DNA of 64,000 nt from Haloarcula limicola. Lineage in GTDB: Archaea; Halobacteriota; Halobacteria; Halobacteriales; Haloarculaceae. The DNA lies in the NCBI RefSeq assembly GCF_010119205.1, contig NZ_WRXM01000004.1:186001-250000 (forward strand), given 5' to 3'. The notes under the pieces were generated by a model. That model was not told where the DNA came from, made no database searches, and was given only the letters and a program-made list of their open reading frames with translations. Positions 1 through 64,000 of the stretch are shown here, in pieces; position 1 is the stretch's first letter, and each line of letters opens with the position of its first letter. The position numbers and the translations under genes were made by a program.

Positions 1-1
1 C

Positions 2-1036
2 GACATCGAGTCCGACATCGGCTACCTCCACCGCTGCGAGGAGCAGATGTGTCAGAACGGGACCTACCGGCACCAGATCATGCCGTATCCCGACCGGTGG
101 GACTACGTCTCCGCCGGTATCCTCAACGAGTGGGCGTACGCGCGCGCAGCCGAGGACCTCGCCGACATCGAGGTGCCCGAGTACGCGCAGGTTATCCGGA
201 CGATGTCCGCCGAGCTGTGCCGTATCGCGGCGCACATGCTCGCGCTCGGGACGTTCGCGCTGGACGTCTTCGGCGACTTCACCGCCACCTTCCAGTACGC
301 GTTCCGCGACCGCGAAGTCATCCAGAACATCCTCGAAGACCTCACCGGCCAGCGCCTGATGTTCAACTACATGCGCCTCGGCGGGGTCGCCTGGGACCTG
401 CCGGAGCCGCGCGAGGAGTTCTTCGAGAAGACTCGGGACTTCCTCGACGACATGCCGCACAAGCTGGAGGAGTACCACGACCTCATCACGGGTAACGAGG
501 TCTTCCAGATGCGGTGTGTCGACACCGGCGTTCTCTCTCCCGACCAAGTCAAGCAGTACGGCGCGACGGGCCCCGTTGCACGCGCGTCGGGCGTCGACTA
601 CGACCTGCGCCGCGACGACCCCTACGGCTACTACGACGAGCTCGACTGGAACGTCGTCACCGAGGAGGGCGGCGACAACTTCAGTCGCGTCCTCGTCCGC
701 ATGCGCGAAGTCGAGGAGTCGGCTCGCATCATCGAACAGTGCGTGGACCTCCTCGAACAGTGGCCCGAAGACGAACGCGAGATACAGGCCAACGTCCCCC
801 GGACGCTGCGTCCGGACCCGGACCGGGAGATCTACCGCGCCGTCGAGGGGGCGAAGGGCGAACTCGGCATCTACATCCGCTCGGACGGCACGGACAAACC
901 CGCTCGCTTCAAGATCCGTAGCCCGTGCTTCTCGAACCTCCAGACGCTACCGGAGATGTCCCAAGGCGAGTACATCCCGGACATGATCGCCTCGCTCGGT
1001 AGCCTCGACATCGTGCTCGGGGAGGTCGACCGCTGA
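2..1036 (+). CDS. nuoD: NADH dehydrogenase-like complex I subunit D (C-terminal part of NuoCD/NuoD), 5' end outside window
   Basis: The reading frame is open from base 2, so only the last 344 residues of this protein are visible. It is the 49-kDa (NuoD) subunit of the peripheral arm of complex I, which with NuoB forms the quinone-reaction site. The fragment opens with the GYLHR motif of NuoD. It continues with the family's hallmark GATGPVARASG segment, a PYGYYDELDW stretch and the closing LGSLDIVLGEVDR. In haloarchaea this subunit is usually fused to NuoC; the fusion joint, if present, lies upstream. The stop TGA shares its last base with the nuoH start (TGATG), so the two are translationally coupled. 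Confidence 0.95.
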   Translation, partial: DIESDIGYLHRCEEQMCQNGTYRHQIMPYPDRWDYVSAGILNEWAYARAAEDLADIEVPEYAQVIRTMSAELCRIAAHMLALGTFALDVFGDFTATFQYAFRDREVIQNILEDLTGQRLMFNYMRLGGVAWDLPEPREEFFEKTRDFLDDMPHKLEEYHDLITGNEVFQMRCVDTGVLSPDQVKQYGATGPVARASGVDYDLRRDDPYGYYDELDWNVVTEEGGDNFSRVLVRMREVEESARIIEQCVDLLEQWPEDEREIQANVPRTLRPDPDREIYRAVEGAKGELGIYIRSDGTDKPARFKIRSPCFSNLQTLPEMSQGEYIPDMIASLGSLDIVLGEVDR

Positions 1037-2082
1037 TGCAATCGGCCCCGCTTCCGGAGACGCTGGCGGAACTGCTCGGCCTCGACCCGAACAACACGCT
1101 GGTCATGATCGTGATGAGCCTCATCGGAGCGGCCCTCATCGGGTCGCTGATGATGACGAACACGGCGCTGGCCGGCCCGTGGGCGAAGCGGAAGATCACC
1201 GCCGCGTTCACCGACCGCATCGCCGTCAACCGCATCGGCCCGTTCGGCCTGGGCACCATCCCGGCCGACGCGGTCCGCCTGCTCTCGAAGGAACTCATCG
1301 TTCCCGAGGGCGTCGACCGACCCGCGTGGGACCTCGCGCCACTCATCATCGCCAGCACGGCGCTGCTCGGGTTCGCGGTCATCCCGATGGGCAGCGGTCT
1401 CCACCTCGCGGACCCCGAGGTCGGTCTGGCATACGTGTTCGCGACGGCCTCTATGGCCTCTATCGGGCTTATCATGGCCGGCTACGCCTCGAACAACAAG
1501 TACTCCTTCCTCGGCGGACTGCGCGCGGTCGCACAGAACATCGCCTACGAGATCCCGCTCATCCTGACCGGTGCCTCGGTGGTCATCTTCGCCGGCTCGC
1601 TCCAGATGAGCGAGATCGTCGCAGCACAGACCCAGCCGCTCATCGGGCCGCTGCCCTCGTGGTACGCGTTCGTCAACCCCTTCGCGTTCGTGCTGTTCAT
1701 GATCGCGAACCTCGCGGAGGTCGGCCGGAACCCCTTCGACATCCCGGAGGCCCCGACCGAGATCGTCGCCGGGTACCAGACGGAGTACTCCTCGGTGTAC
1801 TTTGTCCTGATCTACCTCGGGGAGTTCATCCACATCTTCCTCGGCGGCGCGATCATCGCCACCATCTTCCTCGGCGGCCCGGCCGGGCCGGGACCGGCGA
1901 GCCTCGGCTTCATCTGGTTCATGGTCAAGATCTGGGGCGTCTTCCTGTTCACGCAGTGGGCGCGTTCGGCGATCCCGCGCGTGCGGATCGACCAACTCAT
2001 CGAGATCGGCTGGAAGGGGATGTTGGTGCTCTCGCTCGCGAACCTGCTACTGACTGCGGTCATCGTCGGGGTGATCGCCTGA
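1036..2082 (+). CDS. nuoH: Complex I membrane subunit NuoH
   Basis: A 348-residue polytopic membrane protein, the NuoH/ND1 subunit that joins the peripheral arm to the membrane arm and forms part of the quinone chamber. The TDRIAVNRIGPFGLG segment near residue 55 and the EVGRNPFDIPEAPTEIVAG loop near residue 220 are the conserved cytoplasmic loops of the family. The length is close to the usual value. The start overlaps the nuoD stop by one base. The gene ends in TGATGG, where a 13-codon micro-ORF begins before nuoI. The electron donor of this complex in haloarchaea is not settled, because the NADH module (NuoEFG) is generally absent. Confidence 0.96.
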   Translation: MQSAPLPETLAELLGLDPNNTLVMIVMSLIGAALIGSLMMTNTALAGPWAKRKITAAFTDRIAVNRIGPFGLGTIPADAVRLLSKELIVPEGVDRPAWDLAPLIIASTALLGFAVIPMGSGLHLADPEVGLAYVFATASMASIGLIMAGYASNNKYSFLGGLRAVAQNIAYEIPLILTGASVVIFAGSLQMSEIVAAQTQPLIGPLPSWYAFVNPFAFVLFMIANLAEVGRNPFDIPEAPTEIVAGYQTEYSSVYFVLIYLGEFIHIFLGGAIIATIFLGGPAGPGPASLGFIWFMVKIWGVFLFTQWARSAIPRVRIDQLIEIGWKGMLVLSLANLLLTAVIVGVIA

Positions 2083-2123
2083 TGGCGATTCGCGCACCGA
2101 CGACCACAACCGGAGGTAACTAA
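2082..2123 (+). other. 13-codon micro-ORF between nuoH and nuoI
   Basis: An ATG that overlaps the nuoH stop (TGATG) opens a 13-codon frame ending in TAA two bases before the nuoI ATG. The frame encloses the GGAGGT ribosome-binding sequence of nuoI (2112-2117). It may keep ribosomes close to the nuoI start (termination-reinitiation) rather than encode a functional peptide. The coding value is unproven. Confidence 0.3.
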
Positions 2124-2125
2124 CT

Positions 2126-2587
2126 ATGATCGGCATCCTGAAATCCATGGCAACGACGATGAAACACGCCCTCGACGGGGAGACGTTCACGGTGGAGTAC
2201 CCGGAAGTCGCCCCCGAGGTGAGTCCCCGCTTCCGCGGCGTCCACAAGTGGAGCCAGGAGCGGTGTATCTGGTGTCGGCAGTGCGAGAACGTCTGTCCGA
2301 ACAACACCATCCAGATCGTGATGGACGACCAGCGAAACGGCGAGGAGTACAACCTCCACATCGGCCAGTGTATCTACTGTCGCCTCTGTGAGGAGGTCTG
2401 TCCGACCGACGCCATCCTGCTGACCCAGAACTTCGAGTTCACGGCGGACACGAAGGACGAGTTCGCCTACGACAAGGAGCAACTGAAGAACGTCCCCTGG
2501 TACAAGGACATCGACCCCCTCGAGTCCCGCGAACCCGACCGAGGCGCGTGGATCGGCGAGGGCGAAGGCGAAATCGACTATCAGTAG
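2126..2587 (+). CDS. nuoI: Complex I iron-sulfur subunit NuoI
   Basis: A 153-residue ferredoxin-like subunit of the peripheral arm that carries two [4Fe-4S] clusters (N6a/N6b type). Two CxxCxxCxxxCP motifs are visible at C47/50/53/57 and C82/85/88/92. A GGAGGT Shine-Dalgarno element 9 bases before the ATG supports the start. Shine-Dalgarno sequences are the minority in haloarchaea but expected for internal operon genes. The C-terminal tail is acidic. It is followed by 162 bases without a gene before nuoJ1, the only real gap in the visible nuo operon. Confidence 0.96.
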   Translation: MIGILKSMATTMKHALDGETFTVEYPEVAPEVSPRFRGVHKWSQERCIWCRQCENVCPNNTIQIVMDDQRNGEEYNLHIGQCIYCRLCEEVCPTDAILLTQNFEFTADTKDEFAYDKEQLKNVPWYKDIDPLESREPDRGAWIGEGEGEIDYQ

Positions 2588-2749
2588 TCGGCCCGTCTCG
2601 CGGCTCGCTTTTCCGGCTCTCGCGGCATTTTCATAATCAAACTGTCATTTCCTTGCTCACGGACCACCGTATAGGGCGGTCCGACCCCTCCCGATTCCGA
2701 GACGAAAGAGGAATCTTCAAAGGGACGCCGCAAAGAGTCTCAAGATAAG
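2588..2749 (+). promoter_or_regulatory. Intergenic gap inside nuo operon with hairpin
   Basis: This 162-base spacer between nuoI and nuoJ1 is AT-richer than its surroundings. It holds an inverted repeat at 2661-2682: GGACCACC pairs with GGCGGTCC around the loop GTATAG, with one A-C mismatch. It could be an mRNA processing or attenuation structure, or mark a second promoter for the membrane-arm genes. There is no clear U-run and no strong TATA box at the right distance, so its role is open. Confidence 0.35.
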
Positions 2750-3019
2750 ATGGGACTGTACGAGTCAATCGCGTTCGCGCTGTTCGCTCTGGTGACGGTG
2801 AGCAGTGCGGCAGGCGTCGTGTTAGTTCGGGACGTCTGGCACTCGGCGCTGTTACTGGGTGTGTCACTGGTCAGCGTCGCCGTGTTCTACGTCCTGAACC
2901 AGGCGGCGTTCGTCGCAACGATGCAAATTCTGGTGTACGTCGGGGGCGTCCTCGTCCTCATAACCTTCGCGGTGATGCTGACCCGCGAGGACGAATCCGT
3001 CATCGAGGTGGCACGATGA
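2750..3019 (+). CDS. nuoJ1: Complex I subunit NuoJ, N-terminal half (NuoJ1)
   Basis: An 89-residue protein with three predicted membrane helices, matching the first half of NuoJ/ND6. The stretch QAAFVATMQILVYVGGVLV is the signature of the third helix of NuoJ. Bacterial NuoJ is one chain of roughly 160-200 residues; in haloarchaea it is encoded by two consecutive genes, and this is the first. The stop TGA overlaps the ATG of the second half (ATGA), so the halves are made in a coupled way. Confidence 0.93.
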   Translation: MGLYESIAFALFALVTVSSAAGVVLVRDVWHSALLLGVSLVSVAVFYVLNQAAFVATMQILVYVGGVLVLITFAVMLTREDESVIEVAR

Positions 3020-3423
3020 CGAACCGACCGGAACTCAACACCGAAGGGAACTACGTCGCGGGACTCGCCGCGGTCGCGCTGTTCGTCGTCCTCGGAGCGG
3101 TCTTCGTCGGCGTCTCCTTCCCGACGCCGGCCGGGTTCGGTGAGGGTGCCGCCATCACGAAGAGTCTCGGCGCGGCGATGTTCGACATCGCGCCCGGCGC
3201 GCTGATGGGCGAGGGCGAATCGGCCGTGCCGAGCGAAGGGTTCCTCGTCGCCTTCGAGGTCATCGACGTCGTCCTCGTCGCCGCGCTGGTCGGCTCGATC
3301 ATGCTGGCCCGCCGCGAAGAAGCCGGCGATATCGTCGGTCTGGGCGTCGGTGACGACGACGACGACACCGCCGTTGCCGCCGACGGCGGCGAGGAGGTCG
3401 AGACGGGGGGTGACGACGCGTGA
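3016..3423 (+). CDS. nuoJ2: Complex I subunit NuoJ, C-terminal half (NuoJ2)
   Basis: A 135-residue protein with two hydrophobic helices (about residues 12-35 and 75-97) and a very acidic tail that includes a run of five aspartates. Position, overlap with nuoJ1 and topology identify it as the second half of the split NuoJ. The final helix ending in LVGSIMLARR matches the end of bacterial NuoJ (ALxAAIxLAR). The acidic tail is a typical haloarchaeal extension. Its stop lies within GTGA, the GTG being the nuoK start. Confidence 0.88.
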   Translation: MTNRPELNTEGNYVAGLAAVALFVVLGAVFVGVSFPTPAGFGEGAAITKSLGAAMFDIAPGALMGEGESAVPSEGFLVAFEVIDVVLVAALVGSIMLARREEAGDIVGLGVGDDDDDTAVAADGGEEVETGGDDA

Positions 3424-3722
3424 TTCCCGCGCAGTGGTACCTGCTGCTCTCTGCGGCCGTGTTCTGTATCGGCCTCTTCGGTATCCTCACGCGGCGGAAC
3501 GCACTCGTCTTCCTGATGTCCGTCGAGCTGATGCTGAACGCGGCGAACATCAACTTCGTCGCGTTCTCGCTCCAGCACGGCAACCTCACCGGACAGGTGT
3601 TCAGCCTGTTCACGATGGCGCTGGCCGCCGCCGAAGTGGCGGTCGGGGTCGGCATCATCCTCGTGCTGTACCGCAACTTCACAGACGTGGACGTGACGAA
3701 GGCGACGACGATGAGGTGGTAA
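3420..3722 (+). CDS. nuoK: Complex I subunit NuoK (GTG start)
   Basis: A 100-residue membrane subunit with three helices, the NuoK/ND4L homologue in the proton-transfer chain. The two conserved intramembrane glutamates of the family are present: E36 in SVELMLNAANINFVAF and a second in the AAAEVAVGVGIIL helix. The start is a GTG overlapping the nuoJ2 stop (GTGA); no ATG would give a full first helix. nuoL follows after 4 bases. Confidence 0.95.
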   Translation: MIPAQWYLLLSAAVFCIGLFGILTRRNALVFLMSVELMLNAANINFVAFSLQHGNLTGQVFSLFTMALAAAEVAVGVGIILVLYRNFTDVDVTKATTMRW

Positions 3723-3726
3723 ACAG

Positions 3727-5820
3727 ATGGCTGCATTCACATACGCTCCGGCGATCGTGTTGCTCCCGTTCGTATCGTTCCTCGTCGCGCTGTTTGCCGG
3801 CGACCGCATGCCGAAAGGCGGTGCGCTCGCGGGCATCGCCGCGACGGGCGGTTCGTTACTGCTGTCTATCTGGGTCGCGCTGACCGTCGCGGGCGGCAGC
3901 GTCCACAACGAGTTCATCTACACGTGGGTCGCCGGCGTGGAGTCGCTGCAGTTCCGCTTCGGCCTCCTGCTCGATCCGCTCTCGGCGCTGATGTTGCTCA
4001 TCGTCTGTCTCATCTCCTTCCTCGTCCATATCTTCTCGCTCGGGTACATGAACGACGAGGACGAGACCGGACTCCCGCGTTACTACTCCGGTCTCGGCCT
4101 CTTCACCGCGAGCATGCTCGGGTTCGTCGTCGCCAACAACCTGCTGATGGCGTTCATGTTCTTCGAGCTCGTGGGCCTGTGTTCGTACCTGCTCATCGGC
4201 TTCTGGTTCCGCGAGGACGGACCGCCGAGCGCCGCGAAGAAGGCGTTCCTCGTCACCCGCTTCGGTGACTACTTCTTCCTCATCGGCGTCGTCGGCATCT
4301 TCGCGACCTTCGGGACCGGGCTGTTCGCTCCCGTCACGCAGGGCGGCGAAGTGGTCGCCGAGAGCTTCCCGGTGCTCGCCGAACACGCCATCGTCGACGG
4401 GGAGACGGAGGCCATCGGCATGCTCGACACCGTCGGCCTCGGTCCGCAAGCGTGGTTCACGGTGCTCGGGTTGCTCGTCCTCGGTGGCGTCATCGGCAAG
4501 TCCGCGCAGTTCCCGCTTCACACCTGGCTCCCGGACGCGATGGAGGGTCCGACGCCCGTCTCCGCGCTCATCCACGCCGCGACGATGGTCGCGGCCGGCG
4601 TCTATCTCGTCGCTCGGATGTACGGCTTCTACGCGCTCTCGCCGACGGCGCTCGCGGTCATCGCGCTGGTCGGCGGTTTCACGGCCCTGTTCGCGGCGAC
4701 GATGGGGCTCGTGAAACAGGAGATCAAGCAGGTGCTCGCGTACTCCACCATCTCCCAGTACGGCTACATGATGCTCGCGCTGGGTTCCGGCGGCTACGTC
4801 GCCGCCGTCTTCCACCTGACCACCCACGCCGTGTTCAAGGCGCTGCTGTTCCTCGGTGCCGGGTCGGTCATCATCGCCATGCACCACAACGAGAACATGT
4901 GGGACATGGGCGGCCTGAAAGACGAGATGCCGGTGACCTACTACGCGTTCCTCTCCGGGTCGCTGGCGCTCGCGGGGATCGTTCCGTTCGCCGGCTTCTG
5001 GTCGAAAGACGAAGTGCTCTACGAGGCGCTCATCCACGGGTTCGGCAGCGAAGGCGGCCTCGGGACGGCGTATCTCCTCGCGTACGCGATGGGGCTACTG
5101 GCCGTCTTCTTCACCGGCTTCTACACCTTCCGGATGGTGTTCCTCACCTTCCACGGCGACGCTCGTTCGGATACCGCGCGCAACCCCCACGGCGTTCGCT
5201 GGAACGTCAAGGGACCGCTGGCGGTGCTCGGCGTGCTGGCGGCGACGGTCGGGTTCATCAACATGAAGCCCGTCGCCGAGCTCACCGGCGCGCACATCGA
5301 CTTCCTGCACGCGTGGCTCCTCGGACCCGAGGAGGGCGGCTGGCCGGCGGCGCTCAACACCGGACTCCACCACTACGAATTACTACTCGAAGAGGTCGCT
5401 GGCGTCGGCGCGGGATACCCGCTCGGCGAGACGACGACGCTGCTCGCTTCCGCCGCCGTCTCGCTCGGCCTGGCGCTCGCCGGTGCCGGTGCCGCGACGG
5501 CGCTGTACCGCGGTTCCAGCCCGACCGAGCACACGGACAAACTGGGCGGTCTGAAGACGCTACTCATGCACAACTACTACCAAGACGAGTATCAGGTGTG
5601 GCTCGCGACGGGTGCCACCTACCCGCTCTCGCGCGCGATGGACAAGTTCGACCAGGGCGTCGTCGACGGCGTCGTCAACGGCGTCTCCAGCGTCAGCCTG
5701 CTCGGCGGCAGCCGGATGCGACGGATCCAGTCGGGCGTCGTCAACAACTACGCGACACTGCTGACGCTCGGACTCGTGCTCCTGTTGGCGGTCTTCGGCT
5801 TCGTCGGGGGGTGGTTCTAG
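3727..5820 (+). CDS. nuoL: Complex I antiporter-like subunit NuoL
   Basis: A 697-residue polytopic subunit of the Mrp-antiporter type, at the distal end of the membrane arm. It contributes a proton channel and the long lateral helix. The FFELVGLCSYLLIGFW helix carries the conserved glutamate. SAQFPLHTWLPDAMEGPTP is the family signature, and KQEIKQVLAYSTISQYGYM gives the conserved lysine helix. The length is normal for a NuoL with its C-terminal extension. It stops at TAG directly followed by the nuoM ATG with no spacer. Confidence 0.97.
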   Translation: MAAFTYAPAIVLLPFVSFLVALFAGDRMPKGGALAGIAATGGSLLLSIWVALTVAGGSVHNEFIYTWVAGVESLQFRFGLLLDPLSALMLLIVCLISFLVHIFSLGYMNDEDETGLPRYYSGLGLFTASMLGFVVANNLLMAFMFFELVGLCSYLLIGFWFREDGPPSAAKKAFLVTRFGDYFFLIGVVGIFATFGTGLFAPVTQGGEVVAESFPVLAEHAIVDGETEAIGMLDTVGLGPQAWFTVLGLLVLGGVIGKSAQFPLHTWLPDAMEGPTPVSALIHAATMVAAGVYLVARMYGFYALSPTALAVIALVGGFTALFAATMGLVKQEIKQVLAYSTISQYGYMMLALGSGGYVAAVFHLTTHAVFKALLFLGAGSVIIAMHHNENMWDMGGLKDEMPVTYYAFLSGSLALAGIVPFAGFWSKDEVLYEALIHGFGSEGGLGTAYLLAYAMGLLAVFFTGFYTFRMVFLTFHGDARSDTARNPHGVRWNVKGPLAVLGVLAATVGFINMKPVAELTGAHIDFLHAWLLGPEEGGWPAALNTGLHHYELLLEEVAGVGAGYPLGETTTLLASAAVSLGLALAGAGAATALYRGSSPTEHTDKLGGLKTLLMHNYYQDEYQVWLATGATYPLSRAMDKFDQGVVDGVVNGVSSVSLLGGSRMRRIQSGVVNNYATLLTLGLVLLLAVFGFVGGWF

Positions 5821-7350
5821 ATGTGGATCGCCGCGCTGCTGGCGGTGACACTCCTCGGTAGCGTCGGCGTCATGCTGACGCCGGACCGCTACGCCGGGAA
5901 AGTCGCGGCGGCCGTCAGCGCCGTGCCCGCGCTGGCGAGCGTCTACATGTACTACGTCTTCCTGACCCAGAACGGCGGGGCGGGCAACGCCCTGCTGTCG
6001 CCGGAAGGCATCGCGTTCGGTCAGCAGGTCCCGTGGATCGACCTCGCCGGCTACAGCATCTCCTACTACGTGGGACTGGACGGCGTCAGCATGCCGCTGC
6101 TGACGCTGACGACCGTCCTCACCTCGCTGGCGATCGTCTCGGCGTGGACGCCCATCTCCGAGCGTCAGTCCCAGTTCTACGGCCTGATGCTCCTGATGGA
6201 AGTGAGTCTCATCGGCGTCTTCGCGGCGCTGGACTTCTTCCTCTGGTTCGTCTTCTGGGAGGGCGTGCTCATCCCGATGTACTTCCTCATCGGCGTCTGG
6301 GGCGGCCCCCGGCGGAAGTACGCCGCCATCAAGTTCTTCGTCTACACGAACGTGGCCTCGCTGGTCATGTTCGCGGGCCTGTTCGCGCTGGTGTTCAACA
6401 CCGACCTCACGTCGCTCGCGCTCCCGGCGATGGCCGAGGCGTTCCGTAACGCCTCCGGGCTGCCCGAGTTCGCCGGCATCGGGCTCGCGACGATCTCCTT
6501 CGTCCTGATGTTCGTCGGCTTCGCGGTGAAGGTGCCCGTCTTCCCGCTGCACACGTGGCTACCCGACGCTCACGTCGAAGCCCCGACGCCGGTGTCGGTG
6601 ATGCTGGCCGGCGTCCTCCTGAAGATGGGGACCTACGCGCTGCTCCGGTTCAACTTCACGATGCTCGCCGAGACGGCGCGGGCGCTCGCGGTCCCGCTCG
6701 CCATCGTCGGCGTCGTCAGCGTCATCTACGGTGCGATGCTGGCACTGGCACAGCGCGACCTCAAGCGCATCGTCGCGTACTCCTCCATCTCGTCGATGGG
6801 ATACGTCATCCTCGGCCTCGTCGCCTTCACGCCCCACGGGATGGGCGGGGCGACGTTCCAGATGGTCGCACACGGCCTCATCTCGGGGCTGATGTTCATG
6901 ACCGTCGGCGTCATCTACAACACGACGCACACGCGGATGGTCGGCGACATGTCCGGCCTCGCAGACCGGATGCCCTGGACCGTCGGCATCTTCGTCGCGG
7001 CGGCCTTCGGCTACATGGGGCTGCCGCTGATGGCCGGCTTCGCCGGGGAGTTCCTCATCTTCCAGGGCGCGTTCGACGCGGCGACGCTCGGTAGCGCCGC
7101 GCCGCTGTTGACCTCGCTCGCTATGTTCGGTATCGTCATCGTCGCCGGCTACCTGCTGTGGGCGATGCAGCGCACGCTCTTCGGCGGCTTCCACCTGGAG
7201 ACCGACTACGAGGTCGGTCCGGCGGCGTTCCACGACGTCGCGCCGCTGGCCGTCCTCCTCCTGTTAGTCATCGCGCTCGGCGTGGCCCCCGACCTCTCCT
7301 ACGATATGATTCAACACGCGATCGCGCCGCTCACCGGAGGTGGTGCATAG
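5821..7350 (+). CDS. nuoM: Complex I antiporter-like subunit NuoM
   Basis: A 509-residue proton-pumping membrane subunit homologous to NuoM/ND4. The FLWFVFWEGVLIPMYFLIG helix holds the key glutamate, and KVPVFPLHTWLPDAHVEAP is the NuoM-specific signature (VEAP, in contrast to MEGP in NuoL). QRDLKRIVAYSSISSMGY is the lysine-bearing helix. It is placed directly between nuoL and nuoN without spacer on either side, indicating one transcript. Confidence 0.97.
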   Translation: MWIAALLAVTLLGSVGVMLTPDRYAGKVAAAVSAVPALASVYMYYVFLTQNGGAGNALLSPEGIAFGQQVPWIDLAGYSISYYVGLDGVSMPLLTLTTVLTSLAIVSAWTPISERQSQFYGLMLLMEVSLIGVFAALDFFLWFVFWEGVLIPMYFLIGVWGGPRRKYAAIKFFVYTNVASLVMFAGLFALVFNTDLTSLALPAMAEAFRNASGLPEFAGIGLATISFVLMFVGFAVKVPVFPLHTWLPDAHVEAPTPVSVMLAGVLLKMGTYALLRFNFTMLAETARALAVPLAIVGVVSVIYGAMLALAQRDLKRIVAYSSISSMGYVILGLVAFTPHGMGGATFQMVAHGLISGLMFMTVGVIYNTTHTRMVGDMSGLADRMPWTVGIFVAAAFGYMGLPLMAGFAGEFLIFQGAFDAATLGSAAPLLTSLAMFGIVIVAGYLLWAMQRTLFGGFHLETDYEVGPAAFHDVAPLAVLLLLVIALGVAPDLSYDMIQHAIAPLTGGGA

Positions 7351-8907
7351 ATGGTTCAACTGCCCACGTGGGCGGCCCTCGCCCCGGCACTCGCGCTCGG
7401 TGTGACGGCGCTCGCCCTGCTGTTGATCGACAGCGTCGACCCCGACACGACCAACACGGGTCTGCTTGGCGGCGTCTCCGTCGCCGGGTCGCTGGTCTCG
7501 CTGGCCTTCGCCGTCTGGTTCATCTTCGGCGGCACCGGCATCCCGCAGTCCGAGGGCGGTCAGGGAGTCGCCACGCTGTTCAACGGCCAGTTGGTCGTCG
7601 ACCAGATGGCGCTGTTCTTCATGATCATCGTCGCCAGCGTCACCGCGCTCGTGACGCTCGCGAGCACGGACTACGTCAGAGAACACGCCTATCAGGCCGA
7701 GTTCTACGCCCTCGTGTTACTCTCGGCATCGGGGATGGCAATCCTCAGCGCCGCGAACAGCCTGGCGACGGCGTTCGTCGCGTTCGAACTCGTCTCGCTG
7801 CCGTCGTACGCGCTCGTCGCGATCCTCAAGGACAATCGCGGGAGCGTCGAGGCGGGTCTGAAGTACTTCCTCATCGGCGCGGTGTCCTCGGCCGTCTTCG
7901 CCTACGGCATCTCGCTGGTGTACGCCGCGACGGGCGTCCTCCGGTTCGACGCCATCGCCGCGGCCATCGATAGCGGTACCGTCCAGACGGTCGCCGACGG
8001 CTCCATTCAGGCCCAGTCGGCTCAGGTGCCGGCGTCGATACTCGGCGTCGGCATCCTGATGGTTCTCGGCGGCATCGCGTTCAAGATGGCCGCCGTCCCG
8101 TTCCACTTCTGGGCACCGGAGGCCTACGAGGGGTCGCCCGCACCCGTCGCGGCGTTCCTCTCGTCGGCGTCGAAGGCCGCCGGGTTCGTCCTCGCGTTTC
8201 GCGCCTTCGCCGTCGCGTTCCCCGTCGGCGCGCTCACCGCCAGCGGCGACGTCATCAGCTGGTTCGTCGTCTTCCAGATCCTGGCGATCGTGACGATGTT
8301 CGTCGGGAACTTCGCCGCGGCTACCCAGGAGAAGGTCAAGCGGATGATGGCCTACTCCAGCGTCGGTCACGCGGGCTACGTCCTCATCGGCCTGGCCGCG
8401 CTGTCGGCCTCCGGCGACGGGATGGCCTTCAGCATGAGCGCCGGGATGGCCCACCTGCTGGTCTACGGCTTCATGAACACCGGCGCGTTCCTGTTCATCG
8501 CACTCGCGGAGTACTGGGGCGTCGGCCGCCGCTTCGAGGACTACAACGGCCTCGGGCGGCAGGCCCCGCTGGCCTGCGCCGCGATGACCATCTTCCTGTT
8601 CAGCCTCGCCGGCCTGCCCATCGGCGGCGGGTTCTTCTCGAAGTTCTACCTCTTCTCGGCGACGCTGAACGTCGGCGCGTGGACGCTCGCTGCCTCGCTG
8701 GTCATCAACAGCGCGCTGTCGCTGTTCTACTACTCCCGGGTCGTCAAGGCGATGTGGGTCGAAGAGCCGACGGGTGAGCGCTCCATCGACTCGTACCCGA
8801 CCGGTCTCTACACCGCCATCGTCGCCGCGGCCGTCGTGACGGTGCTCCTGATCCCCGGCTTCGGGACCGTCTCGGACCTCGCGATGCGCGCGGCAGAGCT
8901 ACTGTAG
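7351..8907 (+). CDS. nuoN: Complex I antiporter-like subunit NuoN
   Basis: A 518-residue proton-pumping membrane subunit homologous to NuoN/ND2 and the last nuo gene. The FELVSLPSYALVAI helix, KMAAVPFHFWAPEAYEGSP and KVKRMMAYSSVGHAGYVL are the three family signatures. The gene runs 9 bases into the convergent MBL-fold gene. No nuoE, nuoF or nuoG follows, in line with the reduced haloarchaeal complex I. Confidence 0.97.
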   Translation: MVQLPTWAALAPALALGVTALALLLIDSVDPDTTNTGLLGGVSVAGSLVSLAFAVWFIFGGTGIPQSEGGQGVATLFNGQLVVDQMALFFMIIVASVTALVTLASTDYVREHAYQAEFYALVLLSASGMAILSAANSLATAFVAFELVSLPSYALVAILKDNRGSVEAGLKYFLIGAVSSAVFAYGISLVYAATGVLRFDAIAAAIDSGTVQTVADGSIQAQSAQVPASILGVGILMVLGGIAFKMAAVPFHFWAPEAYEGSPAPVAAFLSSASKAAGFVLAFRAFAVAFPVGALTASGDVISWFVVFQILAIVTMFVGNFAAATQEKVKRMMAYSSVGHAGYVLIGLAALSASGDGMAFSMSAGMAHLLVYGFMNTGAFLFIALAEYWGVGRRFEDYNGLGRQAPLACAAMTIFLFSLAGLPIGGGFFSKFYLFSATLNVGAWTLAASLVINSALSLFYYSRVVKAMWVEEPTGERSIDSYPTGLYTAIVAAAVVTVLLIPGFGTVSDLAMRAAELL

Positions 8908-9849
8908 CTCGTAGACGAAGACGCCGCCGCTCGCTCGTTTTTTCACGCGGCCGTCCGCTTCTAGGACGTCCAGATGGCCGACGGCCTCGCTCATTCCCGA
9001 GAAGTACTCCGTCGCCGGGAGGTCGCCGAACAGCGCCGTCATCACGTCCGCCGGCGTCGTCGCGCCCTCGCTCACGATGTCGGCCACTTCCTCGCTTCGC
9101 TGGTCGTGCTCTTCTAAGATGACGTCGATGCGCTCGGCCGGCGATTCGACCGGTTCGCGGTGGCCGGTGAGGAATCGGTCGTGGCCCTGTTCGCGGAGCC
9201 AGCGGAGCGAGTCGTTGAACGCCGGGAGGACCCGGGGTCGCTGCCCGCCGCGGTCGGTCGGTGGCTGGAGAAAGGGGTTGGGCGTGATGTCGCCGAGGAC
9301 GTTGTCGCCGACGATGGCCTCTCGCCGGCCGTCGGTATCGTACGAGAAGATGCACTCGCCGACGGCGTGCCCGGTGACCTCGTCGACCGTGAGCGGTTCG
9401 TCGTCGACCGTCACCGTGTCGTCGCTCTCGACCGTTCTATCCGTGGCGACGCTCTGAGCGTAGGCGAGAAACGCCTCCGGGAGCTGCGTGACCGCCTCCG
9501 CGGTCTCTCTGGAGATGCCACACCGCTCGAAGAAGTCCGCGAAGTACGCCTGTTCGTACCGCAGTCGCGCGCCGAAATCGTCCATAATCTCCGCGGCCTC
9601 CGGGGTGGCGACGACGCGCGCGCCTTCGCTGCGGAACCGCGCCGCCAGCCCGAAGTGATCCGGATGGGGGTGGGTGACGAGCACCTGCGTGACGTCCCCG
9701 GGTGCGAGTTCCCTGGCTTCCAGGGCTTCGAGCAGTCGTGACCACGCCTCTTCGCTGTCCGGCCCCGGGTCGACGACGGTGCGGCCCGCGACGTAGGCGT
9801 TGACGGCACCGACCTGGAACGGCGTCGGGATCGACACCCGTGTGAACAT
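8899..9849 (-). CDS. MBL-fold metallohydrolase
   Basis: A 316-residue metallo-beta-lactamase fold hydrolase, by family a zinc-dependent hydrolase of unknown substrate. The HPHPDH metal motif is at residues 60-65, with later ligand candidates in TGHAVGE and in TGHREP. A C-terminal winged-helix-like tail of about 80 residues follows, as in glyoxalase II/LACTB2-like hydrolases. I start at the inner ATG (9849) because homologues begin near this point and the upstream nine codons are arginine-rich. The 3' end overlaps the end of nuoN on the other strand. Confidence 0.85.
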   Translation of the reverse strand: MFTRVSIPTPFQVGAVNAYVAGRTVVDPGPDSEEAWSRLLEALEARELAPGDVTQVLVTHPHPDHFGLAARFRSEGARVVATPEAAEIMDDFGARLRYEQAYFADFFERCGISRETAEAVTQLPEAFLAYAQSVATDRTVESDDTVTVDDEPLTVDEVTGHAVGECIFSYDTDGRREAIVGDNVLGDITPNPFLQPPTDRGGQRPRVLPAFNDSLRWLREQGHDRFLTGHREPVESPAERIDVILEEHDQRSEEVADIVSEGATTPADVMTALFGDLPATEYFSGMSEAVGHLDVLEADGRVKKRASGGVFVYELQ

Positions 9850-9907
9850 ACCGCGACGTATCGCCCGGCGACGCAAAACAGTTCGTACACCCGGGACCCT
9901 GCGTAAA

Positions 9908-9917
9908 GGATTTATCT
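9908..9917 (+). promoter_or_regulatory. TATA box of the 9939 gene
   Basis: The sequence GGATTTATCT is centred about 27 bases before the ATG at 9939, the spacing expected for a leaderless haloarchaeal transcript. Confidence 0.55.
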
Positions 9918-9938
9918 GTCCTCAGCGAAAGAACAGAT

Positions 9939-10208
9939 ATGAACAGGCACTTCGAAGACACCCGATACTACCTCGAGCGCGCTGTCGAAACGGCGAGCAA
10001 AGGCGTCAGAGCGGAACTCGAACCGGTCGAGACGCGAGTCCGCGACTTGATAGGCGTGGAGAGAGAGGCCGAACCGGACAGAGTGGAGAGAGTCAAACGC
10101 GACCTGACCGACCTCCAGACGAAGGCCGGTGAGAGGGGCGAACGCGTCATCGCCGACGCCCGCGAAAAGGTGGGCGTCCATCGGCAGAAAGACCGGACCG
10201 AGGCGTAG
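9939..10208 (+). CDS. Small helical haloarchaeal protein (DUF7553-like)
   Basis: An 89-residue, highly charged, all-helical protein with no cysteine and no membrane segment. It resembles by memory the haloarchaeal family DUF7553, whose members share the start pattern NxHFxDTRYYLxRA; the function is unknown. A TATA box about 27 bases before the ATG supports the start. It stands alone between the MBL-fold gene (opposite strand) and tRNA-Val. The heptad-like spacing of hydrophobic residues would permit a short coiled coil. Confidence 0.75.
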   Translation: MNRHFEDTRYYLERAVETASKGVRAELEPVETRVRDLIGVEREAEPDRVERVKRDLTDLQTKAGERGERVIADAREKVGVHRQKDRTEA

Positions 10209-10218
10209 TCGGAACGCA

Positions 10219-10230
10219 ATTCTTAATGTA
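10219..10230 (+). promoter_or_regulatory. Probable promoter of tRNA-Val
   Basis: ATTCTTAATGTA is an AT-rich box about 30 bases upstream of the mature tRNA 5' end. It is the only TATA-like stretch in the spacer. Confidence 0.4.
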
Positions 10231-10256
10231 ACCGGTCGAATAGCCACAGGTGCACC

Positions 10257-10331
10257 GGGTTGGTGATCTAGTCCGGTTATGATACCTCCTTCACACGGAG
10301 GAAGTCGGCGGTTCAACTCCGCCCCAACCCA
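10257..10331 (+). tRNA. tRNA-Val (anticodon CAC)
   Basis: The 75-nt cloverleaf has an acceptor stem of GGGTTGG (10257-10263) pairing with CCAACCC (10324-10330) and discriminator A. The anticodon stem CCTCC/GGAGG encloses the loop TTCACAC, giving anticodon CAC, which reads the valine codon GTG. The T arm is GGCGG/CCGCC around TTCAACT. No intron and no encoded CCA are seen. Degenerate copies of its 3' part occur downstream near 11046 and 11126, suggesting use as an integration site. Confidence 0.97.
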
Positions 10332-10638
10332 CTCATTCTCTGGTCGTCTATCAAAGAGGTGAAACCACCGCCGTCTTGCGATTCGGTGGACACCTCGCAA
10401 ACCAATTCACACGGACTGCGGGTGGTACCCTCTGAAACCACCAGACGGCAGACAGGCTATCATTAGGGAGATCCGCGCGCAATAAAAAAAAACTTCGCCG
10501 CAACCCGGGGAGGCCCCTTTGTAGCAGCCGGAAACCGCGCTGAGTTATATCCCCCAAACAAGCAACGAGCCAACTATGTTGTCCTGATTGACATTCTAAC
10601 CACTAACGTTTTATCAACCTACAAGAGATTACGATAAA
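10332..10638. other. Non-coding, low-GC stretch with two hairpins after tRNA-Val
   Basis: About 300 bases without a gene. The GC content falls compared with the chromosome on both sides, with an A-run near 10483-10490. Two inverted repeats are seen. In 10356-10396, GAGGTG pairs with CACCTC and CCACCG with CGGTGG. In 10421-10442, GGTGGT pairs with ACCACC. Both hairpin regions contain the 9-mer GAAACCACC (10361 and 10434). The structure may be a replication or integration-related site of the inserted element, or a small RNA. Confidence 0.4.
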
Positions 10639-11025
10639 ATGGGTCTACTGGATAGGTTCGGGGGTACAGGGTTGAAGTGGGAGTGTGATACTTGCGGTGA
10701 AATTCATAGTTCGAATCCTGAGAGATGTTCTAAGTGTGAGGGCACGGTCTTTACCCAGCATCGTTCAACCTCGGCAAGCACGTCTTCTTCCACTTCTTCA
10801 CCATCGTCTGGACAATGGTACTGCAAGAAATGTAACTACGTCCATGACCGGAAACCATTCACATGCGATGAGTGTAATGCATCAACGCTTGCACCCTATC
10901 AAGATTATTCTGAGACAATTGATGTGCCAAAAGAAACCACCAATGGAAACGGCTTATCGTGGAAACTCACACTTGCTATCATCCTTGTTGCTACTGTCGC
11001 ACTTATTTTCACTACCAGTATATAG
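10639..11025 (+). CDS. Double zinc-ribbon protein with C-terminal membrane anchor, on low-GC insert
   Basis: A 128-residue protein. The first zinc ribbon uses C16/C19 and C30/C33. A serine/threonine-rich linker follows (about residues 43-58), then a second ribbon with C62/C65 and C76/C79. A single membrane helix lies near residues 108-126 with almost no residues after it, so the protein would be tail-anchored with the ribbons inside the cell. Codon use is AT-rich at third positions (TGT, AAA, AAT) and unlike all neighbours, pointing to transfer. It lies between tRNA-Val and degenerate copies of the tRNA end. The family is not recognised; partner binding through the ribbons is only a guess. 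Confidence 0.75.
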   Translation: MGLLDRFGGTGLKWECDTCGEIHSSNPERCSKCEGTVFTQHRSTSASTSSSTSSPSSGQWYCKKCNYVHDRKPFTCDECNASTLAPYQDYSETIDVPKETTNGNGLSWKLTLAIILVATVALIFTTSI

Positions 11026-11045
11026 TCCTGTCACAAGCGAGTCTT

Positions 11046-11074
11046 CAGTCGGCTCAACTCCGCCTCAACCCCCA
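11046..11074 (+). repeat. Degenerate copy of tRNA-Val 3' end (att-like)
   Basis: This stretch repeats the tRNA T-arm and acceptor region at 10303-10331: AGTCGG, then the exact 11-mer TCAACTCCGCC, then TCAACCC. A 3-base deletion and a few changes separate the copies. It is compatible with an old attachment site left by site-specific integration in tRNA-Val. Confidence 0.6.
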
Positions 11075-11125
11075 TTTTGTCGCGAACAATCCGTGAACGG
11101 CAAATGTATTCAGGGAGTCTCGCTC

Positions 11126-11145
11126 CGGTTCAACTCCGTCCCATA
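11126..11145 (+). repeat. Second partial copy of a tRNA 3' end (att-like)
   Basis: The 13-mer CGGTTCAACTCCG at 11126-11138 is identical to tRNA-Val positions 10309-10321 and is followed by TCCCA. Because T-arms are conserved among tRNAs it could come from another tRNA, but the clustering with the 11046 copy favours a history of repeated integration here. Confidence 0.5.
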
Positions 11146-11253
11146 CACTACTTGCTGATCCGAACCGTTCTACGGTGGAGATTGTGGTGTTTCACACTCG
11201 GATACCCGGTTTAGCAACGTCGTAGTAAGGCCGCTCCAGTTCGAAGCGACACC

Positions 11254-11784
11254 GTGGCAGACGAACATCCCAGACGAGCGGTCCTCCGGTGGGCGGGTGG
11301 ACTCACCGCGGTCGGCGTCGCCGGTTGCTCGGGCGACGGCGACACCGGTAGCGGGACACCGGCCGAGAGCACCGACACAGAGACGGCGACGGCGGAACAG
11401 ACCGAGACTGAAACCGAGACCACGACCCCTGAACCAACGATGAGTACTGTCTTTCACTTCGCTTCGGACACCGACGAACAGCAACACGCGCTCAACAACG
11501 TGGCGAACCTGCTCGCCGACGACTCGACGGAGGTCGAAAACGTCGTCCTCGTCGCCAACGGCGCGGGTATCAAACTACTGGCGGAGTCGACGTCGGAACA
11601 GCCCGACCGCGTGCGCTCGCTCGTCGAGGACGGCGTCTCGTTTCGCGCCTGTCAGAACTCGATGGACGCGTTCAGCATCACCGAGTCCGAGCTGATCGAC
11701 GGCGTCGAGACCGTGCCCGCGGGCGTCGGCGAGCTCACGAAACTGCAGGCCCGCGAGAACTACGCGTACATCGAGACGCCCTGA
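11254..11784 (+). CDS. DsrE-family Tat lipoprotein
   Basis: A 176-residue protein that starts at GTG. The N-terminus has a twin-arginine pattern (RR at residues 7-8) followed by a hydrophobic stretch and the lipobox VAGC with C25, so it is probably exported folded by Tat and lipid-anchored. A threonine/glutamate-rich linker (about residues 30-60) is usual for haloarchaeal lipoproteins. The remaining 115 residues resemble the DsrE/DsrF-like fold (sulfur-relay and related proteins), with FHFASDTDEQQHALNNVANLL at the start, slightly split by spacing from the core motif VVLVANGAGIKLL. No biochemical role can be read from the sequence. Confidence 0.75.
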   Translation: MADEHPRRAVLRWAGGLTAVGVAGCSGDGDTGSGTPAESTDTETATAEQTETETETTTPEPTMSTVFHFASDTDEQQHALNNVANLLADDSTEVENVVLVANGAGIKLLAESTSEQPDRVRSLVEDGVSFRACQNSMDAFSITESELIDGVETVPAGVGELTKLQARENYAYIETP

Positions 11785-11830
11785 GAGGGATCCGACGTAC
11801 CGGCGGCCGTCGACGACCGCTTCTCTCGCC

Positions 11831-12205
11831 TTAGAGGCCCAGTCTGTCCCGCAGGCCGCCACCGGACTCGGATTCGTCGCCTGCTGGCTCCCAGTCGGTC
11901 GGTAGCTCCGCGGCCAGCTGTGCGACCTCCTCGTCGTCGAAGCGCGGGTCGTCGCTGGCGTCGTCGAGCCAGCCGGCCCACTCCTCGTCGGTCAGCAGTC
12001 CTCTCGAGTCGGCTTCCCACTGGTCGACCAGCGCCTCGCGGTCGGGGAAGGGGACGTCCATCCCGCTGTCGCCCCAGTACAGCGGCGAGAGTTCGAAGGC
12101 GTGGTCGCCGTCGCTCCAGACGAGGCGATACGGGTAGTCGTTGTAGAGGAACACGTCCTCGGGCGAGACGACGTCGCCGTTCGGCAGTTCGAGCGTCTCG
12201 GGCAT
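11831..12205 (-). CDS. Conserved haloarchaeal hypothetical protein, 124 aa
   Basis: A very acidic soluble protein of 124 residues, with an N-terminal part rich in aromatic residues (VFLYNDYPYRLVWSDGDHAF) and an acidic, glycine-rich C-terminus. Tryptophans are unusually frequent for its size. No family is recognised with confidence. It is convergent with the DsrE-like lipoprotein gene and followed upstream by a 90-base spacer without a gene. The coding case rests on strongly acidic haloarchaeal composition and GC-rich third positions. Confidence 0.65.
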   Translation of the reverse strand: MPETLELPNGDVVSPEDVFLYNDYPYRLVWSDGDHAFELSPLYWGDSGMDVPFPDREALVDQWEADSRGLLTDEEWAGWLDDASDDPRFDDEEVAQLAAELPTDWEPAGDESESGGGLRDRLGL

Positions 12206-12295
12206 AGCACCACCTAAGCGCGTCTACCGTTTCAGGATTACGCGGCCGAGCGATGAAAGTGGCGGTCGAACCAGTCGAACCGGCCGGTTGCGGTC

Positions 12296-13351
12296 TCAGT
12301 ACTCGTGGAGCGGTCGCTGTCGGATCTTCCGGCGGAGTTCCCCGAGCGGGGGTTCCCCGTCGCCGACGAACTGCTGGCAGACCGCGTGGACCTCCTCGCG
12401 GGAGATCTTGACGTTCCCCTCCTCGATGACGTCGGCGGGCCGCTGACGGAGCTCTCGGATGGTGCCGACGGCGAGCAGGAACGGGATGGCCCACGCCGAG
12501 AGCTTGTTGCCGCGGGTTTCGGGCATCGCCTTGAGCCACGTCTGTGCGCCGTCTAAGTAGCCCTCGGCGCGATCGGTGACCTGCTCGATGACCGGCACCA
12601 GCGAGTCGGTGTGTGCCGGGTCGCCGACGTCGTTGTGATCTAGTCCCTGCTCAGCTAGAAGTTCTAGCGGGAGGTAGACGTTGTTCTCCTCCTCTAAATC
12701 GGTGGCGGCGTCCTTGGCGACGTTGACCAACTGGAGGAGGAGGGCGAACGCGCGGGCGTTCTCCTCCATCCGCGCGACCTGCTCGTCGGTCGCCTCGTGG
12801 GAGACGAGCCCGGTGACGAGCGTGCCGACGGTCCCGGCGGCGTACCAGCAGTACTCCTCCAGTTCGTCGAGCGTCTGGATGCGCAGGCCGCCCTCCTCGG
12901 CGTATCGGTCGACGAACATCGCCATCCCGTCGACGAGTTCGCGGACCGGCTTTCTGATGGTTTCGAGCGAGGAGCGTTCGAGCGAGCGGAAGACGCCGAC
13001 CGCGCGGGAGGCGTTGTCGACCACTTCCCAGTCGGCGTTTCTCGTCCCCGGAAGCCACTGTTCGGCGGCGTCGTCGAACGCCCGGACCGAGGCGTCGGCG
13101 GCCGGGTCGAGCGTCCTGCTGTAGAGACGGAGGAGCTCCGCTTGCGCCGCCGGGGGGATGTGTCCGGCGTCCTCGATGGTATCGGCGACTCGGCAGAGGA
13201 GATATCCGACGCAGATGTCGCGGGCCATCGGCTCGTCGAGTTCCGAAATCGTGAGGCTAAACGTCCGTGACACTCGGTGGACGGCGTCGTAGCACCACGC
13301 AATGTCTTCTTGTGACGACCGGCCAGTATGGTTCTGAGACATTCCCGTCAT
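12296..13351 (-). CDS. Squalene/phytoene synthase family enzyme, squalene synthase-like
   Basis: A 351-residue head-to-head prenyl synthase that would condense two farnesyl diphosphates (squalene) or two geranylgeranyl diphosphates (phytoene). The first aspartate-rich motif is D57TIED61 in CRVADTIEDAG, and the second is D214AATD218 in NVAKDAATD. The pattern SRTFSLTISELDEP and the YCWYAAGTVGTLVTGLV helix look closer to squalene synthases (YCHYVAGLVG) than to haloarchaeal CrtB, so I favour squalene, the precursor of haloarchaeal isoprenoid lipids. The start may be Met1 or Met4. It is a single gene with no carotenoid genes nearby. Confidence 0.8.
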   Translation of the reverse strand: MTGMSQNHTGRSSQEDIAWCYDAVHRVSRTFSLTISELDEPMARDICVGYLLCRVADTIEDAGHIPPAAQAELLRLYSRTLDPAADASVRAFDDAAEQWLPGTRNADWEVVDNASRAVGVFRSLERSSLETIRKPVRELVDGMAMFVDRYAEEGGLRIQTLDELEEYCWYAAGTVGTLVTGLVSHEATDEQVARMEENARAFALLLQLVNVAKDAATDLEEENNVYLPLELLAEQGLDHNDVGDPAHTDSLVPVIEQVTDRAEGYLDGAQTWLKAMPETRGNKLSAWAIPFLLAVGTIRELRQRPADVIEEGNVKISREEVHAVCQQFVGDGEPPLGELRRKIRQRPLHEY

Positions 13352-13503
13352 CCGGCGTAGGGCGTACTGCGATAAAAATGGGGCGGCTGCGAGGGCGACG
13401 AATCGCGGGTCGCGGGAACCAGCGGGCGAGGAAGCGCCACGCCTAAACCGCTCTGCGCGCTACCTCCACGTATGACCGCCTGGCGTGCGGTGGTGAGCGG
13501 CCG

Positions 13504-13740
13504 ATGAATCGCAACGACGCACTGGCGCTGGCGGGAACCGTCGCCGCCATCATCATCGTACCCGGTCTCGCCAACGGCTTTCTCTCCCAGCTCGGCTACC
13601 CCTGGGTCGGCAGCGCCGTCTGGGCGCTCGGGTACGGCCTCGGCATCCTCTTCGTCTGGTATCAGTGGGTCCGGCCGCTGAACATCCACGCGCCCGAGGG
13701 CGTCGGCCGCGCCGACGGTGACGAGTCGGCCGAGGAGTGA
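13504..13740 (+). CDS. Small two-helix membrane protein
   Basis: A 78-residue protein with two hydrophobic helices (about residues 8-28 and 36-54) and an acidic C-terminal tail. A WYQWVRPL segment follows the second helix. It is probably an inner-membrane protein with both ends on the same side. The family is not recognised. It stands alone between the squalene synthase-like gene (opposite strand) and the GH68 gene. Confidence 0.65.
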   Translation: MNRNDALALAGTVAAIIIVPGLANGFLSQLGYPWVGSAVWALGYGLGILFVWYQWVRPLNIHAPEGVGRADGDESAEE

Positions 13741-13787
13741 ACCCGCGGCAGTCGCCGACGGTCCCCTCGGAGTCTGCGAAATTCAGA

Positions 13788-13803
13788 TACAACAGCTGTT
13801 GTA
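13788..13803. promoter_or_regulatory. Perfect 16-bp palindrome upstream of GH68 gene
   Basis: The sequence TACAACAGCTGTTGTA is a perfect inverted repeat 43-58 bases before the GH68 start codon. Its position at a promoter and its symmetry suggest the operator of a dimeric regulator; which regulator is unknown. Confidence 0.5.
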
Positions 13804-13846
13804 GTCGTCCGAAACGTCTATCCCGGTCGTGGACGCAGACGGAGCC

Positions 13847-15178
13847 ATGACCGAAGACTCACTCGACGGCGGCGCGCCCGGGTTTCGCGCTCGTTCGGGC
13901 TGGACGCGAGCGCAGGCGAGCGGTATCGAACGCACGGACGAGACGGTGGCTCCGGTCTTCTATCCGCCCGAGAACGATCAGATACCCCACGTCCACATCT
14001 GGGACACGTGGTTTCTGCGCGAGCGCGACGGGACGCTCGCGGAGGTCGAGGGCTATCGCGTCTGCTTCTCGCTGACCGCGCCCGCCGACCTCCTGCCGGG
14101 GAAGCGACACGACGTGGCGACCATCCGCTGTTTCTACTCGGCGGACGGCCGGAACTGGCACGACGCCGGCCCGGTCTTCGAGGAAGCGCTGGGCCAGCGC
14201 CAGTGGGCCGGATCGGCGCTGTACGACGACGGCTCGGTCTACGTCTTCTATACGGCTGCGGGCCAGGACGACGCCGAGGAGCTCACCTACGCCCAGCGCA
14301 TCGTGGGCGCGGGCGGCGGCACCATCGACGCCGACGGCGGCTTCGCTCTCCGCGGGCCGTGGACCCACCACGAACTGCTCTCCCCGGACGGCGAGCGCTA
14401 CGAGCGCGAGGACCAGTCCCGCGGGATGATCTACACCTTCCGGGACCCGTGGTTCTTCGAGGACCCCGAGACGGGCGAGACGTGGCTCCTCTTCGAGGCG
14501 AACTCCCCGGTCCCCGAGGGCAGCGACGCCTGTGACGGCGACGTCGCTCAACAGGAGTTCAACGGCAGCGTCGGCGTCGCTCGCTCGCCCACCGGCGACC
14601 CGCTGGAGTGGGAGCTCGACGACCCGCTCTTAGATGCCGTCGGCACCAATCAGGAACTCGAACGGCCCCACGTCGTCTACAGGGACGGCCGCTACTACCT
14701 CTTCGTCTCCAGTCACCTCCACACGTTCGCGCCGGGGTTGGAGGGATTCGACGCGCTGTACGGCTTCGTCGCCGAGGACTTCCGCGGCGAGTACGTCCCG
14801 CTGAACGGGTCGGGGCTGGTCGTCACGAACCCCGAGAACGCGCCGTTCCAGTCGTACTCGTGGATGGCGTTCGCCCACGGCGACGAGGTGCTCGTCCAGA
14901 GCTTCTTCAACTACTTCGACTTCGCCGGGCCGGTCCTCGACGACATCGCACACCTCTCGGAGGCCGAGCAGATGCGGCGCTTCGGCGGGACGCTCGCGCC
15001 GACGCTCCGCCTCGACGTGGACGGGACTCGCACGCGTATCATCGGGAAGCTCGGCCACTGGGAGATCCCGATGGCCGGCGAGTCGCTGCCGCCGACGGAA
15101 GCGGAACTGATTCGGCGAGCGCGCGAGGACGACGGAGCCGGCGCGAGTGAGCGGTATCACGGCGGTAGCGACGACTGA
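13847..15178 (+). CDS. Glycoside hydrolase family 68 fructosyltransferase (levansucrase/inulosucrase-like)
   Basis: A 443-residue five-bladed beta-propeller enzyme. GH68 enzymes split sucrose and transfer the fructosyl group to growing levan or inulin, or to water. The nucleophile is D53 in WDTW, the transition-state aspartate is D200 in FRDPWFF, and the acid/base is E272 in QELERPH. An in-frame GTG lies 18 bases upstream, but the ATG gives the more usual start. No signal peptide, Tat motif or lipobox is visible, so the enzyme seems cytoplasmic unless exported by another route. It is convergent with the GH32 gene, 12 bases apart; together they suggest sucrose or fructan metabolism. Levan or inulin specificity cannot be read here. 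Confidence 0.92.
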   Translation: MTEDSLDGGAPGFRARSGWTRAQASGIERTDETVAPVFYPPENDQIPHVHIWDTWFLRERDGTLAEVEGYRVCFSLTAPADLLPGKRHDVATIRCFYSADGRNWHDAGPVFEEALGQRQWAGSALYDDGSVYVFYTAAGQDDAEELTYAQRIVGAGGGTIDADGGFALRGPWTHHELLSPDGERYEREDQSRGMIYTFRDPWFFEDPETGETWLLFEANSPVPEGSDACDGDVAQQEFNGSVGVARSPTGDPLEWELDDPLLDAVGTNQELERPHVVYRDGRYYLFVSSHLHTFAPGLEGFDALYGFVAEDFRGEYVPLNGSGLVVTNPENAPFQSYSWMAFAHGDEVLVQSFFNYFDFAGPVLDDIAHLSEAEQMRRFGGTLAPTLRLDVDGTRTRIIGKLGHWEIPMAGESLPPTEAELIRRAREDDGAGASERYHGGSDD

Positions 15179-15190
15179 CTCCGATCGGGG

Positions 15191-17323
15191 CTATTCTCTC
15201 GGCTCGGCCGACCACGCGCCGCCCATCTCCCAGACGTCGAGCGACGCGACCGTCGCCCGGCCGCTCTCGGCCGACAGCGAGACGCCCGTCGCGTCCTCGC
15301 TGGTCGGGTAGACGCGAGTCGTCAGACAGTGGCGCTCGTTGGCGAACACGGAGACGACGGAGCCGTCGACGAACACGCGAAGCGAGAGCGGCGAGTCGTA
15401 GGGCGTGACTCGCATCCGCTGGGTGGCGCTGGTCGCCTGCGGGTCGTGGCTCGCCCGCGCCCGGTCGACCGATATCTCGCTGGTGTGGCTGTACCGGATG
15501 GGCGTGTACTCGTCTCGGTCGGGCGTCTCCAGCACGGAGAGTTCGACGCGCTCGGCGTCTTCGAGGCGGACCGTCGCGCGGAGCTCGAACGCCCTGCTGT
15601 CGACGTCGAGCGTCCGGCGGTCGCTTCCGTCCAGTCGGATCTCGTCGTGACAGACGTTGGCCCCGCGAAGCGCTTTGAGCTCCGGAGCGGGCCGCTGGCA
15701 GAGGCCGCCGTCGTCGGCGAGCGCGAGTTCGCGGGGCAGCGACATCGCGCCCGACCACCCGGCGTCCCACTGGGCGCTCACGTCCCGCGCCTCGGGAATC
15801 CAGCCCCAGGTGAGGATGCGGCCGTCGTCGGTCCACATCGACTGGGGGGCGTAGAAGTCGCCGTGGTCGAGCTTGTCGCGGCGCTCGACGTCGAACTCGC
15901 CGTCCTCGTAGGTTCCGAGGAAGTACACCACGTCCTCGTAGTTCGAGACGTGCAGCAGCTGTCGCTCGCCGAAGTCGAGCAGTTCGGGACACTCCCAGAC
16001 GGTGCCGGCGGTGTCGCGATCGCCGGTCAGGATGGGCCCGCGGTACTCCCAGTCCCGGAGGTCCTCGGAGACGTACAGCAGGGCCGCGCCGCCGCCGCCC
16101 TCCATCCCGGCCCCGATCAGCTGGTGCCAGACGCCGTCCTCGCGCCAGACGCAGTGGTCGCGGAACTCCCCGTCCCAGTGTTCGGTCCGGAGGACCTCGG
16201 GCTGGGTCGGCATCTCCTCGATGACCGGGTTGTCGGGGTCCTTTCGCCACGCGGTCAGGCCCTCGTCGGCCGCGGTGGCGATGCAGGGCAGTTGTTTCTT
16301 GTCGCGGCCGCCGGTGTAGAGGATGGTCGCCGTCCCGTCGTCGTCGACCGCACAGCCCGACCAACAGCCGTCCCGGTCCGGGCCGTCCGGCGAGGGCGAG
16401 AGGGCGACCGGTTCGTCCTCCCAGTGAACCAGATCGTCGCTGACCGCGTGGCCCCAGTGGATAGTGTTGTGGAACGGCCCGGTCGGGTTGTACTGATAGA
16501 ACAGGTGATAGCGACCGTTCCAATGGATGAGACCGTTCGGGTCGTTGAGCCAGTTCGCGGGCGGCGTGACGTGGTACGTCGGCCGGTGTGGGTCGTCGGC
16601 CAACTCCGCGCGCATCTCCGCGAACGCCTCGACGGACTTGGGCCGTCCCGAGAGCGGGACCGTCTCGCTGCCGGCCAGCGCCGAGAGCGCGTTCGAGACG
16701 AGCGTCTCGCGGTTCCCGCGACAGATGTCGTGCGTGGGCTGGCGGAAGGAGACCGCCGACCCGATGCCGAGGACGTGGCCGTCGCCCGGTCGCCAGGAGA
16801 CGGTCGACATCTGCTTGACCACGTCCGTCGTCCCTCGGGCCGTACTGGCCAACAGGTCCCCATCCGTCGGCGCGACCGTCTCGTAGCGGGCGTAAGGCAC
16901 CGTTACACCGGGGCCGCGTGTGTGGACTCTGAGCGTGTCGAACCCCTCTGCGATGGGGTGGTCAGCGGCCAGCGCCTTCCACAGCGGCCCGACCGGCTCG
17001 GAGATCTCCTCCCAGCCGACGGCGTCGGGACCGACGGCGTCGAAGCCGAGCGGTTCGACCGCGGCCATCGCGCCGAGCGTCAGCAACAGCGACCCGCCGC
17101 CCCGCACGAACGACGCGAGCGCGTCCCCGCCGTCGGCGAGCCGCTCCGGCTCGATTTCCCCGTCGCGGTGCCACCAGAGAACGTCGTACGCGGTCGGCTC
17201 GACCGTCGAGAGCGAGACGCGGTCGACGTCGTCGAACGCGCTCTCGCACCACTCGTACGCCGCGATCTGCTCGTCGGAACGCGAGTCGACGAAGAGACAG
17301 CCGACGCGCAGCGACTCTGCCAT
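15191..17323 (-). CDS. Glycoside hydrolase family 32 enzyme with N-terminal glutaminase-like (ThuA/GATase1-like) domain
   Basis: A 710-residue two-part protein. Residues 1-220 resemble a class I glutaminase-like/ThuA-like domain: YDVLWWH, then [18 protein letters not shown] and HPIAEGF, with no clear catalytic Cys-His pair. Residues about 247-560 form the GH32 propeller with nucleophile D261 in WLNDPNG, transition-state D389 in FRDH (usually RDP) and acid/base E444 in WECPE. The last 120 residues are the beta-sandwich module of GH32. Expected activity is release of fructose from sucrose or fructans. There is no signal peptide. A strong TATA box lies 25 bases upstream with a tandem repeat behind it, so the gene is probably regulated. 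Confidence 0.9.
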
Positions 17324-17342
17324 TACGTGGACTCACCCTCTC

Positions 17343-17383
17343 AAATATAAAAGCGTTCGGCAATCGTTCGTGCTCGTTCGTGC
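17343..17383 (-). promoter_or_regulatory. GH32 promoter with tandem 10-bp repeat
   Basis: Read on the minus strand, CTTTTATATTT (17343-17353) is centred about 25 bases before the ATG at 17323 and serves as TATA box. Just upstream two exact tandem copies of GCACGAACGA (17364-17373 and 17374-17383) cover the BRE-proximal region. This is a plausible site for a transcription factor acting on GH32. Confidence 0.55.
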
Positions 17384-17450
17384 ACGTACCTGCTCGACCT
17401 ATCGGAAAACGGCGTCGCCACTGCAGAACGGAGTCGGAGAAGAGAGGTAC

Positions 17451-17585
17451 TCAGGCGAGGCGGGCGCTTCTGGCGGCGGACTTCCAGTCGATGACGGTGT
17501 CGTGACAGACCGGACAGACGAACTCTGTCAGTTTCGTCGTCTCGTCGTTGTACGTCATTCGCGTGTCGCAGTTCGGGCAGTTCAT
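17451..17585 (-). CDS. Small zinc-ribbon protein, 44 aa
   Basis: A 44-codon gene starting at ATG 17585. Two CxxC knuckles, CPNC at residues 3-6 and CPVC at residues 24-27, are separated by a short beta-strand-like stretch (MTYNDETTKLTEFV), giving a single zinc ribbon of the rubredoxin-like type. A basic tail follows (WKSAARSARLA). Haloarchaea encode many such one-domain zinc proteins, often tied to growth or stress, but this one has no assigned role. It lies just downstream of the 639-residue protein gene on the same strand. Confidence 0.65.
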   Translation of the reverse strand: MNCPNCDTRMTYNDETTKLTEFVCPVCHDTVIDWKSAARSARLA

Positions 17586-17608
17586 GATTGATAGTGATAC
17601 TTACGCGG

Positions 17609-19525
17609 CTATAAGCTTTGTTCCCGCTCGCCCGCTATCGGTCGGGCGTCGTCCAGCAGATTGACGCTCTGTGCGTCCACGACTGCGGCGATACTCGCGC
17701 CGTCGAACAGGCGCACGTCGTCGTCCGCCGGAAGCGGCGTGACGTCCGCCGGGAGTCGCTGGACGGTCGCGAACAACACCGCGTCCACCGTCGCTTCCGC
17801 GGCGAGCGATCGGCATCGCTCGACGTGGTCGCTCGTCACGTCGTCTGTGGTCGAGCGGTGGACCACGATGCCCATCCGGTCGCCGTCTCGCGTCGCTCGC
17901 AGGTCGAACGGCGAGTCCGGTTCGACCCGTTCCGCCTCCCATGCCGTCTCGTCGAGCACGTCGGCGACCACGTCGACGAGTCGATCCCCGTCCAACGCGC
18001 GGAGTCGGTCGACCGTCGAGGCGGATTCGTCGCCCGTCGGGAGGGTTTCGTCGGTCGGTTCGGAGCGTCGCGAGTCGACGGCCTCCGACGGCGGGCGGAT
18101 GGCGTCCTCGATCGCCGTCGGGCCGTCGTCGGACGGGTCGCCGAGCGTCCCCGAAGCCCCGTAGTCCGGTTCGGCCGTCGTCTCGATACGGTCTGGAGCA
18201 GGGTCGCCGTTCACCAGCGCCTCGGTCCGTTCGAGTCGCTGTTCGAGCGCGTCCCGCTCTGCCGCCAGATGGGACACCGCGTCGGGATAGCAGTCCCGGG
18301 CCGTCGCGAGCGCCGCCTCGAACGCCTCGGCGGCGGCCTCGAACTCCGCCAGCGCGACCTCTGTCTGTCCGGCGTCGCTGTACCAGTCACCGGCGCGCAT
18401 CGCATCGACGGCGACGGTGCGCTGGGCCGCCGTGAGGTTCTCGGCGACGGCGCCCAGTCGGTCCCGAATCGTCGCCGTGTCGCCCGCGAAGCGCCGGTTC
18501 TCGGCACCCCAGTCGATCTCCAAGGCCGTCCGGTAGTGCGCCATCGCTTCCCGCCAGTGTTCGATCGCGTCCTCGGGGTCGTCCGCCGCGACGGCCGCTT
18601 TATCCGCCGTGACGGCCTTCCGGAGCGGCGACTTCTCCAGGTGGTCGACGATACGGTTCAGGCGATCTCGCTCGGCGCGGATCCCGTCTACGTCGTCGAT
18701 AGCGTCGCGGTCGAGGGCGAGCGCCGCGTCGTACTCCTCGCTCGCGCGCTCGTATGCGTCGTGGGCGGCCTCGTACTCGCCCTCTCGCCAGCGCGTCTCA
18801 CCGGCGTCCGTCGTCACGCGGGCGCGTCCGACGTGTATCGCCGCGAGCGTTCGCTCGCAACGGGCTTCGAGCGAGTCGACCCGTTCCTGCAGCGCGGTCC
18901 CACCGTGCTCCGCGGCGAACTGAAACGCGACGCCCCGAGCCGTCTCGGCGCGCTCTCGGGCGCGCTCGACGGCCGAAGCCGCCTCGTCGTAGCGGCCCTC
19001 CTCCCGGCGTTCGGTCGCCGTCACGAGCAGTTCCGTCGCCGCGTCGAACTCGGTCTCGACGCGTCGCCACGCCCGCGAAGCCGCGTCGAGGTACTCCGCG
19101 ACCGCTTCGAGCCCGTCGGTCCCCGTTCGAATCACTACCGTCGAGTGGCCGTCCCGGACGACCGTGAGAGAGCCGCCGCGGAGCCCCGTTTCCCACTCGA
19201 CCTCGTCGACGTCCGCGAGCGACACCGCCACTTCTCGGTCCCCCGACTCGTCGCCGACCAGCGCGAGAACCCGTCGGTCGGTGACCACCGCGATCGTCCG
19301 ATAGCCCCGACCGGGCCGAACTGTCTCGATGGACTCGGCCGTTTCGACGGTCACCCCGCGCTTGCGGTTCGTGAGGACGAACGTCGGCGTCTCCGTCGCT
19401 TCGAGAGCCGCCGCGGCCGCCCGGTCGTGAAGGTAGCCTTCCGAGAACACGCCGCCCGAACCGGTCTGCGTGAGCAGCGAGGGTAGCTCGCCCTCGTAAT
19501 TATTTATTTTGATAATCTCGCCCAT
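17609..19525 (-). CDS. PH-like / helical-repeat / degenerate nuclease-fold protein
   Basis: A 638-residue soluble protein in three parts. Residues about 25-150 look like a bacterial PH-type domain (TIAVVTDRRVLALVG, then DVDEVEW). Residues about 155-460 are alanine/glutamate-rich helices resembling tandem TPR or coiled-coil hairpins, with recurrent EYDEAASAYERA-like units. After a disordered linker, residues about 530-625 resemble an Mrr-like restriction-endonuclease fold (LVDVVADVLDETAWEAE, then FDLRA). The usual (E/Q)xK of the active site reads VVH, so cleavage is doubtful. The start is the ATG; a GTG lies one codon upstream. The protein may sense a membrane or ligand and bind a partner. Function unknown. 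Confidence 0.75.
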   Translation of the reverse strand: MGEIIKINNYEGELPSLLTQTGSGGVFSEGYLHDRAAAAALEATETPTFVLTNRKRGVTVETAESIETVRPGRGYRTIAVVTDRRVLALVGDESGDREVAVSLADVDEVEWETGLRGGSLTVVRDGHSTVVIRTGTDGLEAVAEYLDAASRAWRRVETEFDAATELLVTATERREEGRYDEAASAVERARERAETARGVAFQFAAEHGGTALQERVDSLEARCERTLAAIHVGRARVTTDAGETRWREGEYEAAHDAYERASEEYDAALALDRDAIDDVDGIRAERDRLNRIVDHLEKSPLRKAVTADKAAVAADDPEDAIEHWREAMAHYRTALEIDWGAENRRFAGDTATIRDRLGAVAENLTAAQRTVAVDAMRAGDWYSDAGQTEVALAEFEAAAEAFEAALATARDCYPDAVSHLAAERDALEQRLERTEALVNGDPAPDRIETTAEPDYGASGTLGDPSDDGPTAIEDAIRPPSEAVDSRRSEPTDETLPTGDESASTVDRLRALDGDRLVDVVADVLDETAWEAERVEPDSPFDLRATRDGDRMGIVVHRSTTDDVTSDHVERCRSLAAEATVDAVLFATVQRLPADVTPLPADDDVRLFDGASIAAVVDAQSVNLLDDARPIAGEREQSL

Positions 19526-19732
19526 CACCGAGGGTTACAGCGCCGGAAGTCTTGATACCTGCGTATAGATTCTGATTCTAACCTATAGTATTTACAAGAT
19601 TCGGAGGGTAACGGACCCAATCAGATCCGAAGGGCCGCTCTCTCTCGCTATTTCCTTCGTGTGTCCCTATCTATCGAACAGCGGACGCCCGTCTGACGGA
19701 CATTTAGGTATGACGGGAAATTATTCTGGCAC

Positions 19733-19906
19733 ATGCCACGCGTAGGATTGTACGGGGCGAGCGAGGAACGGCCGTCGACCGGCATCGACGTTCGGATAGA
19801 TACCGAGGTGTTCGCCGTTCTCTCGAATGGGCGAGCGCTGGAACGGTTCGGACCGCGCCCGACCGTCGAGCGGTGGCTCGACTGCTGGGGCGGGAACGCC
19901 CGCTAG
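19733..19906 (+). CDS. Possible small protein, 57 aa
   Basis: An ATG-started 57-codon frame with GC-rich third positions, a beta-strand-like start (MPRVGLYGASEE) and a C-terminus rich in Arg and Trp. It ends 4 bases inside the 3' end of the salactin gene on the other strand. An AT-rich stretch (GGGAAATTATTCT) precedes the start but no good TATA box is seen. No family is recognised. It could be a real small gene or an accidental frame. Confidence 0.35.
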   Translation: MPRVGLYGASEERPSTGIDVRIDTEVFAVLSNGRALERFGPRPTVERWLDCWGGNAR

Positions 19907-20970
19907 CTGTTCTCGACGAGGCGGGCCGCGATGCGCTGTGCGCCGACGGTGGGCGCGACGTCGGGCTGTTCGGCGGCGGTCGCCTCGATCTCGCGGTTCA
20001 GTTCCTCGCTGAGGCGCGCCTCGAACTCGTCGACGATACCGGGGATGCAGGCCATCCCGCCGGTGAGCACGATGGGTCGGTCAAGCGCCAGCTGGTAGAC
20101 TTTCATGTAGTCGTTGGCCAGTTCCGGCAGGAAGGTGTTGGCGAGTTCGTCCACCGCATCGTCGAGGTACTCGTCGACGGCGTCCATCACCGAGCGCTCG
20201 ATGGTGAACTCGTGGGTGCCGCCGCCGGGCTGCTGGATGATGTCCGTGAACGGCTCGAACTCCACGAAGTCGGCGTGTTCCTCCTTGTACTCGCGGGCGG
20301 TCTGCGTGTCGACGTTGACTCTCCCCTGCGTCTCCTCCTCGACGTAGTTCGCGATCATCCGGTCGACTTCGTTGCCGGTGACCGCGCCGGTCGTGAAGGG
20401 CGCTAACTGCTCGCCGCGCCGATAGGCGGAGGCTTCGAGGTTCGTCGACCCCATGTTGACCGAGATGAAGATCTCGTCGATGGCCTCTAACCCCTCGCCG
20501 AAGGCGGGGATGGAACCGCACAGCGATTCGGGATAGCTCTCGACGAGGCGCATACCGATAGAGGACTCCTCGATGACCGCTCGGAGATTGTCCAGCCCGG
20601 CGGGGTTGTCGATGGTCGGGATGGCGTAGACGACGCCGCTGTCGGCCGGGATGTCGTTCTCCTCGATGAGGGCCTCGAAGAACGTCTTGGTCATCTCCGC
20701 GCGGTCAGCGTCTTCGGGCAGGCCCGACCGGAGCATGTACTGAACGCGGTCGGGGTACTCGCGGGCGGCCTCCTCGCCGTAGAGGACCTTCTCCTCGCCG
20801 GTCAGGGCGTCTTCGTAGGTCGCCATGCAGGTCAGCGTCTTGATGATTCGGTTCTCGGTCCCGTGGTCGTCGGGCAGGGCGATGACCGTCCGGGTGCTGC
20901 CGAGTTTCACACCCACCGGCACCGACCGACCGCTGCCGGACGCCGAGTCGGCCGCGTCGTCGTCACTCAT
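19903..20970 (-). CDS. Salactin-like actin-family ATPase
   Basis: A 355-residue member of the actin/MreB/Hsp70 superfamily. It matches what I remember of salactin, the haloarchaeal actin homologue described in Halobacterium salinarum as a dynamically unstable filament that grows from the cell poles. The phosphate-1 loop is GVKLGSTRT (residues 20-28), phosphate-2 is VNMGSTNLEA, and the adenosine motif is VLTGGMACIPG. The aspartates normal in loops 1 and 2 read Lys22 and Asn, so nucleotide handling may differ from MreB. The N-terminal 15 residues are acidic and disordered. It has its own TATA box. The neighbours are an ArlD/E-like protein, ParA and CheW. Confidence 0.8.
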   Translation of the reverse strand: MSDDDAADSASGSGRSVPVGVKLGSTRTVIALPDDHGTENRIIKTLTCMATYEDALTGEEKVLYGEEAAREYPDRVQYMLRSGLPEDADRAEMTKTFFEALIEENDIPADSGVVYAIPTIDNPAGLDNLRAVIEESSIGMRLVESYPESLCGSIPAFGEGLEAIDEIFISVNMGSTNLEASAYRRGEQLAPFTTGAVTGNEVDRMIANYVEEETQGRVNVDTQTAREYKEEHADFVEFEPFTDIIQQPGGGTHEFTIERSVMDAVDEYLDDAVDELANTFLPELANDYMKVYQLALDRPIVLTGGMACIPGIVDEFEARLSEELNREIEATAAEQPDVAPTVGAQRIAARLVENS

Positions 20971-20993
20971 GTCTCCCGTCTTATCCCCGCCTC

Positions 20994-21003
20994 GATATAT
21001 ATC
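20994..21003 (-). promoter_or_regulatory. Salactin promoter TATA box
   Basis: GATATATATC is centred 28 bases before the ATG at 20970, the spacing of a leaderless transcript. It shows that salactin can be transcribed apart from the ArlD/E-like gene upstream. Confidence 0.6.
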
Positions 21004-21048
21004 CTCTCGTCAAGAATCAGCGTTGATAGTGACCACCCGCGGACTGCG

Positions 21049-21549
21049 CTACGTCATCGCGGCCAGTTTCGCGACGTACACCAGACTCAGCATGTGGTCG
21101 TCCACGCTGAGGTCGTTGCCGTCGTTGGTCGCCGACTCGTCGATTCCCAGTAAGTAGTCCGAGAGGTCGGCCTCGACCTCTTCGGTGATCCAGTCGATGG
21201 ACTCGTAGTAGGCCAGCGCCTCGTCGGCCCCCTGATAACCCGAGTGCATCAACAGGAACTCCAGCCACTCGAAGACGACGAACTCGGCGGCGTACGTCTC
21301 CGGAAGCGTACCGAGATACGGCTTCTCCTGACTGTCACCGGCCAGAAACGGGAGCAGTTCGCGGTACAGCCCGGACCGGAGAGAACTGCCGGCCACGACT
21401 TCCTCGTCGCCGTCTTCCAACCCCACGTCGAGATCGCCCGGGTCGGGTATCCCGCCCTCGCCGAGGCCGTTTCCGTTCTCCCGGTCGCCGCGCTGGCGGG
21501 CGATCTTCCGCAGTTCGTCCAGGTCGTAGTCGCGCGGGTTGATGGTCAT
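21049..21549 (-). CDS. Archaellum ArlD/E-like (FlaD/E) domain protein
   Basis: A 166-residue protein. Its C-terminal 100 residues match the FlaD/FlaE (ArlD/ArlE) domain: PYLGTLPETYAAEFVVFEWLEFLL, split by the family's GYQGADEALAYYESIDWI element and the closing LSDYLLG. Arl D/E proteins couple the archaellum motor to the chemotaxis adaptors. No other arl gene lies in the window, so this is a stand-alone paralogue. The N-terminal 50 residues are acidic and glycine-rich. The ATG at 21549 is preferred over a GTG two codons upstream; GTTAAATC at 21576-21583 is a possible TATA box. It is divergent from parA and upstream of salactin on the same strand. Confidence 0.82.
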   Translation of the reverse strand: MTINPRDYDLDELRKIARQRGDRENGNGLGEGGIPDPGDLDVGLEDGDEEVVAGSSLRSGLYRELLPFLAGDSQEKPYLGTLPETYAAEFVVFEWLEFLLMHSGYQGADEALAYYESIDWITEEVEADLSDYLLGIDESATNDGNDLSVDDHMLSLVYVAKLAAMT

Positions 21550-21680
21550 TGCCACTTGTGTTTCAACTACGTGAAGTTAAATCTTACATTCGTCCGACGG
21601 TCGTCAGACGCCGTTCACCGGGCTCTCGCCGCCGATTCGGCCGTCGCCCCTCAGTTCCGCCGTTGATAATCGGGGGCGTA

Positions 21681-21690
21681 TTTTTATACG
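21681..21690 (+). promoter_or_regulatory. parA promoter TATA box
   Basis: TTTTTATACG is centred about 36 bases before the parA ATG at 21722, implying a leader of some 10 bases. It shares the divergent spacer with the ArlD/E-like gene. Confidence 0.5.
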
Positions 21691-21721
21691 CACCCGTCAC
21701 AGACGTTCGCTCACTTCGACG

Positions 21722-22615
21722 ATGAACCGCCAGTCCACGTCCGATCCGGCCCGTATCTGCGTGACGAACGCGAAGGGCGGGACCGGCAAGACGACGGTAG
21801 CGATCAACGTAGCCGGTGCCCTGAGCGACCGCGGGCGGGACGTCCTCTTCGTGGACTTGGACCCGCAGGGCAACGCCACGGAGGGACTGGGCCTCGCCGA
21901 GGCCTACGACGCGCAGCCGCCGACGCTGTTCGACGTGCTGACCGGCGACCCCAACGGCCTCGCCGACCTCGTGGTCGAACACGAGGAGATGGACGTCGTC
22001 CCCTCTAGCATCGACATGCTACAGGCCGAACACGAACTGACCGTCGCGGATCTCATCGCCCGGGTCCGCACGGGGGATCACGACGTCGACCCGGCGGCGC
22101 TCTCGGCGTTCGCGCTGAACGTCACGCCGAAGACGGTCACCGGCGACCACGCGCTCGATACGCTGGACCGCGCGCTCTCGACGGTCCCCGGGTACGATTA
22201 CGTCGTCATCGATTCCCCGCCGTTCTACGGCAAGCTGACCGACGCCGCCGTCTTCGCCGCGGGGAACATCCTCGTCCCGGCGCTCGCGGAGGCCACCTCC
22301 GAGCGCGCCATCGAGCTCCTGATGGACCAGATGGCGGCCTTGGAGCGACAGACGGGCACTTCGGTGCGGACGCTCGGCGTGGTGGCCAACCGCATCGAGA
22401 CGACCTCGGAAGACGAGACGATGCTCCAGTGGTTCGACGCCGCGTTCCCCGACAGCCCGGTCTGGCGGGTCCGCAAGCGCGTGGCCCTCCAGCGGGCGTA
22501 CACGCGGGGCAACTCGCTGTTCGGGAGCGACGAGGAGTGCGACATGAGCGCGGTGTTCGAGGACATCGCCGCGGATCTGGACAGGCAGTTCGGCTACACG
22601 GAGATACCAGCATGA
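21722..22615 (+). CDS. parA: ParA/MinD-family ATPase next to CheW
   Basis: A 297-residue deviant-Walker ATPase. The P-loop is KGGTGKTT at residues 18-25 with the signature lysine K18, Walker A' is VDLDPQGNAT (D45/D47), and the Walker B strand is YVVIDSPP. Such proteins segregate plasmids or chromosomes or position protein complexes. Here no parB or centromere repeat is seen; instead the stop overlaps the start of a CheW gene (ATGA), and a salactin and an ArlD/E-like gene lie divergently. By analogy to ParC/PpfA in bacteria and MinD4 in haloarchaea, positioning of chemosensory or motility complexes is the likeliest role, but this is inference. Confidence 0.88.
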   Translation: MNRQSTSDPARICVTNAKGGTGKTTVAINVAGALSDRGRDVLFVDLDPQGNATEGLGLAEAYDAQPPTLFDVLTGDPNGLADLVVEHEEMDVVPSSIDMLQAEHELTVADLIARVRTGDHDVDPAALSAFALNVTPKTVTGDHALDTLDRALSTVPGYDYVVIDSPPFYGKLTDAAVFAAGNILVPALAEATSERAIELLMDQMAALERQTGTSVRTLGVVANRIETTSEDETMLQWFDAAFPDSPVWRVRKRVALQRAYTRGNSLFGSDEECDMSAVFEDIAADLDRQFGYTEIPA

Positions 22616-23586
22616 GCGACGACGACCGTATGGACAGAGCAGAGCGCATCCGCGACATGCGCCAGGGGAACAGAGCGGACGACGAGCAGACGACGGACGG
22701 CGACGGAGCGTCGTCGGACCGGGCGGGAGAGGCCGCTTCGGGTGCAGAGACGGACGTAGCGGCAGACACGGATGCAAAGCCAGAGCCAGCCTCCGGTCCG
22801 GATGACGATGACTCGACGGCCGACTCCGACGAGCCGACCGCTGCGGCGGCCGAGCAGGCGGGCGACGGAATCGACTCGGCCGAGAGAACCGGTGCCCAGT
22901 CGGACGCGACCGCGGCCGCCGAACGAGCCGCGGCGGCCGCCGCGCAGGTCGCCGACGACGCTCCTGCGACCGGCGGTGCGGGCGGGGTGCAGTCCGACGA
23001 TATCGCCGCGACGGCCTCGCCGATGCGGGGACCGACCGGCGTCGAACTCCCGGACCAGCAGCTTCTGGAAGAAGCGATGGCGACGGGCGACGGCGATCGA
23101 GTCGAAGGGTCGGCCAGGGCGGCGATCGGGGAAGAGACGGGCCAGAAGGAGGAGATGGTTCGCGTCCTCGAGTTCGCGCTCGGCGAGGAGTACTACTGCC
23201 TCGACATCGAGTACGTCGAGGAGATAGTCAAGCGCGACGCGGTCACGCGCGTCCCCAACACGCCCGACTACGTCGAGGGGGTCGTCGACCTCCGCGGGCA
23301 GATAACGACCATCCTCGACCCCAAGCGGATGATGGACGTCGACGCCGACGGCGAGAAGACCCTCATCGTCGTCTTCGACCCGGGGATGTTCGGGGAGCAA
23401 GGCGCGGTCGGGTGGGTCGTCGACGCTGTCCGACAGGTCGTCCCCGTCGCCGAGTCGGAGGTCAACGACCCGCCGGTCGACGGGGAGTACGTCAACGGCG
23501 TCGTCGACCGCGAGGACCACGACCAGTTCGTCATCTGGGTCGAACCCGACGACGCGCTCGACGCGGCGACGAGCGCGGACGACTGA
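22612..23586 (+). CDS. cheW: CheW-domain protein with long disordered N-terminus
   Basis: A 324-residue protein. The first 175 residues are low-complexity, rich in Asp, Ala, Glu and Ser and surely disordered. The CheW domain covers about residues 182-310: MVRVLEFALGEEYYCLDI, EIVKRDAVTRVPNTPDYVEG, VVDLRGQITTILDP. Canonical CheW is about 150 residues and bridges receptors and CheA. The start is the ATG overlapping the parA stop. The long acidic tail may act as a tether to ParA, as interaction tails do in bacterial chemosensory positioning. No cheA or receptor gene is nearby. Confidence 0.88.
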   Translation: MSDDDRMDRAERIRDMRQGNRADDEQTTDGDGASSDRAGEAASGAETDVAADTDAKPEPASGPDDDDSTADSDEPTAAAAEQAGDGIDSAERTGAQSDATAAAERAAAAAAQVADDAPATGGAGGVQSDDIAATASPMRGPTGVELPDQQLLEEAMATGDGDRVEGSARAAIGEETGQKEEMVRVLEFALGEEYYCLDIEYVEEIVKRDAVTRVPNTPDYVEGVVDLRGQITTILDPKRMMDVDADGEKTLIVVFDPGMFGEQGAVGWVVDAVRQVVPVAESEVNDPPVDGEYVNGVVDREDHDQFVIWVEPDDALDAATSADD

Positions 23587-23608
23587 ACCGTCCGCTCGAT
23601 CCGGCCGC

Positions 23609-24346
23609 TCAAATCGACAGCAACAGCGCGGTGTAGCCGACGACGCCCGCCAGGAACGCCCAGAACCGGCTCTTCCGCTCGGCGGGCAGTTCCTCCTTGA
23701 TGACGTTGAGGACGATCCCGCCCGCCAGCAGCGCGAAGAGGACCGCCAGCAGGAGTTCGCTCACCTCGACGACGTAGCCGAGTCCGAGGCCGGCGAACAC
23801 GGCCGCGGCGAGGGCCCACCGACCGTACCGGCGGTACGCGCTCCCGTGGTACTCGCGGAGACCGTAGTCGTTCACGAAGAAGTGCAGCGCCATGGCGACG
23901 AAGAAGATCGCCAGGGACGCGACGCCGCTCTCCTCTCGATGGAGGAGCAGATAGCCGATGAGGACGTTGTAGAGCGTGAACGTCCCGATGTGGACCCAGA
24001 ACACGCCGTGTGCCTCGGCGTCGCCCCCCTCGTCCTCGCTTCGCGCCTTGGCTTTTCGCACGTACTGCTCGATGCCGTAGAATCCCGTGAAACCGAGGAG
24101 CGCGATGAGGTAGACGTGGTGTTCGAACCTGACGAGGAGGCTCGCTGTCTGGTCGATGTCCGTCCCCGCGCTCTGAATCTCCGGTAGGATGTGAACGAAG
24201 ACGTAGGCGACGGCGCTGCCGCCCGAGAGCGACAGCCAGCGACTCCGCGGTATCACGTCCAGAAACGTGAGCCGACCGGCGAACAGGTGGACCAGCGCGA
24301 GGCCGAGGGCGAACGCTATCGGGAAGAGCGTGCTGAGAGCAGACAT
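23609..24346 (-). CDS. ZIP-like integral membrane protein
   Basis: A 245-residue protein with seven to eight hydrophobic helices. An HILPE motif near residue 53 and the final GGIVLNVIKEELP helix recall the metal-binding helices of ZIP zinc transporters (HLLPE and a GxxxY..xE..P pattern). The usual HxxGD helix is changed to ALHFFVNDYGL, so metal transport is plausible but not certain. It begins 2 bases after the end of the NDH-2-like gene, likely one operon with it. A ZIP-fold membrane protein of unknown substrate is the safest call. Confidence 0.65.
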   Translation of the reverse strand: MSALSTLFPIAFALGLALVHLFAGRLTFLDVIPRSRWLSLSGGSAVAYVFVHILPEIQSAGTDIDQTASLLVRFEHHVYLIALLGFTGFYGIEQYVRKAKARSEDEGGDAEAHGVFWVHIGTFTLYNVLIGYLLLHREESGVASLAIFFVAMALHFFVNDYGLREYHGSAYRRYGRWALAAAVFAGLGLGYVVEVSELLLAVLFALLAGGIVLNVIKEELPAERKSRFWAFLAGVVGYTALLLSI

Positions 24347-24348
24347 GG

Positions 24349-25599
24349 TTACGTGCCGTCCCGCCGGTCGTCCGACTCAGCGGCGTCCACCACGTCGTCG
24401 GGGAGTTCCTCCGTGAGGTCGTCAGTCAGGTCGTCGGTCGCGTTTCCCCCGGAGACGTCGATGCCCAGCTCCTCGCGGACGAGGTCCGAGGCGTTCTTCC
24501 TCGCGCCGACGCTGCCGAGGTAGCCCGCGCCGACCGTCGTCTTCAGCGCCAGCGCGGCGCGACCGGTGAGGATCGTCGGCCCGACCTTCGCCACGGCGTC
24601 GTCGCCGACCGACACCAGCCAGCCGGGGACCTCGAACCGATACTGCGTGAGACGCGGTTCGAACGCACCGTCCTCGCGATCCAATCGGTGTTCGACCAGC
24701 GCTTCGACGTTCTCTGCGGCGACGCTGGCCTCGCGGATCGCCGCCGAGGCGCTCGCGGGGACGCCCTCGCCGTTGCTGTCCACCACGCGGGCGGCGTCGC
24801 CGATAGCGAACGTCGACTCGCCCAGTCTGAGGTCCGCCCTGACGACCGGGCGCTCGTCGTCGAGCGCGCTCGGTCCCCGGATGCCGCCGGTCCAGACGAA
24901 CTGGTCGTAGGTGAGTTTCTCGTCGGAGTCGAGCATCATCGCGCCGTCCGCGGCGGCCGCGACGCCGGTGCCCGTGCGGACGGTCACGCCGGCGTCGACG
25001 AGCGACTCGTGGACGGCCTCCTGAAACGACTCGGGGAACGACGGGGCGACGGCGTCCAACTGTTCAAGGAGCAGCACCTCGGCGTCGACGCCCTCCTCGT
25101 CGGCCAGCGCCGCCAGTTCGCCGGCGACCTGGACGCCGGAGAGACCCGCGCCGCCGACGACGACCCGGTCGCCGTCGCCGAGAGCGAGGAAGTCCGCGCG
25201 GATCTCGCGGGCGTGGTCGAGGCGCTTCAGCGGCGTCGCGTGTTCGCGCACGCCCGGGAGGTCGTAGAAGGCCGTCTCCGCGCCGAGACACACCGCGCCC
25301 ACGTCGTAGCCGAGCGTCTCCTCGTCGCCGTCCGCGGGAGCCAACGTCGCCTCGCCCGCGTCGGCGTCGAGGTCGGTCACCGACGCCCGACGGACCTCGC
25401 AGTCGAGCACCGACTCCAGCTCGACCGTGATGTCGTCGGCCAGCGACGGTCGCCGGACGACGCGGTGGAGTTCGTGCTGGACGAGGTGGTCGGACCGCTC
25501 GTCGACGACGACGAGGTCCGCCTCGTCCGGCAGCGACCGTTCGAGCTTTCTGGCGAGTGTGAGACCGGCGTACCCGGCACCGAGAACGGCGACACGCAT
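24349..25599 (-). CDS. NDH-2-like FAD-dependent NAD(P)H dehydrogenase
   Basis: A 416-residue flavoprotein of the type II NADH dehydrogenase / pyridine nucleotide-disulfide reductase family. The N-terminal FAD motif is GAGYAGL (residues 7-13), the second dinucleotide motif GGAGLSGVQVAGE lies near residue 148, and the FAD-closing strand is FAIGDAAR. NDH-2 passes electrons from NADH to quinone without pumping. The C-terminal 50 residues are acidic, and the part before them (KTTVGAGYLGSVGAR) could be the membrane-docking helix. Alternatives are other quinone reductases of the family. It is co-directional with the ZIP-like gene. Confidence 0.82.
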   Translation of the reverse strand: MRVAVLGAGYAGLTLARKLERSLPDEADLVVVDERSDHLVQHELHRVVRRPSLADDITVELESVLDCEVRRASVTDLDADAGEATLAPADGDEETLGYDVGAVCLGAETAFYDLPGVREHATPLKRLDHAREIRADFLALGDGDRVVVGGAGLSGVQVAGELAALADEEGVDAEVLLLEQLDAVAPSFPESFQEAVHESLVDAGVTVRTGTGVAAAADGAMMLDSDEKLTYDQFVWTGGIRGPSALDDERPVVRADLRLGESTFAIGDAARVVDSNGEGVPASASAAIREASVAAENVEALVEHRLDREDGAFEPRLTQYRFEVPGWLVSVGDDAVAKVGPTILTGRAALALKTTVGAGYLGSVGARKNASDLVREELGIDVSGGNATDDLTDDLTEELPDDVVDAAESDDRRDGT

Positions 25600-25659
25600 G
25601 GCCCGAGATTCGGTCCGAAGCGGGATAGTCCTGTTCCAGCCCGCGTCAGAAGTTGGAAC

Positions 25660-26634
25660 TCAGAACAGCGCTTCGTCCTCGTCGAGGACGCGGGCGGGGC
25701 CGCCGACGCCCCAGACGCGGGTGTCGACGCCGCAGTCGGCGACCGTCTCCTCGACCCGGTCGACGTGCCGCTCGGTGGTGTTGACGTAGACGCTCGCGCC
25801 GGTATCGACGGAGAAGTACACCGGGATATCCTCCTCGTTCCGGAGTTCCCGCACGGCGTTGAAGATCTCGATCGTGCGCGGTTGCCAGTAGACCCACCCG
25901 GCGGGACCGGTCATCGTCGTCGCGGCCAGCGACAGCGAGTCGTGCTCGGCGAGTTCGAACGCCCGGTCGAAGTCGGCGTCGTGGAGGGCGTCGCGCATGT
26001 CTGAGATCTGGCCGTGGATGTGGGCCATCCGCCCCTCGAACAGGTGGCTGTCGGCGGCCTCCTTGTGAGCGGCTTCGGTCTCCTTGTAGGAGGGGACCAT
26101 CCCCGCGACGATTCGCAGGTCGTCTTCGAGGTCGGTCTCGATGCGCTCGCTCCGGCAGTCCTCGTCGTTCATCCCGGTCCGCAGGTGCGAGAACGCGCCC
26201 GTGACCGCGCGGGCCGCGGAGGAGGAGCCGCGTCGGGCGACCGTCGAGATCTCCGGGCGGGTCATCTCCAGTCCGGCGGCCTCGACCAGCGCCATCGCCG
26301 CGGCGGCGAAGCCGGACGACGAGGAGCCGAAGCCGATGTTGGTGGGGAAGTCGTTCGCGGACTCGAAGCGGACCGCGTGGTCGATGCCCGCCAACTCGCG
26401 GACGTGTTCTACGACGGCGTCGATGCGTTCGGCCCCGCGGCCTTCGACGGGTTCACCGTCGATGACGTAGCTGTCTTCCTCGCGGTCGGGGTCGAACTCG
26501 GCCGTTGTCTTCGAGTGGCTCGGCGCGGTACAGACGGAGATGCTGTCGTGGTACGGGAGCCGAAGCTCCTCGTCTCGCATCCCGTGGTACTTGACCAGTC
26601 CCTGGATCGGGTGGGCCTTCGCGGTCGCTTTCAT
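25660..26634 (-). CDS. mvaD: Phosphomevalonate decarboxylase (MvaD, haloarchaeal type)
   Basis: A 324-residue GHMP-kinase-fold enzyme. The P-loop is NFPTNIGFGSSSSGFAAA-like (near residue 110), and the N-terminus KATAKAHPIQGLVKYHG matches the decarboxylase family. In Haloferax the orthologous enzyme decarboxylates mevalonate 5-phosphate to isopentenyl phosphate, which an isopentenyl phosphate kinase then completes; I transfer that role here. It thus supplies C5 units for archaeal lipids, squalene and carotenoids. It is a single gene, co-directional with but separate from the NDH-2-like gene. Confidence 0.88.
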   Translation of the reverse strand: MKATAKAHPIQGLVKYHGMRDEELRLPYHDSISVCTAPSHSKTTAEFDPDREEDSYVIDGEPVEGRGAERIDAVVEHVRELAGIDHAVRFESANDFPTNIGFGSSSSGFAAAAMALVEAAGLEMTRPEISTVARRGSSSAARAVTGAFSHLRTGMNDEDCRSERIETDLEDDLRIVAGMVPSYKETEAAHKEAADSHLFEGRMAHIHGQISDMRDALHDADFDRAFELAEHDSLSLAATTMTGPAGWVYWQPRTIEIFNAVRELRNEEDIPVYFSVDTGASVYVNTTERHVDRVEETVADCGVDTRVWGVGGPARVLDEDEALF

Positions 26635-26693
26635 ACCTCACCCTTCCGGGCCGCTCACTTTGCTATTGCGAACCCACGCGGCCGCCGGACGCG

Positions 26694-26873
26694 CTACCGC
26701 TCCTCGATTTCGGCGTCGGGCGCGTTGGATTTCACGCTCCGAATGCCCTGCTTGGCCTTCGCCTTGCTCGCGTACCCCTCGCCGCCGTCCGCGATGACGT
26801 TCCCGTTCGAGTGGCGCAGTCGCCACCGCCACTCGTCCGCCGAGTCCCTGTACAGTTCGAAAGTAGCGGTCAT
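26694..26873 (-). CDS. UPF0339/DUF1508 (HVO_2922-like) small protein
   Basis: A 59-residue protein matching the DUF1508 family: FELYRDSADEWRWRLRHSNG, broken by one residue from the core VIADGGEGYASKAKAKQGI. These are small beta-alpha proteins with an internal dimer. Many haloarchaea carry one or more copies, and the function is unknown. The ATG lies in a short spacer downstream of the VOC gene. The fit to the usual single-repeat length (about 58-60 residues) is exact. Confidence 0.85.
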   Translation of the reverse strand: MTATFELYRDSADEWRWRLRHSNGNVIADGGEGYASKAKAKQGIRSVKSNAPDAEIEER

Positions 26874-26928
26874 AGGCTGTGGGAAGTGTCCGTCCGATAA
26901 GAAACTGTGGGCGATCCGGCGTTCGGAG

Positions 26929-27558
26929 CTACTGGACGCTGCTCGCGCCGCCGTCGGCGTCGGGGAGGTCGTGGGCTTCGGCCGGCAGGCCGAGTTCTTC
27001 GAGCGCCCCCTCGATGTGTTCGTCCTTCGCGTAGTCGGCCTCGTCCTCCTCGCGGAGGCGCTGGGCGAGGGCCATCACCTCGCCCCGGCGGTCGTCGGGG
27101 ACCTCGTATCTGTCGGTCGCCAGTTCGACCAGTAACCCGTTGTGGTCCCGGGTGTACACCGAGTGGAAGATCCCGCGGTCGAACTCGTTGAAATGTCTCC
27201 CGGCCTCGGTCAGCGCGTCGCGCATCTCGCGGAACTTCTCGGGGTCGACGCTGAAAGAGACGTGGTGAACGCCGCCGACCGTCGGTCGGATCGGCCGCGG
27301 GTCCGAGGTCCGGTCGCCGACGAAGAACGTCAGGATGCGGCCGTCGCCGGCGTCGAAGAAGAGGTGCGTCGAGTCCGGGTCGTCGCGGTTCGGCTCCCGC
27401 ATCACCAGCGGCATGCCGAGCAGGTCGCGGTAGAACGCGATGGTGTCCTCCGCGTTGCTACCGACGATCGTGAGGTGGTCCGTGCCGGTCGTGTGGATCG
27501 GGCTGTCCGGGAGGTCGCTGCTCGTCGGCAACTCCGCCGCGTCCGGTCGATTCGCCAT
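26929..27558 (-). CDS. VOC-family (glyoxalase/dioxygenase-like) protein
   Basis: A 209-residue metalloprotein of the vicinal oxygen chelate superfamily. One beta-alpha-beta-beta-beta pair is visible: TTGTDHLTIVGSNAEDTIAFYRDLLGM contains the first His ligand (given here with its context only to show the module), GGVHHVSFSV the second and GLLVELATD the glutamate. The C-terminal 60 residues are an acidic helical tail. Members include glyoxalases, ring-cleavage dioxygenases and antibiotic-resistance proteins; the substrate cannot be told. Confidence 0.85.
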   Translation of the reverse strand: MANRPDAAELPTSSDLPDSPIHTTGTDHLTIVGSNAEDTIAFYRDLLGMPLVMREPNRDDPDSTHLFFDAGDGRILTFFVGDRTSDPRPIRPTVGGVHHVSFSVDPEKFREMRDALTEAGRHFNEFDRGIFHSVYTRDHNGLLVELATDRYEVPDDRRGEVMALAQRLREEDEADYAKDEHIEGALEELGLPAEAHDLPDADGGASSVQ

Positions 27559-27599
27559 ACGTGTCGTTGCCGGGCGACGGATAAATGCCCACGCCCGGC

Positions 27600-28454
27600 T
27601 TACTCAAGGTCCCAGTGCTCGCGGGCCGTAGAAAGCGTCTCACCGGCGACGTGGCCCTTGTAGCCGAAGATGTCGTCGTAGCCACACTCGGACATGAGGA
27701 TGGGGATGAACGCCTCCTCGGCGATCAGCTCTTCGCCGTCGACGGTGGCCCAGACGTCGCCCTCGTCGACGCGTTCGAAGTTCTCGACGTGCAGGTCGTA
27801 GAGGTCCTCACAGGTGGCGTCCTCGGGCGCGTCGTCCGGTTTCTCGATGACGCTGTCCTCCTGATAGAACGTCGGCGCGGCGTCCGGCGTCTCTCCCGGG
27901 AGCGCGCCGTGGAAGCGGAGGAACGCCTCGACGACGGAGACGCCGGTCTCGACGGCCTCCTCGGTCCCCTGCTTCCCGGTCTCGACCGTGACGACCTGCC
28001 CGAACCGATTCAGTCCGCCCTCGACCGTGTCGGTCGTATCGACCACCGGCGTCGTCGCCATCCCGGCGGCCGTCTCGACCGCCCCGGGCTGTTCACGCGA
28101 TACCAGCGATATCGGCTCCGACGTGGCGTGTGTCGCGTGGAGGGCGATCGCCGGCGCGTCGCCGATGATATCGAGGAGCTCCGCCGCGAGCCGGCGCTCT
28201 CTGTCCTCGCTATCGGCGTCGCCCGGGAACACCCGGTTCATGTCTACGTCGAGGTACCGCTCGCCGGCGTCGACCGCCGGCGGGTTCGCCGTCACGAACC
28301 GGACCGCTCGCTCGAACTCGTGGCCCGCGTCTAGGACGCGTTCGACGGCGCGGACGCCGCTCTGTTCGTCGCCGTGAACGCCGGCGACGACGGTCAGCGG
28401 CCGCTCGCCGGTCGGGCCGCGCATCGTCACGTCCGGTGAAACTGTGTTCGGCAT
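27600..28454 (-). CDS. Aspartoacylase/succinylglutamate desuccinylase-family zinc carboxypeptidase-like protein
   Basis: A 284-residue protein of the AspA/AstE family. The zinc ligands are in GVHGDE (near residue 25) and LHATH (near residue 104); DMNRVFPGD is the arginine-bearing substrate motif. A C-terminal beta domain follows (VWATVDGEELIAEEAFIP). Known members remove acyl groups from amino acids, but the archaeal members have mostly undefined substrates. It is convergent with nothing; the next upstream gene on the same strand is the adenosyltransferase. Confidence 0.82.
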   Translation of the reverse strand: MPNTVSPDVTMRGPTGERPLTVVAGVHGDEQSGVRAVERVLDAGHEFERAVRFVTANPPAVDAGERYLDVDMNRVFPGDADSEDRERRLAAELLDIIGDAPAIALHATHATSEPISLVSREQPGAVETAAGMATTPVVDTTDTVEGGLNRFGQVVTVETGKQGTEEAVETGVSVVEAFLRFHGALPGETPDAAPTFYQEDSVIEKPDDAPEDATCEDLYDLHVENFERVDEGDVWATVDGEELIAEEAFIPILMSECGYDDIFGYKGHVAGETLSTAREHWDLE

Positions 28455-28496
28455 CGACGGCTAGCACTCGGTGCCGGAGTTGGAAAAGCGTTAGAC

Positions 28497-29033
28497 TCAG
28501 TACTCCGGGTTCTCCTCGCGGACGCCCTCGCGCTTGTTGACCAGACGCGCGAGCGTGAACAGCGCGTCCGAGAGCCGGTTGAGGTAGACGATGGCGGTCT
28601 CGTTGACGCCGGCCTCCTCGGCGGTGAACGAGACGGCTCGGCGCTCGGCCCGCCGACAGACCGCCCGGGCGTGGTGCAGTTTCGCGCCCGGTTCGGACCC
28701 CGACGGCAGGATAAAGGACTCCAGCGGGTCGAGCTCCTCGTTGGCCTCGTCGACGATGGCCTCGATCTCGTCGACGTGGTCCTCGGTGATCCGCGGGTCG
28801 CCCTCCTCGGGCTGCGGGTTGGCGAAGTCCGCCTGGACGATGTGGAGGTGGTTCTGTATCTCCCGGAGGTGCTCGTCGATGTCGTCCTGCCCGGTGGGGC
28901 GGACGACGCCGACCAGCGCGTTCACCTCGTCGACGGTGCCGTAGGCCTCGATGCGCCGGGAGTCCTTCGAGACGCGTTCCATGTTCCGGAGGTCGGTCTG
29001 CCCCTGGTCGCCCCGGCCGGTGTAGATCGGCAT
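28497..29033 (-). CDS. Cob(I)yrinic acid a,c-diamide / cob(I)alamin adenosyltransferase, PduO type
   Basis: A 178-residue ATP:corrinoid adenosyltransferase that forms the Co-adenosyl bond of coenzyme B12. The N-terminal MPIYTGRGDQGQT is the ATP-binding signature of the PduO family, with AYGTVDEVNALVG, LPSGSEPGAKLHHARAVCRRAER and LNRLSDALFTLAR as the remaining hallmarks. I start at the inner ATG because a TATA box (CTATAAG on the minus strand, near 29062) lies 29 bases upstream of it, and this removes seven unusual residues. It serves B12-dependent enzymes or corrinoid salvage. Confidence 0.9.
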   Translation of the reverse strand: MPIYTGRGDQGQTDLRNMERVSKDSRRIEAYGTVDEVNALVGVVRPTGQDDIDEHLREIQNHLHIVQADFANPQPEEGDPRITEDHVDEIEAIVDEANEELDPLESFILPSGSEPGAKLHHARAVCRRAERRAVSFTAEEAGVNETAIVYLNRLSDALFTLARLVNKREGVREENPEY

Positions 29034-29087
29034 ACCCGGAGATGGGCGTGCCACGGCCTTATAGCCGGGGGCGGCCGCCGAGCCCGT

Positions 29088-29747
29088 TCAGAACCGTCGT
29101 CGGACCTCCGAGAGGGCCGCCGGGGAGAGGTCCACGTCCGCGAGAACGGCGCGCCGTCGCTCCTCGTCGCCGTGGCCCGCGACGAAGCCGTTGAGGCGGG
29201 CGGCCGCCGTCGACTCGACGAACGCCGGTCCGTAGAGCGATTCGAGCTCGTCGCTCGCGACGGGCGTCGAGCGGAGCTCGTACTTCTGGTGGTAGCCCTC
29301 GGCGGGGTAGAACCCGTCGAGCGGCTCGATCTCCGTCTGTACGGTCTTTCCCGTTCGATCTTCGAGCGCCGCCTTCGATTCGGCGGCGGCCTCGCGCTGG
29401 CTCTCGTCGTGGGCCAGCACGACGCCGCGGTACTGTCGCTTATGCGGAGCCGAGAACGGGCTGTGGTTCGCCCAGAACGCGTCCAGCAGGTCGTCGTAGG
29501 AGAGTTCCTCGGGGTCGTATTCGACTTGAACGACCTCCGTGTGATCGCCCAGCGAGTAATAGCTCGGCTCGGGGTCGTCGCCGCCGGCGTAGCCGACGCG
29601 CGTGCGGGCGACGCCCGGCATCGCGCCGAAGCGGGCGTCGGGCCCCCAGAAACAGCCCATGCCGAACGTCGCAGTCGCCGTCTCTTCGGGCGGGGGAGCC
29701 GCCGCGTCGAGTGAGAGCGCCGACGGTCGCGGCGAATCGGATGCCAT
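29088..29747 (-). CDS. msrA: Peptide methionine sulfoxide reductase MsrA
   Basis: A 219-residue repair enzyme reducing the S-epimer of methionine sulfoxide in proteins. The catalytic C32 is in GMGCFWG, and the GYAGGDDPEPSYYSLGDHTE segment and AEGYHQKYE are conserved. An extra 50-residue C-terminal extension (from about residue 165) goes beyond the usual 170-180 residues. The early start adds a 25-residue Ala/Pro-rich leader; a later start is possible but no better Met is present. It is divergent from the small zinc-ribbon gene. Confidence 0.93.
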   Translation of the reverse strand: MASDSPRPSALSLDAAAPPPEETATATFGMGCFWGPDARFGAMPGVARTRVGYAGGDDPEPSYYSLGDHTEVVQVEYDPEELSYDDLLDAFWANHSPFSAPHKRQYRGVVLAHDESQREAAAESKAALEDRTGKTVQTEIEPLDGFYPAEGYHQKYELRSTPVASDELESLYGPAFVESTAAARLNGFVAGHGDEERRRAVLADVDLSPAALSEVRRRF

Positions 29748-29839
29748 ATACCCGCTCGGTGCCCCGTCGGCTTGCCTGTTGGGGTCTCCCCGCCCACGAA
29801 ACCGGGAACTTCAATTGGTCTCGCTCGAAACCGGCGTGC

Positions 29840-30010
29840 ATGAGCCTCGAATTGGAGCACTACTGTCCCGAGTGTGAGGAGTACCGCAACTTCTGGAAGG
29901 TCGCGAGCACGACGATGCACCTCGGAACGAAGGTCAAGTGGCACTGTCCGGAGTGTGACTACGGGTTCGTCCGCATCGACGGCGAGGTCGACACCGGACA
30001 GGCCGCGTAG
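29840..30010 (+). CDS. Small zinc beta-ribbon protein, 56 aa
   Basis: A 56-residue protein with CPEC at residues 9-12 and CPEC at residues 36-39, forming one zinc beta-ribbon with a long strand pair between them. It resembles the haloarchaeal DUF7838 'putative zinc beta-ribbon' family by memory. The start is taken at the ATG giving MSLELEHYCPEC; the frame is open further upstream but through msrA's promoter region. Role unknown. Confidence 0.75.
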   Translation: MSLELEHYCPECEEYRNFWKVASTTMHLGTKVKWHCPECDYGFVRIDGEVDTGQAA

Positions 30011-30089
30011 ACGATTCCCACGGGCTACGGCGTCCCGTATCAATAGCCCTACCGAGAGTTCTTAGCAGCCGTTTTAGGCGCAGTCACCG

Positions 30090-30314
30090 ATGTCACGCGT
30101 AGAGGCAATGAGCACCGAACCGGACCGGGTTGCTGACGACACCCACACCTCCCCAAGGCGGCCCGACGTGGAACTGTCCATGACCGTGGTGCAGTACAGC
30201 GACGGGCCGGACCGCTGCACCGTCTATCCGCCGGGGCTCTCCGGCGTCGCTCGGATGTCGACGTGGCTCAGCGCCGACCGCTCGGTGTTCGTCGAACTGG
30301 ATGCGATGCGGTGA
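30090..30314 (+). CDS. Small haloarchaeal protein (DUF7511-like)
   Basis: A 74-residue protein. After a disordered, acidic N-terminus the core MTVVQYSDGPDRCTVYPPG and the end TWLSADRSVFVELDAMR agree with the haloarchaeal DUF7511 family as I remember it. The start could also be the Met at residue 7. Family members are small cytoplasmic proteins of unknown role, often found beside regulators; here a response regulator follows after 38 bases. Confidence 0.7.
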   Translation: MSRVEAMSTEPDRVADDTHTSPRRPDVELSMTVVQYSDGPDRCTVYPPGLSGVARMSTWLSADRSVFVELDAMR

Positions 30315-30352
30315 CAGAGGTATTTTACGCCAGTAGCGACGACTGCTAGTCG

Positions 30353-30721
30353 ATGAGTGTGGAGGTACTAGTGGTGGACGAGGACCGGGACGTGCTCGAG
30401 ATCGTCGGGACCTTCCTCGCGCGCGAAGACGACTTCGAGGTGACGATGGAAGCGGACCCGGAGCGGGCCCTCGAGATGGCGCTCTCCGGCGAGTACGACG
30501 CCGTGGTCAGCGACTACAAGATGCCGAGGCTCGACGGCGTCGAACTCTGTACGGCGGTTCGCGAACGCGACGAAGCGCTCCCGTTTTTCCTGTTCAGCGC
30601 CCGCGAGCCGGAGGATGTCCGGCCCGAGGCCGCGGACGCCGGCGTGACCGCGTTCGTCCAGAAGGGCACGGGGACCGAGCAGTACGACGTCCTCGCCGAG
30701 CGCATCCGAGAGTCGCTCTAA
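30353..30721 (+). CDS. Single-domain response regulator
   Basis: A 122-residue receiver domain with no output domain. The acidic pocket is D9/D11 in VVDEDRD, the phospho-acceptor is D54 in VVSDYKMP, and the conserved lysine is in FVQKGTG near the end. Such CheY-like proteins act by protein-protein contact. It is convergent with the large histidine kinase gene, overlapping its 3' end by 4 bases, so kinase and regulator may be partners even though not co-transcribed. Confidence 0.9.
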   Translation: MSVEVLVVDEDRDVLEIVGTFLAREDDFEVTMEADPERALEMALSGEYDAVVSDYKMPRLDGVELCTAVRERDEALPFFLFSAREPEDVRPEAADAGVTAFVQKGTGTEQYDVLAERIRESL

Positions 30722-33700
30722 CCGCCCGTCCGCGGGAGCGTCAGCGTCACGACCGTCCCGGTCTCGTCCGTGCCGTCGAAGGTCACTGTCCCCCCGTAGG
30801 ACTCGGTCAGCCAGACGACGAGCCACAGCCCCAGTCCGCTGCTGTGACTCAGTTGCGTGATGGGCTCCTCACCGGTCAACACGTCGAGTTCGTGCGCCGG
30901 GATGCCGGGTCCCTCGTCCGCGACCGTGACCGACACCTCCCGTTCCGTCACCCCGATCTCCAGCGAGAGACCCGGGTCCGCTCCCGCGTGCTCGACGCCG
31001 TTGTTCAGCAGCTCCTCGACGACTCGGGTGAACCGGCCGTCGGCCGCGCGAGCGTCCGTCTCCGGGAACGCCGTTTCGACGGTCACGTCGTGGCTCCGCT
31101 CGTAGGTCTCGACGAGCGAGGCGACGGCCTCGACGACCGGGACCGGCGCGCTGTCGGCGTCCCCCCGCCGGATGGAGCGTTCGATCTCGCGGGCGCGGTC
31201 GCTGAGCGAGGCGACGTCGGCTGTCTTTCGCTGCAGCCGGTCGAGCAGGGAGAGGTGGTCCTCGTCGTCCAATCGAGCGGCCAGCGCGTCGGCCAGTCCC
31301 AGCACCACCGTCAGGTCGTTGCGGAGGTTGTGCCGGAGGACGCGGTTGAGCACCTCCAGTCGGCGCTCGCGTTCCTTCTGGTCGGTGATGTCCGTGTAGA
31401 TGCAAAAGCCCCAGACGCGCCCGTCGTCCCGGCGGTAAGGGATCCCCCGAAAGAGGAAATCGCGGAAGCCGTCGTCGGTGCGGCGGCGGATCTCCGCCGT
31501 TCGAACCGTCTCGTTCCCGTCGGCGTCGGTAAAGCGCGAAGACTCCTCGCTCGATGCCTCGGTCGGTGGCTGGACGAACTCGCCGAGCCGCTCGTCGAGG
31601 GCCGTCGCGTGGTCGACGCCGAAGACGTCGGTGAAGGCGGGGTTGACCGAGCGGACGACCGACCCGTCGTCGCCGCTCTCCGTCTCGGCGACGGCGTCGG
31701 GGAGGTTGTTGAACAGATACGAGAAGCGGTCGCGTTCGTCCCGCAGGTCCTCGCGGGCCTGCTCGAGCTCGGTCCGGTCGCGGACGACGCCGACGGTGCC
31801 GCGGAATCGGTCGTGGTCGATGAGCGAGACCTCGACCTCCGCGGGACGCTCCGCGCCGTCCGCCGTCACGAGCGACGTCTCGATCCGCCGGCTCGGCTCT
31901 CCCCGATCGGCCTGCATCTCGCGGATGTGTCGCTCGAAGGTCGCGACGTCGTCTCGGTCGAGGAACTCGGCCGGACGCTCGCCGAGCATCGCCTCGCGAT
32001 CGAAGCCGAGCCACTCGGCCAGCGGCTCGGTGACGAGTTGAAACTCGCCGTCCTCGTCGATGACGTACACCATGTCGCGGACGTTCTCGACGACGGCCTC
32101 GTACCGCCGGAGGTCCTCCTCGCGGTCGACGCGGGAGAGCGCCGCGGCGGCGTTCGAGGCGAGGATCTCGGCGACGGACACGTCCGCGTCGTCGAAGACG
32201 TCGCTCTCCGTCGTGGCGACGCTCAATACGCCGTAGTCGCCGATGGGGACGCACATCGCGGCGTTCGCGTCCCGGTCGTAGTTATCAACGTGGTCGAAGT
32301 CGTCGATCCGGACCGTCTCGCCGCGCTGGAAGGCCTCGCCCGCGAACGATTCGTCGGCGTCGTAGACCGGGCGGTCGGGCACGCCGTCGGTCCAGGCGAC
32401 CGGATACAGCGTCTCCGCCTCGCCGTCGTACAGCCTGACGAGGTTGAGGTCGAACCCGAGTCGGGACTCGGCGGCCTCGACGACCGTCTCCGCGACGTCC
32501 GCGTCGGTGTGGGCGTGCATCAGCGACCGCGTCGTCTCGAGGAGGCCGGAGAGCTTTCGGTCGCGTTCCTTCTGGTCGGTGATGTCGTGGAAGTACACCG
32601 AGAGGCCGTCCGTCGAGGGGTACGCGTTGACCCGGAACCACTTCTCGGCCGGCGGGTAGTACTCCTCGAAGACGACCGGCTCCTGGGAGTCCATCGCCTC
32701 GCGGTAGGCCTCGAAGTAGGCCGACTCGGTCGCGTCGGGGAACGCCTCCCAGAGGTTCTCGCCCATCACCGCCTCGGCGTCTCGGCCCAGCACCGCCTCG
32801 GCCTGCGCGTTCCAGTACGTCAGGTTCCAGTCGTCGTCCACCGCGAAGAACGCCGCGCCGATGCGCCCGAGGATCTGTTCGATGCGCCGGTTGGCCTCCC
32901 GCAGTTCGAGCTCTCGCTCCTTCCGGTCGGTGATGTCGCGGATGACGCCGGCAGTTCCCTCGAAGCGGCCGCCGTCGTCCCAGAGCACGGTCATGTGGTC
33001 CTCGGCGGGAAAGCTCTCGTCGTCGGCCCGCTGGATCGAGAGGTCGAACGTCGCCTCGTCGTCGCGGTCCTCGAAGATCATCTCCCGGACGATGCCCTCG
33101 GCTTCCTCGACTACCTCGGGAGTCTTGATATGGCCCGTATGAGCGCCCAGTAGCGCCTCGGCGTCGTAGCCGGTGAGCGCGGTCATCGCCTCGTTGACGA
33201 AGACGAAGTTCCCCTCGTCGTCCAGCGCGTACACCCCGTCGTCGACGGCCTCGATGATGTCCTCGTAACGCTCCAGTTCCGCCTCGCGGTGGCGGCGCTT
33301 GAGTTCGTCGCTGACCCACTGGACGAGCAGCTCGACGAACGCTCGCTCGGCGTTGGTAAAGGGCGTCGCTCGCGGTTCCTCGTCGGCGAAACACACCGTC
33401 CCGTAGGTCTCGCCGTTGACCGACACCCTCCCGCCGAGGTAGCAGGCGATCCCGCCGACCCGATACGAGGGGTGGTCGGCCCAGCCCTCCGCCGCCGCGT
33501 CGTGGAGGGGAAAGAGCGTGTCGCTCTGAGAGGTGTGTTCACAGTACGTCGCCGAGAGGGGCGAAGACGCCCCCGCTTCGACGAGCGCGTGGTCGCCGAC
33601 GACGTGTTCGACGGCGTACGTGTCGCCCTCGATGCGGCCGAGGTAGCCGAGCGAAAGGCCCAGTCTGTCGGCCCCGAGCCGCAGGATCCCCTCGATGGTC

Positions 33701-34170
33701 TCGGCGTCGGTTCGACCGTCGTCCGCGGCGAGTCGAGTCAGTTTCCGAAGCGACCCCGTCGTCGCCTCGACGGCGTCGATAGCCGAGCGCGCCGTGACGT
33801 CCCCGTCCGCGGCGAGCGCCCGGAGACGCTCGCCCGGATCGGTCTCGCTTCTGGGCACGTACTCGGCGACGCCGCGGCGGGTCGCCTCGGCCGCCACCCG
33901 GCCGTCCGGTTCCGCGGTGCACAGCAGCGCCGGGAGGTCCGGCCGAGCGTCGCCGACGGCGTCTACCACCGCGAGACCGTCGAGGCCGTCGTCGGGACGG
34001 TGCTCGCAGACGAGGTAGTCGGGGTCGGTACTCGACAGCGTTTCGAGAGCCGCGTCCCGCGACGTGACCGCCGTCACCGAGAGGCCGGCCCCGCGCTCCA
34101 GCGAGAGCGACTGCGTGCCGTCGGCCACGCGCTCCGGGCGGACGTGGAGGACGGCCGGTTTCTCAGACAT
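30718..34170 (-). CDS. Multi-PAS/GAF sensor histidine kinase with degenerate receiver
   Basis: An 1150-residue soluble kinase without membrane segments. The domain order, approximately, is: receiver-like 1-125, GAF 165-305, PAS 315-430, PAS 440-555, GAF 565-700, PAS 710-825, PAS 835-940, histidine-bearing dimerisation helix with H947 in RHNLRNDL, and HATPase at about 1040-1150 with an NNGVEHA N-box and DEGPGIP, SGLGLWL boxes. In the receiver the phospho-acceptor position reads Glu (LVCEHRPDDG), so it may be a fixed or sensing pseudo-receiver. GAF and PAS domains suggest sensing of small ligands, redox state or light inside the cell. The signal is not identifiable from the sequence. Confidence 0.92.
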   Translation of the reverse strand: MSEKPAVLHVRPERVADGTQSLSLERGAGLSVTAVTSRDAALETLSSTDPDYLVCEHRPDDGLDGLAVVDAVGDARPDLPALLCTAEPDGRVAAEATRRGVAEYVPRSETDPGERLRALAADGDVTARSAIDAVEATTGSLRKLTRLAADDGRTDAETIEGILRLGADRLGLSLGYLGRIEGDTYAVEHVVGDHALVEAGASSPLSATYCEHTSQSDTLFPLHDAAAEGWADHPSYRVGGIACYLGGRVSVNGETYGTVCFADEEPRATPFTNAERAFVELLVQWVSDELKRRHREAELERYEDIIEAVDDGVYALDDEGNFVFVNEAMTALTGYDAEALLGAHTGHIKTPEVVEEAEGIVREMIFEDRDDEATFDLSIQRADDESFPAEDHMTVLWDDGGRFEGTAGVIRDITDRKERELELREANRRIEQILGRIGAAFFAVDDDWNLTYWNAQAEAVLGRDAEAVMGENLWEAFPDATESAYFEAYREAMDSQEPVVFEEYYPPAEKWFRVNAYPSTDGLSVYFHDITDQKERDRKLSGLLETTRSLMHAHTDADVAETVVEAAESRLGFDLNLVRLYDGEAETLYPVAWTDGVPDRPVYDADESFAGEAFQRGETVRIDDFDHVDNYDRDANAAMCVPIGDYGVLSVATTESDVFDDADVSVAEILASNAAAALSRVDREEDLRRYEAVVENVRDMVYVIDEDGEFQLVTEPLAEWLGFDREAMLGERPAEFLDRDDVATFERHIREMQADRGEPSRRIETSLVTADGAERPAEVEVSLIDHDRFRGTVGVVRDRTELEQAREDLRDERDRFSYLFNNLPDAVAETESGDDGSVVRSVNPAFTDVFGVDHATALDERLGEFVQPPTEASSEESSRFTDADGNETVRTAEIRRRTDDGFRDFLFRGIPYRRDDGRVWGFCIYTDITDQKERERRLEVLNRVLRHNLRNDLTVVLGLADALAARLDDEDHLSLLDRLQRKTADVASLSDRAREIERSIRRGDADSAPVPVVEAVASLVETYERSHDVTVETAFPETDARAADGRFTRVVEELLNNGVEHAGADPGLSLEIGVTEREVSVTVADEGPGIPAHELDVLTGEEPITQLSHSSGLGLWLVVWLTESYGGTVTFDGTDETGTVVTLTLPRTGG

Positions 34171-34261
34171 ACTCGAAGATACACTCTCTCTGCAACGGAA
34201 TCACATATAACTCACGCGCGGATTATCACGGGACGAAACGGGCGTCTCCCCCGAGAACGGA

Positions 34262-35680
34262 CTACTCCCCGAGCGCCTGCCAGGAGAGGCGCGGTTCGCG
34301 CGCCGCCACGACCTGGTCGATCCGCTTCGCCGCCGGGCGCTCCGGGGCGGACGCGAGCGTCGCGTCGTCCTCCTCGGCCACGGCGTCGAACGCCGCCGCG
34401 AGCTGGTCGAGCGAGCGCTTGCTCTCGGCCTCGGTCGGCTCGGTCATCAGCGCCTCGTCGACGATCTCCGGCCACTTCGTCGTCGGCGGGTGGACGCCGT
34501 AGTCGAGCATCCGCTTGGCCGCGTCGGCGGCGTCCTGGGGCGCGGCGCTGGCGACGAACTCGTGGTGGAAGGGACCGAAGGGCACGTCGTAGGAAATCTG
34601 CTCGGCGAGGTAGTTGGCGTTCAGGACGGCCTTCGCACTCGCGTCGGCGAGGCCGGCGTCGCCGAGGCGGGCGATGTAGGCGAACGCCTTGACGAGCACC
34701 GGCCAGTTGCCGTAGTAGCCGTGGACCTTCCCGATGGAGTGCTCCGGCGCGTAGTGCTCGTAGCCGCCCGACACCTCTCTGACGTGCGGGTCCGGCAGGA
34801 ACTCGGCCAGTTCCTCGGTGACGCCGACGGGGCCGGCTCCCGGTCCGCCGCCGCCGTGGGGCGTGGCGAACGTCTTGTGGACGTTGTAGTGCATCACGTC
34901 GAAGCCCATGTCGCCGGGGCGCGCGCGGCCGAGCAGGGCGTTGAGGTTCGCGCCGTCGTAGTACAGCAGCCCGCCCGCGTCGTGGACGACGTCGGCGATC
35001 TCCTCGATGTCGCGCTCGAAGAGGCCCAGCGTGTTCGGGTTCGTGAGCATCAGCGCCGCCGTCTCCTCGCCGACGGCTGCCGAGAGCGCGTCGACGTCGA
35101 CCCGGCCGTCGTCGTCGCTCGGGAGTTCGACCACCTCGTACCCGGCCATCGCCGCGGTGGCGAAGTTCGTCCCGTGCGCGGAGTCGGGAATGACCACTTC
35201 GGAGCGCTCGTCGTCGTTGTGCTGGTGGTAGGCCTTAGCTATCTGGATGCCGGTGAACTCCCCGGCCGCGCCCGCGGGCGGCTGGAGCGTGACGGCGTCC
35301 ATCCCGCCGATGCGGCCCAGATAGTCTTGGAGCCGATGACACAGCGCCAGCGTCCCCTGCATCGTGCTCTCCGGGCGGTCCGGATGGATAGCGGCGTCCT
35401 CGCGGGCCGCGATGGTCTCGGTGAACGACGGGTTGTACTTCATCGTACAGGACCCCAGCGGGAACGGGCCGTTCTCGACGCCGTAGTTCATCTGCGAGAG
35501 CCGCGTGTAGTGCCGGGCGAGTTCGGGTTCGGCGGGGTCCGGCAGGGACAGCGAATCGCGGGTCAGTTCGTCGGGCAGCGGCGAGTCCTCGATCTCGACC
35601 TCGCGGTCGGCCTTCTCCGAGAGCAGCGGCTCGTAGCGCTCGTCGTCGTCGGCCGTCCAGCGCGCTTGGTCGAAGATCAT
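34262..35680 (-). CDS. gcvPB: Glycine dehydrogenase (decarboxylating) subunit 2, P-protein beta
   Basis: A 472-residue PLP enzyme, the catalytic half of the two-subunit P-protein. It decarboxylates glycine and passes the aminomethyl group to lipoyl-GcvH. The PLP lysine is K269 in HYNVHKTF, followed by the glycine-rich loop [30 protein letters not shown] near residue 64 is a family hallmark, shortened here. The start ATG overlaps the gcvPA stop (ATGA). The C-terminus has a haloarchaeal acidic extension. It is the last gene of the gcv operon. Confidence 0.96.
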
Positions 35681-37020
35681 CCGGCCACCTCCGCGACCGC
35701 CTCGACGAACGCCTCCTCGCTCTCGGCGGTCACCTCTGTCGCACACACCTGAATCAGGTGTTCGCCGACGGCGTGGACCGCGAACCCGCGGGCCGCCAGG
35801 TCCTCGACGACCGCTCGCGCCGGCTGGTCGGTGTGGGCGACGAACTCCCGGAAGTGGTGGCCGTCGTGGACTGGTGCCTGCACGCCGACCACCTCGTCCA
35901 AGCGGGCCGCGAGGTCGCGGGGGCGGGTCACACAGTCCTCGGCGAGGTCGACCAGTCCCCGCGGGCCGAGCCACGCGGCGTGTATCGCCGTCCGCAGCGC
36001 GACCCACGCCTGATTCGTGCAGATGTTCGAGGTCGCCCGCTCCTTGCGGATGTGCTGTTCGCGGGTCTGCAGCGTCAGCGTGTACGCGCGCCGCCCGTCG
36101 GCGTCCTCGCTCGCGCCGACGAGTCGACCGGGGACCTGTCGGAGGAACTCCTCGCGCGTGACGAACATGCCGAGCCCGAAGCCGAAGGCGGTGCCGGTGC
36201 CCAGCGACGCGGCGTCGCCGACCACCACGTCCGCGCCCACGTCGGCGGGCCGTTCCAGCAGCGCGAGCGCCACCGGGTCCGAGCCGAGACAGAACAGCGC
36301 GTCGTTGTCGTCGGCGACCTCGCCCACGTCGCCGAGGCGCTCTGCGACAATGCCCCGGACCGTCGGCGTCTCGGCGTACACCATCGCCACGTCCGCGTCT
36401 GCCGTCTCGGCGAGCGCGTCGACGTCGACCTGCCCGTCGTCCATCGGATACGACTCGACGGAGAGGCCCGGTCCGTCCGCGTAGTTCTCCAGCACCGCGC
36501 GTTTCCCGTCGCGCAACTGCTCGGGGACCAGAATCCGATCGCCCGATACCGAGCGCACTCGCTGGGAGAGGGTCGCCGCCTCGCCCAGCGCCGTCGCGTC
36601 GTCGTACATCGAGCAGTTGGCGATATCCAGTCCGGTCAACTCGACCAGCATCGACTGGAACTCGAACAGCGCCTGCAGGAACCCCTGCGCGACCTCCGGT
36701 TGGTACTGCGTGTAGGAGGTCAGGAACTCCGATCGGCTCGATAAGTCGTCGACGACGGCCGGCACGTAGTGCGCGTAGTGGCCGCGACCCAGGAACTCCG
36801 TCAGGTCGTCGTTTCGCTTCAGCAGGCGGGCGGCCTCCCGGCGCGTCTCCCGCTCGCTTCGCGATTCGATGCCGAAATCGCCGTCGAAGGCGACCGATTC
36901 GGGCACGTCGAACAGCGACTCGACGTCGTCCGCGCCGACCGCCGAGAGCATCGCCGCGGTCTCCGACGGCGTCTGCGGTGCGTACGGACTGCCGGTCGTC
37001 GATTCGTCACTCTCACTCAT
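35677..37020 (-). CDS. gcvPA: Glycine dehydrogenase (decarboxylating) subunit 1, P-protein alpha
   Basis: A 447-residue partner of GcvPB with the same fold but no PLP lysine. It opens with [19 protein letters not shown] and carries [18 protein letters not shown] and [20 protein letters not shown], all typical of Gcv[21 protein letters not shown] is the late hallmark. It overlaps gcvPB by 4 bases. Upstream, 130 bases separate it from gcvH, with a TATA-like GATAGTATACC near 37056, so gcvPA-PB may also be transcribed from its own promoter. Confidence 0.96.
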
Positions 37021-37051
37021 GGTAGATAACGCCCATCCGCACGGTGGACAT

Positions 37052-37062
37052 GATAGTATACC
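37052..37062 (-). promoter_or_regulatory. Possible internal promoter of gcvPA-gcvPB
   Basis: On the minus strand GGTATACTATC is centred about 36 bases before the gcvPA ATG in a 130-base AT-rich spacer. It could drive the P-protein genes independently of gcvT-gcvH. Confidence 0.4.
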
Positions 37063-37150
37063 CTACCTACGGCCGGTACATTAGCGTATTCCTTGACCGA
37101 ACGCGCGCGAGGGAGTCACACGCGATCGGCGAAGCGAAGCGGCAGCCGGC

Positions 37151-37534
37151 TTACGCGATCTGGTCGGCGTACTCGTCGGGCGAGAGCAAGTCCTCCAGTT
37201 CGTCTTCGTCCGTCAGCTCGATCTCGAGCATCCACCCGTCGCCGAAGGGGTCCTCGTTGACCAGTTCCGGCTCGTCGAACAGCCGCTCGTTGACCGCCGC
37301 CACCGTGCCCGAGACGGGCGCGTAGATGTCCGAGACGGCCTTGATCGACTCCACGACGCCGAACTCCTCGCCCGCGGTCACGTCCTCGCCCTCGTCGGGG
37401 AGTTCGACGAAGACCACGTCGCCCAGTTCGTCCTGTGCGAAGTCGGTGATGCCGACGCGCGCGGTGCCGTCGTCGGGCCGTACCCACTCGTGGGACTCCA
37501 GATACCGCCGATCCTCGGGAACGTCGAAGCTCAT
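37151..37534 (-). CDS. gcvH: Glycine cleavage system H protein
   Basis: A 127-residue lipoyl carrier that shuttles the aminomethyl and dihydrolipoyl arm among P, T and L proteins. The lipoyl lysine is K65 in [19 protein letters not shown] at the start and the [10 protein letters not shown] end are typical. The length is standard. The start overlaps the gcvT stop by 4 bases (ATGA), so the two are translationally coupled. Confidence 0.97.
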
Positions 37535-38622
37535 CTGTCGAGGAATGGGGGCGTCCTGGTACGTGCCTTCTTCGGTTCGCCGCGGACGACCACCCGAACA
37601 GACCGGTCGGGCTCGCTGTACTCGACCGGGAGGTACGCCAGCGCGATGGGTTCGCCGAGCGTCGGACTCATCGTCCCGCTGGTGACGTGGCCCAACGGGT
37701 CGCCGTCCGGCGATTCCACCTCGTAGCCGTGGCGCGGAATCCCGCGGTCGATCAGTTCGACGCCGACGAGCTTCTCCGAGACGCCCTCCGCGTCGACCCG
37801 CTCTAGGGCGTCGCGGCCGACGAACTCCGTGTCCAGTTTGACCGTCCGGCCGATGCCCGCCTCGTAGGGATTGCGGGGTTCGTCCTCGGGATGGAAGTCC
37901 TGCCCGGAGAGGAGAAAGCCCATCTCCAGCCGAAGCGTATCACGCGCCCCCAGTCCGCAGGGCTGGCACTCGATAGCGTTCCACACTGTCACCGCGCTCT
38001 CGGACGGGCAGAGTATCTCGAAGCCCCGTTCGCCCGTGTATCCGGTGCGCGCGACAAGCGACGACACCCCGGCGACCGCGCCGCCGCCGATGTCGAAGCG
38101 GTCCAACTCGCCGAGGTTGGCGTTCGTCTGTTCAGCCAGCAGTTCCGGCGCGTCCGGTCCCTGTATCGCGATCATGGCGTACTCCGTCGTGCGGTTCGTC
38201 ACCGCCGCGTCGAGACCCCACTCCTCGCAGTGGTCCTCCCACCGCTCGGTCATCTCCCCGTCGTGGCCCGCGTTGGGGACGAAGAGGAAGTCGTCGTGTT
38301 CGGTCTCGGGGAGCCGATAGACGACGGTGTCGTCGAGCATGACGCCGTCCTCGTCGGTGATCGCGCCGTACTGCGCTTCCCCGTAATCCAACGCGGTCAC
38401 GTCGTTGGTCGTCAACCGCTGGGTGAGCGCCGCGGCGTCCGACCCGAAGACGGCCACCTGTCCCATGTGCGAGACGTCGAATTTCCCCGCCGAGGACCGG
38501 ACGGCGGCGTGTTCCTCCCGAATCGACGCGAACTCGACCGGCATCTCCCAGCCGCCGAAGTCCGTAAAGCGGGCGTCGGCCGCTTCGTGAGCCTCCGACA
38601 GCGGAGGCGATCGTAGCGTCAT
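37531..38622 (-). CDS. gcvT: Aminomethyltransferase (glycine cleavage T protein)
   Basis: A 363-residue tetrahydrofolate-dependent enzyme that releases ammonia and forms methylene-THF. The FDVSHMGQ segment, [12 protein letters not shown] and [18 protein letters not shown] are family hallmarks, with the C-terminal beta-barrel ending in [13 protein letters not shown]. The start is the ATG at 38622; the frame is open much further upstream but that part is arginine/serine-rich and lacks family similarity. It is the first gene of the operon gcvT-gcvH-gcvPA-gcvPB. The L protein is not in the window. Confidence 0.96.
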
Positions 38623-39656
38623 GGGCGTGAAATCGACCCCAACAACCTTACTACTTGGCCTCTGACGGCGTTCGGCGGCGACGAAGCGCCAACTGATAAA
38701 CCGAATAGCGCGATAGCAAATACGCTTCTGTCCGGGACCGCCGGCTTTCTCCGCACGGTCGCTCGTGTGTACGTCCTTCCGTGCGAGACGACGCTCTGGC
38801 AGTTCAGTAGGCGTTTCAGCTCCCCTACCGGTGATTTGCTGCGGCGATCGGCACGACGTAGGAGTCTGATAGGACGAACCGTGCCAGTCGCCGTTGGTCA
38901 CGGTCCACTATCCGGTCGGGTTCGATCACTGTCCGGACAATTTCGAGACGACCCGAACGATAGCGACCGCATCGAGGGCCAGCCACCCTCTGACCCGACA
39001 ACTGTGTCGTATCGTACCCGGCGGGTTCCGTTAGCGGACGTGGTAGTCGTGACCGAGCTGTCAGACTCACGCTCTCCAGCCGAAGGTAAACCGAAAGCAA
39101 GACCCAGTTGAACTCGGAGATGTCTCGGTGGACCAGACTAGTCGGAGGTGACTCCGCTGTTCGCCGCGACAGTTTCGGAGCCCCCTCGTACTGCGCGGAA
39201 CGAACTGCGAATATCGATCCGCTTCGCATCGTCGACCACACCGCTACGGACGGGTCGTCCTGTCCAGACGGACAGAGGTCACGCGGTAGCCGTCGAACCC
39301 GGATTCGATTCGTCCGAGAGACGTCGTTCACACTCCGGTCGTGCAGCTACGTTCGTCCGAGCTCCGCGGCGTACCAAAGTAGGGGCTCGTTCGACCGGGC
39401 AAGCGACGTAGAGCCGCGCACGCGTCAATCCATAGCGATCATCGAGAGTGCGAAGTCGACACACGCCACTTCGAACAGGCGAGACGAGGTACGAGCGGCC
39501 GATAGCACAGTCCCGTCCATGAACCGTTCGACGGCTGCCTCGCCGAAGCGGCGACTACGAAGATGGGTTCTGTATAGCCGTTTTTAGTTTATCACCTCTG
39601 TAGATGCGAGCGGCAAGAAACGCCACAAATAAGCCCAGCGGCCGGAGAGACGGCAC
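38623..39656. other. About 1 kb without a convincing gene
   Basis: GC content is lower here and no frame has the acidic, GC3-rich signature of the neighbours. The open frames at 38825-39331 (minus) and 39108-39587 (plus) translate to serine/arginine-rich sequence poor in Asp and Glu, unlike haloarchaeal proteins. I see no tRNA, rRNA, RNase P or SRP RNA core motif, no terminal inverted repeats and no recognisable transposase fragment. It may be a decayed gene or element, or hold unrecognised non-coding RNA or control sequence. The last 60 bases (TTTTTAGTTTATCACC near 39581) are probably the promoter of the NYN gene. Confidence 0.5.
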
Positions 39657-40121
39657 ATGAACCTATTTCGTCGGCTCCGGGATGGCGAGAGCGACGATAC
39701 GGAGCGGGTGGGGTTGTACGTAGACGGGCCGAACGTGTTGCGCTCAGAGTTCGACGTCGACTTAGAGGACGTGCGGACCATCGCCGAGTCGTACGGGCCG
39801 CTCGCGACGACGCGGCTCTACCTCGACGAGAACGCGTCACCGGGACTCATCCAGGCGGGCGAGGCCCGCGGCTTCGAAGTGATCACGACCAGCGGCGACG
39901 TGGACGTTCGCCTCGCGGTCGACGCGACGGAGGCGGTCGCGTCCGGCCGCATCGACGTCCTCGTCGTGGCCTCGCGGGACACGGACTTCAAGCCGGTACT
40001 GGAAGTCGCCGCTCGGAACGGCGTCCGCACCGTCGCGCTCGCGCCGGGGGAGCACGGCCGCTCGGACGCCCTGCGGAACGCCGCGCAGGACGCCCTCTCG
40101 CTGGACGCCGACGTAGAGTGA
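39657..40121 (+). CDS. NYN-domain (LabA/DUF88-type) putative ribonuclease
   Basis: A 154-residue NYN domain of the PIN-like nuclease superfamily. The metal-binding aspartates are in GLYVDGPNVLR (near residue 23), SGDVDVRLAVDA (near residue 80) and VASRDTDFKPVL (near residue 103). Proteins of this set are thought to process RNA. The fold is complete at this length without any extra domain. The TatD-like hydrolase gene follows 51 bases later on the same strand. Confidence 0.88.
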   Translation: MNLFRRLRDGESDDTERVGLYVDGPNVLRSEFDVDLEDVRTIAESYGPLATTRLYLDENASPGLIQAGEARGFEVITTSGDVDVRLAVDATEAVASGRIDVLVVASRDTDFKPVLEVAARNGVRTVALAPGEHGRSDALRNAAQDALSLDADVE

Positions 40122-40172
40122 GGCGGATTATCGGAGGAGAACGGTTTTGCCGGGGGCGCTCCGAGGCCCGAT

Positions 40173-41036
40173 ATGGACATCGAGGAGACACCGGTGCTCG
40201 ACAACCACCTGCATCTCGATCCGGTCAACGGCCGGAACGTCGAGGCCGTCGAGGAGTTCGCCGAACACGGCGGGACGCACTTGCTCGTCCTCAACAAGCC
40301 GTCGTGGCACCTGACAGAGGCGGCCGCGGACGAATCGACGTTCCGCGAGGTGTTCGACCTGACCGTCGGGGCCGTCGAGGGCGCGACGGAGATACTGCCG
40401 GGCCGGGCGTGGCCCGTCCTCGGCGTCCATCCGGCGCTCGTCTCGCGTCTCGTCGAAGACGGTCACACGCCCGAGGAGGCGCGCGATATCATGCAGACCG
40501 GACTCGACGTGGCCGCCGAGTACGTCAGCGACGGCCCGGCGCTGGCGATCAAATCCGGTCGTCCCCACTACGACGTCGACGACGCGGTGTGGGAGGCCTC
40601 GAACGAGGTGATGCGCCACGGGTTCGAACTCGCGGCCGACGGCGACTTCGCCATCCAACTCCACACCGAGAGCGGCGAGGACTTCGCGGAGGTCGCCCGC
40701 TGGGCCGAAGAGCGGGGACTGGACCGAACGCAGGTCGTCAAGCACTACTCCGGCGGGCGGCTGGTCGGGCCGACGAAATCCGTCTTGGCCGACAAGGACG
40801 AGCTGGAGATCGCCATCGAGGAGGACGAGCCGTTCCTGATGGAGACGGACTACATCGACGACCCGGACCGCCCCGGCGCGGTGCTGGGACCGAAGACGGT
40901 GCCGCGACGCGTCCGCTGGTTACTGGAAGCGAACCACGACGACGCGGTTCGAACGGCTCACGTCGAGACGCCCGAGGCGGTGTACGGCATCGACACCGAA
41001 GCGACACTGACCGGCCGAGACGGAAACGAGGATTAA
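40173..41036 (+). CDS. TatD-family metal-dependent hydrolase
   Basis: A 287-residue TIM-barrel hydrolase. The N-terminal metal motif is DNHLHLD, a further carboxylate is in LAIKSGRPHYDV, and histidines lie in IQLHTESGE and VVKHYSGG. The final aspartate is METDYIDDP. TatD enzymes are Mg-dependent 3'-5' DNA exonucleases or have uncharacterised hydrolase activity. This archaeal subgroup is more divergent than bacterial TatD, so nuclease activity is only presumed. Confidence 0.85.
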   Translation: MDIEETPVLDNHLHLDPVNGRNVEAVEEFAEHGGTHLLVLNKPSWHLTEAAADESTFREVFDLTVGAVEGATEILPGRAWPVLGVHPALVSRLVEDGHTPEEARDIMQTGLDVAAEYVSDGPALAIKSGRPHYDVDDAVWEASNEVMRHGFELAADGDFAIQLHTESGEDFAEVARWAEERGLDRTQVVKHYSGGRLVGPTKSVLADKDELEIAIEEDEPFLMETDYIDDPDRPGAVLGPKTVPRRVRWLLEANHDDAVRTAHVETPEAVYGIDTEATLTGRDGNED

Positions 41037-41320
41037 AAGATAGAACTCAGCGTCAGAATATATAGCACAGCTGTGTAAAACGTACCCACTATTTTCGCTA
41101 TGAGCGGGATACATATCTGATTCGTTCGATATCTGGCACGCGAGGCCGTTTCGAGACCATCGTATCGAGCCGATGCTGGTTTCGAGCTCCCGGGTGAATC
41201 GCGATACTATATCTGCGGTAACGCGTCTCTACGGGCCTTCGATACGGTAGGTGCGAACTGCACAGCCGAATATATAGATAGAGATGGATTTATACGGAGG
41301 AAGGTGCGATATGGACTTAC
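41037..41320 (+). promoter_or_regulatory. AT-rich spacer with PhoU-gene promoter
   Basis: About 284 bases without a gene. GATTTATACG at 41287-41296 is a good TATA box 30 bases before the ATG at 41321. Other AT-rich clusters occur at 41058 (AATATATAG) and 41270 (ATATATAG), and a 10-bp palindrome CACAGCTGTG lies at 41066-41075. Multiple control sites or a small RNA are possible. A GGAGGA-like purine stretch (41297-41302) would fit a Shine-Dalgarno element. Confidence 0.45.
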
Positions 41321-42319
41321 ATGGAGACCCGCAAGGTCCAGGTGACGGGCGGTTCGACGTACACGGTCTCGCTGCCGAAGGACTGGGCGACCGAGAACGA
41401 CGTCAGCGCCGGTAGCGTCGTCGAGTTTCACGCGGAGGAGGACCTGTTACTGCTCGCGCCCAAGCGCGAGGACGACCGCGTCGAGGGGACTCTCGACGTC
41501 GGCGGACTGGACAACAAACACGAGCTCACCCGCGCCGTGATGACGATGTACGTGAGCGGCTTCGACGTCATCCGACTCGAAGCGCCTCGGATCACGGCCG
41601 AACAGCGCCGCATCATTCGGGACGCGACGCAGGGGCTCGTGGGACTGGAGGTCATCGAGGAGACCTCCGACCGCGTCGTCTTACAGGACTTACTCGACTC
41701 CTCGGAACTGTCGGTTCACAACGCCATTACGCGGATGCGGTTGGTCGCGCTCACGATGCTCTCGGACGCCGTCGAGGCGCTCATCGAGGACAACGACGAC
41801 CTCGCACAGGACGTCATCCAGCGCGACGACGACGTCGACCGCCTCTGGTACATGGTCTCTCGGGTGTTCCGCACCGTCCTCCGGAACCCCACCGCCGCGA
41901 ACGAGATCGGCTTCCCCCGCGAGACCGTCTTCGACTACCAGTCGAGCGCCAGACAGCTAGAGCGCATCGCGGACCACGCGACGAAGATCGCCGGGCTCTC
42001 CCGCGAGATCGGCGAGATCACCGGCGAGACGGCCGACCTCCTCCGGGAACTCGAATCGGAGGCGACGGCCATCCCCGAGACGGCGATGGACGCGCTGCTC
42101 GCCGACGACTCGGAGGAGGCGGTCGAGCTCGCGAACGAAGCGCGCAGCGGCATCCCGCAGGTCGACGAGACGGCCCGCGACGTCGATAGCAAGGTCCGCG
42201 AACTGGACCCACAGAGCGCACAGATCCTCGGTCGCGTCGTGGACTCGCTCTCGCGGACGGCCGACTACGGCGGCAACATCGCCGAGAGCGCCCTCCAGAA
42301 AGCGGCACCACGCCCGTAG
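41321..42319 (+). CDS. PhoU-domain regulator with N-terminal SpoVT/AbrB-like domain
   Basis: A 332-residue protein. Residues 1-50 look like a swapped-hairpin AbrB/SpoVT DNA-binding domain: TRKVQVTGGSTYTVSLPKDW. Two PhoU-type helical bundles follow (about residues 110-320), with the metal-binding style motifs RQLERIADHATKIA and DSLSRTADYGGNIAE. PhoU proteins modulate phosphate uptake and its kinase in bacteria. The added DNA-binding domain suggests a direct transcription regulator of phosphate genes in haloarchaea. No pst genes are in the window. Confidence 0.88.
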   Translation: METRKVQVTGGSTYTVSLPKDWATENDVSAGSVVEFHAEEDLLLLAPKREDDRVEGTLDVGGLDNKHELTRAVMTMYVSGFDVIRLEAPRITAEQRRIIRDATQGLVGLEVIEETSDRVVLQDLLDSSELSVHNAITRMRLVALTMLSDAVEALIEDNDDLAQDVIQRDDDVDRLWYMVSRVFRTVLRNPTAANEIGFPRETVFDYQSSARQLERIADHATKIAGLSREIGEITGETADLLRELESEATAIPETAMDALLADDSEEAVELANEARSGIPQVDETARDVDSKVRELDPQSAQILGRVVDSLSRTADYGGNIAESALQKAAPRP

Positions 42320-42622
42320 CCGTAGTATCGGCGCAGCGCGTCTCTCGACCGATTTTCGTCTCCAAACCCCATCAGTCGCCATTCACGTGCCAGTAGTGCA
42401 GTCGGACGGGCGACCGTGCCCGGCCCGCGGATTTATTACGAACGATAGTGTATATTACGGCGACGTGCGGTCGGTTCGCCAGCACTTCGTCAGTCGCCAG
42501 CTGCACGTCGCTTCGACGGCGGCACGCACCGGCCGCCGTCGCTACGGGCTGTTTCCGAATCGTCTCGAGAGACGCGTCGCTATGCAGGCGACGAGCGGCT
42601 ACCGAAAACTACCGAGCGCGCG
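42320..42622. other. Spacer without gene
   Basis: About 300 bases between the PhoU-type gene and rps8e. The one open frame (42387-42659, plus strand) is arginine-rich with no family match. I see a TATA-like AGTGTATATTACG near 42450 but no gene behind it. Nothing else is evident. Confidence 0.4.
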
Positions 42623-42994
42623 CTACTCGACGAGGACGGCGTTGACCTGGCCGTCCTGACCGGGACGAGAGGTGACGCGAGCCATGCCTTCGGAGGTCTC
42701 GATGACCGCGCCCTTCGTGATGATGTTTCGGCGGGCGTAGTTCGGGTTGGAGGGGTTCTCCTCGACCGTCTCGATGGTCGCTTCGCGGGTCTCCGCGCCG
42801 TCGGCGATGCTTGCGACGTTCGTGGTGACCGCACGGACCTTCTGGGTGTTGCCCCGCGAATCGACGACCTTCAGTTTCCGGTCGCCGACCTGCGTCTCGG
42901 TGGACTCCCGGCCGAGTTGCTGCTTTTTCTTCTTGTGGTTCGGGCGTCGTCGACCGCCCGTCCGCTTGCGAGGGGAGCGTCCCTGGTCTTTCAT
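42623..42994 (-). CDS. rps8e: 30S ribosomal protein S8e
   Basis: A 123-residue ribosomal protein of the eukaryote/archaea-specific S8e family. A basic N-terminus (SPRKRTGGRRRPNHKKKK) is followed by the family motif RGNTQKVRA and an end NPNYARRNIITKGAVIET, cut short here. The length is standard for archaeal S8e. The gene stands alone, transcribed away from the aldehyde dehydrogenase gene. Confidence 0.96.
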   Translation of the reverse strand: MKDQGRSPRKRTGGRRRPNHKKKKQQLGRESTETQVGDRKLKVVDSRGNTQKVRAVTTNVASIADGAETREATIETVEENPSNPNYARRNIITKGAVIETSEGMARVTSRPGQDGQVNAVLVE

Positions 42995-43116
42995 ACCCGT
43001 TTCATGACCCAGCGGCTACTTGAACCGTTCGATGCCCGACGAAGCGCGGCCGTCCCGACACGGGGCACGGCCGCCGCGGCGAAACTACATTGTACGTCCC
43101 GTCCGTTCGAGAAACC

Positions 43117-44694
43117 GTGAACGCGTCGACTGTTTCGGCCGTACTGCCAGCGCGGACCGGAGAGCGCCTCGCCGGGGCGGTCACCCGCGTCGGCGACCGG
43201 GAATCGATGACGGTCCGATCGCCGTTTACCGACACGGCTCTCGGGACGGTGCCGGCGTGCCGACCGGCCGACGTGACCGCGGCCGTCGAGCGGGCGCGGG
43301 CGGCGCAGTCGGCGTGGGCCGACCGGCCGCTGGACGAACGCGCGTCCGTACTGGAGTCCGTCGCGGACGAGATGCTCTCGAACCGCGAGGAGTTGCTCGA
43401 CATCGTCCAAGCGGAGGCGGGGAAGTCCCGCCTCGACGCCCACGTCGAAGCGCTGGACGTGGTATTGACCGCCGACTACTACGCCCGCGAGGGGCCGGAC
43501 CACCTTCGTTCGACCCGGCGGGGCAGCGGATTCCCGCTGGTGACGAAAACCGTCGAACACCGCGACCCCGTCGGCGTCGTCGGGCTCATCGAACCGTGGA
43601 ACTACCCGCTGACGCTGGCTATCTCGGACATGTTACCGGCCCTGCTCGCGGGCAACGCCGCGGTGCTCAAACCCGCCGAGGCGACGCCGTTCACCGCGCT
43701 GCGCGCGGTCGAACTGCTGACCGAGGCCGGCGTCCCCGAGGACCTCGTGCAGGTCGTCACCGGCGACGGCGAGACCGTCGGCGAACCGCTCGTCGCCTCG
43801 GTGGATTACCTCACCTTCACCGGGAGCACGGAGACGGGACGGACCGTCGCGTCGCTGGCCGGCGAGCACCTGATCGACGCCTCGATGGAACTGGGCGGGA
43901 AGAACGCCGCCGTCGTCCTCCCGGACGCGGACCTCTCGAAGGCGGTCCGCGGGCTGGTCCACGGGAGCTTCGCCAACGCCGGCCAACTGTGTATCTCCTT
44001 CGAGAGAATCTTCGTTCACGAAGGCGTCTACGACGAATTTCTCGACCGATTCGTCGCGGCGACCGAGTCGCTCGAACTCGGCGCGGCGCTCGACTTCGGT
44101 CCCGACGTGGGGTCGCTCGTCGCCGATCACCAACTGGAAACGGTCGAAGCGCACGTCGCCGACGCCCGCGAGCGTGGCACGACCGTCGAGACGGGCGGAC
44201 AGCGCCGCGAGGACGTGGGGCCGCTGTTCTACGAGCCGACCGTTCTCACCGATCTGCCCGAAGACGCGACCGCCGCCAGCGAGGAGACGTTCGGCCCCGT
44301 CGTCTCGGTGACGCCCGTCGCCGACGCCGACGAGGCCGTCGCGCGCGCGAACGCCACCGACTACGGCCTCCACGGGAGCGTCTGGACCGCGGACGCCGAC
44401 CGGGGCGAATCGCTCGCCCGGCGCATCGACGCCGGCTCCGTCTCGGTCAACGACGCCTACCTCGGGATGTGGGCCTCGACGGACGCGCCGATGGGCGGCG
44501 TCGGCGACTCGGGTATCGGCCGACGACACGGCCGCGAGGGGATTCGGAAGTACACCGAATCCCAGACGGTAGCGACCCAGCGGCTCCATCCGCTGGTGCC
44601 GGCGAACCCCCTCCCGAATCGAGTGGCCGCTCGCGGGGCGAGTCTGAGCGTGCGCGCGCTCCGGCGACTCCGGGAACTCTCGTCGTTCCGATGA
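43117..44694 (+). CDS. NAD(P)-dependent aldehyde dehydrogenase, succinate-semialdehyde-type
   Basis: A 525-residue enzyme oxidising an aldehyde to its acid. The active-site Cys is in NAGQLCISFER, the general-base Glu is in MELGGKNAAV, and the NAD motif is FTGSTETGR. EPWNYPLTL is the Asn-bearing segment. The pattern is of the succinate-semialdehyde/coniferyl-aldehyde branch. I start at GTG 43117; a TTG nine codons upstream (43090) is also in frame but a rare start. The C-terminal 35 residues are unusually basic. Substrate is not certain. Confidence 0.88.
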   Translation: MNASTVSAVLPARTGERLAGAVTRVGDRESMTVRSPFTDTALGTVPACRPADVTAAVERARAAQSAWADRPLDERASVLESVADEMLSNREELLDIVQAEAGKSRLDAHVEALDVVLTADYYAREGPDHLRSTRRGSGFPLVTKTVEHRDPVGVVGLIEPWNYPLTLAISDMLPALLAGNAAVLKPAEATPFTALRAVELLTEAGVPEDLVQVVTGDGETVGEPLVASVDYLTFTGSTETGRTVASLAGEHLIDASMELGGKNAAVVLPDADLSKAVRGLVHGSFANAGQLCISFERIFVHEGVYDEFLDRFVAATESLELGAALDFGPDVGSLVADHQLETVEAHVADARERGTTVETGGQRREDVGPLFYEPTVLTDLPEDATAASEETFGPVVSVTPVADADEAVARANATDYGLHGSVWTADADRGESLARRIDAGSVSVNDAYLGMWASTDAPMGGVGDSGIGRRHGREGIRKYTESQTVATQRLHPLVPANPLPNRVAARGASLSVRALRRLRELSSFR

Positions 44695-44759
44695 CGACGT
44701 TTCTCGCCGGCGTTCCGAATCTCCGCGAGGCGACATTCGTCGTCCGCGATGTCGCGGCA

Positions 44760-45950
44760 TCAGTCCATCCGCTCGGAGACGGCGTCGTCCAGCGCTCCCA
44801 GTTCCACCGTCGCGGCGTCGACGGCCGGCGCGTCCACGTCGCGTTCGGTGAACCCCGTTCCGGTCGCGATCAGCACCACGTCGTCGTCACCCTCGAAGGC
44901 ACCTCTCTCGGCGAGCCGATGCGCGCCGGCGAGCGCCGTGGCAGACGCGCTCTCGACGAACAGGCCCGCGTCGGTCGAGAGCGCCCGTCGCGCGTCGAGG
45001 ATCGCGTCGTCGTCGACGGCGATGACGCCGCCGCCGGTCGCTCGCGCCGCCGCCAGCACCCGGTTACCGCTCGGCGGGTCGGCGTTGGCGATGGAGTACG
45101 CCACCGTCTCGCCGCCGTCGACGGGCGTCGCCGTCCGGTCGCCCCGCTCCCAGGCTTCGGCGATTGGGCCACAGGCCGCCGTCTGGACGAAGTAGAGGCG
45201 CGGGAGTTCGGTCGCGAGGCCGGCCTCGCGCAGTTCCTGGAAGGCCTTCCAGACGGCGCTCCCGTGGCCGCCGCTGGAGACGGGGAGGACGACCGCGTCG
45301 GGCACGCTCGGCGCGAACGACTCCGCGATTTCCAGCGCCGTCGTCTTCTGGCCGGCGACCCGCAACGGCGTGTCCGAGTTGACGAACGCGATCCCCCGTT
45401 CGCGGCCGACGCGGAGCGACTCGTCGTAGAGCCGGCCGTAGTCCCCCTCGACGCGGAGTATCGTCGGGTCGTGCCGGGCGAGGAGCGAGAGGCGTTCGGC
45501 GGGGGCATCCGCCGGAACGAGCACCAGACAGTCCAGTCCGGCGCTGGCGGCGTGAGCGGCCATCGACCGCGCCATGTTGCCGTGCGAGACGGTGCCGACC
45601 GTCTCGTAGCCGGCGTCGGCGGCGGCCGCGACTCCCACGGCGCTCCCGCGGTCCTTGAACGTCCCCGTCGGATTCGACCCTTCGACCTTCGCGTGGACCC
45701 GCGCGCCGATATCGTCGTCCAATCGCGGCGTGCGAACGAGCGGCGTCCCGCCCGCCCCGGCGGCCAGGCCGGTCGGGTCCGCGTCGGGCAGCAGGTCGCG
45801 ATAACGCCACAGCGACCGCTCCCCGCTCTCGGGCCACGCGAAACCCTTCGGATCGGTCGCCACCCAATACGGTTCGCCGCAGTCACAGCGCGCGCCGACC
45901 GCGAGGGTCGCCGTGTTCCCACAGTCGTAGCAGATCAGCGGAACGTCCAT
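44760..45950 (-). CDS. thrC: Threonine synthase-like PLP enzyme
   Basis: A 396-residue PLP enzyme of the ThrC type, which converts O-phosphohomoserine to threonine. An N-terminal zinc ribbon has C7/C10 and C22/C24. The PLP lysine lies in NPTGTFKDRGS (near residue 98), and the phosphate loop is PVSSGGHGSAV. TVSHGNMARSMAAH is also conserved. The C-terminus LIATGTGF matches the family. Haloarchaea carry several ThrC paralogues and this could be one of the divergent ones, so the substrate is not fully safe. Confidence 0.85.
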   Translation of the reverse strand: MDVPLICYDCGNTATLAVGARCDCGEPYWVATDPKGFAWPESGERSLWRYRDLLPDADPTGLAAGAGGTPLVRTPRLDDDIGARVHAKVEGSNPTGTFKDRGSAVGVAAAADAGYETVGTVSHGNMARSMAAHAASAGLDCLVLVPADAPAERLSLLARHDPTILRVEGDYGRLYDESLRVGRERGIAFVNSDTPLRVAGQKTTALEIAESFAPSVPDAVVLPVSSGGHGSAVWKAFQELREAGLATELPRLYFVQTAACGPIAEAWERGDRTATPVDGGETVAYSIANADPPSGNRVLAAARATGGGVIAVDDDAILDARRALSTDAGLFVESASATALAGAHRLAERGAFEGDDDVVLIATGTGFTERDVDAPAVDAATVELGALDDAVSERMD

Positions 45951-45983
45951 ACTGTCGCTACGGGCGGCGGGGTCGTAAGGTGT

Positions 45984-46544
45984 TCACTCCAGCGCCAGGC
46001 CCGCGCCGCAGCAGTCGGAGCGATAGCGCTCGCGTTCGCGGACCAGTTTGCACTCGCGGTAGCGGCGGGCGACCAGGTCGCCGCAGGCGTCACAGGCGAG
46101 TACGTACTTCGCGTCGGCGAAGGCCGGACAGTGAACCTCTGTCTCCAGGTCGGCCGCTCGCTCGCGGAACGCCGGCCCGTGGTCGGTCGTCCCGTCGCGC
46201 TGGTACTGCTCGACGTGGACGAGTTCGTGCCGCAGGGTCGCCTCCCATTCCGCGCGGTCGAACGACTCGAAGGCCTCACGGGTCAGCGACAGCGTACAGG
46301 GCAGGGGCCGGCCGTCGGCGCTCTCGATTCGCTCCCAGTCGTAGGGCGTCCCGACAGCGGCGTCGGGCAGTTTCGGCCGCTTGACCGCGGCCGCTCGGCG
46401 CTTCGCCCGCTTCGACACCTCCCAGTCGACGAGGTCGAAGCGGACGGAGACGGCCCGCTCGCGGCGCACGTCCCGACAGTAGGCCCGCGACCACGCGACG
46501 AGGTCCGCATCGGTCGCGACGTCCCCGTAGGCGACGGCGTCCAT
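45984..46544 (-). CDS. SprT-like zinc metalloprotease-family protein
   Basis: A 186-residue SprT-like protein. The zinc site is HELVH in TLRHELVHVEQY, with a downstream zinc ribbon (CPAF..., CDACGD, then CCGAG near the C-terminus). Spartan/SprT proteins cleave DNA-protein crosslinks in eukaryotes; archaeal functions are not known. The ATG is at 46544 and shares its A with the stop of the NIF3-like gene (TGATG), so the two are co-transcribed and coupled. An upstream in-frame Met is inside the NIF3-like gene. Confidence 0.85.
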   Translation of the reverse strand: MDAVAYGDVATDADLVAWSRAYCRDVRRERAVSVRFDLVDWEVSKRAKRRAAAVKRPKLPDAAVGTPYDWERIESADGRPLPCTLSLTREAFESFDRAEWEATLRHELVHVEQYQRDGTTDHGPAFRERAADLETEVHCPAFADAKYVLACDACGDLVARRYRECKLVRERERYRSDCCGAGLALE

Positions 46545-47311
46545 CAGAACCCGGTCGGGCAGTTGATGAACGTCGTCTCCAGCCCCCACTCCGAGAGCAG
46601 GGACCCGACCGACCGGACGCCGAACGTCTCGGTGGCGTAGTGGCCCGCCAGCACGACGTTGATACCGGCCTCGCGGGCCTCGTGGTAGACCTGCTGTTTG
46701 CCCTCGCCGGTGACCAACACGTCGGCGTCAACCTCGTCGGCCTCACCGACCCAGTCGGCCCCGCTCCCGGTGACGACGGCCACGTCTTCGACGCTCTCGG
46801 GGCCGAAATCGAGCGTCTGAACCGGCCGGCCGCCGGTGTCGAGCGACGATTCGAGCGTCCCGGTGAGGTCCGAGAGCGGCGTCGGTTCGGGGAGCGTCCC
46901 GCGCTGACCGATGCGTTCGCTCCCGACGGTACCGAACGGCTCGCGGTCGTCGAGACCGAGGAGGTCGGCCACGCCGGCGGCGTTGCCGAGCGTCTGGTGA
47001 CCGTCGAGCGGGAGATGCGCGACGTAGAGCGCGAGGCCGCCCTCGATGAGCGGTGCGACTCGGTCGTAGGTCGTCCCGGTGACGCGTTCGACGCTCCCCC
47101 AGACGATGCCGTGATGAGTGAGCAGGAGGTCCGCATCGGCGTCGGCGGCTCGGTCGATGGTCTCGGCGGCCGCGTCGACGGCGAGCGCGACGCGGTCGAC
47201 GTCGCGGTCGGCCGGGCCGACCTGCAGTCCGTTGGGGCTCGCGTCGATATCGGCGTAGGCGTCGACGGCGAGCTCCTCGTCGAGTCTGGCGGCGAGTTCG
47301 CCTGCGTGCAT
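46544..47311 (-). CDS. NIF3/YbgI-family dinuclear metal protein
   Basis: A 255-residue member of the NIF3 family (YbgI, GTP cyclohydrolase I type 2 fold), forming a toroidal hexamer with a di-metal site. The LLTHHGIVWGSVE motif with two His ligands is near residue 62, a further ligand set is in VAHLPLDGH, and EGKQQVYHEAREAGINVVLAGHYATE is the C-terminal signature, given here in part. Biochemical role remains uncertain in the family. It is followed by the coupled sprT-like gene. Confidence 0.9.
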   Translation of the reverse strand: MHAGELAARLDEELAVDAYADIDASPNGLQVGPADRDVDRVALAVDAAAETIDRAADADADLLLTHHGIVWGSVERVTGTTYDRVAPLIEGGLALYVAHLPLDGHQTLGNAAGVADLLGLDDREPFGTVGSERIGQRGTLPEPTPLSDLTGTLESSLDTGGRPVQTLDFGPESVEDVAVVTGSGADWVGEADEVDADVLVTGEGKQQVYHEAREAGINVVLAGHYATETFGVRSVGSLLSEWGLETTFINCPTGF

Positions 47312-47343
47312 GCCCCGTCGTTTCGCCGCCGGCGTCGTATGTC

Positions 47344-48048
47344 TTACTCCGCCGGGACGAACCGCCCGTCCGCCTCGCCGATGAGACCGCGCTCGACGGC
47401 GGCGTCGGTTATCGCGTCGAACTCCTCGGGTTCGATGTCGTAGGCGTTGACCGCCACCTCGCGGATCTCCGCCTTCTCGACCGGGAGCTGTCGGTTCTGG
47501 ACGAGGCGCATCACCCTGTTGTACTCCAGCCGCGTCAGCGACGCGCCGCCGCTGTCGCCCTCGTCGGATCCCGCGCGCTCGGCGTCGTCGCTCGCCTGCG
47601 CGTCGGCCCCGGACGGCGACTCGCCGGCCGCGGGCGGCGTCTCTGTGGCGGCCGCGCCGGTCGAATCAGTTGCTTCGTCCTCGGCCGTCTCGACGCCCGT
47701 CGCTCCCGTCGCGTCTTCGAGGAGAGGGTCACCGCGCTCGGGGTCTCCGGCGTCGGTGGTCTCGTCCGTCGCCATCGGGTCGGCCTCGGAAGCGGACTGG
47801 GCCTCTCGGTCGCCGCTCGCGTCGTGTATGTCGCGTGCGTCGGCCGTGCCGGCTGCGTCGGACTCACCCTCCGCCGCGGCGACGACTTCCTCCACTACTG
47901 TCCCGAGTTTTCGACGGCAGGTCTGACAGAGGACGACCGTCCGCCGTTCGGCATCGGGCGACCGGAGCCGTTTCGGCACGACGGGATACTCGGCCAGCGA
48001 CGCGTCCAGCGCGCCGCCACAGAAGTAACACGAGGAGAGTCGGTCCAT
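47344..48048 (-). CDS. Haloarchaeal hypothetical protein with zinc knuckle and winged-helix-like end
   Basis: A 234-residue protein in three parts: an N-terminal zinc site with CYFCGG (near residue 7) and CQTC (near residue 42), a 110-residue disordered region of Ala, Asp, Glu, Gly and Ser, and a 65-residue helical end (SLTRLEYNRVMRLVQNRQ, then VAVNAYDIEPEEFDAI) that could be a winged helix or helical bundle. The start is the ATG giving MDRLSSCYFCG; the upstream frame is not family-like. The build suggests a nucleic-acid or protein adaptor. Family not recognised. Confidence 0.75.
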   Translation of the reverse strand: MDRLSSCYFCGGALDASLAEYPVVPKRLRSPDAERRTVVLCQTCRRKLGTVVEEVVAAAEGESDAAGTADARDIHDASGDREAQSASEADPMATDETTDAGDPERGDPLLEDATGATGVETAEDEATDSTGAAATETPPAAGESPSGADAQASDDAERAGSDEGDSGGASLTRLEYNRVMRLVQNRQLPVEKAEIREVAVNAYDIEPEEFDAITDAAVERGLIGEADGRFVPAE

Positions 48049-48125
48049 ACGCCCGCTTGTGCGCTCATCGCTAATAAAACGGGGCGCGGTCGGTGAAAGC
48101 AACGGGGTCGAGCGTCGACGGTCGG

Positions 48126-48881
48126 TCAGTCACCGGGACAGCCGAGTGCCATCGCGTCCGCTCGAACGTCGGGGGGAATCGTCACCTCGACCCGGTCGCC
48201 GTAGTCGCGAAAGCGCGTGGTCATCGTCGCGGTGGCCGTCTCGCCGCCGCCGCTCGCGCGCACGGTCACCCGGCTCCGAACCGGGAGGTCCGTCGTCTCG
48301 TTCAGCCAGAGATCGACTGTCACGCTGTCGACGTCGGGCGAACCGAACACCGGTCGGTTCCCCGCGCCGTCGCCCGATTCTTCGAGCGCCGACGGCGCGG
48401 GGCGGCCCGAGAGGTGGACCGTTCGCCGACCGTCGACGGTCTCGGTTCCGTTGTGGTAGAGGTCGCCCGTCGAGAGCAGGGAGAGCTGTCGACCGAACGG
48501 CGTGAGTTCGGCCCAGTCGCCCCCGGCCGAGACGTTCTCCTCGCCCCAGAACGGGCCGCCCGGTTGGCACTGCTTGAACGCGGTCCGATTATCGACGTAG
48601 CTTCCGGTGACGCTGCCATCTACGGTCACGTTGGCGGCCTGCCGGCGGGTCGTCACGTTGACGCGACCGGACCCGGAGCCGTCGATCCGCTCGCCGCCGG
48701 CGGTCGTCGAGGCGTCGATGTCGACCTCGTAGCGGTAGGATTCGACGGTCTCGGCGCGTTCGCGGGCGGCGTCGAGCCGTTCGACGGCCCGTTCCTCTCG
48801 GACGGGTTCGTCGCCGAAGACGGAACAGCCGGCGAGAACGAGCGACAGCGCGAGGGCTACGTGGAGGGCGGAGCGGCGCAT
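48126..48881 (-). CDS. Secreted lipoprotein, LolA/LppX-like outer-face protein
   Basis: A 251-residue lipoprotein. The start is the Met giving MRRSALHVALALSLVLAGC with lipobox LAGC and C19, so it is lipid-anchored outside the cell; no twin-arginine pair fits well other than RR at 2-3. The mature part is a beta-rich fold with repeated TVDL/TVT strands and YEVDIDASTTAGG, resembling LolA/DUF6612-type lipid-binding proteins. Members are common in haloarchaea with no defined role. A further upstream in-frame start (48929) is less likely. Confidence 0.8.
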   Translation of the reverse strand: MRRSALHVALALSLVLAGCSVFGDEPVREERAVERLDAARERAETVESYRYEVDIDASTTAGGERIDGSGSGRVNVTTRRQAANVTVDGSVTGSYVDNRTAFKQCQPGGPFWGEENVSAGGDWAELTPFGRQLSLLSTGDLYHNGTETVDGRRTVHLSGRPAPSALEESGDGAGNRPVFGSPDVDSVTVDLWLNETTDLPVRSRVTVRASGGGETATATMTTRFRDYGDRVEVTIPPDVRADAMALGCPGD

Positions 48882-48969
48882 CGAACGGACGTACCGACGC
48901 CGACAGAAAGAACCTTTCGTCGGTCTCACGGCGGACGAGGCGACTCCGCGGAGTTAAAGCGGCGAAGCG

Positions 48970-49767
48970 CTACGCGTCCGCGTGGGCGAACACGTACGCG
49001 CGGAGGAGTTTCGCCGCCAGCGTGGCGGCCTGCCCGTCGTCGCGGTCGTTCACTTCCACGATGTCGAAACCAACAGTCTGCGGAGCGACCGATCGGACCG
49101 CGTCGCGCATCTCGCGGGGAGAGAGGCCGAACGGTTCGGGGGTACCGGTTCCGGGCGCGAACCCGGGGTCGGCGGCGTCGATGTCCACGGAGAGGTAGGC
49201 CGTGCCGTCGAAGTCCGGCGTCCAGCCGGGCACCTCCTCCGGCGGGACGACGGTCACGTCTTCGGCGTCGGCGCGGTCCCACTCGGCTTCGCTCCCGGTG
49301 CGAGCGCCGAGGACGATCGCGCGGTCCGCCACCGAGAGCGCGTGGCGGGTCACCGTCGCGTGGGAGTACTCGTCGCCGGCGTAGGACTCGCGCAGGTCGA
49401 GGTGGGCGTCGAGACAGACGAAGACGTCCGGGGAGAGCGCGCGGACGGCGGCGACGGTGACGGTGTGTTCGCCGCCGACCAGCAGCGGCACGGCCCCGTC
49501 CCTGTCGAACTCGGCGATGGCGCTCGTCAGGAAGTCGAGGTACTCGGCGGTGTCGGCCGTCGGGCCGACGTCGCCGTGATCGTACACAGAGAGGTCGGTG
49601 AAGTGCCGACCGGTGTGGCGGTCGTAGTCGTCGAACTGCTCGCCGAACGTGCGGACGCGGCGCGGGCCGAAGCGGGCACCGGGACGGAAAGAAGTCGAAG
49701 CGTCCAGCGGTGCCCCCACGAGGGCGTAGGCCGCGTCCTCGCGGTCGGCGGCCGCGCCGGGGAACAT
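48970..49767 (-). CDS. speB: Agmatinase-like ureohydrolase beside aIF5A
   Basis: A 265-residue ureohydrolase of the arginase/agmatinase family. The di-manganese ligands are in GGEHTVT, DAHLDLR and LSVDIDAADP. Work in Haloferax volcanii linked an agmatinase-like gene next to aIF5A with the (deoxy)hypusine modification of that factor, via agmatine; the same adjacency is seen here, with only 2 bases between the genes. So it probably supports aIF5A modification, and hydrolysis of agmatine to putrescine is the generic family reaction. The protein starts at ATG 49767. Confidence 0.9.
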   Translation of the reverse strand: MFPGAAADREDAAYALVGAPLDASTSFRPGARFGPRRVRTFGEQFDDYDRHTGRHFTDLSVYDHGDVGPTADTAEYLDFLTSAIAEFDRDGAVPLLVGGEHTVTVAAVRALSPDVFVCLDAHLDLRESYAGDEYSHATVTRHALSVADRAIVLGARTGSEAEWDRADAEDVTVVPPEEVPGWTPDFDGTAYLSVDIDAADPGFAPGTGTPEPFGLSPREMRDAVRSVAPQTVGFDIVEVNDRDDGQAATLAAKLLRAYVFAHADA

Positions 49768-49769
49768 CG

Positions 49770-50150
49770 TTACGACCGCGTGATCTTGCGCTGCTCCTCG
49801 TATTCGAGGTACTCGATCTCGTCGTCGGGCTGGAGGTCGACGTCCTCGGGCATGAGCATCGTGAACGTGTCGTAGGTCTCTAGGTCCATGACCTGTGCGT
49901 CGCTACCGTCGACGGAGACGACCTGTCCCTGCTTTCGGCCGATGATGGGGACCCAGACCTTCGCGTCGACGGGCTGGGACAGCGAGCGCTTCTTGCTGTC
50001 GAAGACGCCGCGGGCGTCGATTCGCGCCTTGGCGCTGCCGTGTTTGCCGGGCTTGGCCGTGCTGTAGGAGTCGATCTTACACGGCGCGTCGTCGATCATC
50101 ACGTAACTGCCCTCGTCCAGTTCGCGAACTTCTGTCTGCTCTCTTGCCAT
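49770..50150 (-). CDS. eif5a: Translation factor aIF5A
   Basis: A 126-residue archaeal homologue of eIF5A, which helps ribosomes through difficult sequences. The lysine that becomes hypusine or deoxyhypusine is K36 in [15 protein letters not shown]-terminal OB fold follows, with [15 protein letters not shown] as the domain boundary. The length is typical. It has its own TATA box (GTTTATACTAC on the minus strand near 50177) 27 bases upstream. It is the first gene of a two-gene operon with the agmatinase-like gene. Confidence 0.97.
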
Positions 50151-50170
50151 ACCGCCGCGTTACCTCTGTC

Positions 50171-50181
50171 GTAGTATAAAC
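50171..50181 (-). promoter_or_regulatory. aIF5A promoter TATA box
   Basis: Minus-strand GTTTATACTAC is centred about 27 bases before the ATG at 50150, fitting a leaderless transcript. Confidence 0.6.
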
Positions 50182-50318
50182 GGTTTGGAATTGCGCAGTC
50201 GCGACCCGCGCGGATCGGGAGGTCATCGGACTGACCGGTTGCCCATCGACGATCCGACCGACGCGCCGACGAAACCGCAGTTGGAAGCGCTTATCACTAA
50301 CGAATAGTAGCAAGTGGT

Positions 50319-50399
50319 ATGGCACTTACCGACGAGCAGTTCGAACAGTACCAGCGCGACGGCTACGTCGTCGTCGAATCGTTCCCGGGGTGCGTCTGA
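50319..50399 (+). pseudogene. Truncated phytanoyl-CoA dioxygenase (PhyH) N-terminus, 26 codons
   Basis: ATG at 50319 opens a 26-codon frame ending at TGA 50397. The peptide begins MALTDEQFEQYQRDGYVVVE, which is the characteristic start of PhyH-family dioxygenases (LTDEQxxxFxxDGYVVVE). The rest of the 250-300-residue enzyme is missing: the metal site and core are absent, and the Nramp-like gene begins one base after the stop. This looks like a deletion that removed the body of a phyH gene and fused its promoter region to the transporter gene. The leftover may still be translated ahead of the transporter. Confidence 0.7.
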
Positions 50400-50400
50400 G

Positions 50401-51741
50401 ATGGCGACGAGGGACACGCGCTCCCTCCGCGAGCGCCTCTCGGGGATGGGGCCGACGTGGCTCGCCGGGGCCATCGCCACCGGGCCGGCGACCATCGGCG
50501 CGCTCGTCACCGCCGGCGCGAGTTTCGACTACGCGCTGCTGTGGGTCGTCGTCCTCTCGGCGGTGATGGGCGCGACCGCGCAGTACCTGGCGATGCGTCT
50601 CGGCCTGCTGACCGAGGCCGGCATCGTCGCCGCCGTCGAGGAGAACCTCGGCGACGCCTGGGCGTGGCTGCTGGTCGCCGACACCGTCGTCGCGGCGGGG
50701 GTCGCCCAACTCGTCATCATGAAGACGCTCGCCGGCGTCTCGGCCGAGGTCGCGGGCTTCAGCCCCGTCGTCTGGGCGGTGTTCTGGGGCGTCGTGTTGG
50801 CCGTCGGCCTCGCCGGCGGCGGCTACGAGTACGCCGAACGCGGCGCGAAGGTGCTGGTCTCGCTCGTGGTCGTCCTGTTCGTCGCGTCGCTGTTCGTCGT
50901 CCCCATCGACTACGGCGCGGCGGCGGCGGGCCTCGTTCCCGCCATCCCGGCCGGCGTCGAAGGGGCGCTGCTCGCGGCGGGCATCCTCGGCGGTGCCGTC
51001 CACATCGCGCTCGTGACGATGCAGTCCTACACGATGCGCGCCCGCGGCTGGACCATCGACGACGCGGACCTCGCCGTCTTCGACGTGGGCGCGTCGATGC
51101 TGGTCGCCTTCGGCGTCGCCAGCCTCGCCATCTTCCTCGTCGCCGCGTCGGTCCTCAGCGATCCGGGCCTCGGAGCGGTGGGCGCTGCGACGGCGCTCGG
51201 GCCGCTCGTCGGGTCGAATGCGAAGTGGCTGTTCCTGCTCGGACTTTGGGGCGCGGCCGTGACGACGCTCGGCGGCAACACCGTCGTCCCGCCGTACGTC
51301 CTCGCGGACAAGATGGGCTGGGCACAGGACACCGCCGACTCGCGCTATCGGGCCGCCATCGCCGGTTTCGCGCTCCTCAGCGCTCTGGGCGTGTTCATTC
51401 CCGGCGCGGTGTTCGGCCTGCTCGTCCAGGCGCTGGCGATCGGGTTCGTCGGGACGCCGTTCGTGCTGGCGCTCGTGCTCTACCTCCTCAACGACCCGAC
51501 CGCCGTCCCGGAGACGAACTCGCTCCTCGAGAACGTCGGCGGCCTGCTGGTGGTCGGCATCAGTACGGTCGTCGCCGGGCAGTGGGTGAGGCGGGTGGCG
51601 TCGGGCGGCGTCACCGACCCCGTGTCGCTCGCCATCCTCGCGTTCGCCGCGGTCCTCGCCGCCGCGATGGTCGGTCTCGCGGCCCTGTTCGTCCGGGACC
51701 GGCTGCGAGACGAAGGTGAGCGCGCGGTTCCGGCCGACTGA
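50401..51741 (+). CDS. Nramp-related divalent metal transporter-like protein
   Basis: A 446-residue protein with about eleven hydrophobic helices. The start is the ATG directly after the truncated phyH frame. TGPATIGALVTAGASFDYALLW resembles helix 1 of Nramp (there DPGNxA; here changed, so the metal ligands are not canonical), and VHIALVTMQSYTMRARGW plus WGAAVTTLGGNTVVPPYV correspond to helices 6 and 8. The substrate is unclear; the family covers manganese, iron and magnesium transporters. It overlaps nothing on the left but ends 1 base before a P-loop gene on the same strand. Confidence 0.8.
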   Translation: MATRDTRSLRERLSGMGPTWLAGAIATGPATIGALVTAGASFDYALLWVVVLSAVMGATAQYLAMRLGLLTEAGIVAAVEENLGDAWAWLLVADTVVAAGVAQLVIMKTLAGVSAEVAGFSPVVWAVFWGVVLAVGLAGGGYEYAERGAKVLVSLVVVLFVASLFVVPIDYGAAAAGLVPAIPAGVEGALLAAGILGGAVHIALVTMQSYTMRARGWTIDDADLAVFDVGASMLVAFGVASLAIFLVAASVLSDPGLGAVGAATALGPLVGSNAKWLFLLGLWGAAVTTLGGNTVVPPYVLADKMGWAQDTADSRYRAAIAGFALLSALGVFIPGAVFGLLVQALAIGFVGTPFVLALVLYLLNDPTAVPETNSLLENVGGLLVVGISTVVAGQWVRRVASGGVTDPVSLAILAFAAVLAAAMVGLAALFVRDRLRDEGERAVPAD

Positions 51742-51742
51742 G

Positions 51743-52300
51743 ATGGCGGACGATCCCGTCCCGTTCTCCGGGCGAACGCTCGTCGTCGGCCCCTCGAACG
51801 CCGGGAAGACGCGGCTCACCGCGCGGGCGATGGAGGCGTGGCTCGCGGCCGACGGTCCCGAGGGCTGTGTCGTCCTCGACTTCGCGCCCGAAGTCGAGCG
51901 CGACGGAGAGGTACTCGGCGGCCATCTCACGCAGTTCACGAGCGTCCCCGACGACGTCTGGTACGGCGTCGTGGACGCACACGCCCCCCGGGCCGACAGC
52001 GAGAGCGACGGCGAGGCGGTCGAAATCGCCCGCGAGAACGAGGCGATGGCGTCGGTCAGACTCGACGCCGCGCCGACGGACCCGCGGGCCGTCTTCGTCA
52101 ACGACGCCACCATCCCCGCGCAGGCCGACCCCGAATGGATCGAGCGATTGACGGCCTGCTGCGACCGGGCCGAGGTCGCCGTGCTCAACGCGTTCGAAAG
52201 TGACGAACTCGGCCGCGACGACCCGGTCTCGCACAACGAACAGGCGGCGCTGGAGACGCTCCGCTCCTGGGCCGACCGCGTCATCGAACGCCGAACTTAG
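51743..52300 (+). CDS. P-loop NTPase of unknown role, 185 aa
   Basis: A 185-residue protein with a clear Walker A motif GPSNAGKT (near residue 16) and possible Walker B strand GCVVLDFAPEVE (near residue 45). The remainder is acidic and soluble. The ATG at 51743 starts one base after the transporter's stop (TGA-ATG spacing), so it is co-transcribed with the Nramp-like gene. The 3' end overlaps the AarF-family gene on the other strand by 4 bases. It resembles small G-protein-like or adenylate-kinase-like folds only in the P-loop. Function unknown. Confidence 0.78.
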   Translation: MADDPVPFSGRTLVVGPSNAGKTRLTARAMEAWLAADGPEGCVVLDFAPEVERDGEVLGGHLTQFTSVPDDVWYGVVDAHAPRADSESDGEAVEIARENEAMASVRLDAAPTDPRAVFVNDATIPAQADPEWIERLTACCDRAEVAVLNAFESDELGRDDPVSHNEQAALETLRSWADRVIERRT

Positions 52301-54018
52301 GCGTCCTCGTCGTCGAAGGAGGTCGGGAGCCCGCCGGCACCGCCGACGCTCCCCGACCCCGACTGTTGCTGTCGTTCGCGCATGCTCTGTCTGGTGAACT
52401 GCGGCTTCGCGCGGACGTTCTTCCGCGACCGGAACGACCACCAGAGCGCGACGGTCAGCGCAACGACGGCGACGCCGGTGACCGCGGCCACGAGCGGCGT
52501 CGCCTCGGCGTAGAGGAAGGCCGTCGAGAATATCGAACTGGCGAGCATCATCCCCAGGATCAGCCGCTTGGTCATCGTCGCGAGCAGGCGGTCCGAGTCC
52601 TCGATGTCGGCCCGGACCTGCAGGTCCTCGCGTTCGACCCGGTCGAGGACCGATTCGAGTTTCGGCGGGATGCGAACCGCCGACTGGGCGGCGTCCTGTA
52701 CCTCCGTCGCCCGGTCCTCAACGTAGTTCCTGACCCCGGCGGCGATGTACCCCTCCTCGCGGAGGTACTCGGTCGCCACCGAGATGAAGTCGAACTCGGG
52801 GTCCAAGGTCACGCAGACTCCCTCGACGACCGTCGCCACGCGCAGGACGAGCGCGAGGTTCGACGGCAGGCGAAGCGGGAACTCGTAGATGGTGTCCTCG
52901 ACCTGCTGGACGATCTGCTGGACGCGGTACTGCTCGATGTCCTCGCCGCGGGCGTCCGCGATGGCCAGCTCCATCACGTCGCCCATCACCTGCCGGTCGG
53001 CCTCGGGACTCAGGGTTCCCATCTCGATGAGGGCGTCGAGGATAGCGTCGATGTCCTGTTCGGCGACGGCCGCGTAGAAATCGACGATCTTGTCCTGGAC
53101 GAACGGGTCCACCCGGCCGGACATCCCGAAGTCGTAGAAGACGAGCGTCCCGTCCTCCTGGACGGCGAGGTTACCGGGGTGCGGGTCGGCGTGGAAGACG
53201 CCGTCCTCGATGATCATCTGGAGGTACGAGCGCTGGAGCGTCTCGGCCAACCGGGTTCGGTCGATGCCGCGGGCGTCTAAGTCTTCGATGTCGTTGATCT
53301 TCGTTCCCGGGACGTACTCCATCGTCAGGACGCGCTGGGTGGAGTGGGTGTCTATCACCCGCGGGATGCGGACCGCGCCGTCGCCGGCGAAGTTCTCCCG
53401 GATCTCGCCGAGCATGCGGGCCTCGCGCTCGTAGTCCATCTCCTCGCGGATGGTCTTGGCGAACTCGTCGGCCAGCGTCTCCAGGGAGAACGACCGGGAC
53501 TCGTCGATGAAGTACATCAGAAGGGGGAGCGACCAGCGGATGACCCGCAGGTCGGCCTCGACGAGGTCCTCGATGCCGGGCCGGCGGATCTTCACAGCGA
53601 CGGGCTCGCCGTCGACCTCGGCGCGGTAGACCTGCCCCAGCGACGCGCCGCTTATCGCGTCGGTGTCGAACTCCGCGAAGCGCTCCTCGACGCTCCCGAG
53701 GTCGCTTTCGAGGACCGGCTTCGCCTTCTCCCAGTCGGCCGGCGGGACGCGGTCCTGCAGTTTCGAGAACTCGTCGATGTACTCCGGCGGGAGGATGTCG
53801 GGACGCGTCGAGAGCAACTGCCCGAGTTTGATGAAGGTCGGGCCGAGCGTCAGCAGCGAGTCCAGCAGCGTCGTCGCCCGCTCTCGCCGCTGTTCGCCCG
53901 TGACCTGCCGGGACCGGCCGAAGAGGAGGAAGCGGTTTCGGTCGCGTGCGTAGGCGAGCATCAGCGGCAGGAAGTGGCGAACGACGACGAAGAACCGCCA
54001 GTACGCGCGGAGATTCAC
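52297..54018 (-). CDS. AarF/UbiB-family atypical kinase
   Basis: A 573-residue ABC1/ADCK/UbiB-type protein kinase-like protein. The conserved KxGQ region is TFIKLGQLLSTRPDILP, the nucleotide lysine is in VAVKIRRPG, and the catalytic loop is HADPHPGNL with the metal site FYDFGMSG. The C-terminal 100 residues hold two membrane helices (LILGMMLASSIFSTAF; LVAAVTGVAVVALTVAL) and a Gly/Ser tail. UbiB proteins support quinone lipid synthesis, so a link to the respiratory chain is plausible. The 3' end overlaps the P-loop gene. Confidence 0.9.
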   Translation of the reverse strand: MNLRAYWRFFVVVRHFLPLMLAYARDRNRFLLFGRSRQVTGEQRRERATTLLDSLLTLGPTFIKLGQLLSTRPDILPPEYIDEFSKLQDRVPPADWEKAKPVLESDLGSVEERFAEFDTDAISGASLGQVYRAEVDGEPVAVKIRRPGIEDLVEADLRVIRWSLPLLMYFIDESRSFSLETLADEFAKTIREEMDYEREARMLGEIRENFAGDGAVRIPRVIDTHSTQRVLTMEYVPGTKINDIEDLDARGIDRTRLAETLQRSYLQMIIEDGVFHADPHPGNLAVQEDGTLVFYDFGMSGRVDPFVQDKIVDFYAAVAEQDIDAILDALIEMGTLSPEADRQVMGDVMELAIADARGEDIEQYRVQQIVQQVEDTIYEFPLRLPSNLALVLRVATVVEGVCVTLDPEFDFISVATEYLREEGYIAAGVRNYVEDRATEVQDAAQSAVRIPPKLESVLDRVEREDLQVRADIEDSDRLLATMTKRLILGMMLASSIFSTAFLYAEATPLVAAVTGVAVVALTVALWWSFRSRKNVRAKPQFTRQSMRERQQQSGSGSVGGAGGLPTSFDDEDA

Positions 54019-54036
54019 CGACAGGGCACCCCGAAG

Positions 54037-54393
54037 TCAGGCCTCTTCGACGGGAATCGTCGTGCTCGGCGCGGCGCTGGCCTTCGGGAGGCGGAGTTCG
54101 AGGACGCCGCGTTCGACGGTCCCCTCGCCCCCCCGCCCGGTCGCGTCCGGCGGGAGCGGCAGTTCGACGTCGAGGAATACGGAGCGGTCCTCGCGGACGA
54201 AGCGGAACTCCGAGGGAGCGTCCTTCGCGCGCTGCCCTTCGATGACGAGGCGGCCGCCCTCGACGCTGACGTCGAGCGTCTCCGCGGTCACGCCCGGCAG
54301 GTCCAGCACGAGCAGGTACGCTTCCTCGGATTCGAGCACGTCCGCGAACACGGCGTCGGGGAGGTCCCGCAACGCCTCACGCAGCGCTGACAT
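54037..54393 (-). CDS. Hsp20-family small heat shock protein
   Basis: A 118-residue alpha-crystallin domain protein. The start is the ATG giving MSALREALRDLPDAVF; the core LVLDLPGVTAETLDVSVEGGRL (partly given) and the end GVLELRLPKA are typical, with the IxI/V tail TTIPVEEA. Hsp20 holds unfolded proteins in stress. The gene sits between the AarF-family gene and the GIDE-domain gene, all on the minus strand. Confidence 0.88.
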   Translation of the reverse strand: MSALREALRDLPDAVFADVLESEEAYLLVLDLPGVTAETLDVSVEGGRLVIEGQRAKDAPSEFRFVREDRSVFLDVELPLPPDATGRGGEGTVERGVLELRLPKASAAPSTTIPVEEA

Positions 54394-54467
54394 GCGCCGA
54401 CGTAGGAGCGGCGGAGCGTTAAACCCGGCGGTGTCGGCAGCGGGGCACGGGTGTCGTTCGACGCTCG

Positions 54468-55241
54468 CTACGGGACGAACGGCCGGAGAAAGACCACCCC
54501 GAGCAGTCCGACGACGAGCGCCAGCCCCACCCGCCAGAGACCGCCGCGGGCGATGCGCCACGCCGTCCCGCGCTCCGACGTGTCCGAGATGACGAACACG
54601 GGCGTGCCGTTCCCGTCGCCCACCAGGGCATCGACGAGGTTGCTCCCCCACTCGACCGCGGGGCCGCGCCGCGCCTGCCCGTAGACGTACACCGACTCAC
54701 CCACGTCGAGCCGGCGCTCGGTGAACCGCTGCTTGTTCCCGACGTTGATCTCCGTGACCAGCAGGTTCACCGTCCTGTCCTGCGCGTCGACGGCGTCCGT
54801 CGCGGCGACGTACTCGGCCAGCCGGTCCGGTAGTTCCGTCCCCGGCGGTACCGTCACGGTGTGGTCTTCGAGGCGCACGTCCGCGCCGGAGGGGTCGACG
54901 CGGACGCGACCGGTGCCGTCGTCCACGACGAAGTCGACGCCGCCCATCCCCTCGTCCAGCGTGTGCCACGACTCGCTCTTCCCCGAGGAACGAAGCTCCT
55001 CGACCTCGTAGGTGTAGGCCAGGCACGGCGACCCGGTGAATGGGGCCGTCACCGTTCCCTCGTCGCCCTCGACGGCCGTCCCCTCTATCTCGACCGGGCC
55101 GGTGTGGCCGTGGAGGGTCCGGACTTCGACCGGGTCGTCTCGGAGGACGTGATACACCGTCGTGAGTTCGCGACCGCCGGTGTAGAGGAGGTAGGCGGCG
55201 ACGGCGGCGAAGCCCAGCGCGACCAGCTGCGGGAGGACCAT
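54468..55241 (-). CDS. GIDE-domain membrane protein
   Basis: A 257-residue protein with one N-terminal helix (about residues 4-22) and one or two C-terminal helices (about residues 230-255), separated by an extracellular- or cytoplasmic-facing beta-rich GIDE domain. Hallmarks include VEIEGTAVEGDEGTVTAPFTG with the CLAYTYEVEE strand and PPGTELPDRLAEYVAA. In eukaryotes this domain (MULAN/MAPL) joins a RING finger; no cysteine-rich RING is present here. Function unknown, though quality control at the membrane is possible. Confidence 0.8.
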   Translation of the reverse strand: MVLPQLVALGFAAVAAYLLYTGGRELTTVYHVLRDDPVEVRTLHGHTGPVEIEGTAVEGDEGTVTAPFTGSPCLAYTYEVEELRSSGKSESWHTLDEGMGGVDFVVDDGTGRVRVDPSGADVRLEDHTVTVPPGTELPDRLAEYVAATDAVDAQDRTVNLLVTEINVGNKQRFTERRLDVGESVYVYGQARRGPAVEWGSNLVDALVGDGNGTPVFVISDTSERGTAWRIARGGLWRVGLALVVGLLGVVFLRPFVP

Positions 55242-55360
55242 ACGCCGTCCCTGTCCGGGAGACGCAAAAAGCGTTATCGGTGAGAGGGGACGAGAATCCG
55301 ATCCGGGACCAGTACCGACGGACTCCGGAATCTTTTGCACGTTCGGTACCACGACCCGGT

Positions 55361-56290
55361 ATGACCGGCCCTTCACCGACGGACGGGGACGAATGTAGCC
55401 TCGAGACCGCGCGTCGGCAACTCGGGAGTTACGCGGTCCCCGTCGACCGAACAGACCGCGTCCCGCTCTCCGTCGCCGTCGGCCGAGTGCTCGCGGAGGA
55501 CGCGACGGCCGCCGAGGCCGTTCCCGAGTCGGACATCGCCGTCGGCGACGCGGTCTTCGAGCGCGGCCGGCAGCTCGGGCCCGCCGACCTCGGCCTGTTG
55601 AAGGCCGCCGGTCGGAACGAACTGCACGTCCGCCAGCGCCCGCAGGTGGGCATCGTCCCGACCGGCGACGAACTCGTCCAGCGCGAGGCGGCCGAGGGCG
55701 AACGCGTCGAGACGGCGGGGTTCACCCTCGCGCAGTACGCCGACCGCTGGGGCGCGAAGGCCACCTATCGGGACGTGGTCGCCGACGACGCCCCGGCCCT
55801 GCGGGCGGCCGTCCAGCGGGACCTGACCCGCGACGTCGTCGTCCTCACCGGCACCGAACCCGGCGACGCGCTCAGGGACGTCGTCGCGGATCTCGGTGAT
55901 CTGATCGCCGAGCGGGTCGCTATCACGCCTGGCCGCGAGACCGGACTGGCCGTCGTCGAGGACCGACCCGTCCTCCTCCTGCCGGAGTCGCCCGTCGCCG
56001 CCCGCGTCGGAGCCGTCCAGTTGCTCCGGCCGCTCGTGAAGGCCTTCTCCGGCGCACCGCTCTCGTCGCATCCGACGGCCGACGCGACGCTCACCGAGGA
56101 CGTAGCGACGACGGCGTCGCGGCGGGCGTTCGTCCCCGTCTCGCACGAACAGGGGACCGCGACGCCGCTCTCGGGGATCGACCTCGGATCGGCGACGCGG
56201 GCCGACGGCTGGGTGGCGGTACCCGAGGGGACCGAGGCGGTGGCCGCCGGGGAGCGCGTCGCCGTCGAGGACTGGGACTACCTCCCGTAG
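55361..56290 (+). CDS. MoeA-like protein lacking the central domain
   Basis: A 309-residue relative of MoeA, which inserts molybdenum into molybdopterin. It aligns well at the start (ARRQLGSYAVPVDRTDRVPLSVAVGRVLAED), shown in part, then skips the usual SAMDGYAV and MTGAPLP region (about 90 residues), and resumes at AVGDAVFERGRQLGPADLGLLKAAG and IVPTGDELV. Catalytic motifs are changed: the DSN, GGxSxGD, PGKP and LPGNP motifs read ETAG, GTEPGD, PGRE and LPESP. It is therefore probably not a normal MoeA but a paralogue with a regulatory or other role. Confidence 0.78.
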   Translation: MTGPSPTDGDECSLETARRQLGSYAVPVDRTDRVPLSVAVGRVLAEDATAAEAVPESDIAVGDAVFERGRQLGPADLGLLKAAGRNELHVRQRPQVGIVPTGDELVQREAAEGERVETAGFTLAQYADRWGAKATYRDVVADDAPALRAAVQRDLTRDVVVLTGTEPGDALRDVVADLGDLIAERVAITPGRETGLAVVEDRPVLLLPESPVAARVGAVQLLRPLVKAFSGAPLSSHPTADATLTEDVATTASRRAFVPVSHEQGTATPLSGIDLGSATRADGWVAVPEGTEAVAAGERVAVEDWDYLP

Positions 56291-56299
56291 CGCCCGGCT

Positions 56300-56929
56300 T
56301 CAGAGGTCGAGCAGCGACGTGACGCGGTGGTCGCCGCGCACGCAACGGTCTCGATCGGTGTCTTCCTCCCGAGCGACGTGGATGCCGTCGAGTCCGGCGT
56401 TTCGCGCCGCGCCGATGTCGCCGGGGTTGTCGCCCGCCATCGCGCCGACGTGGCCGTTGTGGCCGACGCCCATCTCGTCCATGGCGCGGTACAGCGGCGC
56501 GGGGTCGGGCTTCCAGCCGATGTCGTCGTCACAGCAGACGACGGTGTCGAACCAGTCGGCGATGTCCAGCGCGTCGAGGACCGGGTCGGTGAGGTACTCC
56601 TGACAGTGAGTGACCAGACCGACGGGTTCCGCCCGGTCGGCGAGGAACCGCTCGGCGTCGTCGTAGAGGTACGTCGCTTCGGCCCGTTCGCGCGGATCTT
56701 CCTCCTCGTGGAAGGCGCTCCAGAACTGTTCGGGACTGATGTCGCGTTCGGCGAGGAGGTCCTCGCGGGCGTCGCCCTGCCCGTACCAGAGGCGGGTCGC
56801 CTCCTCGTCGCTGAACCCGTGGCCGAGTCGCTCGCCCACGCGGGCTATGACTGCTGGCGGATACCCGGGGTCGACGTCGATGAGCGTCCCGTCGAGGTCG
56901 AACAGCCAGAAGTCATAGTCGTGTGCCAT
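56300..56929 (-). CDS. HAD-superfamily phosphatase-like hydrolase
   Basis: A 209-residue HAD hydrolase. Motif I is FDLDGTLID (residues 10-18 with the nucleophile Asp), motif II is LVTH, motif III lysine is in WKPDPAP and motif IV is MAGDNPGDIGAARNAG. A small helical cap lies between motifs I and II. Phosphoglycolate phosphatase-like enzymes are the closest named class; the true substrate is not known. It is convergent with the MoeA-like gene, 9 bases apart. Confidence 0.88.
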   Translation of the reverse strand: MAHDYDFWLFDLDGTLIDVDPGYPPAVIARVGERLGHGFSDEEATRLWYGQGDAREDLLAERDISPEQFWSAFHEEEDPRERAEATYLYDDAERFLADRAEPVGLVTHCQEYLTDPVLDALDIADWFDTVVCCDDDIGWKPDPAPLYRAMDEMGVGHNGHVGAMAGDNPGDIGAARNAGLDGIHVAREEDTDRDRCVRGDHRVTSLLDL

Positions 56930-57025
56930 GGGATTACAGGTATAGGGGAGATTCCTGTATAGTCTTGTTGGCCCTAAAACCTGTTTAACAAGCGTATAAC
57001 AATGCGTGGGTCGTGGTACCGCGGA

Positions 57026-57421
57026 TCACTCGACGCGGATAGAGCTACCGAGGTACTTCGAGAGCACCTCGGTCACGTCGTCGGCGTTGAACACGCCGAG
57101 ATCGGCCGCGATAGCTTCCTTGAGGTCGTCTAAGTACGCCTCGCTCGTCTGGAGTTCGCTGAACGAGACCGACTCGACGGGGACTCCCAGCGCGTCTTCC
57201 GCCAACTGCCGAACGTGTCTCTCGTCGGCAACGTTGCCCCGCCAGCAGTTGTCGCGGAAGAACAGCCACCCGTCTTCGCCCGGCGGGTCGGCCGCCCGGT
57301 ACAGGACCGTTTCGAAGCGGTCCGGCTCGGTAGTCACTCCCTGCTTCGGGTCGAGTCGGAAGGTCACGCGGAAGACGTATCGGGCCGGCGCGGCCTTCGG
57401 GTCGGTCCCGTCTTCCATCAT
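57026..57421 (-). CDS. LWR-salt family haloarchaeal protein
   Basis: A 131-residue protein resembling the haloarchaeal LWR-salt family: YVFRVTFRLDPKQGVTTEP, ADPPGEDGWLFFRDNCWRG, and LAEDALGVPVESVSFSELQ. The family's LWRG motif reads CWRG here. No function is known. The Met at residue 2 could be the start instead. The upstream spacer holds TTATACGG close to the start, so the exact transcription start is unclear. Assignment is from memory of the family pattern. Confidence 0.7.
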   Translation of the reverse strand: MMEDGTDPKAAPARYVFRVTFRLDPKQGVTTEPDRFETVLYRAADPPGEDGWLFFRDNCWRGNVADERHVRQLAEDALGVPVESVSFSELQTSEAYLDDLKEAIAADLGVFNADDVTEVLSKYLGSSIRVE

Positions 57422-57508
57422 CGGCTTATACGGTTTGTTGTAGCGATTTACCGGTACGCGTCGACCTCGGGGTCGGCGCTATCCAGAAATAGTCTACAAC
57501 AATCCGCA
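57422..57508. repeat. Spaced inverted repeat in the intergenic spacer
   Basis: TTGTTGTAG (57435-57443) and its reverse complement CTACAACAA (57494-57502) flank 50 bases in the 87-base spacer between the LWR-salt and pterin dehydratase genes. It could form a long hairpin or bind a protein at both arms; it shares TACAACA with the palindrome before the GH68 gene. Confidence 0.35.
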
Positions 57509-57787
57509 TCACTCGTAGATGCCGTTTAACCGCTCGGCCATGTCCGTGTCGTTCTCCGTGATCCCGCCCGCGTCGTGGGTCGTCAGGCGCACCTCGACTT
57601 CGCCCCAAGTGATCGTCATCTCCGGGTGGTGGAAGGCGTCCTCGGCGACGCCCGCGGCCGCGCTCAGGAACCCGGAGGCGTCGAGGTACTCGTCGAACTC
57701 GAACGTCCGGACGATCTCGTCGTCCTCTCGCTCCCAGCCGTCGGGGATGCGCTCGGCTATCTCCTCGTCGGATAGCAGGTCTGCCAT
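57509..57787 (-). CDS. Pterin-4a-carbinolamine dehydratase
   Basis: A 92-residue DCoH/PCD-fold enzyme that dehydrates 4a-hydroxytetrahydrobiopterin. The active-site triad is H53/H54 in AFHHPEM and H71 in TTHDAGG. The start is the ATG 9 codons inside the frame, as homologues begin MADLLSDEEI. Archaea use it in pterin recycling or molybdopterin-related chemistry, or it serves a different role; in this window there is no aromatic hydroxylase. Confidence 0.88.
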   Translation of the reverse strand: MADLLSDEEIAERIPDGWEREDDEIVRTFEFDEYLDASGFLSAAAGVAEDAFHHPEMTITWGEVEVRLTTHDAGGITENDTDMAERLNGIYE

Positions 57788-57843
57788 ACTCGACCGGTGG
57801 CCTGCCAGACTCAAATCAGTTGGGTCGGCCCGGGTCGGCCGTC

Positions 57844-58134
57844 TCAGTCGTCAAGCCCCAGTCGGCTTCGAAGCCGCCGCTGGACGAGGACGACGGCGAG
57901 GACGGTGACGGCGATGCCCCCGACCAACCACACCGGCAGGTCGGCGTTCCGGAGGCCGAACCACACCGCCGCCAGCCCCAACGCGAGCAGGAAGAGACAG
58001 CCGTACGTGAACGCCTGCACCAGTCGGCGCTCGTCGCTGCGCTGCCGCTCGGTGTAGTTCGTCACCTCGAGGAGTCCGCCGACGGCCGCCGCGACGAAGC
58101 CGACGCCGACGAGGAACGGGACGATCGAGACCAT
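57844..58134 (-). CDS. Small three-helix membrane protein downstream of hemA
   Basis: A 96-residue protein with three hydrophobic helices (about residues 3-23, 42-60, 66-85) and basic residues in the loops, so N-out/C-in topology is likely. The ATG follows the hemA stop immediately (TGAATG), so it is in the heme operon. No family is recognised. It might be a membrane partner of heme enzymes, but this is only from context. Confidence 0.65.
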   Translation of the reverse strand: MVSIVPFLVGVGFVAAAVGGLLEVTNYTERQRSDERRLVQAFTYGCLFLLALGLAAVWFGLRNADLPVWLVGGIAVTVLAVVLVQRRLRSRLGLDD

Positions 58135-59478
58135 TCAGTCGTCGGCCAACTGGTCGAGGACCGACGCCGGGATCTCCTCGCGCATCCCCTCGGGGATGTC
58201 CTCGACGGCCATGTCCTCGACGAAGGCCGGCGGGTCGTTGGAATCGGGACCGAAGTCGGGGTCGAACAGCTCCAGTGCGGTCTGGATGGTCGACCAGTCG
58301 TCGTCCTCGGCGGCGTCGCGCAGGCTCCGGGTCGGGGCCGCGAGCAGCTGCGAGACGATGGCGTCGGCCATCGACTCCATCACATCGCGCTGGGCCTCGT
58401 CGAACTCCTCGCTGGCCATCGCTCGGTTGAGCTCTGCGGCCTTGACCTGCTCCGCGCTCTCGTACATCGCGGAGATGACGCGGTCGGCCCGCTTTCGCTT
58501 GTACTGGGCCAGCAGGCGGTCGAACTCCTCGTCGACGATCTCCTCGACCTCCTCGGCGGCCCGCTTCCGCTGGGCGCGCGTCTCCTCGGTGACCGACTCC
58601 AGCGCGTCGAGGTCGTAGACGCTGACGCCGGGGACCTCGGCGGCGTCTGCGGAGACGTCGCGGGGCTGGGCGATGTCGACGACGTACGTCTCGCCCGACT
58701 CCGCGAAGGTGTCGGCGTCGAAGACGTGGTCGTTGCTCCCCGTCGCCGAGACGACGATCCGGGCCGATTCGACGGCGGCCTCGACGGCGTTCAGCGCGAC
58801 GGCGCTCGCGTCGACGTCGATCGTCTCCGCGACGTGTTCGGCGTGCGGCACCGTCCGATTGGCGACGAGAACCCGGTCGACGCGCTCGGCGAGCGCTCTC
58901 GCGGCGAGCTGTCCCATCTCGCCGGCACCGACGACGAGCGCCGTCTCGCCGGCGAGCGCGCACTCCCTGTTCACCAGTCGGACGGCCGCGGAGGCCAGCG
59001 AGACGACCCCCTCGTTGATGGCCGTCTCGTTGCGGGCGCGCTCGCCGACGCGCATGGCCTTCGTCACGCCGTCTTCGAGCAGCGTGCCGATGCCGCCGAC
59101 GCCACGGGCGTCCTCGTAGGCGTCGCGCAGCTGGCCGAGGATCTGGTCCTCGCCGAGGACGATGGATTCGAGCCCCGCGCCGACCCGCAGGAGGTGGCGC
59201 AGGCTCTCTTCGTGGTCCATTTCGAGGACGACGTCCTCCGGGACGTCCGCCACGACGGGGGAGAGCGCCGACAGCCCGGTCTCGTGGTCCGGAGCGACGA
59301 CGTACGACTCGGTCCGGTTACACGTCTGGAGGACGAACGCCTCCTCGATGAACCGACGGGAGAGCAGCGACTCGACGGCGTGGCGCTGGCTGTCCGCGGC
59401 GGCGGCCTCCAACTGGTCGACCGTCGCGTCCTCGTGGGTGACGCGGACGCCGACGATGACACCCGTCTGCTCTCTCAC
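58135..59478 (-). CDS. hemA: Glutamyl-tRNA reductase
   Basis: A 447-residue enzyme reducing Glu-tRNA to glutamate-1-semialdehyde, the first step of the C5 tetrapyrrole pathway. The catalytic C53 is in VLQTCNRTES, EDQILGQLRDAY follows, and the NADPH motif is VVGAGEMGQLA. The start is GTG in GTGA overlapping the stop of the SirC-like gene. The protein has a C-terminal dimerisation helix and an acidic end. Regulation is not seen in the sequence; it is the third gene of the operon. Confidence 0.96.
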   Translation of the reverse strand: MREQTGVIVGVRVTHEDATVDQLEAAAADSQRHAVESLLSRRFIEEAFVLQTCNRTESYVVAPDHETGLSALSPVVADVPEDVVLEMDHEESLRHLLRVGAGLESIVLGEDQILGQLRDAYEDARGVGGIGTLLEDGVTKAMRVGERARNETAINEGVVSLASAAVRLVNRECALAGETALVVGAGEMGQLAARALAERVDRVLVANRTVPHAEHVAETIDVDASAVALNAVEAAVESARIVVSATGSNDHVFDADTFAESGETYVVDIAQPRDVSADAAEVPGVSVYDLDALESVTEETRAQRKRAAEEVEEIVDEEFDRLLAQYKRKRADRVISAMYESAEQVKAAELNRAMASEEFDEAQRDVMESMADAIVSQLLAAPTRSLRDAAEDDDWSTIQTALELFDPDFGPDSNDPPAFVEDMAVEDIPEGMREEIPASVLDQLADD

Positions 59479-60122
59479 GACGAATCACCCGAGATATCCC
59501 CGATCACGTCTGTGGCTACCTGTCGTGCCTTGGACCTGCCACTATCTAAAGCCTTCCAAACATCGTCGTTCCTGACGACGGCGCGAACAGCGTTCCGGCG
59601 TTCGGTCGGTGGGACGTCCGCCGCTTTCAGTTCCTCTCGGATGTCGCCGGTCAGTTCGGCCATCTCGCCAGCGCCGGAAAACTCCGCCTCGAAGCGCTCG
59701 CGGAGGTGCTTCGACAGCGCGGGCGAGCGCCCGCCGGTGGCGACGGCAATCGTCACCGGGTCGTCGCGGACGGTCGCCGGGACGACGACGTTGCCGACCG
59801 ACTGCTCGCCGTGGTCGTCGGCGCGGTTGACGAGCGCGCCCCGGTCTCGGGCGGCCGCTTCCGCGGCGTCGTTGAGGGCGGCGTCGTCCGTCGCGGCGAC
59901 GACGAGCGCCGGGTCCGCTCGGTCGACCCACTCGCGGACCGCGTCGATGTCGGGGGCCGCGCGCACTCGCTCGGCCCCGCCGAACTCACGGTCGGCGAAG
60001 TCGGGGCTGACGACGACGACTTCGGCCTCGGCGGCGAACCGGCGGGCCTTCCGCGCGCCGACGGGACCGCCGCCGAAGACCAGCACCGTCTCGCCCGTGA
60101 AGTCGTGCAGTAACGGAATCAT
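59475..60122 (-). CDS. Precorrin-2 dehydrogenase/sirohydrochlorin ferrochelatase-like (SirC/Met8) protein
   Basis: A 215-residue NAD-dependent enzyme making sirohydrochlorin from precorrin-2. The N-terminal motif is VLVFGGGPVGARKARRFA, with AATDDAALNDAAEAAARDRG and the NVVVPATVRDDPVTIAVAT domain. It precedes hemA by a GTGA overlap and follows ahbAB at a gap of 16 bases. In haloarchaea heme is made from siroheme, so this enzyme feeds both siroheme and heme. Ferrochelatase activity is not certain for a SirC-like protein of this size. Confidence 0.88.
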   Translation of the reverse strand: MIPLLHDFTGETVLVFGGGPVGARKARRFAAEAEVVVVSPDFADREFGGAERVRAAPDIDAVREWVDRADPALVVAATDDAALNDAAEAAARDRGALVNRADDHGEQSVGNVVVPATVRDDPVTIAVATGGRSPALSKHLRERFEAEFSGAGEMAELTGDIREELKAADVPPTERRNAVRAVVRNDDVWKALDSGRSKARQVATDVIGDISGDSS

Positions 60123-60138
60123 CGGTAGCTGTGGTCTC

Positions 60139-61194
60139 TCAGGCCGACTCGACGTTGGCCGCCGCGCGGTCGTCCAGTCGGATGCCGGTCTTCTTCAGGA
60201 TGCGCGTCGAGAACAGCGTGTCCCAGTCGTCCGCCGAGACGTCCCAGTGTTCGGCCATCCGGTCGCGGACCTGTTGAATGCGTTCTTCGCTCTCGGCCTC
60301 GCTCCGGCCGTGGGTCATGGCGAAGAAGTTGTACGGCCAGACGCCCTCGTGACGCGGCCGCTCGTAGCAGTGGGTCACGAAGTCGAACTCGGCGATGGCG
60401 GGGCCGACCTCGTCGACCACGTCGTCGGGCACGTCCCAGACGGTCATCCCGTTCTCCGAGTAGCCCAGCGCGTAGTGGTTCGGAATGAGGCCGACCCGGC
60501 GCACCTTCCCCTCAAGATCGAATCGCTTGATCGTCTCGACGACCCACTCCGTCTCCGCGCCGATGGCGTCGGCCACGTCCGCGTACGGCGTCTCGGTGAC
60601 GGGGAGGCCGCCCTGAATCTCCAGGACGAGGTCCAGTTCCTCGGGCGTCAGCGACTGCCGGTCGGTCGGCGTCACGTCGGGACCGGCCCCCGAGCAGTCC
60701 ACCGCCTGCGTCTGCGGTCCCTCGACCGGGAACTTCGCGCCGACGTGGAACTCCTGCTGCTTGGGCAGATTGAACGTCGGCTCGCCGGTCTCGTCTTCGA
60801 TCTCGGCCAGGACCTCCTCGACGCGATCCTCGTCGACCACGGAGAGGACGAACCACATGTTGAGATACGGGTGTTCGCGCTCGTAGTTGTGGGCGACCTC
60901 CGGGTGGGCGTTGACTAACTCGACGTGGGCGTCGTAGTCGTCCTCGGGCGCGTGCGTCGCCACGAGCGTCGCCGTTCCGCCGATCTCCTCGGCGTCGATG
61001 AGCGCGCCGAAGCGCGTGAGGGCCCCCTCGTCGTCCAGTCGGCGGACGCGGTCGAGGAGTTCGTCGGCGCTCACGTCGATTCCGTGGTCCGAAAGCGTCG
61101 CCGCCGCCGGCTCGAACGGCCGTTCGACGACCGGAAACCCCCCCTGAAACGCGTTCAAGATGGCTCGGTCGACGGTCCCCAGATCTTCGCTCAT
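60139..61194 (-). CDS. ahbAB: Fused siroheme decarboxylase AhbA-AhbB (Lrp/AsnC-like)
   Basis: A 351-residue protein made of two homologous halves (about 1-170 and 180-351), each with a winged-helix-like start (DRAILNAFQGGFPV and DLVLEIQGGLPV) and a ferredoxin-like RAM fold. The pair matches AhbA and AhbB, which together decarboxylate siroheme to 12,18-didecarboxysiroheme in the alternative heme pathway. Here they are one chain. The end FSTRILKKTGIRL fits the family. It is the first gene of the heme operon. An Lrp-type regulator is less likely, as both halves carry the AhbAB signatures. Confidence 0.85.
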   Translation of the reverse strand: MSEDLGTVDRAILNAFQGGFPVVERPFEPAAATLSDHGIDVSADELLDRVRRLDDEGALTRFGALIDAEEIGGTATLVATHAPEDDYDAHVELVNAHPEVAHNYEREHPYLNMWFVLSVVDEDRVEEVLAEIEDETGEPTFNLPKQQEFHVGAKFPVEGPQTQAVDCSGAGPDVTPTDRQSLTPEELDLVLEIQGGLPVTETPYADVADAIGAETEWVVETIKRFDLEGKVRRVGLIPNHYALGYSENGMTVWDVPDDVVDEVGPAIAEFDFVTHCYERPRHEGVWPYNFFAMTHGRSEAESEERIQQVRDRMAEHWDVSADDWDTLFSTRILKKTGIRLDDRAAANVESA

Positions 61195-61308
61195 ACCAAC
61201 GCTCAGACGCCTGCGGATAAAAGCGGCGCGGGAGTCACAACATTTCGGGAGACCGTCTCACAGCGAGCGCTCCGGAGCGCTTTAGCTCTCCGAGTCCCTA
61301 GTTACCGT

Positions 61309-61593
61309 GTGACGATATCCACCGCCGAACTGGCCGTGCGGTTGCTGGTCTTCCTGTTCGTACTGGTGGGTGTCCCCCTCTCCTTCGTCGTCATGTTCCG
61401 CATCATGGACTACGCCGCGAACGACACGCTCGTCGCGCAGTTCAGCGGTCGGCGGAACGGGCGCGACACGGGCCAGCTAAACGCCTACTTCGAGCGAGCG
61501 GGCGTCGAGGCGACGACGTGTACCTTCTGCGGATCCGCCAACGGGCCGGACTACGCGTACTGTCACAACTGTCAGGAGCGGCTGCCGAACTGA
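61309..61593 (+). CDS. Small membrane protein with C-terminal zinc ribbon (DUF7577-like)
   Basis: A 94-residue protein with one N-terminal membrane helix (about residues 8-30) and a zinc ribbon with CTFCGS and CHNCQE near the C-terminus (LPN end). It starts at GTG 61309; a TTTAG box lies about 28 bases upstream. The ribbon matches haloarchaeal DUF7577 by memory (CxxCG...YCxNC). Divergent from ahbAB. Role unknown. Confidence 0.7.
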   Translation: MTISTAELAVRLLVFLFVLVGVPLSFVVMFRIMDYAANDTLVAQFSGRRNGRDTGQLNAYFERAGVEATTCTFCGSANGPDYAYCHNCQERLPN

Positions 61594-61649
61594 AAAACCC
61601 GATTCAATCGCCGTACCCGCGCCGACTCAGTCGCCGTACTCGCGCCGAC

Positions 61650-62060
61650 TCAATCCCCGCGAACGCCGGTCACGTCGAAGCCCCGTTCTTCGATGTCGTC
61701 GAGGATAGCCTCGTGGTCGGCGCTGGCCTCGTAGTAGAAGACGAGATCGAACGACCCCTCTCGGAGCAGTTGCTGACACTCCCAGACGAACTCCTCGCCG
61801 TCGAGCGTGAGCCCCTGATGCTGGTTCGAGGCGAACTCCGGGTCGTCGCTGCCCGAGTAGACGAACGTGTCCTCGGGGTCCATCCCGTACCCCTCGGCGA
61901 TGGCGTCGCCGACGTCGATGGTGGCCTGCATCATCTCTATCTCGTCGTCCCCGTCGTACTCCGTGTGGACGACGGCCCCGTTGAGCTGGATCTCGCCGGG
62001 CTCCAGCAGCTGCTTGGTCCGGCGGTAGAGGTCGTCGTCGAGTGCGTCGGCGTCGCTCAT
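61650..62060 (-). CDS. Haloarchaeal protein (DUF5778-like), 136 aa
   Basis: A 136-residue, very acidic soluble protein with alternating strands and helices, including LNGAVVHTEYDGDDEIEMM, FVYSGSDDPEFASNQHQGL and a final DDIEERGFDVTGVRGD segment. It resembles DUF5778, a family seen only in haloarchaea. Function unknown. The gene stands between the DUF7577-like gene and cspA. Family assignment is from memory. Confidence 0.7.
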   Translation of the reverse strand: MSDADALDDDLYRRTKQLLEPGEIQLNGAVVHTEYDGDDEIEMMQATIDVGDAIAEGYGMDPEDTFVYSGSDDPEFASNQHQGLTLDGEEFVWECQQLLREGSFDLVFYYEASADHEAILDDIEERGFDVTGVRGD

Positions 62061-62161
62061 ACGGGACCCTCGCCGGCGAGTCCCTAATGCACTTCGGAAT
62101 CAAATTGTGGTGGCAGCCGCTCTCGCTGCCGCGACGCCTCCTCAGAAGCGAGCGCGCTCGC

Positions 62162-62356
62162 TTACAGCCGTTTCAGGTTCGTCGCCCGCGGGCCTTTGTC
62201 CGCCTGTTCGATGTCGAATTCGACTTCCTGTCCCTCCTCTAAGTCCGGGCCGCCGACGTCCTCCATGTGGAAGAACACGTCCTCGTCCGCGTCGTCCGTC
62301 TCGATGAAGCCGTAACCGCCCGTGTCGTTGAAGAAGTCTACCGTACCGGTCGCCAT
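62162..62356 (-). CDS. cspA: Cold shock-type protein CspA
   Basis: A 64-residue OB-fold nucleic-acid-binding protein. RNP1 is GYGFIET (residues 14-20) and RNP2 is DVFFHM (residues 26-31), preceded by GTVDFFNDTGGY. It binds single-stranded RNA and aids translation or transcription at low temperature. A TATA box (GTTTTAATAG, near 62385) lies 29 bases upstream, fitting a leaderless mRNA. The acidic content is typical for haloarchaea. Confidence 0.95.
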   Translation of the reverse strand: MATGTVDFFNDTGGYGFIETDDADEDVFFHMEDVGGPDLEEGQEVEFDIEQADKGPRATNLKRL

Positions 62357-62380
62357 TGCAGACGGGGGTACGCGCCCGAA

Positions 62381-62390
62381 CTATTAAAAC
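62381..62390 (-). promoter_or_regulatory. cspA promoter TATA box
   Basis: Minus-strand GTTTTAATAG is centred about 29 bases before the ATG at 62356, as in a leaderless transcript. Confidence 0.6.
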
Positions 62391-62459
62391 CATGCGGCCG
62401 GTTGGCACGGGCGGTCGGAGCCACAAACGCCTTATCGGTTCGTTGATATGCTACTGGTG

Positions 62460-63371
62460 ATGCGAGAACGGGTCCGTCGTCTCGGCTACGCCGCGTACGA
62501 ACGCTTACTCCACCGGGAGTTCTCGGGCGCGCCCAGTCACGTCGCCGTCATTCAGGACGGCAACCGACGATACGCCCGCAAGCGGGGCGTCGAGACGAGG
62601 CAGGGACACAGCGCGGGCGCGGAGACGACCGAGGAACTGCTGAACTGGTGCGACGAACTCGGCATCCGCGAAGTGACGCTCTACACCTTCTCGACGGAGA
62701 ACTTCGACCGGCCCGAGGACCAGCGCGAGTACATCTTCGACCTCGTCGAGGAGAAGCTCCGGACGTTCGCCGACGCCGACCGCGTCCACGACGCCGAGGT
62801 CTGCATCCGCGCCATCGGCGAGACGGAGCTGCTCCCCGAGCGGGTCCGAGACGCCATCGACTACGCCGAGACCCGGACCGGCCAGTACGACCGCCTGAAT
62901 CTCAACGTCGCGCTGGCCTACGGCGGCCGCGCGGAACTGCTCGGCGCGGCCCGCAGCGTCGCCCGCTCGGTCGAGTCGGGCGAGCTGGCCCCCGAGGACG
63001 TCTCCGTCGAGGCGATCGAGGACTGCCTCTACGAGGGGCCGACCCGCGACGTGGACCTCATCATCCGCACCGGCGGCGACGAGCGGACCTCCAACTTCCT
63101 CCCGTGGCACGCCAACGGCAACGAGGCCGCGACGTTCTTCTGTGCGCCCTACTGGCCGGAGTTCCGCAAGATCGACTTCCTACGGGCCATCCGGACCTAC
63201 CAGAACCGCGAGGAGTCCTGGCGAACCACCCGCGCCCGGCGCGCCCTCACGCTCGTTCGCGCCCTCGAAGACGCCGAGGTCCCGCAGGCCAAACGGGTCC
63301 TCGGTCGGTTCCGCGACGCTCTCCCGAGTGGCGAGCGCGAAACCGTCGAGGAATACGATACGGCGGACTGA
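62460..63371 (+). CDS. uppS: Undecaprenyl/polyprenyl diphosphate synthase (cis-prenyltransferase)
   Basis: A 303-residue cis-prenyltransferase (Z-type) adding C5 units to make long-chain prenyl diphosphates, the carrier lipid for glycosylation in archaea. The hallmark is VIQDGNRRYARKRG with the catalytic Asp, plus TLYTFSTENFDRP and IIRTGGDERTSNFLPWH. I start at the second ATG because a TATA-like CTTATC lies 27 bases before it; the earlier ATG at 62448 is in frame as well. The C-terminus is longer than in bacteria. The DUF5789 gene follows. Confidence 0.92.
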   Translation: MRERVRRLGYAAYERLLHREFSGAPSHVAVIQDGNRRYARKRGVETRQGHSAGAETTEELLNWCDELGIREVTLYTFSTENFDRPEDQREYIFDLVEEKLRTFADADRVHDAEVCIRAIGETELLPERVRDAIDYAETRTGQYDRLNLNVALAYGGRAELLGAARSVARSVESGELAPEDVSVEAIEDCLYEGPTRDVDLIIRTGGDERTSNFLPWHANGNEAATFFCAPYWPEFRKIDFLRAIRTYQNREESWRTTRARRALTLVRALEDAEVPQAKRVLGRFRDALPSGERETVEEYDTAD

Positions 63372-63428
63372 ACCCCTGCTTATGCAGGCCCAGGGCGTAT
63401 GAGGAGCGGGAGTGAACGGGAGATTGTC

Positions 63429-63725
63429 ATGGCTATCGAAGAGTCCGAAGCCCAAGAGCTGTTCGAGGAGGAACTGGACTTCCCGGCCGAGAAGGAGACC
63501 GTCGTCGAGACGGTCGGTGACCGCGAGATCGAATCCCAGGGCGGGGACAACGATACCGTCGAGGAGATCGTCGAGCGCAGCGAGACGGAGGAGTTCGAGT
63601 CCGCCGAGGAGCTCCACACCACGATGATGAACTACCTCGACGCCGACCACGTCGGCCGCGAGAACTACTCCGACCGCTCCGACGAATCGGCAGGGGATGA
63701 CGACCAAGACGAAGAGTCGCTCTAG
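63429..63725 (+). CDS. DUF5789-family haloarchaeal protein
   Basis: A 98-residue acidic protein. The core EEELDFPAEKETVVETVGDREI and VEEIVERSETEEFESAEEL (both shown in part) and the end VGRENYSDRSDE agree with DUF5789 as I remember it. The start is the inner ATG giving MAIEESEAQEL; ten extra upstream codons are in frame but not conserved. The function is unknown. It comes 57 bases after uppS on the same strand. Confidence 0.8.
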   Translation: MAIEESEAQELFEEELDFPAEKETVVETVGDREIESQGGDNDTVEEIVERSETEEFESAEELHTTMMNYLDADHVGRENYSDRSDESAGDDDQDEESL

Positions 63726-63812
63726 CGTACTCTCCTCCGCTACGGTTTCTCGACTTTAGCCGAAACTCGCAACTTCCCGCTTCTCTGTGGGTAGAGACTA
63801 CCAAATCCGCTC

Positions 63813-64000
63813 TCAGGCATCTATCAGCGAAACGACCAAGTCCCCTCCGCGCCGGAGTTCGACGCTCGCTCCGGCGTACTCGAAGGAGACGAACAAACTG
63901 GGGTCCGGTTCGAAGAAGAGCGTTTCGAGGGCGTCGCAGTCGATCACTTCGACGATCGGCGGGAGGTCTAGGGGATCGCGGCCAGTTACGGCGGCGACGC
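63813..64000 (-). CDS. HalOD1 output-domain protein, C-terminal end only
   Basis: The gene continues beyond the right edge; the last 61 codons are visible. The sequence DLPPIVEVIDCDALETLF and FVSFEYAGASVEL, ending LIDA, is the core of the HalOD1 domain (LPPLxxVIDPDALxxLF), a small output domain found at the end of haloarchaeal sensors and in stand-alone form. The stop TGA is at 63813-63815. Whether a sensor or receiver domain precedes it cannot be seen. Confidence 0.8.
   Translation of the reverse strand, partial: VAAVTGRDPLDLPPIVEVIDCDALETLFFEPDPSLFVSFEYAGASVELRRGGDLVVSLIDA

Follow-up and report, generated by a model that had tools for sequence, protein, structure and literature searches.

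Four neighbouring genes of Haloarcula limicola, coding for the actin-like filament protein salactin, the archaellum protein ArlD, a ParA ATPase and a CheW protein (CheW2), form two conserved two-gene modules placed back to back, arlD–salactin and parA–cheW2. The account that we prefer, trusting it a little more than we doubt it, is that salactin and ArlD anchor or place the archaellum while ParA and CheW2 position chemoreceptor arrays, both activities being tied to cell division. It starts from what was established directly: the identity of the genes, their adjacency, the co-occurrence of salactin with archaellum and chemotaxis genes, an N-terminal peptide, a predicted CheW fold and a box in the promoter. 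The matter bears on how archaeal cells position their motors and sensory arrays and on what salactin does in them. The data collected here link an archaeal actin to the archaellum, single out a peptide of CheW2 as the likely partner of ParA in positioning arrays, and hint at a connection with a cell-division regulator; they also suggest that salactin would gain a new role if the locus places swimming and sensing machines. A literature search that covered mainly open-access papers retrieved no prior report of salactin with arlD, or of ParA with CheW2, in haloarchaea.

The locus and its genomic context

The window, the whole stretch of DNA that was analysed, is 64,000 nucleotides long. Its relevant features are as follows.

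19903-20970, reverse strand: salactin, actin-family filament protein, 355 amino acids (PF25229, NF053533)
21049-21549, reverse strand: arlD, archaellum switch/adaptor protein (PF04659, E 2e-29)
21550-21721: divergent promoter region between arlD and parA, with conserved TATA-like elements
about 21574-21587, reverse strand: conserved TATA-like element for arlD
21592-21609: CdrS-type box GTCCGACGGTCGTCAGAC, 42 bp upstream of the arlD ATG
21681-21688: conserved TATA-like element for parA, TTTTTATA
21722-22615, forward strand: parA, Soj-type ParA ATPase, 297 amino acids (AAA_31/CbiA match)
22612-23586, forward strand: cheW2, CheW adaptor with an N-terminal extension, 324 amino acids (PF01584, E 2e-23)
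22612-22680, forward strand: N-terminal basic helix of CheW2, MSDDDRMDRAERIRDMRQGNR, its motif near-invariant in 28 CheW2 proteins

The original prediction had recognized the four genes as adjacent, and all are present as open reading frames with profile matches, arlD–salactin on the reverse strand back to back with parA–cheW2 on the forward strand, the latter two overlapping by ATGA as it had stated. It had also noted the lack of parB, and none was found among the immediate flanking genes scanned. That there is no che or arl cluster is true of the window; the genome does possess a full arl/che cluster, located on another contig (C1:1655k-1683k), and arlD is missing there. The ArlD/E protein, which had been taken for a paralogue of the archaellum adaptor, is in fact ArlD itself: it is the sole PF04659 gene product of this genome beyond arlCE, and it matches the ArlD of arl clusters, so that the idea of an extra paralogue was rejected.

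Two modules on a divergent promoter

Among the 212 Halobacteria genomes of the comparative survey, two conserved modules emerge. The genes arlD and salactin are adjacent at 64 of the 80 named salactin loci (a script placed arlD directly upstream at 61, and hand reading of three start-site overlaps supplied the others), and this pair is conserved across families; parA adjoins cheW2 at 28/29 loci in three families. Because these adjacencies recur across genera and families, the grouping goes far beyond chance. In Haloarculaceae the modules often lie head to head, sharing a promoter with a CdrS-type box, and this arlD/parA arrangement is found in six genera of the family. All four genes stand together only in genera of Haloarculaceae; in several other genera of the family (for example the Halorientalis-type g6 and g7) the modules are unlinked, and in some salactin is separate from both arlD and parA–cheW2. 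The one self-contained set of four parts that had been predicted thus resolves into two linked modules, each pair being conserved more widely than the whole. The comparative data are still best read as pointing to a cytoskeletal and ParA-based positioning set for archaella and arrays, which they support in part, localisation being the predicted part.

It comes close to an even chance that the modules are independent, Haloarculaceae neighbours for shared expression only, with no single machine behind them, a view that restricts the preferred account and is compatible with its two halves. Indeed, in genera g6, g7 and g57 and in family f3, parA–cheW2 is found with neither arlD nor salactin; Haloferacaceae have arlD–salactin without parA; the CdrS-type box goes with arlD even where parA is not its neighbour; and H. 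volcanii positions its arrays and its archaella independently of each other (PMC6509185). The six genera with head-to-head genes speak against mere independence, as does a linkage of salactin to a ParA-type gene in Archaeoglobi-type genomes, although the ParA there is distant. In sum, two linked modules are supported, whereas a single four-part machine is unproven.

Within the same genome the box GTCCGACGGTCGTCAGAC is also found ahead of ftsZ, of dacZ and of a bactofilin gene, and in a Haloferax-type genome a CdrS-type box lies upstream of ftsZ1 and of a panA-like gene. Throughout Haloarculaceae it is conserved 41-53 bp upstream of arlD, in keeping with the spacing of about 50 bp that characterizes the CdrS regulon. 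The published regulon (PMC8406309) was the basis for this comparison; its motif is available as a figure only and was matched here via shared target genes. Both sequence and spacing are the same as before ftsZ1, and the published targets dacZ and panA carry the box too. By contrast, no motility or cytoskeleton genes were seen among the published H. volcanii targets, and the box before arlD is essentially specific to Haloarculaceae. Control of the locus by CdrS may be proposed on this ground, as a candidate link to the cell-division regulon.

Salactin co-occurs with archaellum and chemotaxis genes

The salactin of the locus matches PF25229 in a profile search (E 7e-187, 620.8 bits) and is an NF053533 equivalog (603 bits for a cut-off of 400), which places it in the same family as the Halobacterium salinarum protein, involved in DNA partitioning at low ploidy. 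Its identity to 21 homologues, reaching methanogen/Archaeoglobi-type genomes, is 35-84%; a PDB sequence search gave no match. Salactin is carried by 104 of the 212 genomes, and all 104 also have ArlD/E and CheW, that is, archaellum and chemotaxis genes. It occurs in none of the 42 arl-negative genomes (Fisher p 4e-15) and in none of the 30 CheW-negative ones (Fisher p 2e-10). Inside families f1 and f4, setting salactin against the presence of arl/che genes gives 96/4 against 0/19; losses of arl or che span nine genera there, salactin being absent in each case. To be sure, salactin is dispensable for motility, since families f3, f6, f7 and f10 are motile and do without it, and a general motility requirement was rejected in view of the many motile genera that lack it. 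H. salinarum, where salactin is not adjacent to arlD, differs from most other genera, in which the two are paired. This pairing, together with the restriction to genomes with archaellum and chemotaxis genes, therefore points to the motility apparatus.

The ParA protein carries a deviant Walker A motif (KGGTGKTT) and is closest to Soj-type ATPases. Its orthologues, 53-77% identical, are found in Haloarculaceae, one Haloferacaceae genus and Natrialbaceae-type genomes. It scores far under the archaeal MinD cut-off (57 vs 202 bits) and, in an alignment inspected by eye, its C-terminus is Soj-like, with no MinD-like membrane helix. The ATPase encoded between arlJ and cheW2 in Halobacterium was considered as the same ParA and rejected, being of the MinD type.

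One might then see salactin and ParA as DNA-segregation factors, the former moving chromosomes at low ploidy and the latter partitioning DNA, with the neighbouring motility genes incidental. In H. salinarum, filaments of salactin extend from the poles towards midcell with a dynamic instability published only for this species, and cells without salactin swim normally and distribute DNA poorly in low phosphate (PMC10746226); the Soj-like nature of ParA would agree. We find this improbable for the present locus. The immediate flanking genes scanned include no ParB or other DNA-binding partner, as a ParABS system would have, and the partner of ParA is instead a CheW with a conserved N-terminal peptide; adjacency to arlD recurs across families; and the absence of salactin from all surveyed Halobacteria without archaellum or chemotaxis genes is unexpected for a general segregation factor.

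CheW2, a putative ParA partner

In CheW2 a basic helix is followed by an acidic, unconserved linker and a C-terminal CheW fold. A disordered tail of 175 residues had been predicted; there is indeed a long flexible region, of about 180 residues, but it precedes the CheW domain, and the 20 or so residues at its start make up the conserved helix. The motif R..RAxRIRx(M/L)R (RMDRAxRIRxMREG) is near-invariant in the 28 CheW2 proteins, R9, A10, R12 and R17 being invariant (alignment A3). The structure model has a helix at 4-18, a linker at low confidence and a CheW fold at 182-321, which superimposes on CheW of solved signalling complexes with TM up to 0.81-0.85; the top Foldseek matches are CheW, with CheA P5 lower. 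The helix is a predicted ParA-binding, ATPase-stimulating peptide.

Several known systems resemble this pair. Vibrio ParP consists of an N-terminal ParC-binding part, a long linker and a CheW-like AIF domain, with parC directly upstream (PMC5706961). The same order of parts, ending in an SH3-like CheW/AIF-type domain, is seen in CheW2, its deviant Walker A ATPase gene lies immediately upstream and, in Natrialbaceae-type genomes, the pair sits in the che cluster beside cheB-cheA and cheW1, whereas in Haloarculaceae it is outside the chemotaxis operon. However, the AIF domain of ParP is a clade of its own nearer CheA P5 than CheW, while CheW2 ends in a true CheW by Pfam and by fold; the haloarchaeal linker is acidic, ParA is Soj-like and no HubP-type landmark is known; orthology would be conjectural. 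In Rhodobacter the N-terminus of TlpT likely stimulates the ATPase of PpfA (PMC5706961), a ParA-type protein that positions chemoreceptor clusters; a similar contact may be made here, although TlpT is a receptor and the haloarchaeal partner a CheW. Haloferax MinD4/MinD2 show that the ParA/MinD superfamily can control archaella and arrays in haloarchaea, as the locus ParA may do, but the locus differs in having a ParA, a dedicated CheW partner and actin/ArlD neighbours.

In H. salinarum, CheW2 shows dynamic binding to receptors but none to CheA, and a part in tuning groups of receptors was proposed for it (PMC3579733). Hence the suggestion, which we regard as quite unlikely, that CheW2 is a signal tuner competing with CheW1 for receptors, ParA setting its availability and not array position. 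The H. salinarum-type protein has no long N-terminal extension and neighbours a MinD-type ATPase, not the locus-type ParA, and pairs that position cargo usually combine a ParA-type ATPase with a partner bearing an N-terminal peptide.

ArlD away from its cluster

ArlD has 166 amino acids from its ATG, the reading frame staying open up to a GTG at 21555. It is a short stand-alone protein with a C-terminal ArlD/E domain, and it shares with the Halobacterium arl-cluster ArlD the N-terminal motif M..NPRxYDxxELR, the full-length architecture and 40-41% identity. In an ArlD/E domain tree it falls outside the ArlCE clade; with 113 columns and weak deep support (54/85) this tree is too short to prove orthology, and the assignment is based on architecture and copy number instead. 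A PDB sequence search and a fold search with the structure model gave no match. By sequence the protein is thus a member of the ArlCDE switch complex, although it is encoded beside salactin and away from the arl cluster. The arl/che clusters of Haloferax, Halobellus and Halogeometricum do contain the arlD–salactin pair, placed after cheY-cheC-cheD. It is very unlikely that this order is a relic of arl-cluster rearrangement, arlD having landed once beside a functionally unlinked salactin: the arl clusters read in f1 and f4 do lack arlD before arlCE, its Halobacterium place, and one ancestral event could suffice, yet the pair stands alone in some genomes and within an arl/che cluster in others, salactin was inserted into the arl operon at two further loci (Halovenus-type genomes), and it is absent wherever arl or che is missing, across nine genera of f1 and f4.

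A possible polar apparatus

The preferred account may be detailed as follows. The locus would comprise two two-gene modules on one divergent promoter linked to cell division. In the first, salactin would be paired with the ArlD that belongs to the archaellum itself, as a component of the ArlCDE switch/base complex; through ArlD, salactin most likely serves to anchor the archaellum base at the cell pole, to place it there or to ensure its inheritance. In the second, ParA and a CheW-based adaptor would act as a pair of the ParC/ParP kind: the adaptor would dock into chemoreceptor arrays by its CheW domain, and the Arg-rich helix, on its long acidic tether, would contact ParA and stimulate its ATPase, thereby distributing the arrays or holding them in place. 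The CdrS-type box would couple expression to division, as would be expected if each new pole has to be equipped at that time. These physical contacts, the ATPase stimulation, the polar positioning and the regulation by CdrS are what we infer. Against the account stand the normal motility of H. salinarum deprived of salactin and the separation of the modules in several genera; moreover, in H. volcanii the positioning of arrays and archaellum depends on MinD2/MinD4, not on a ParA of the locus type (PMC11588486).

More speculatively, a haloarchaeal polar motility cytoskeleton, uniting salactin, ArlD and the archaellum base with ParA–CheW2 arrays under CdrS co-expression, so that every new pole would be given a motor and an array, might descend from an older association, within the phylum, of salactin, an adaptor and ParA with type-IV filament machines, a rather doubtful proposal as a whole. 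In Archaeoglobi-type genomes, some of which carry salactin but no PF04659 protein, the coiled coil encoded after salactin could not be tied to ArlC/ArlD (PF05377, 24 bits, below cut-off), and the ParA-like ATPase nearby is only distantly related to that of the locus. Outside Halobacteria, this order of salactin, coiled coil and ParA-like ATPase lies beside type-IV-pilus genes.

Two divergent gene pairs

The four genes proposed as a single positioning set, and the ATGA overlap joining the last two, are all encoded in the window:

19903-20970, minus strand, salactin, an actin-family filament protein
21049-21549, minus strand, ArlD/E-domain protein (arlD)
21722-22615, plus strand, parA
22612-23586, plus strand, cheW (cheW2), ATGA overlap with parA

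The disordered stretch of CheW exists, at the N-terminus rather than as the tail of the original prediction. The supposed lack of an arl/che cluster does not hold for the organism: the window is part of contig C4 in a 3.9 Mb genome, and another contig, C1, carries a full cluster (arlJIHGF, arlCE, cheD, cheC, cheY, arlA, cheW1, cheB, cheA, cheR, cheF; labelled from sequence and gene order, not by per-gene family search). This genome has five receptor genes, two genes with the ArlD/E domain PF04659 (arlCE and the window gene) and three matches to the CheW domain PF01584, interpreted as cheW1, the domain within CheA and the CheW of the window. Window salactin is 98% identical to that of H. amylovorans, which assigns the window to Haloarcula. 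As for the families surveyed, f1 is taken as Haloarculaceae and f4 as Haloferacaceae, and we infer that f3 is Natrialbaceae. The best explanation of this arrangement, with moderate confidence in the mechanism, is that of two linked modules, salactin-ArlD, which would place the archaellum, and ParA-CheW2, which would place arrays.

Salactin and ArlD

Salactin is present in 104 of 212 Halobacteria genomes, PF04659 in 170 and PF01584 in 182; all 104 salactin genomes have both domains, and salactin occurs in no genome lacking either (Fisher p 4e-15 and 2e-10, respectively; 2e-20 against both systems together), values inflated by the relatedness of the genomes. The count was therefore restricted to Haloarculaceae and Haloferacaceae, where salactin is common, genome status being taken from the survey tables. 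There, all 96 salactin genomes have both systems, four two-system genomes are without salactin, and none of the 19 genomes, from nine genera, that are without arl or che genes has it. A general need of salactin for motility is rejected, since 54 genomes with both systems, mainly from other families, do without it. Against a placement role, H. salinarum without salactin shows no motility difference and has a DNA phenotype (PMC10746226).

By script, 61 of 80 named loci have arlD immediately upstream of salactin and on its strand; three further pairs (L211, L224, L243), missed through overlapping called starts, bring the total to 64. Elsewhere, salactin lies within the arl operon (two loci, L191 and L203), arlD is about 5 kb upstream (four Halosimplex loci), a PF04659-type gene is downstream (one), or the locus has no such gene (nine, of which two lie near contig edges). 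The pair comes after cheY-cheC-cheD inside the arl/che cluster in Haloferax, Halobellus, Halogeometricum and their relatives. Overlap or near-overlap of the two genes in Halorubrum supports a predicted common transcript there; in the window, the 78 bp before salactin contain a TATA-like stretch that could be a second promoter.

Halobacterium-type arl clusters have arlD directly before arlCE. Those read in Haloarculaceae and Haloferacaceae have none there, and a stand-alone ArlD adjoins salactin instead. Because the window protein matches Halobacterium ArlD over its full length (about 40% identity) and shares the N-terminal motif M..NPRxYDxxELR, it is treated as ArlD rather than an extra paralogue; the short-domain ArlD/E tree, weakly supported at depth, does not conflict with this.

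Some loci depart from the common layout. Halovenus-type genomes (L057, 6300-14524; L191; L203) have an arl operon that is duplicated and holds two salactin genes, ordered arlI-arlH-arlCE-salactin-arlH-arlCE-salactin-arlG-arlF-arlCE. Some Haloferax species (L095, L097 and related loci) have a strongly diverged salactin, scoring 320-374 bits versus about 550 in H. larsenii, that still adjoins arlD; its filament function may have been lost. Downstream of window salactin, on the same strand, a 639-aa protein with TPR-like repeats and a weak PH-like match (17609-19528) has homologues adjoining salactin in about half of Haloarculaceae loci, also where arlD is not adjacent.

ParA and CheW2

Nearly every Haloarculaceae genus has a ParA orthologue, as do one Haloferacaceae genus and f3 genomes. 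In 28 of the 29 loci read, ParA is followed by a long CheW gene whose start coincides with the ParA stop or falls within a few bases of it; the exception is an f6 genome in which ParA sits close to the end of a 74 kb contig and has no CheW. In f3 the pair adjoins cheB-cheA and cheW1. The CheW2 N-terminus, RMDRAxRIRxMREG, is near-invariant across Haloarculaceae, reads DDRARRIRxLRNR in f3 and is looser in the Haloferacaceae genus; roughly 100-330 unconserved residues follow, rich in Asp/Glu and poor in Lys/Arg, then the CheW domain. AlphaFold predicts a helix at residues 4-18, with pLDDT about 73, and models the CheW domain confidently, in a fold that matches CheW of core signalling units; confidence is low along most of the linker between them. 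ParP is laid out in this way: its N-terminus binds the ParA-like ParC, and its CheW-like domain enters the array (PMC5706961). ParA is thought to be stimulated by N-terminal Arg residues of ParB-type partners (PMC9178275). The H. salinarum CheW2, which binds receptors, not CheA (PMC3579733), and whose deletion does not make cells swim smoothly (PMC2666748), is a shorter, different protein.

Judged by its sequence, window ParA is Soj-like, not MinD-like. The known roles of MinD2 and MinD4 in H. volcanii (PMC11588486) weigh against the two-module reading. In Halobacterium-type loci L124, L125, L126 and L130 a MinD-type ATPase gene directly follows arlJ, close to cheW2, a second ParA/MinD-CheW neighbourhood.

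The intergenic box

The two modules are separable, which also counts against their joint reading: in Haloarculaceae genera g1, g2, g4, g5, g8 and g11 arlD and parA lie side by side in divergent orientation, whether salactin is there or not, and in g6 and g7 they are not linked. Between the two genes are TATA-like elements for each side and a box, GTCWGAC-N4-GTCWGAC. This box stands 41-53 bp ahead of arlD in about 45 Haloarculaceae loci, a count that includes some genomes twice; in Haloferacaceae it is mostly missing. According to published ChIP data, ftsZ1 (-50), dacZ and panA are among the targets of CdrS, a regulator of cell division (PMC8406309). A Haloferax-type genome has perfect box copies, including one at 50 bp upstream of ftsZ1; in the same genome a gene read as panA is preceded by a copy with one mismatch. 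In our genome 14 sites fit a related pattern (at most one mismatch) versus three for the reversed control, and three of the 14 precede ftsZ, dacZ and a bactofilin gene. We infer that CdrS would occupy the arlD-side box. The CdrS-type box at the bactofilin-family gene (L248, C1:930922) has a DUF5800 gene on its other side; several cytoskeleton genes may thus share this regulator.

Outer relatives

A salactin-ParA operon exists outside Halobacteria, next to type-IV-pilus genes in some genomes. The outer groups are presumably of Archaeoglobi and Methanocella type. In the former (L149, L150, L151, L153, L158, L159, L161 and others) salactin is followed by a coiled coil of about 170-265 aa, then a distant ParA/MinD-like ATPase; T2SSE, T2SSF and pilin-like genes stand before one such operon, and T2SSF comes after others. 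Some of these outer salactin genomes have no PF04659, and the older association may therefore be with type-IV-filament machines generally. In the latter (L144, L146) a prepilin-peptidase-family gene, with a Pfam match for L144, directly follows salactin.
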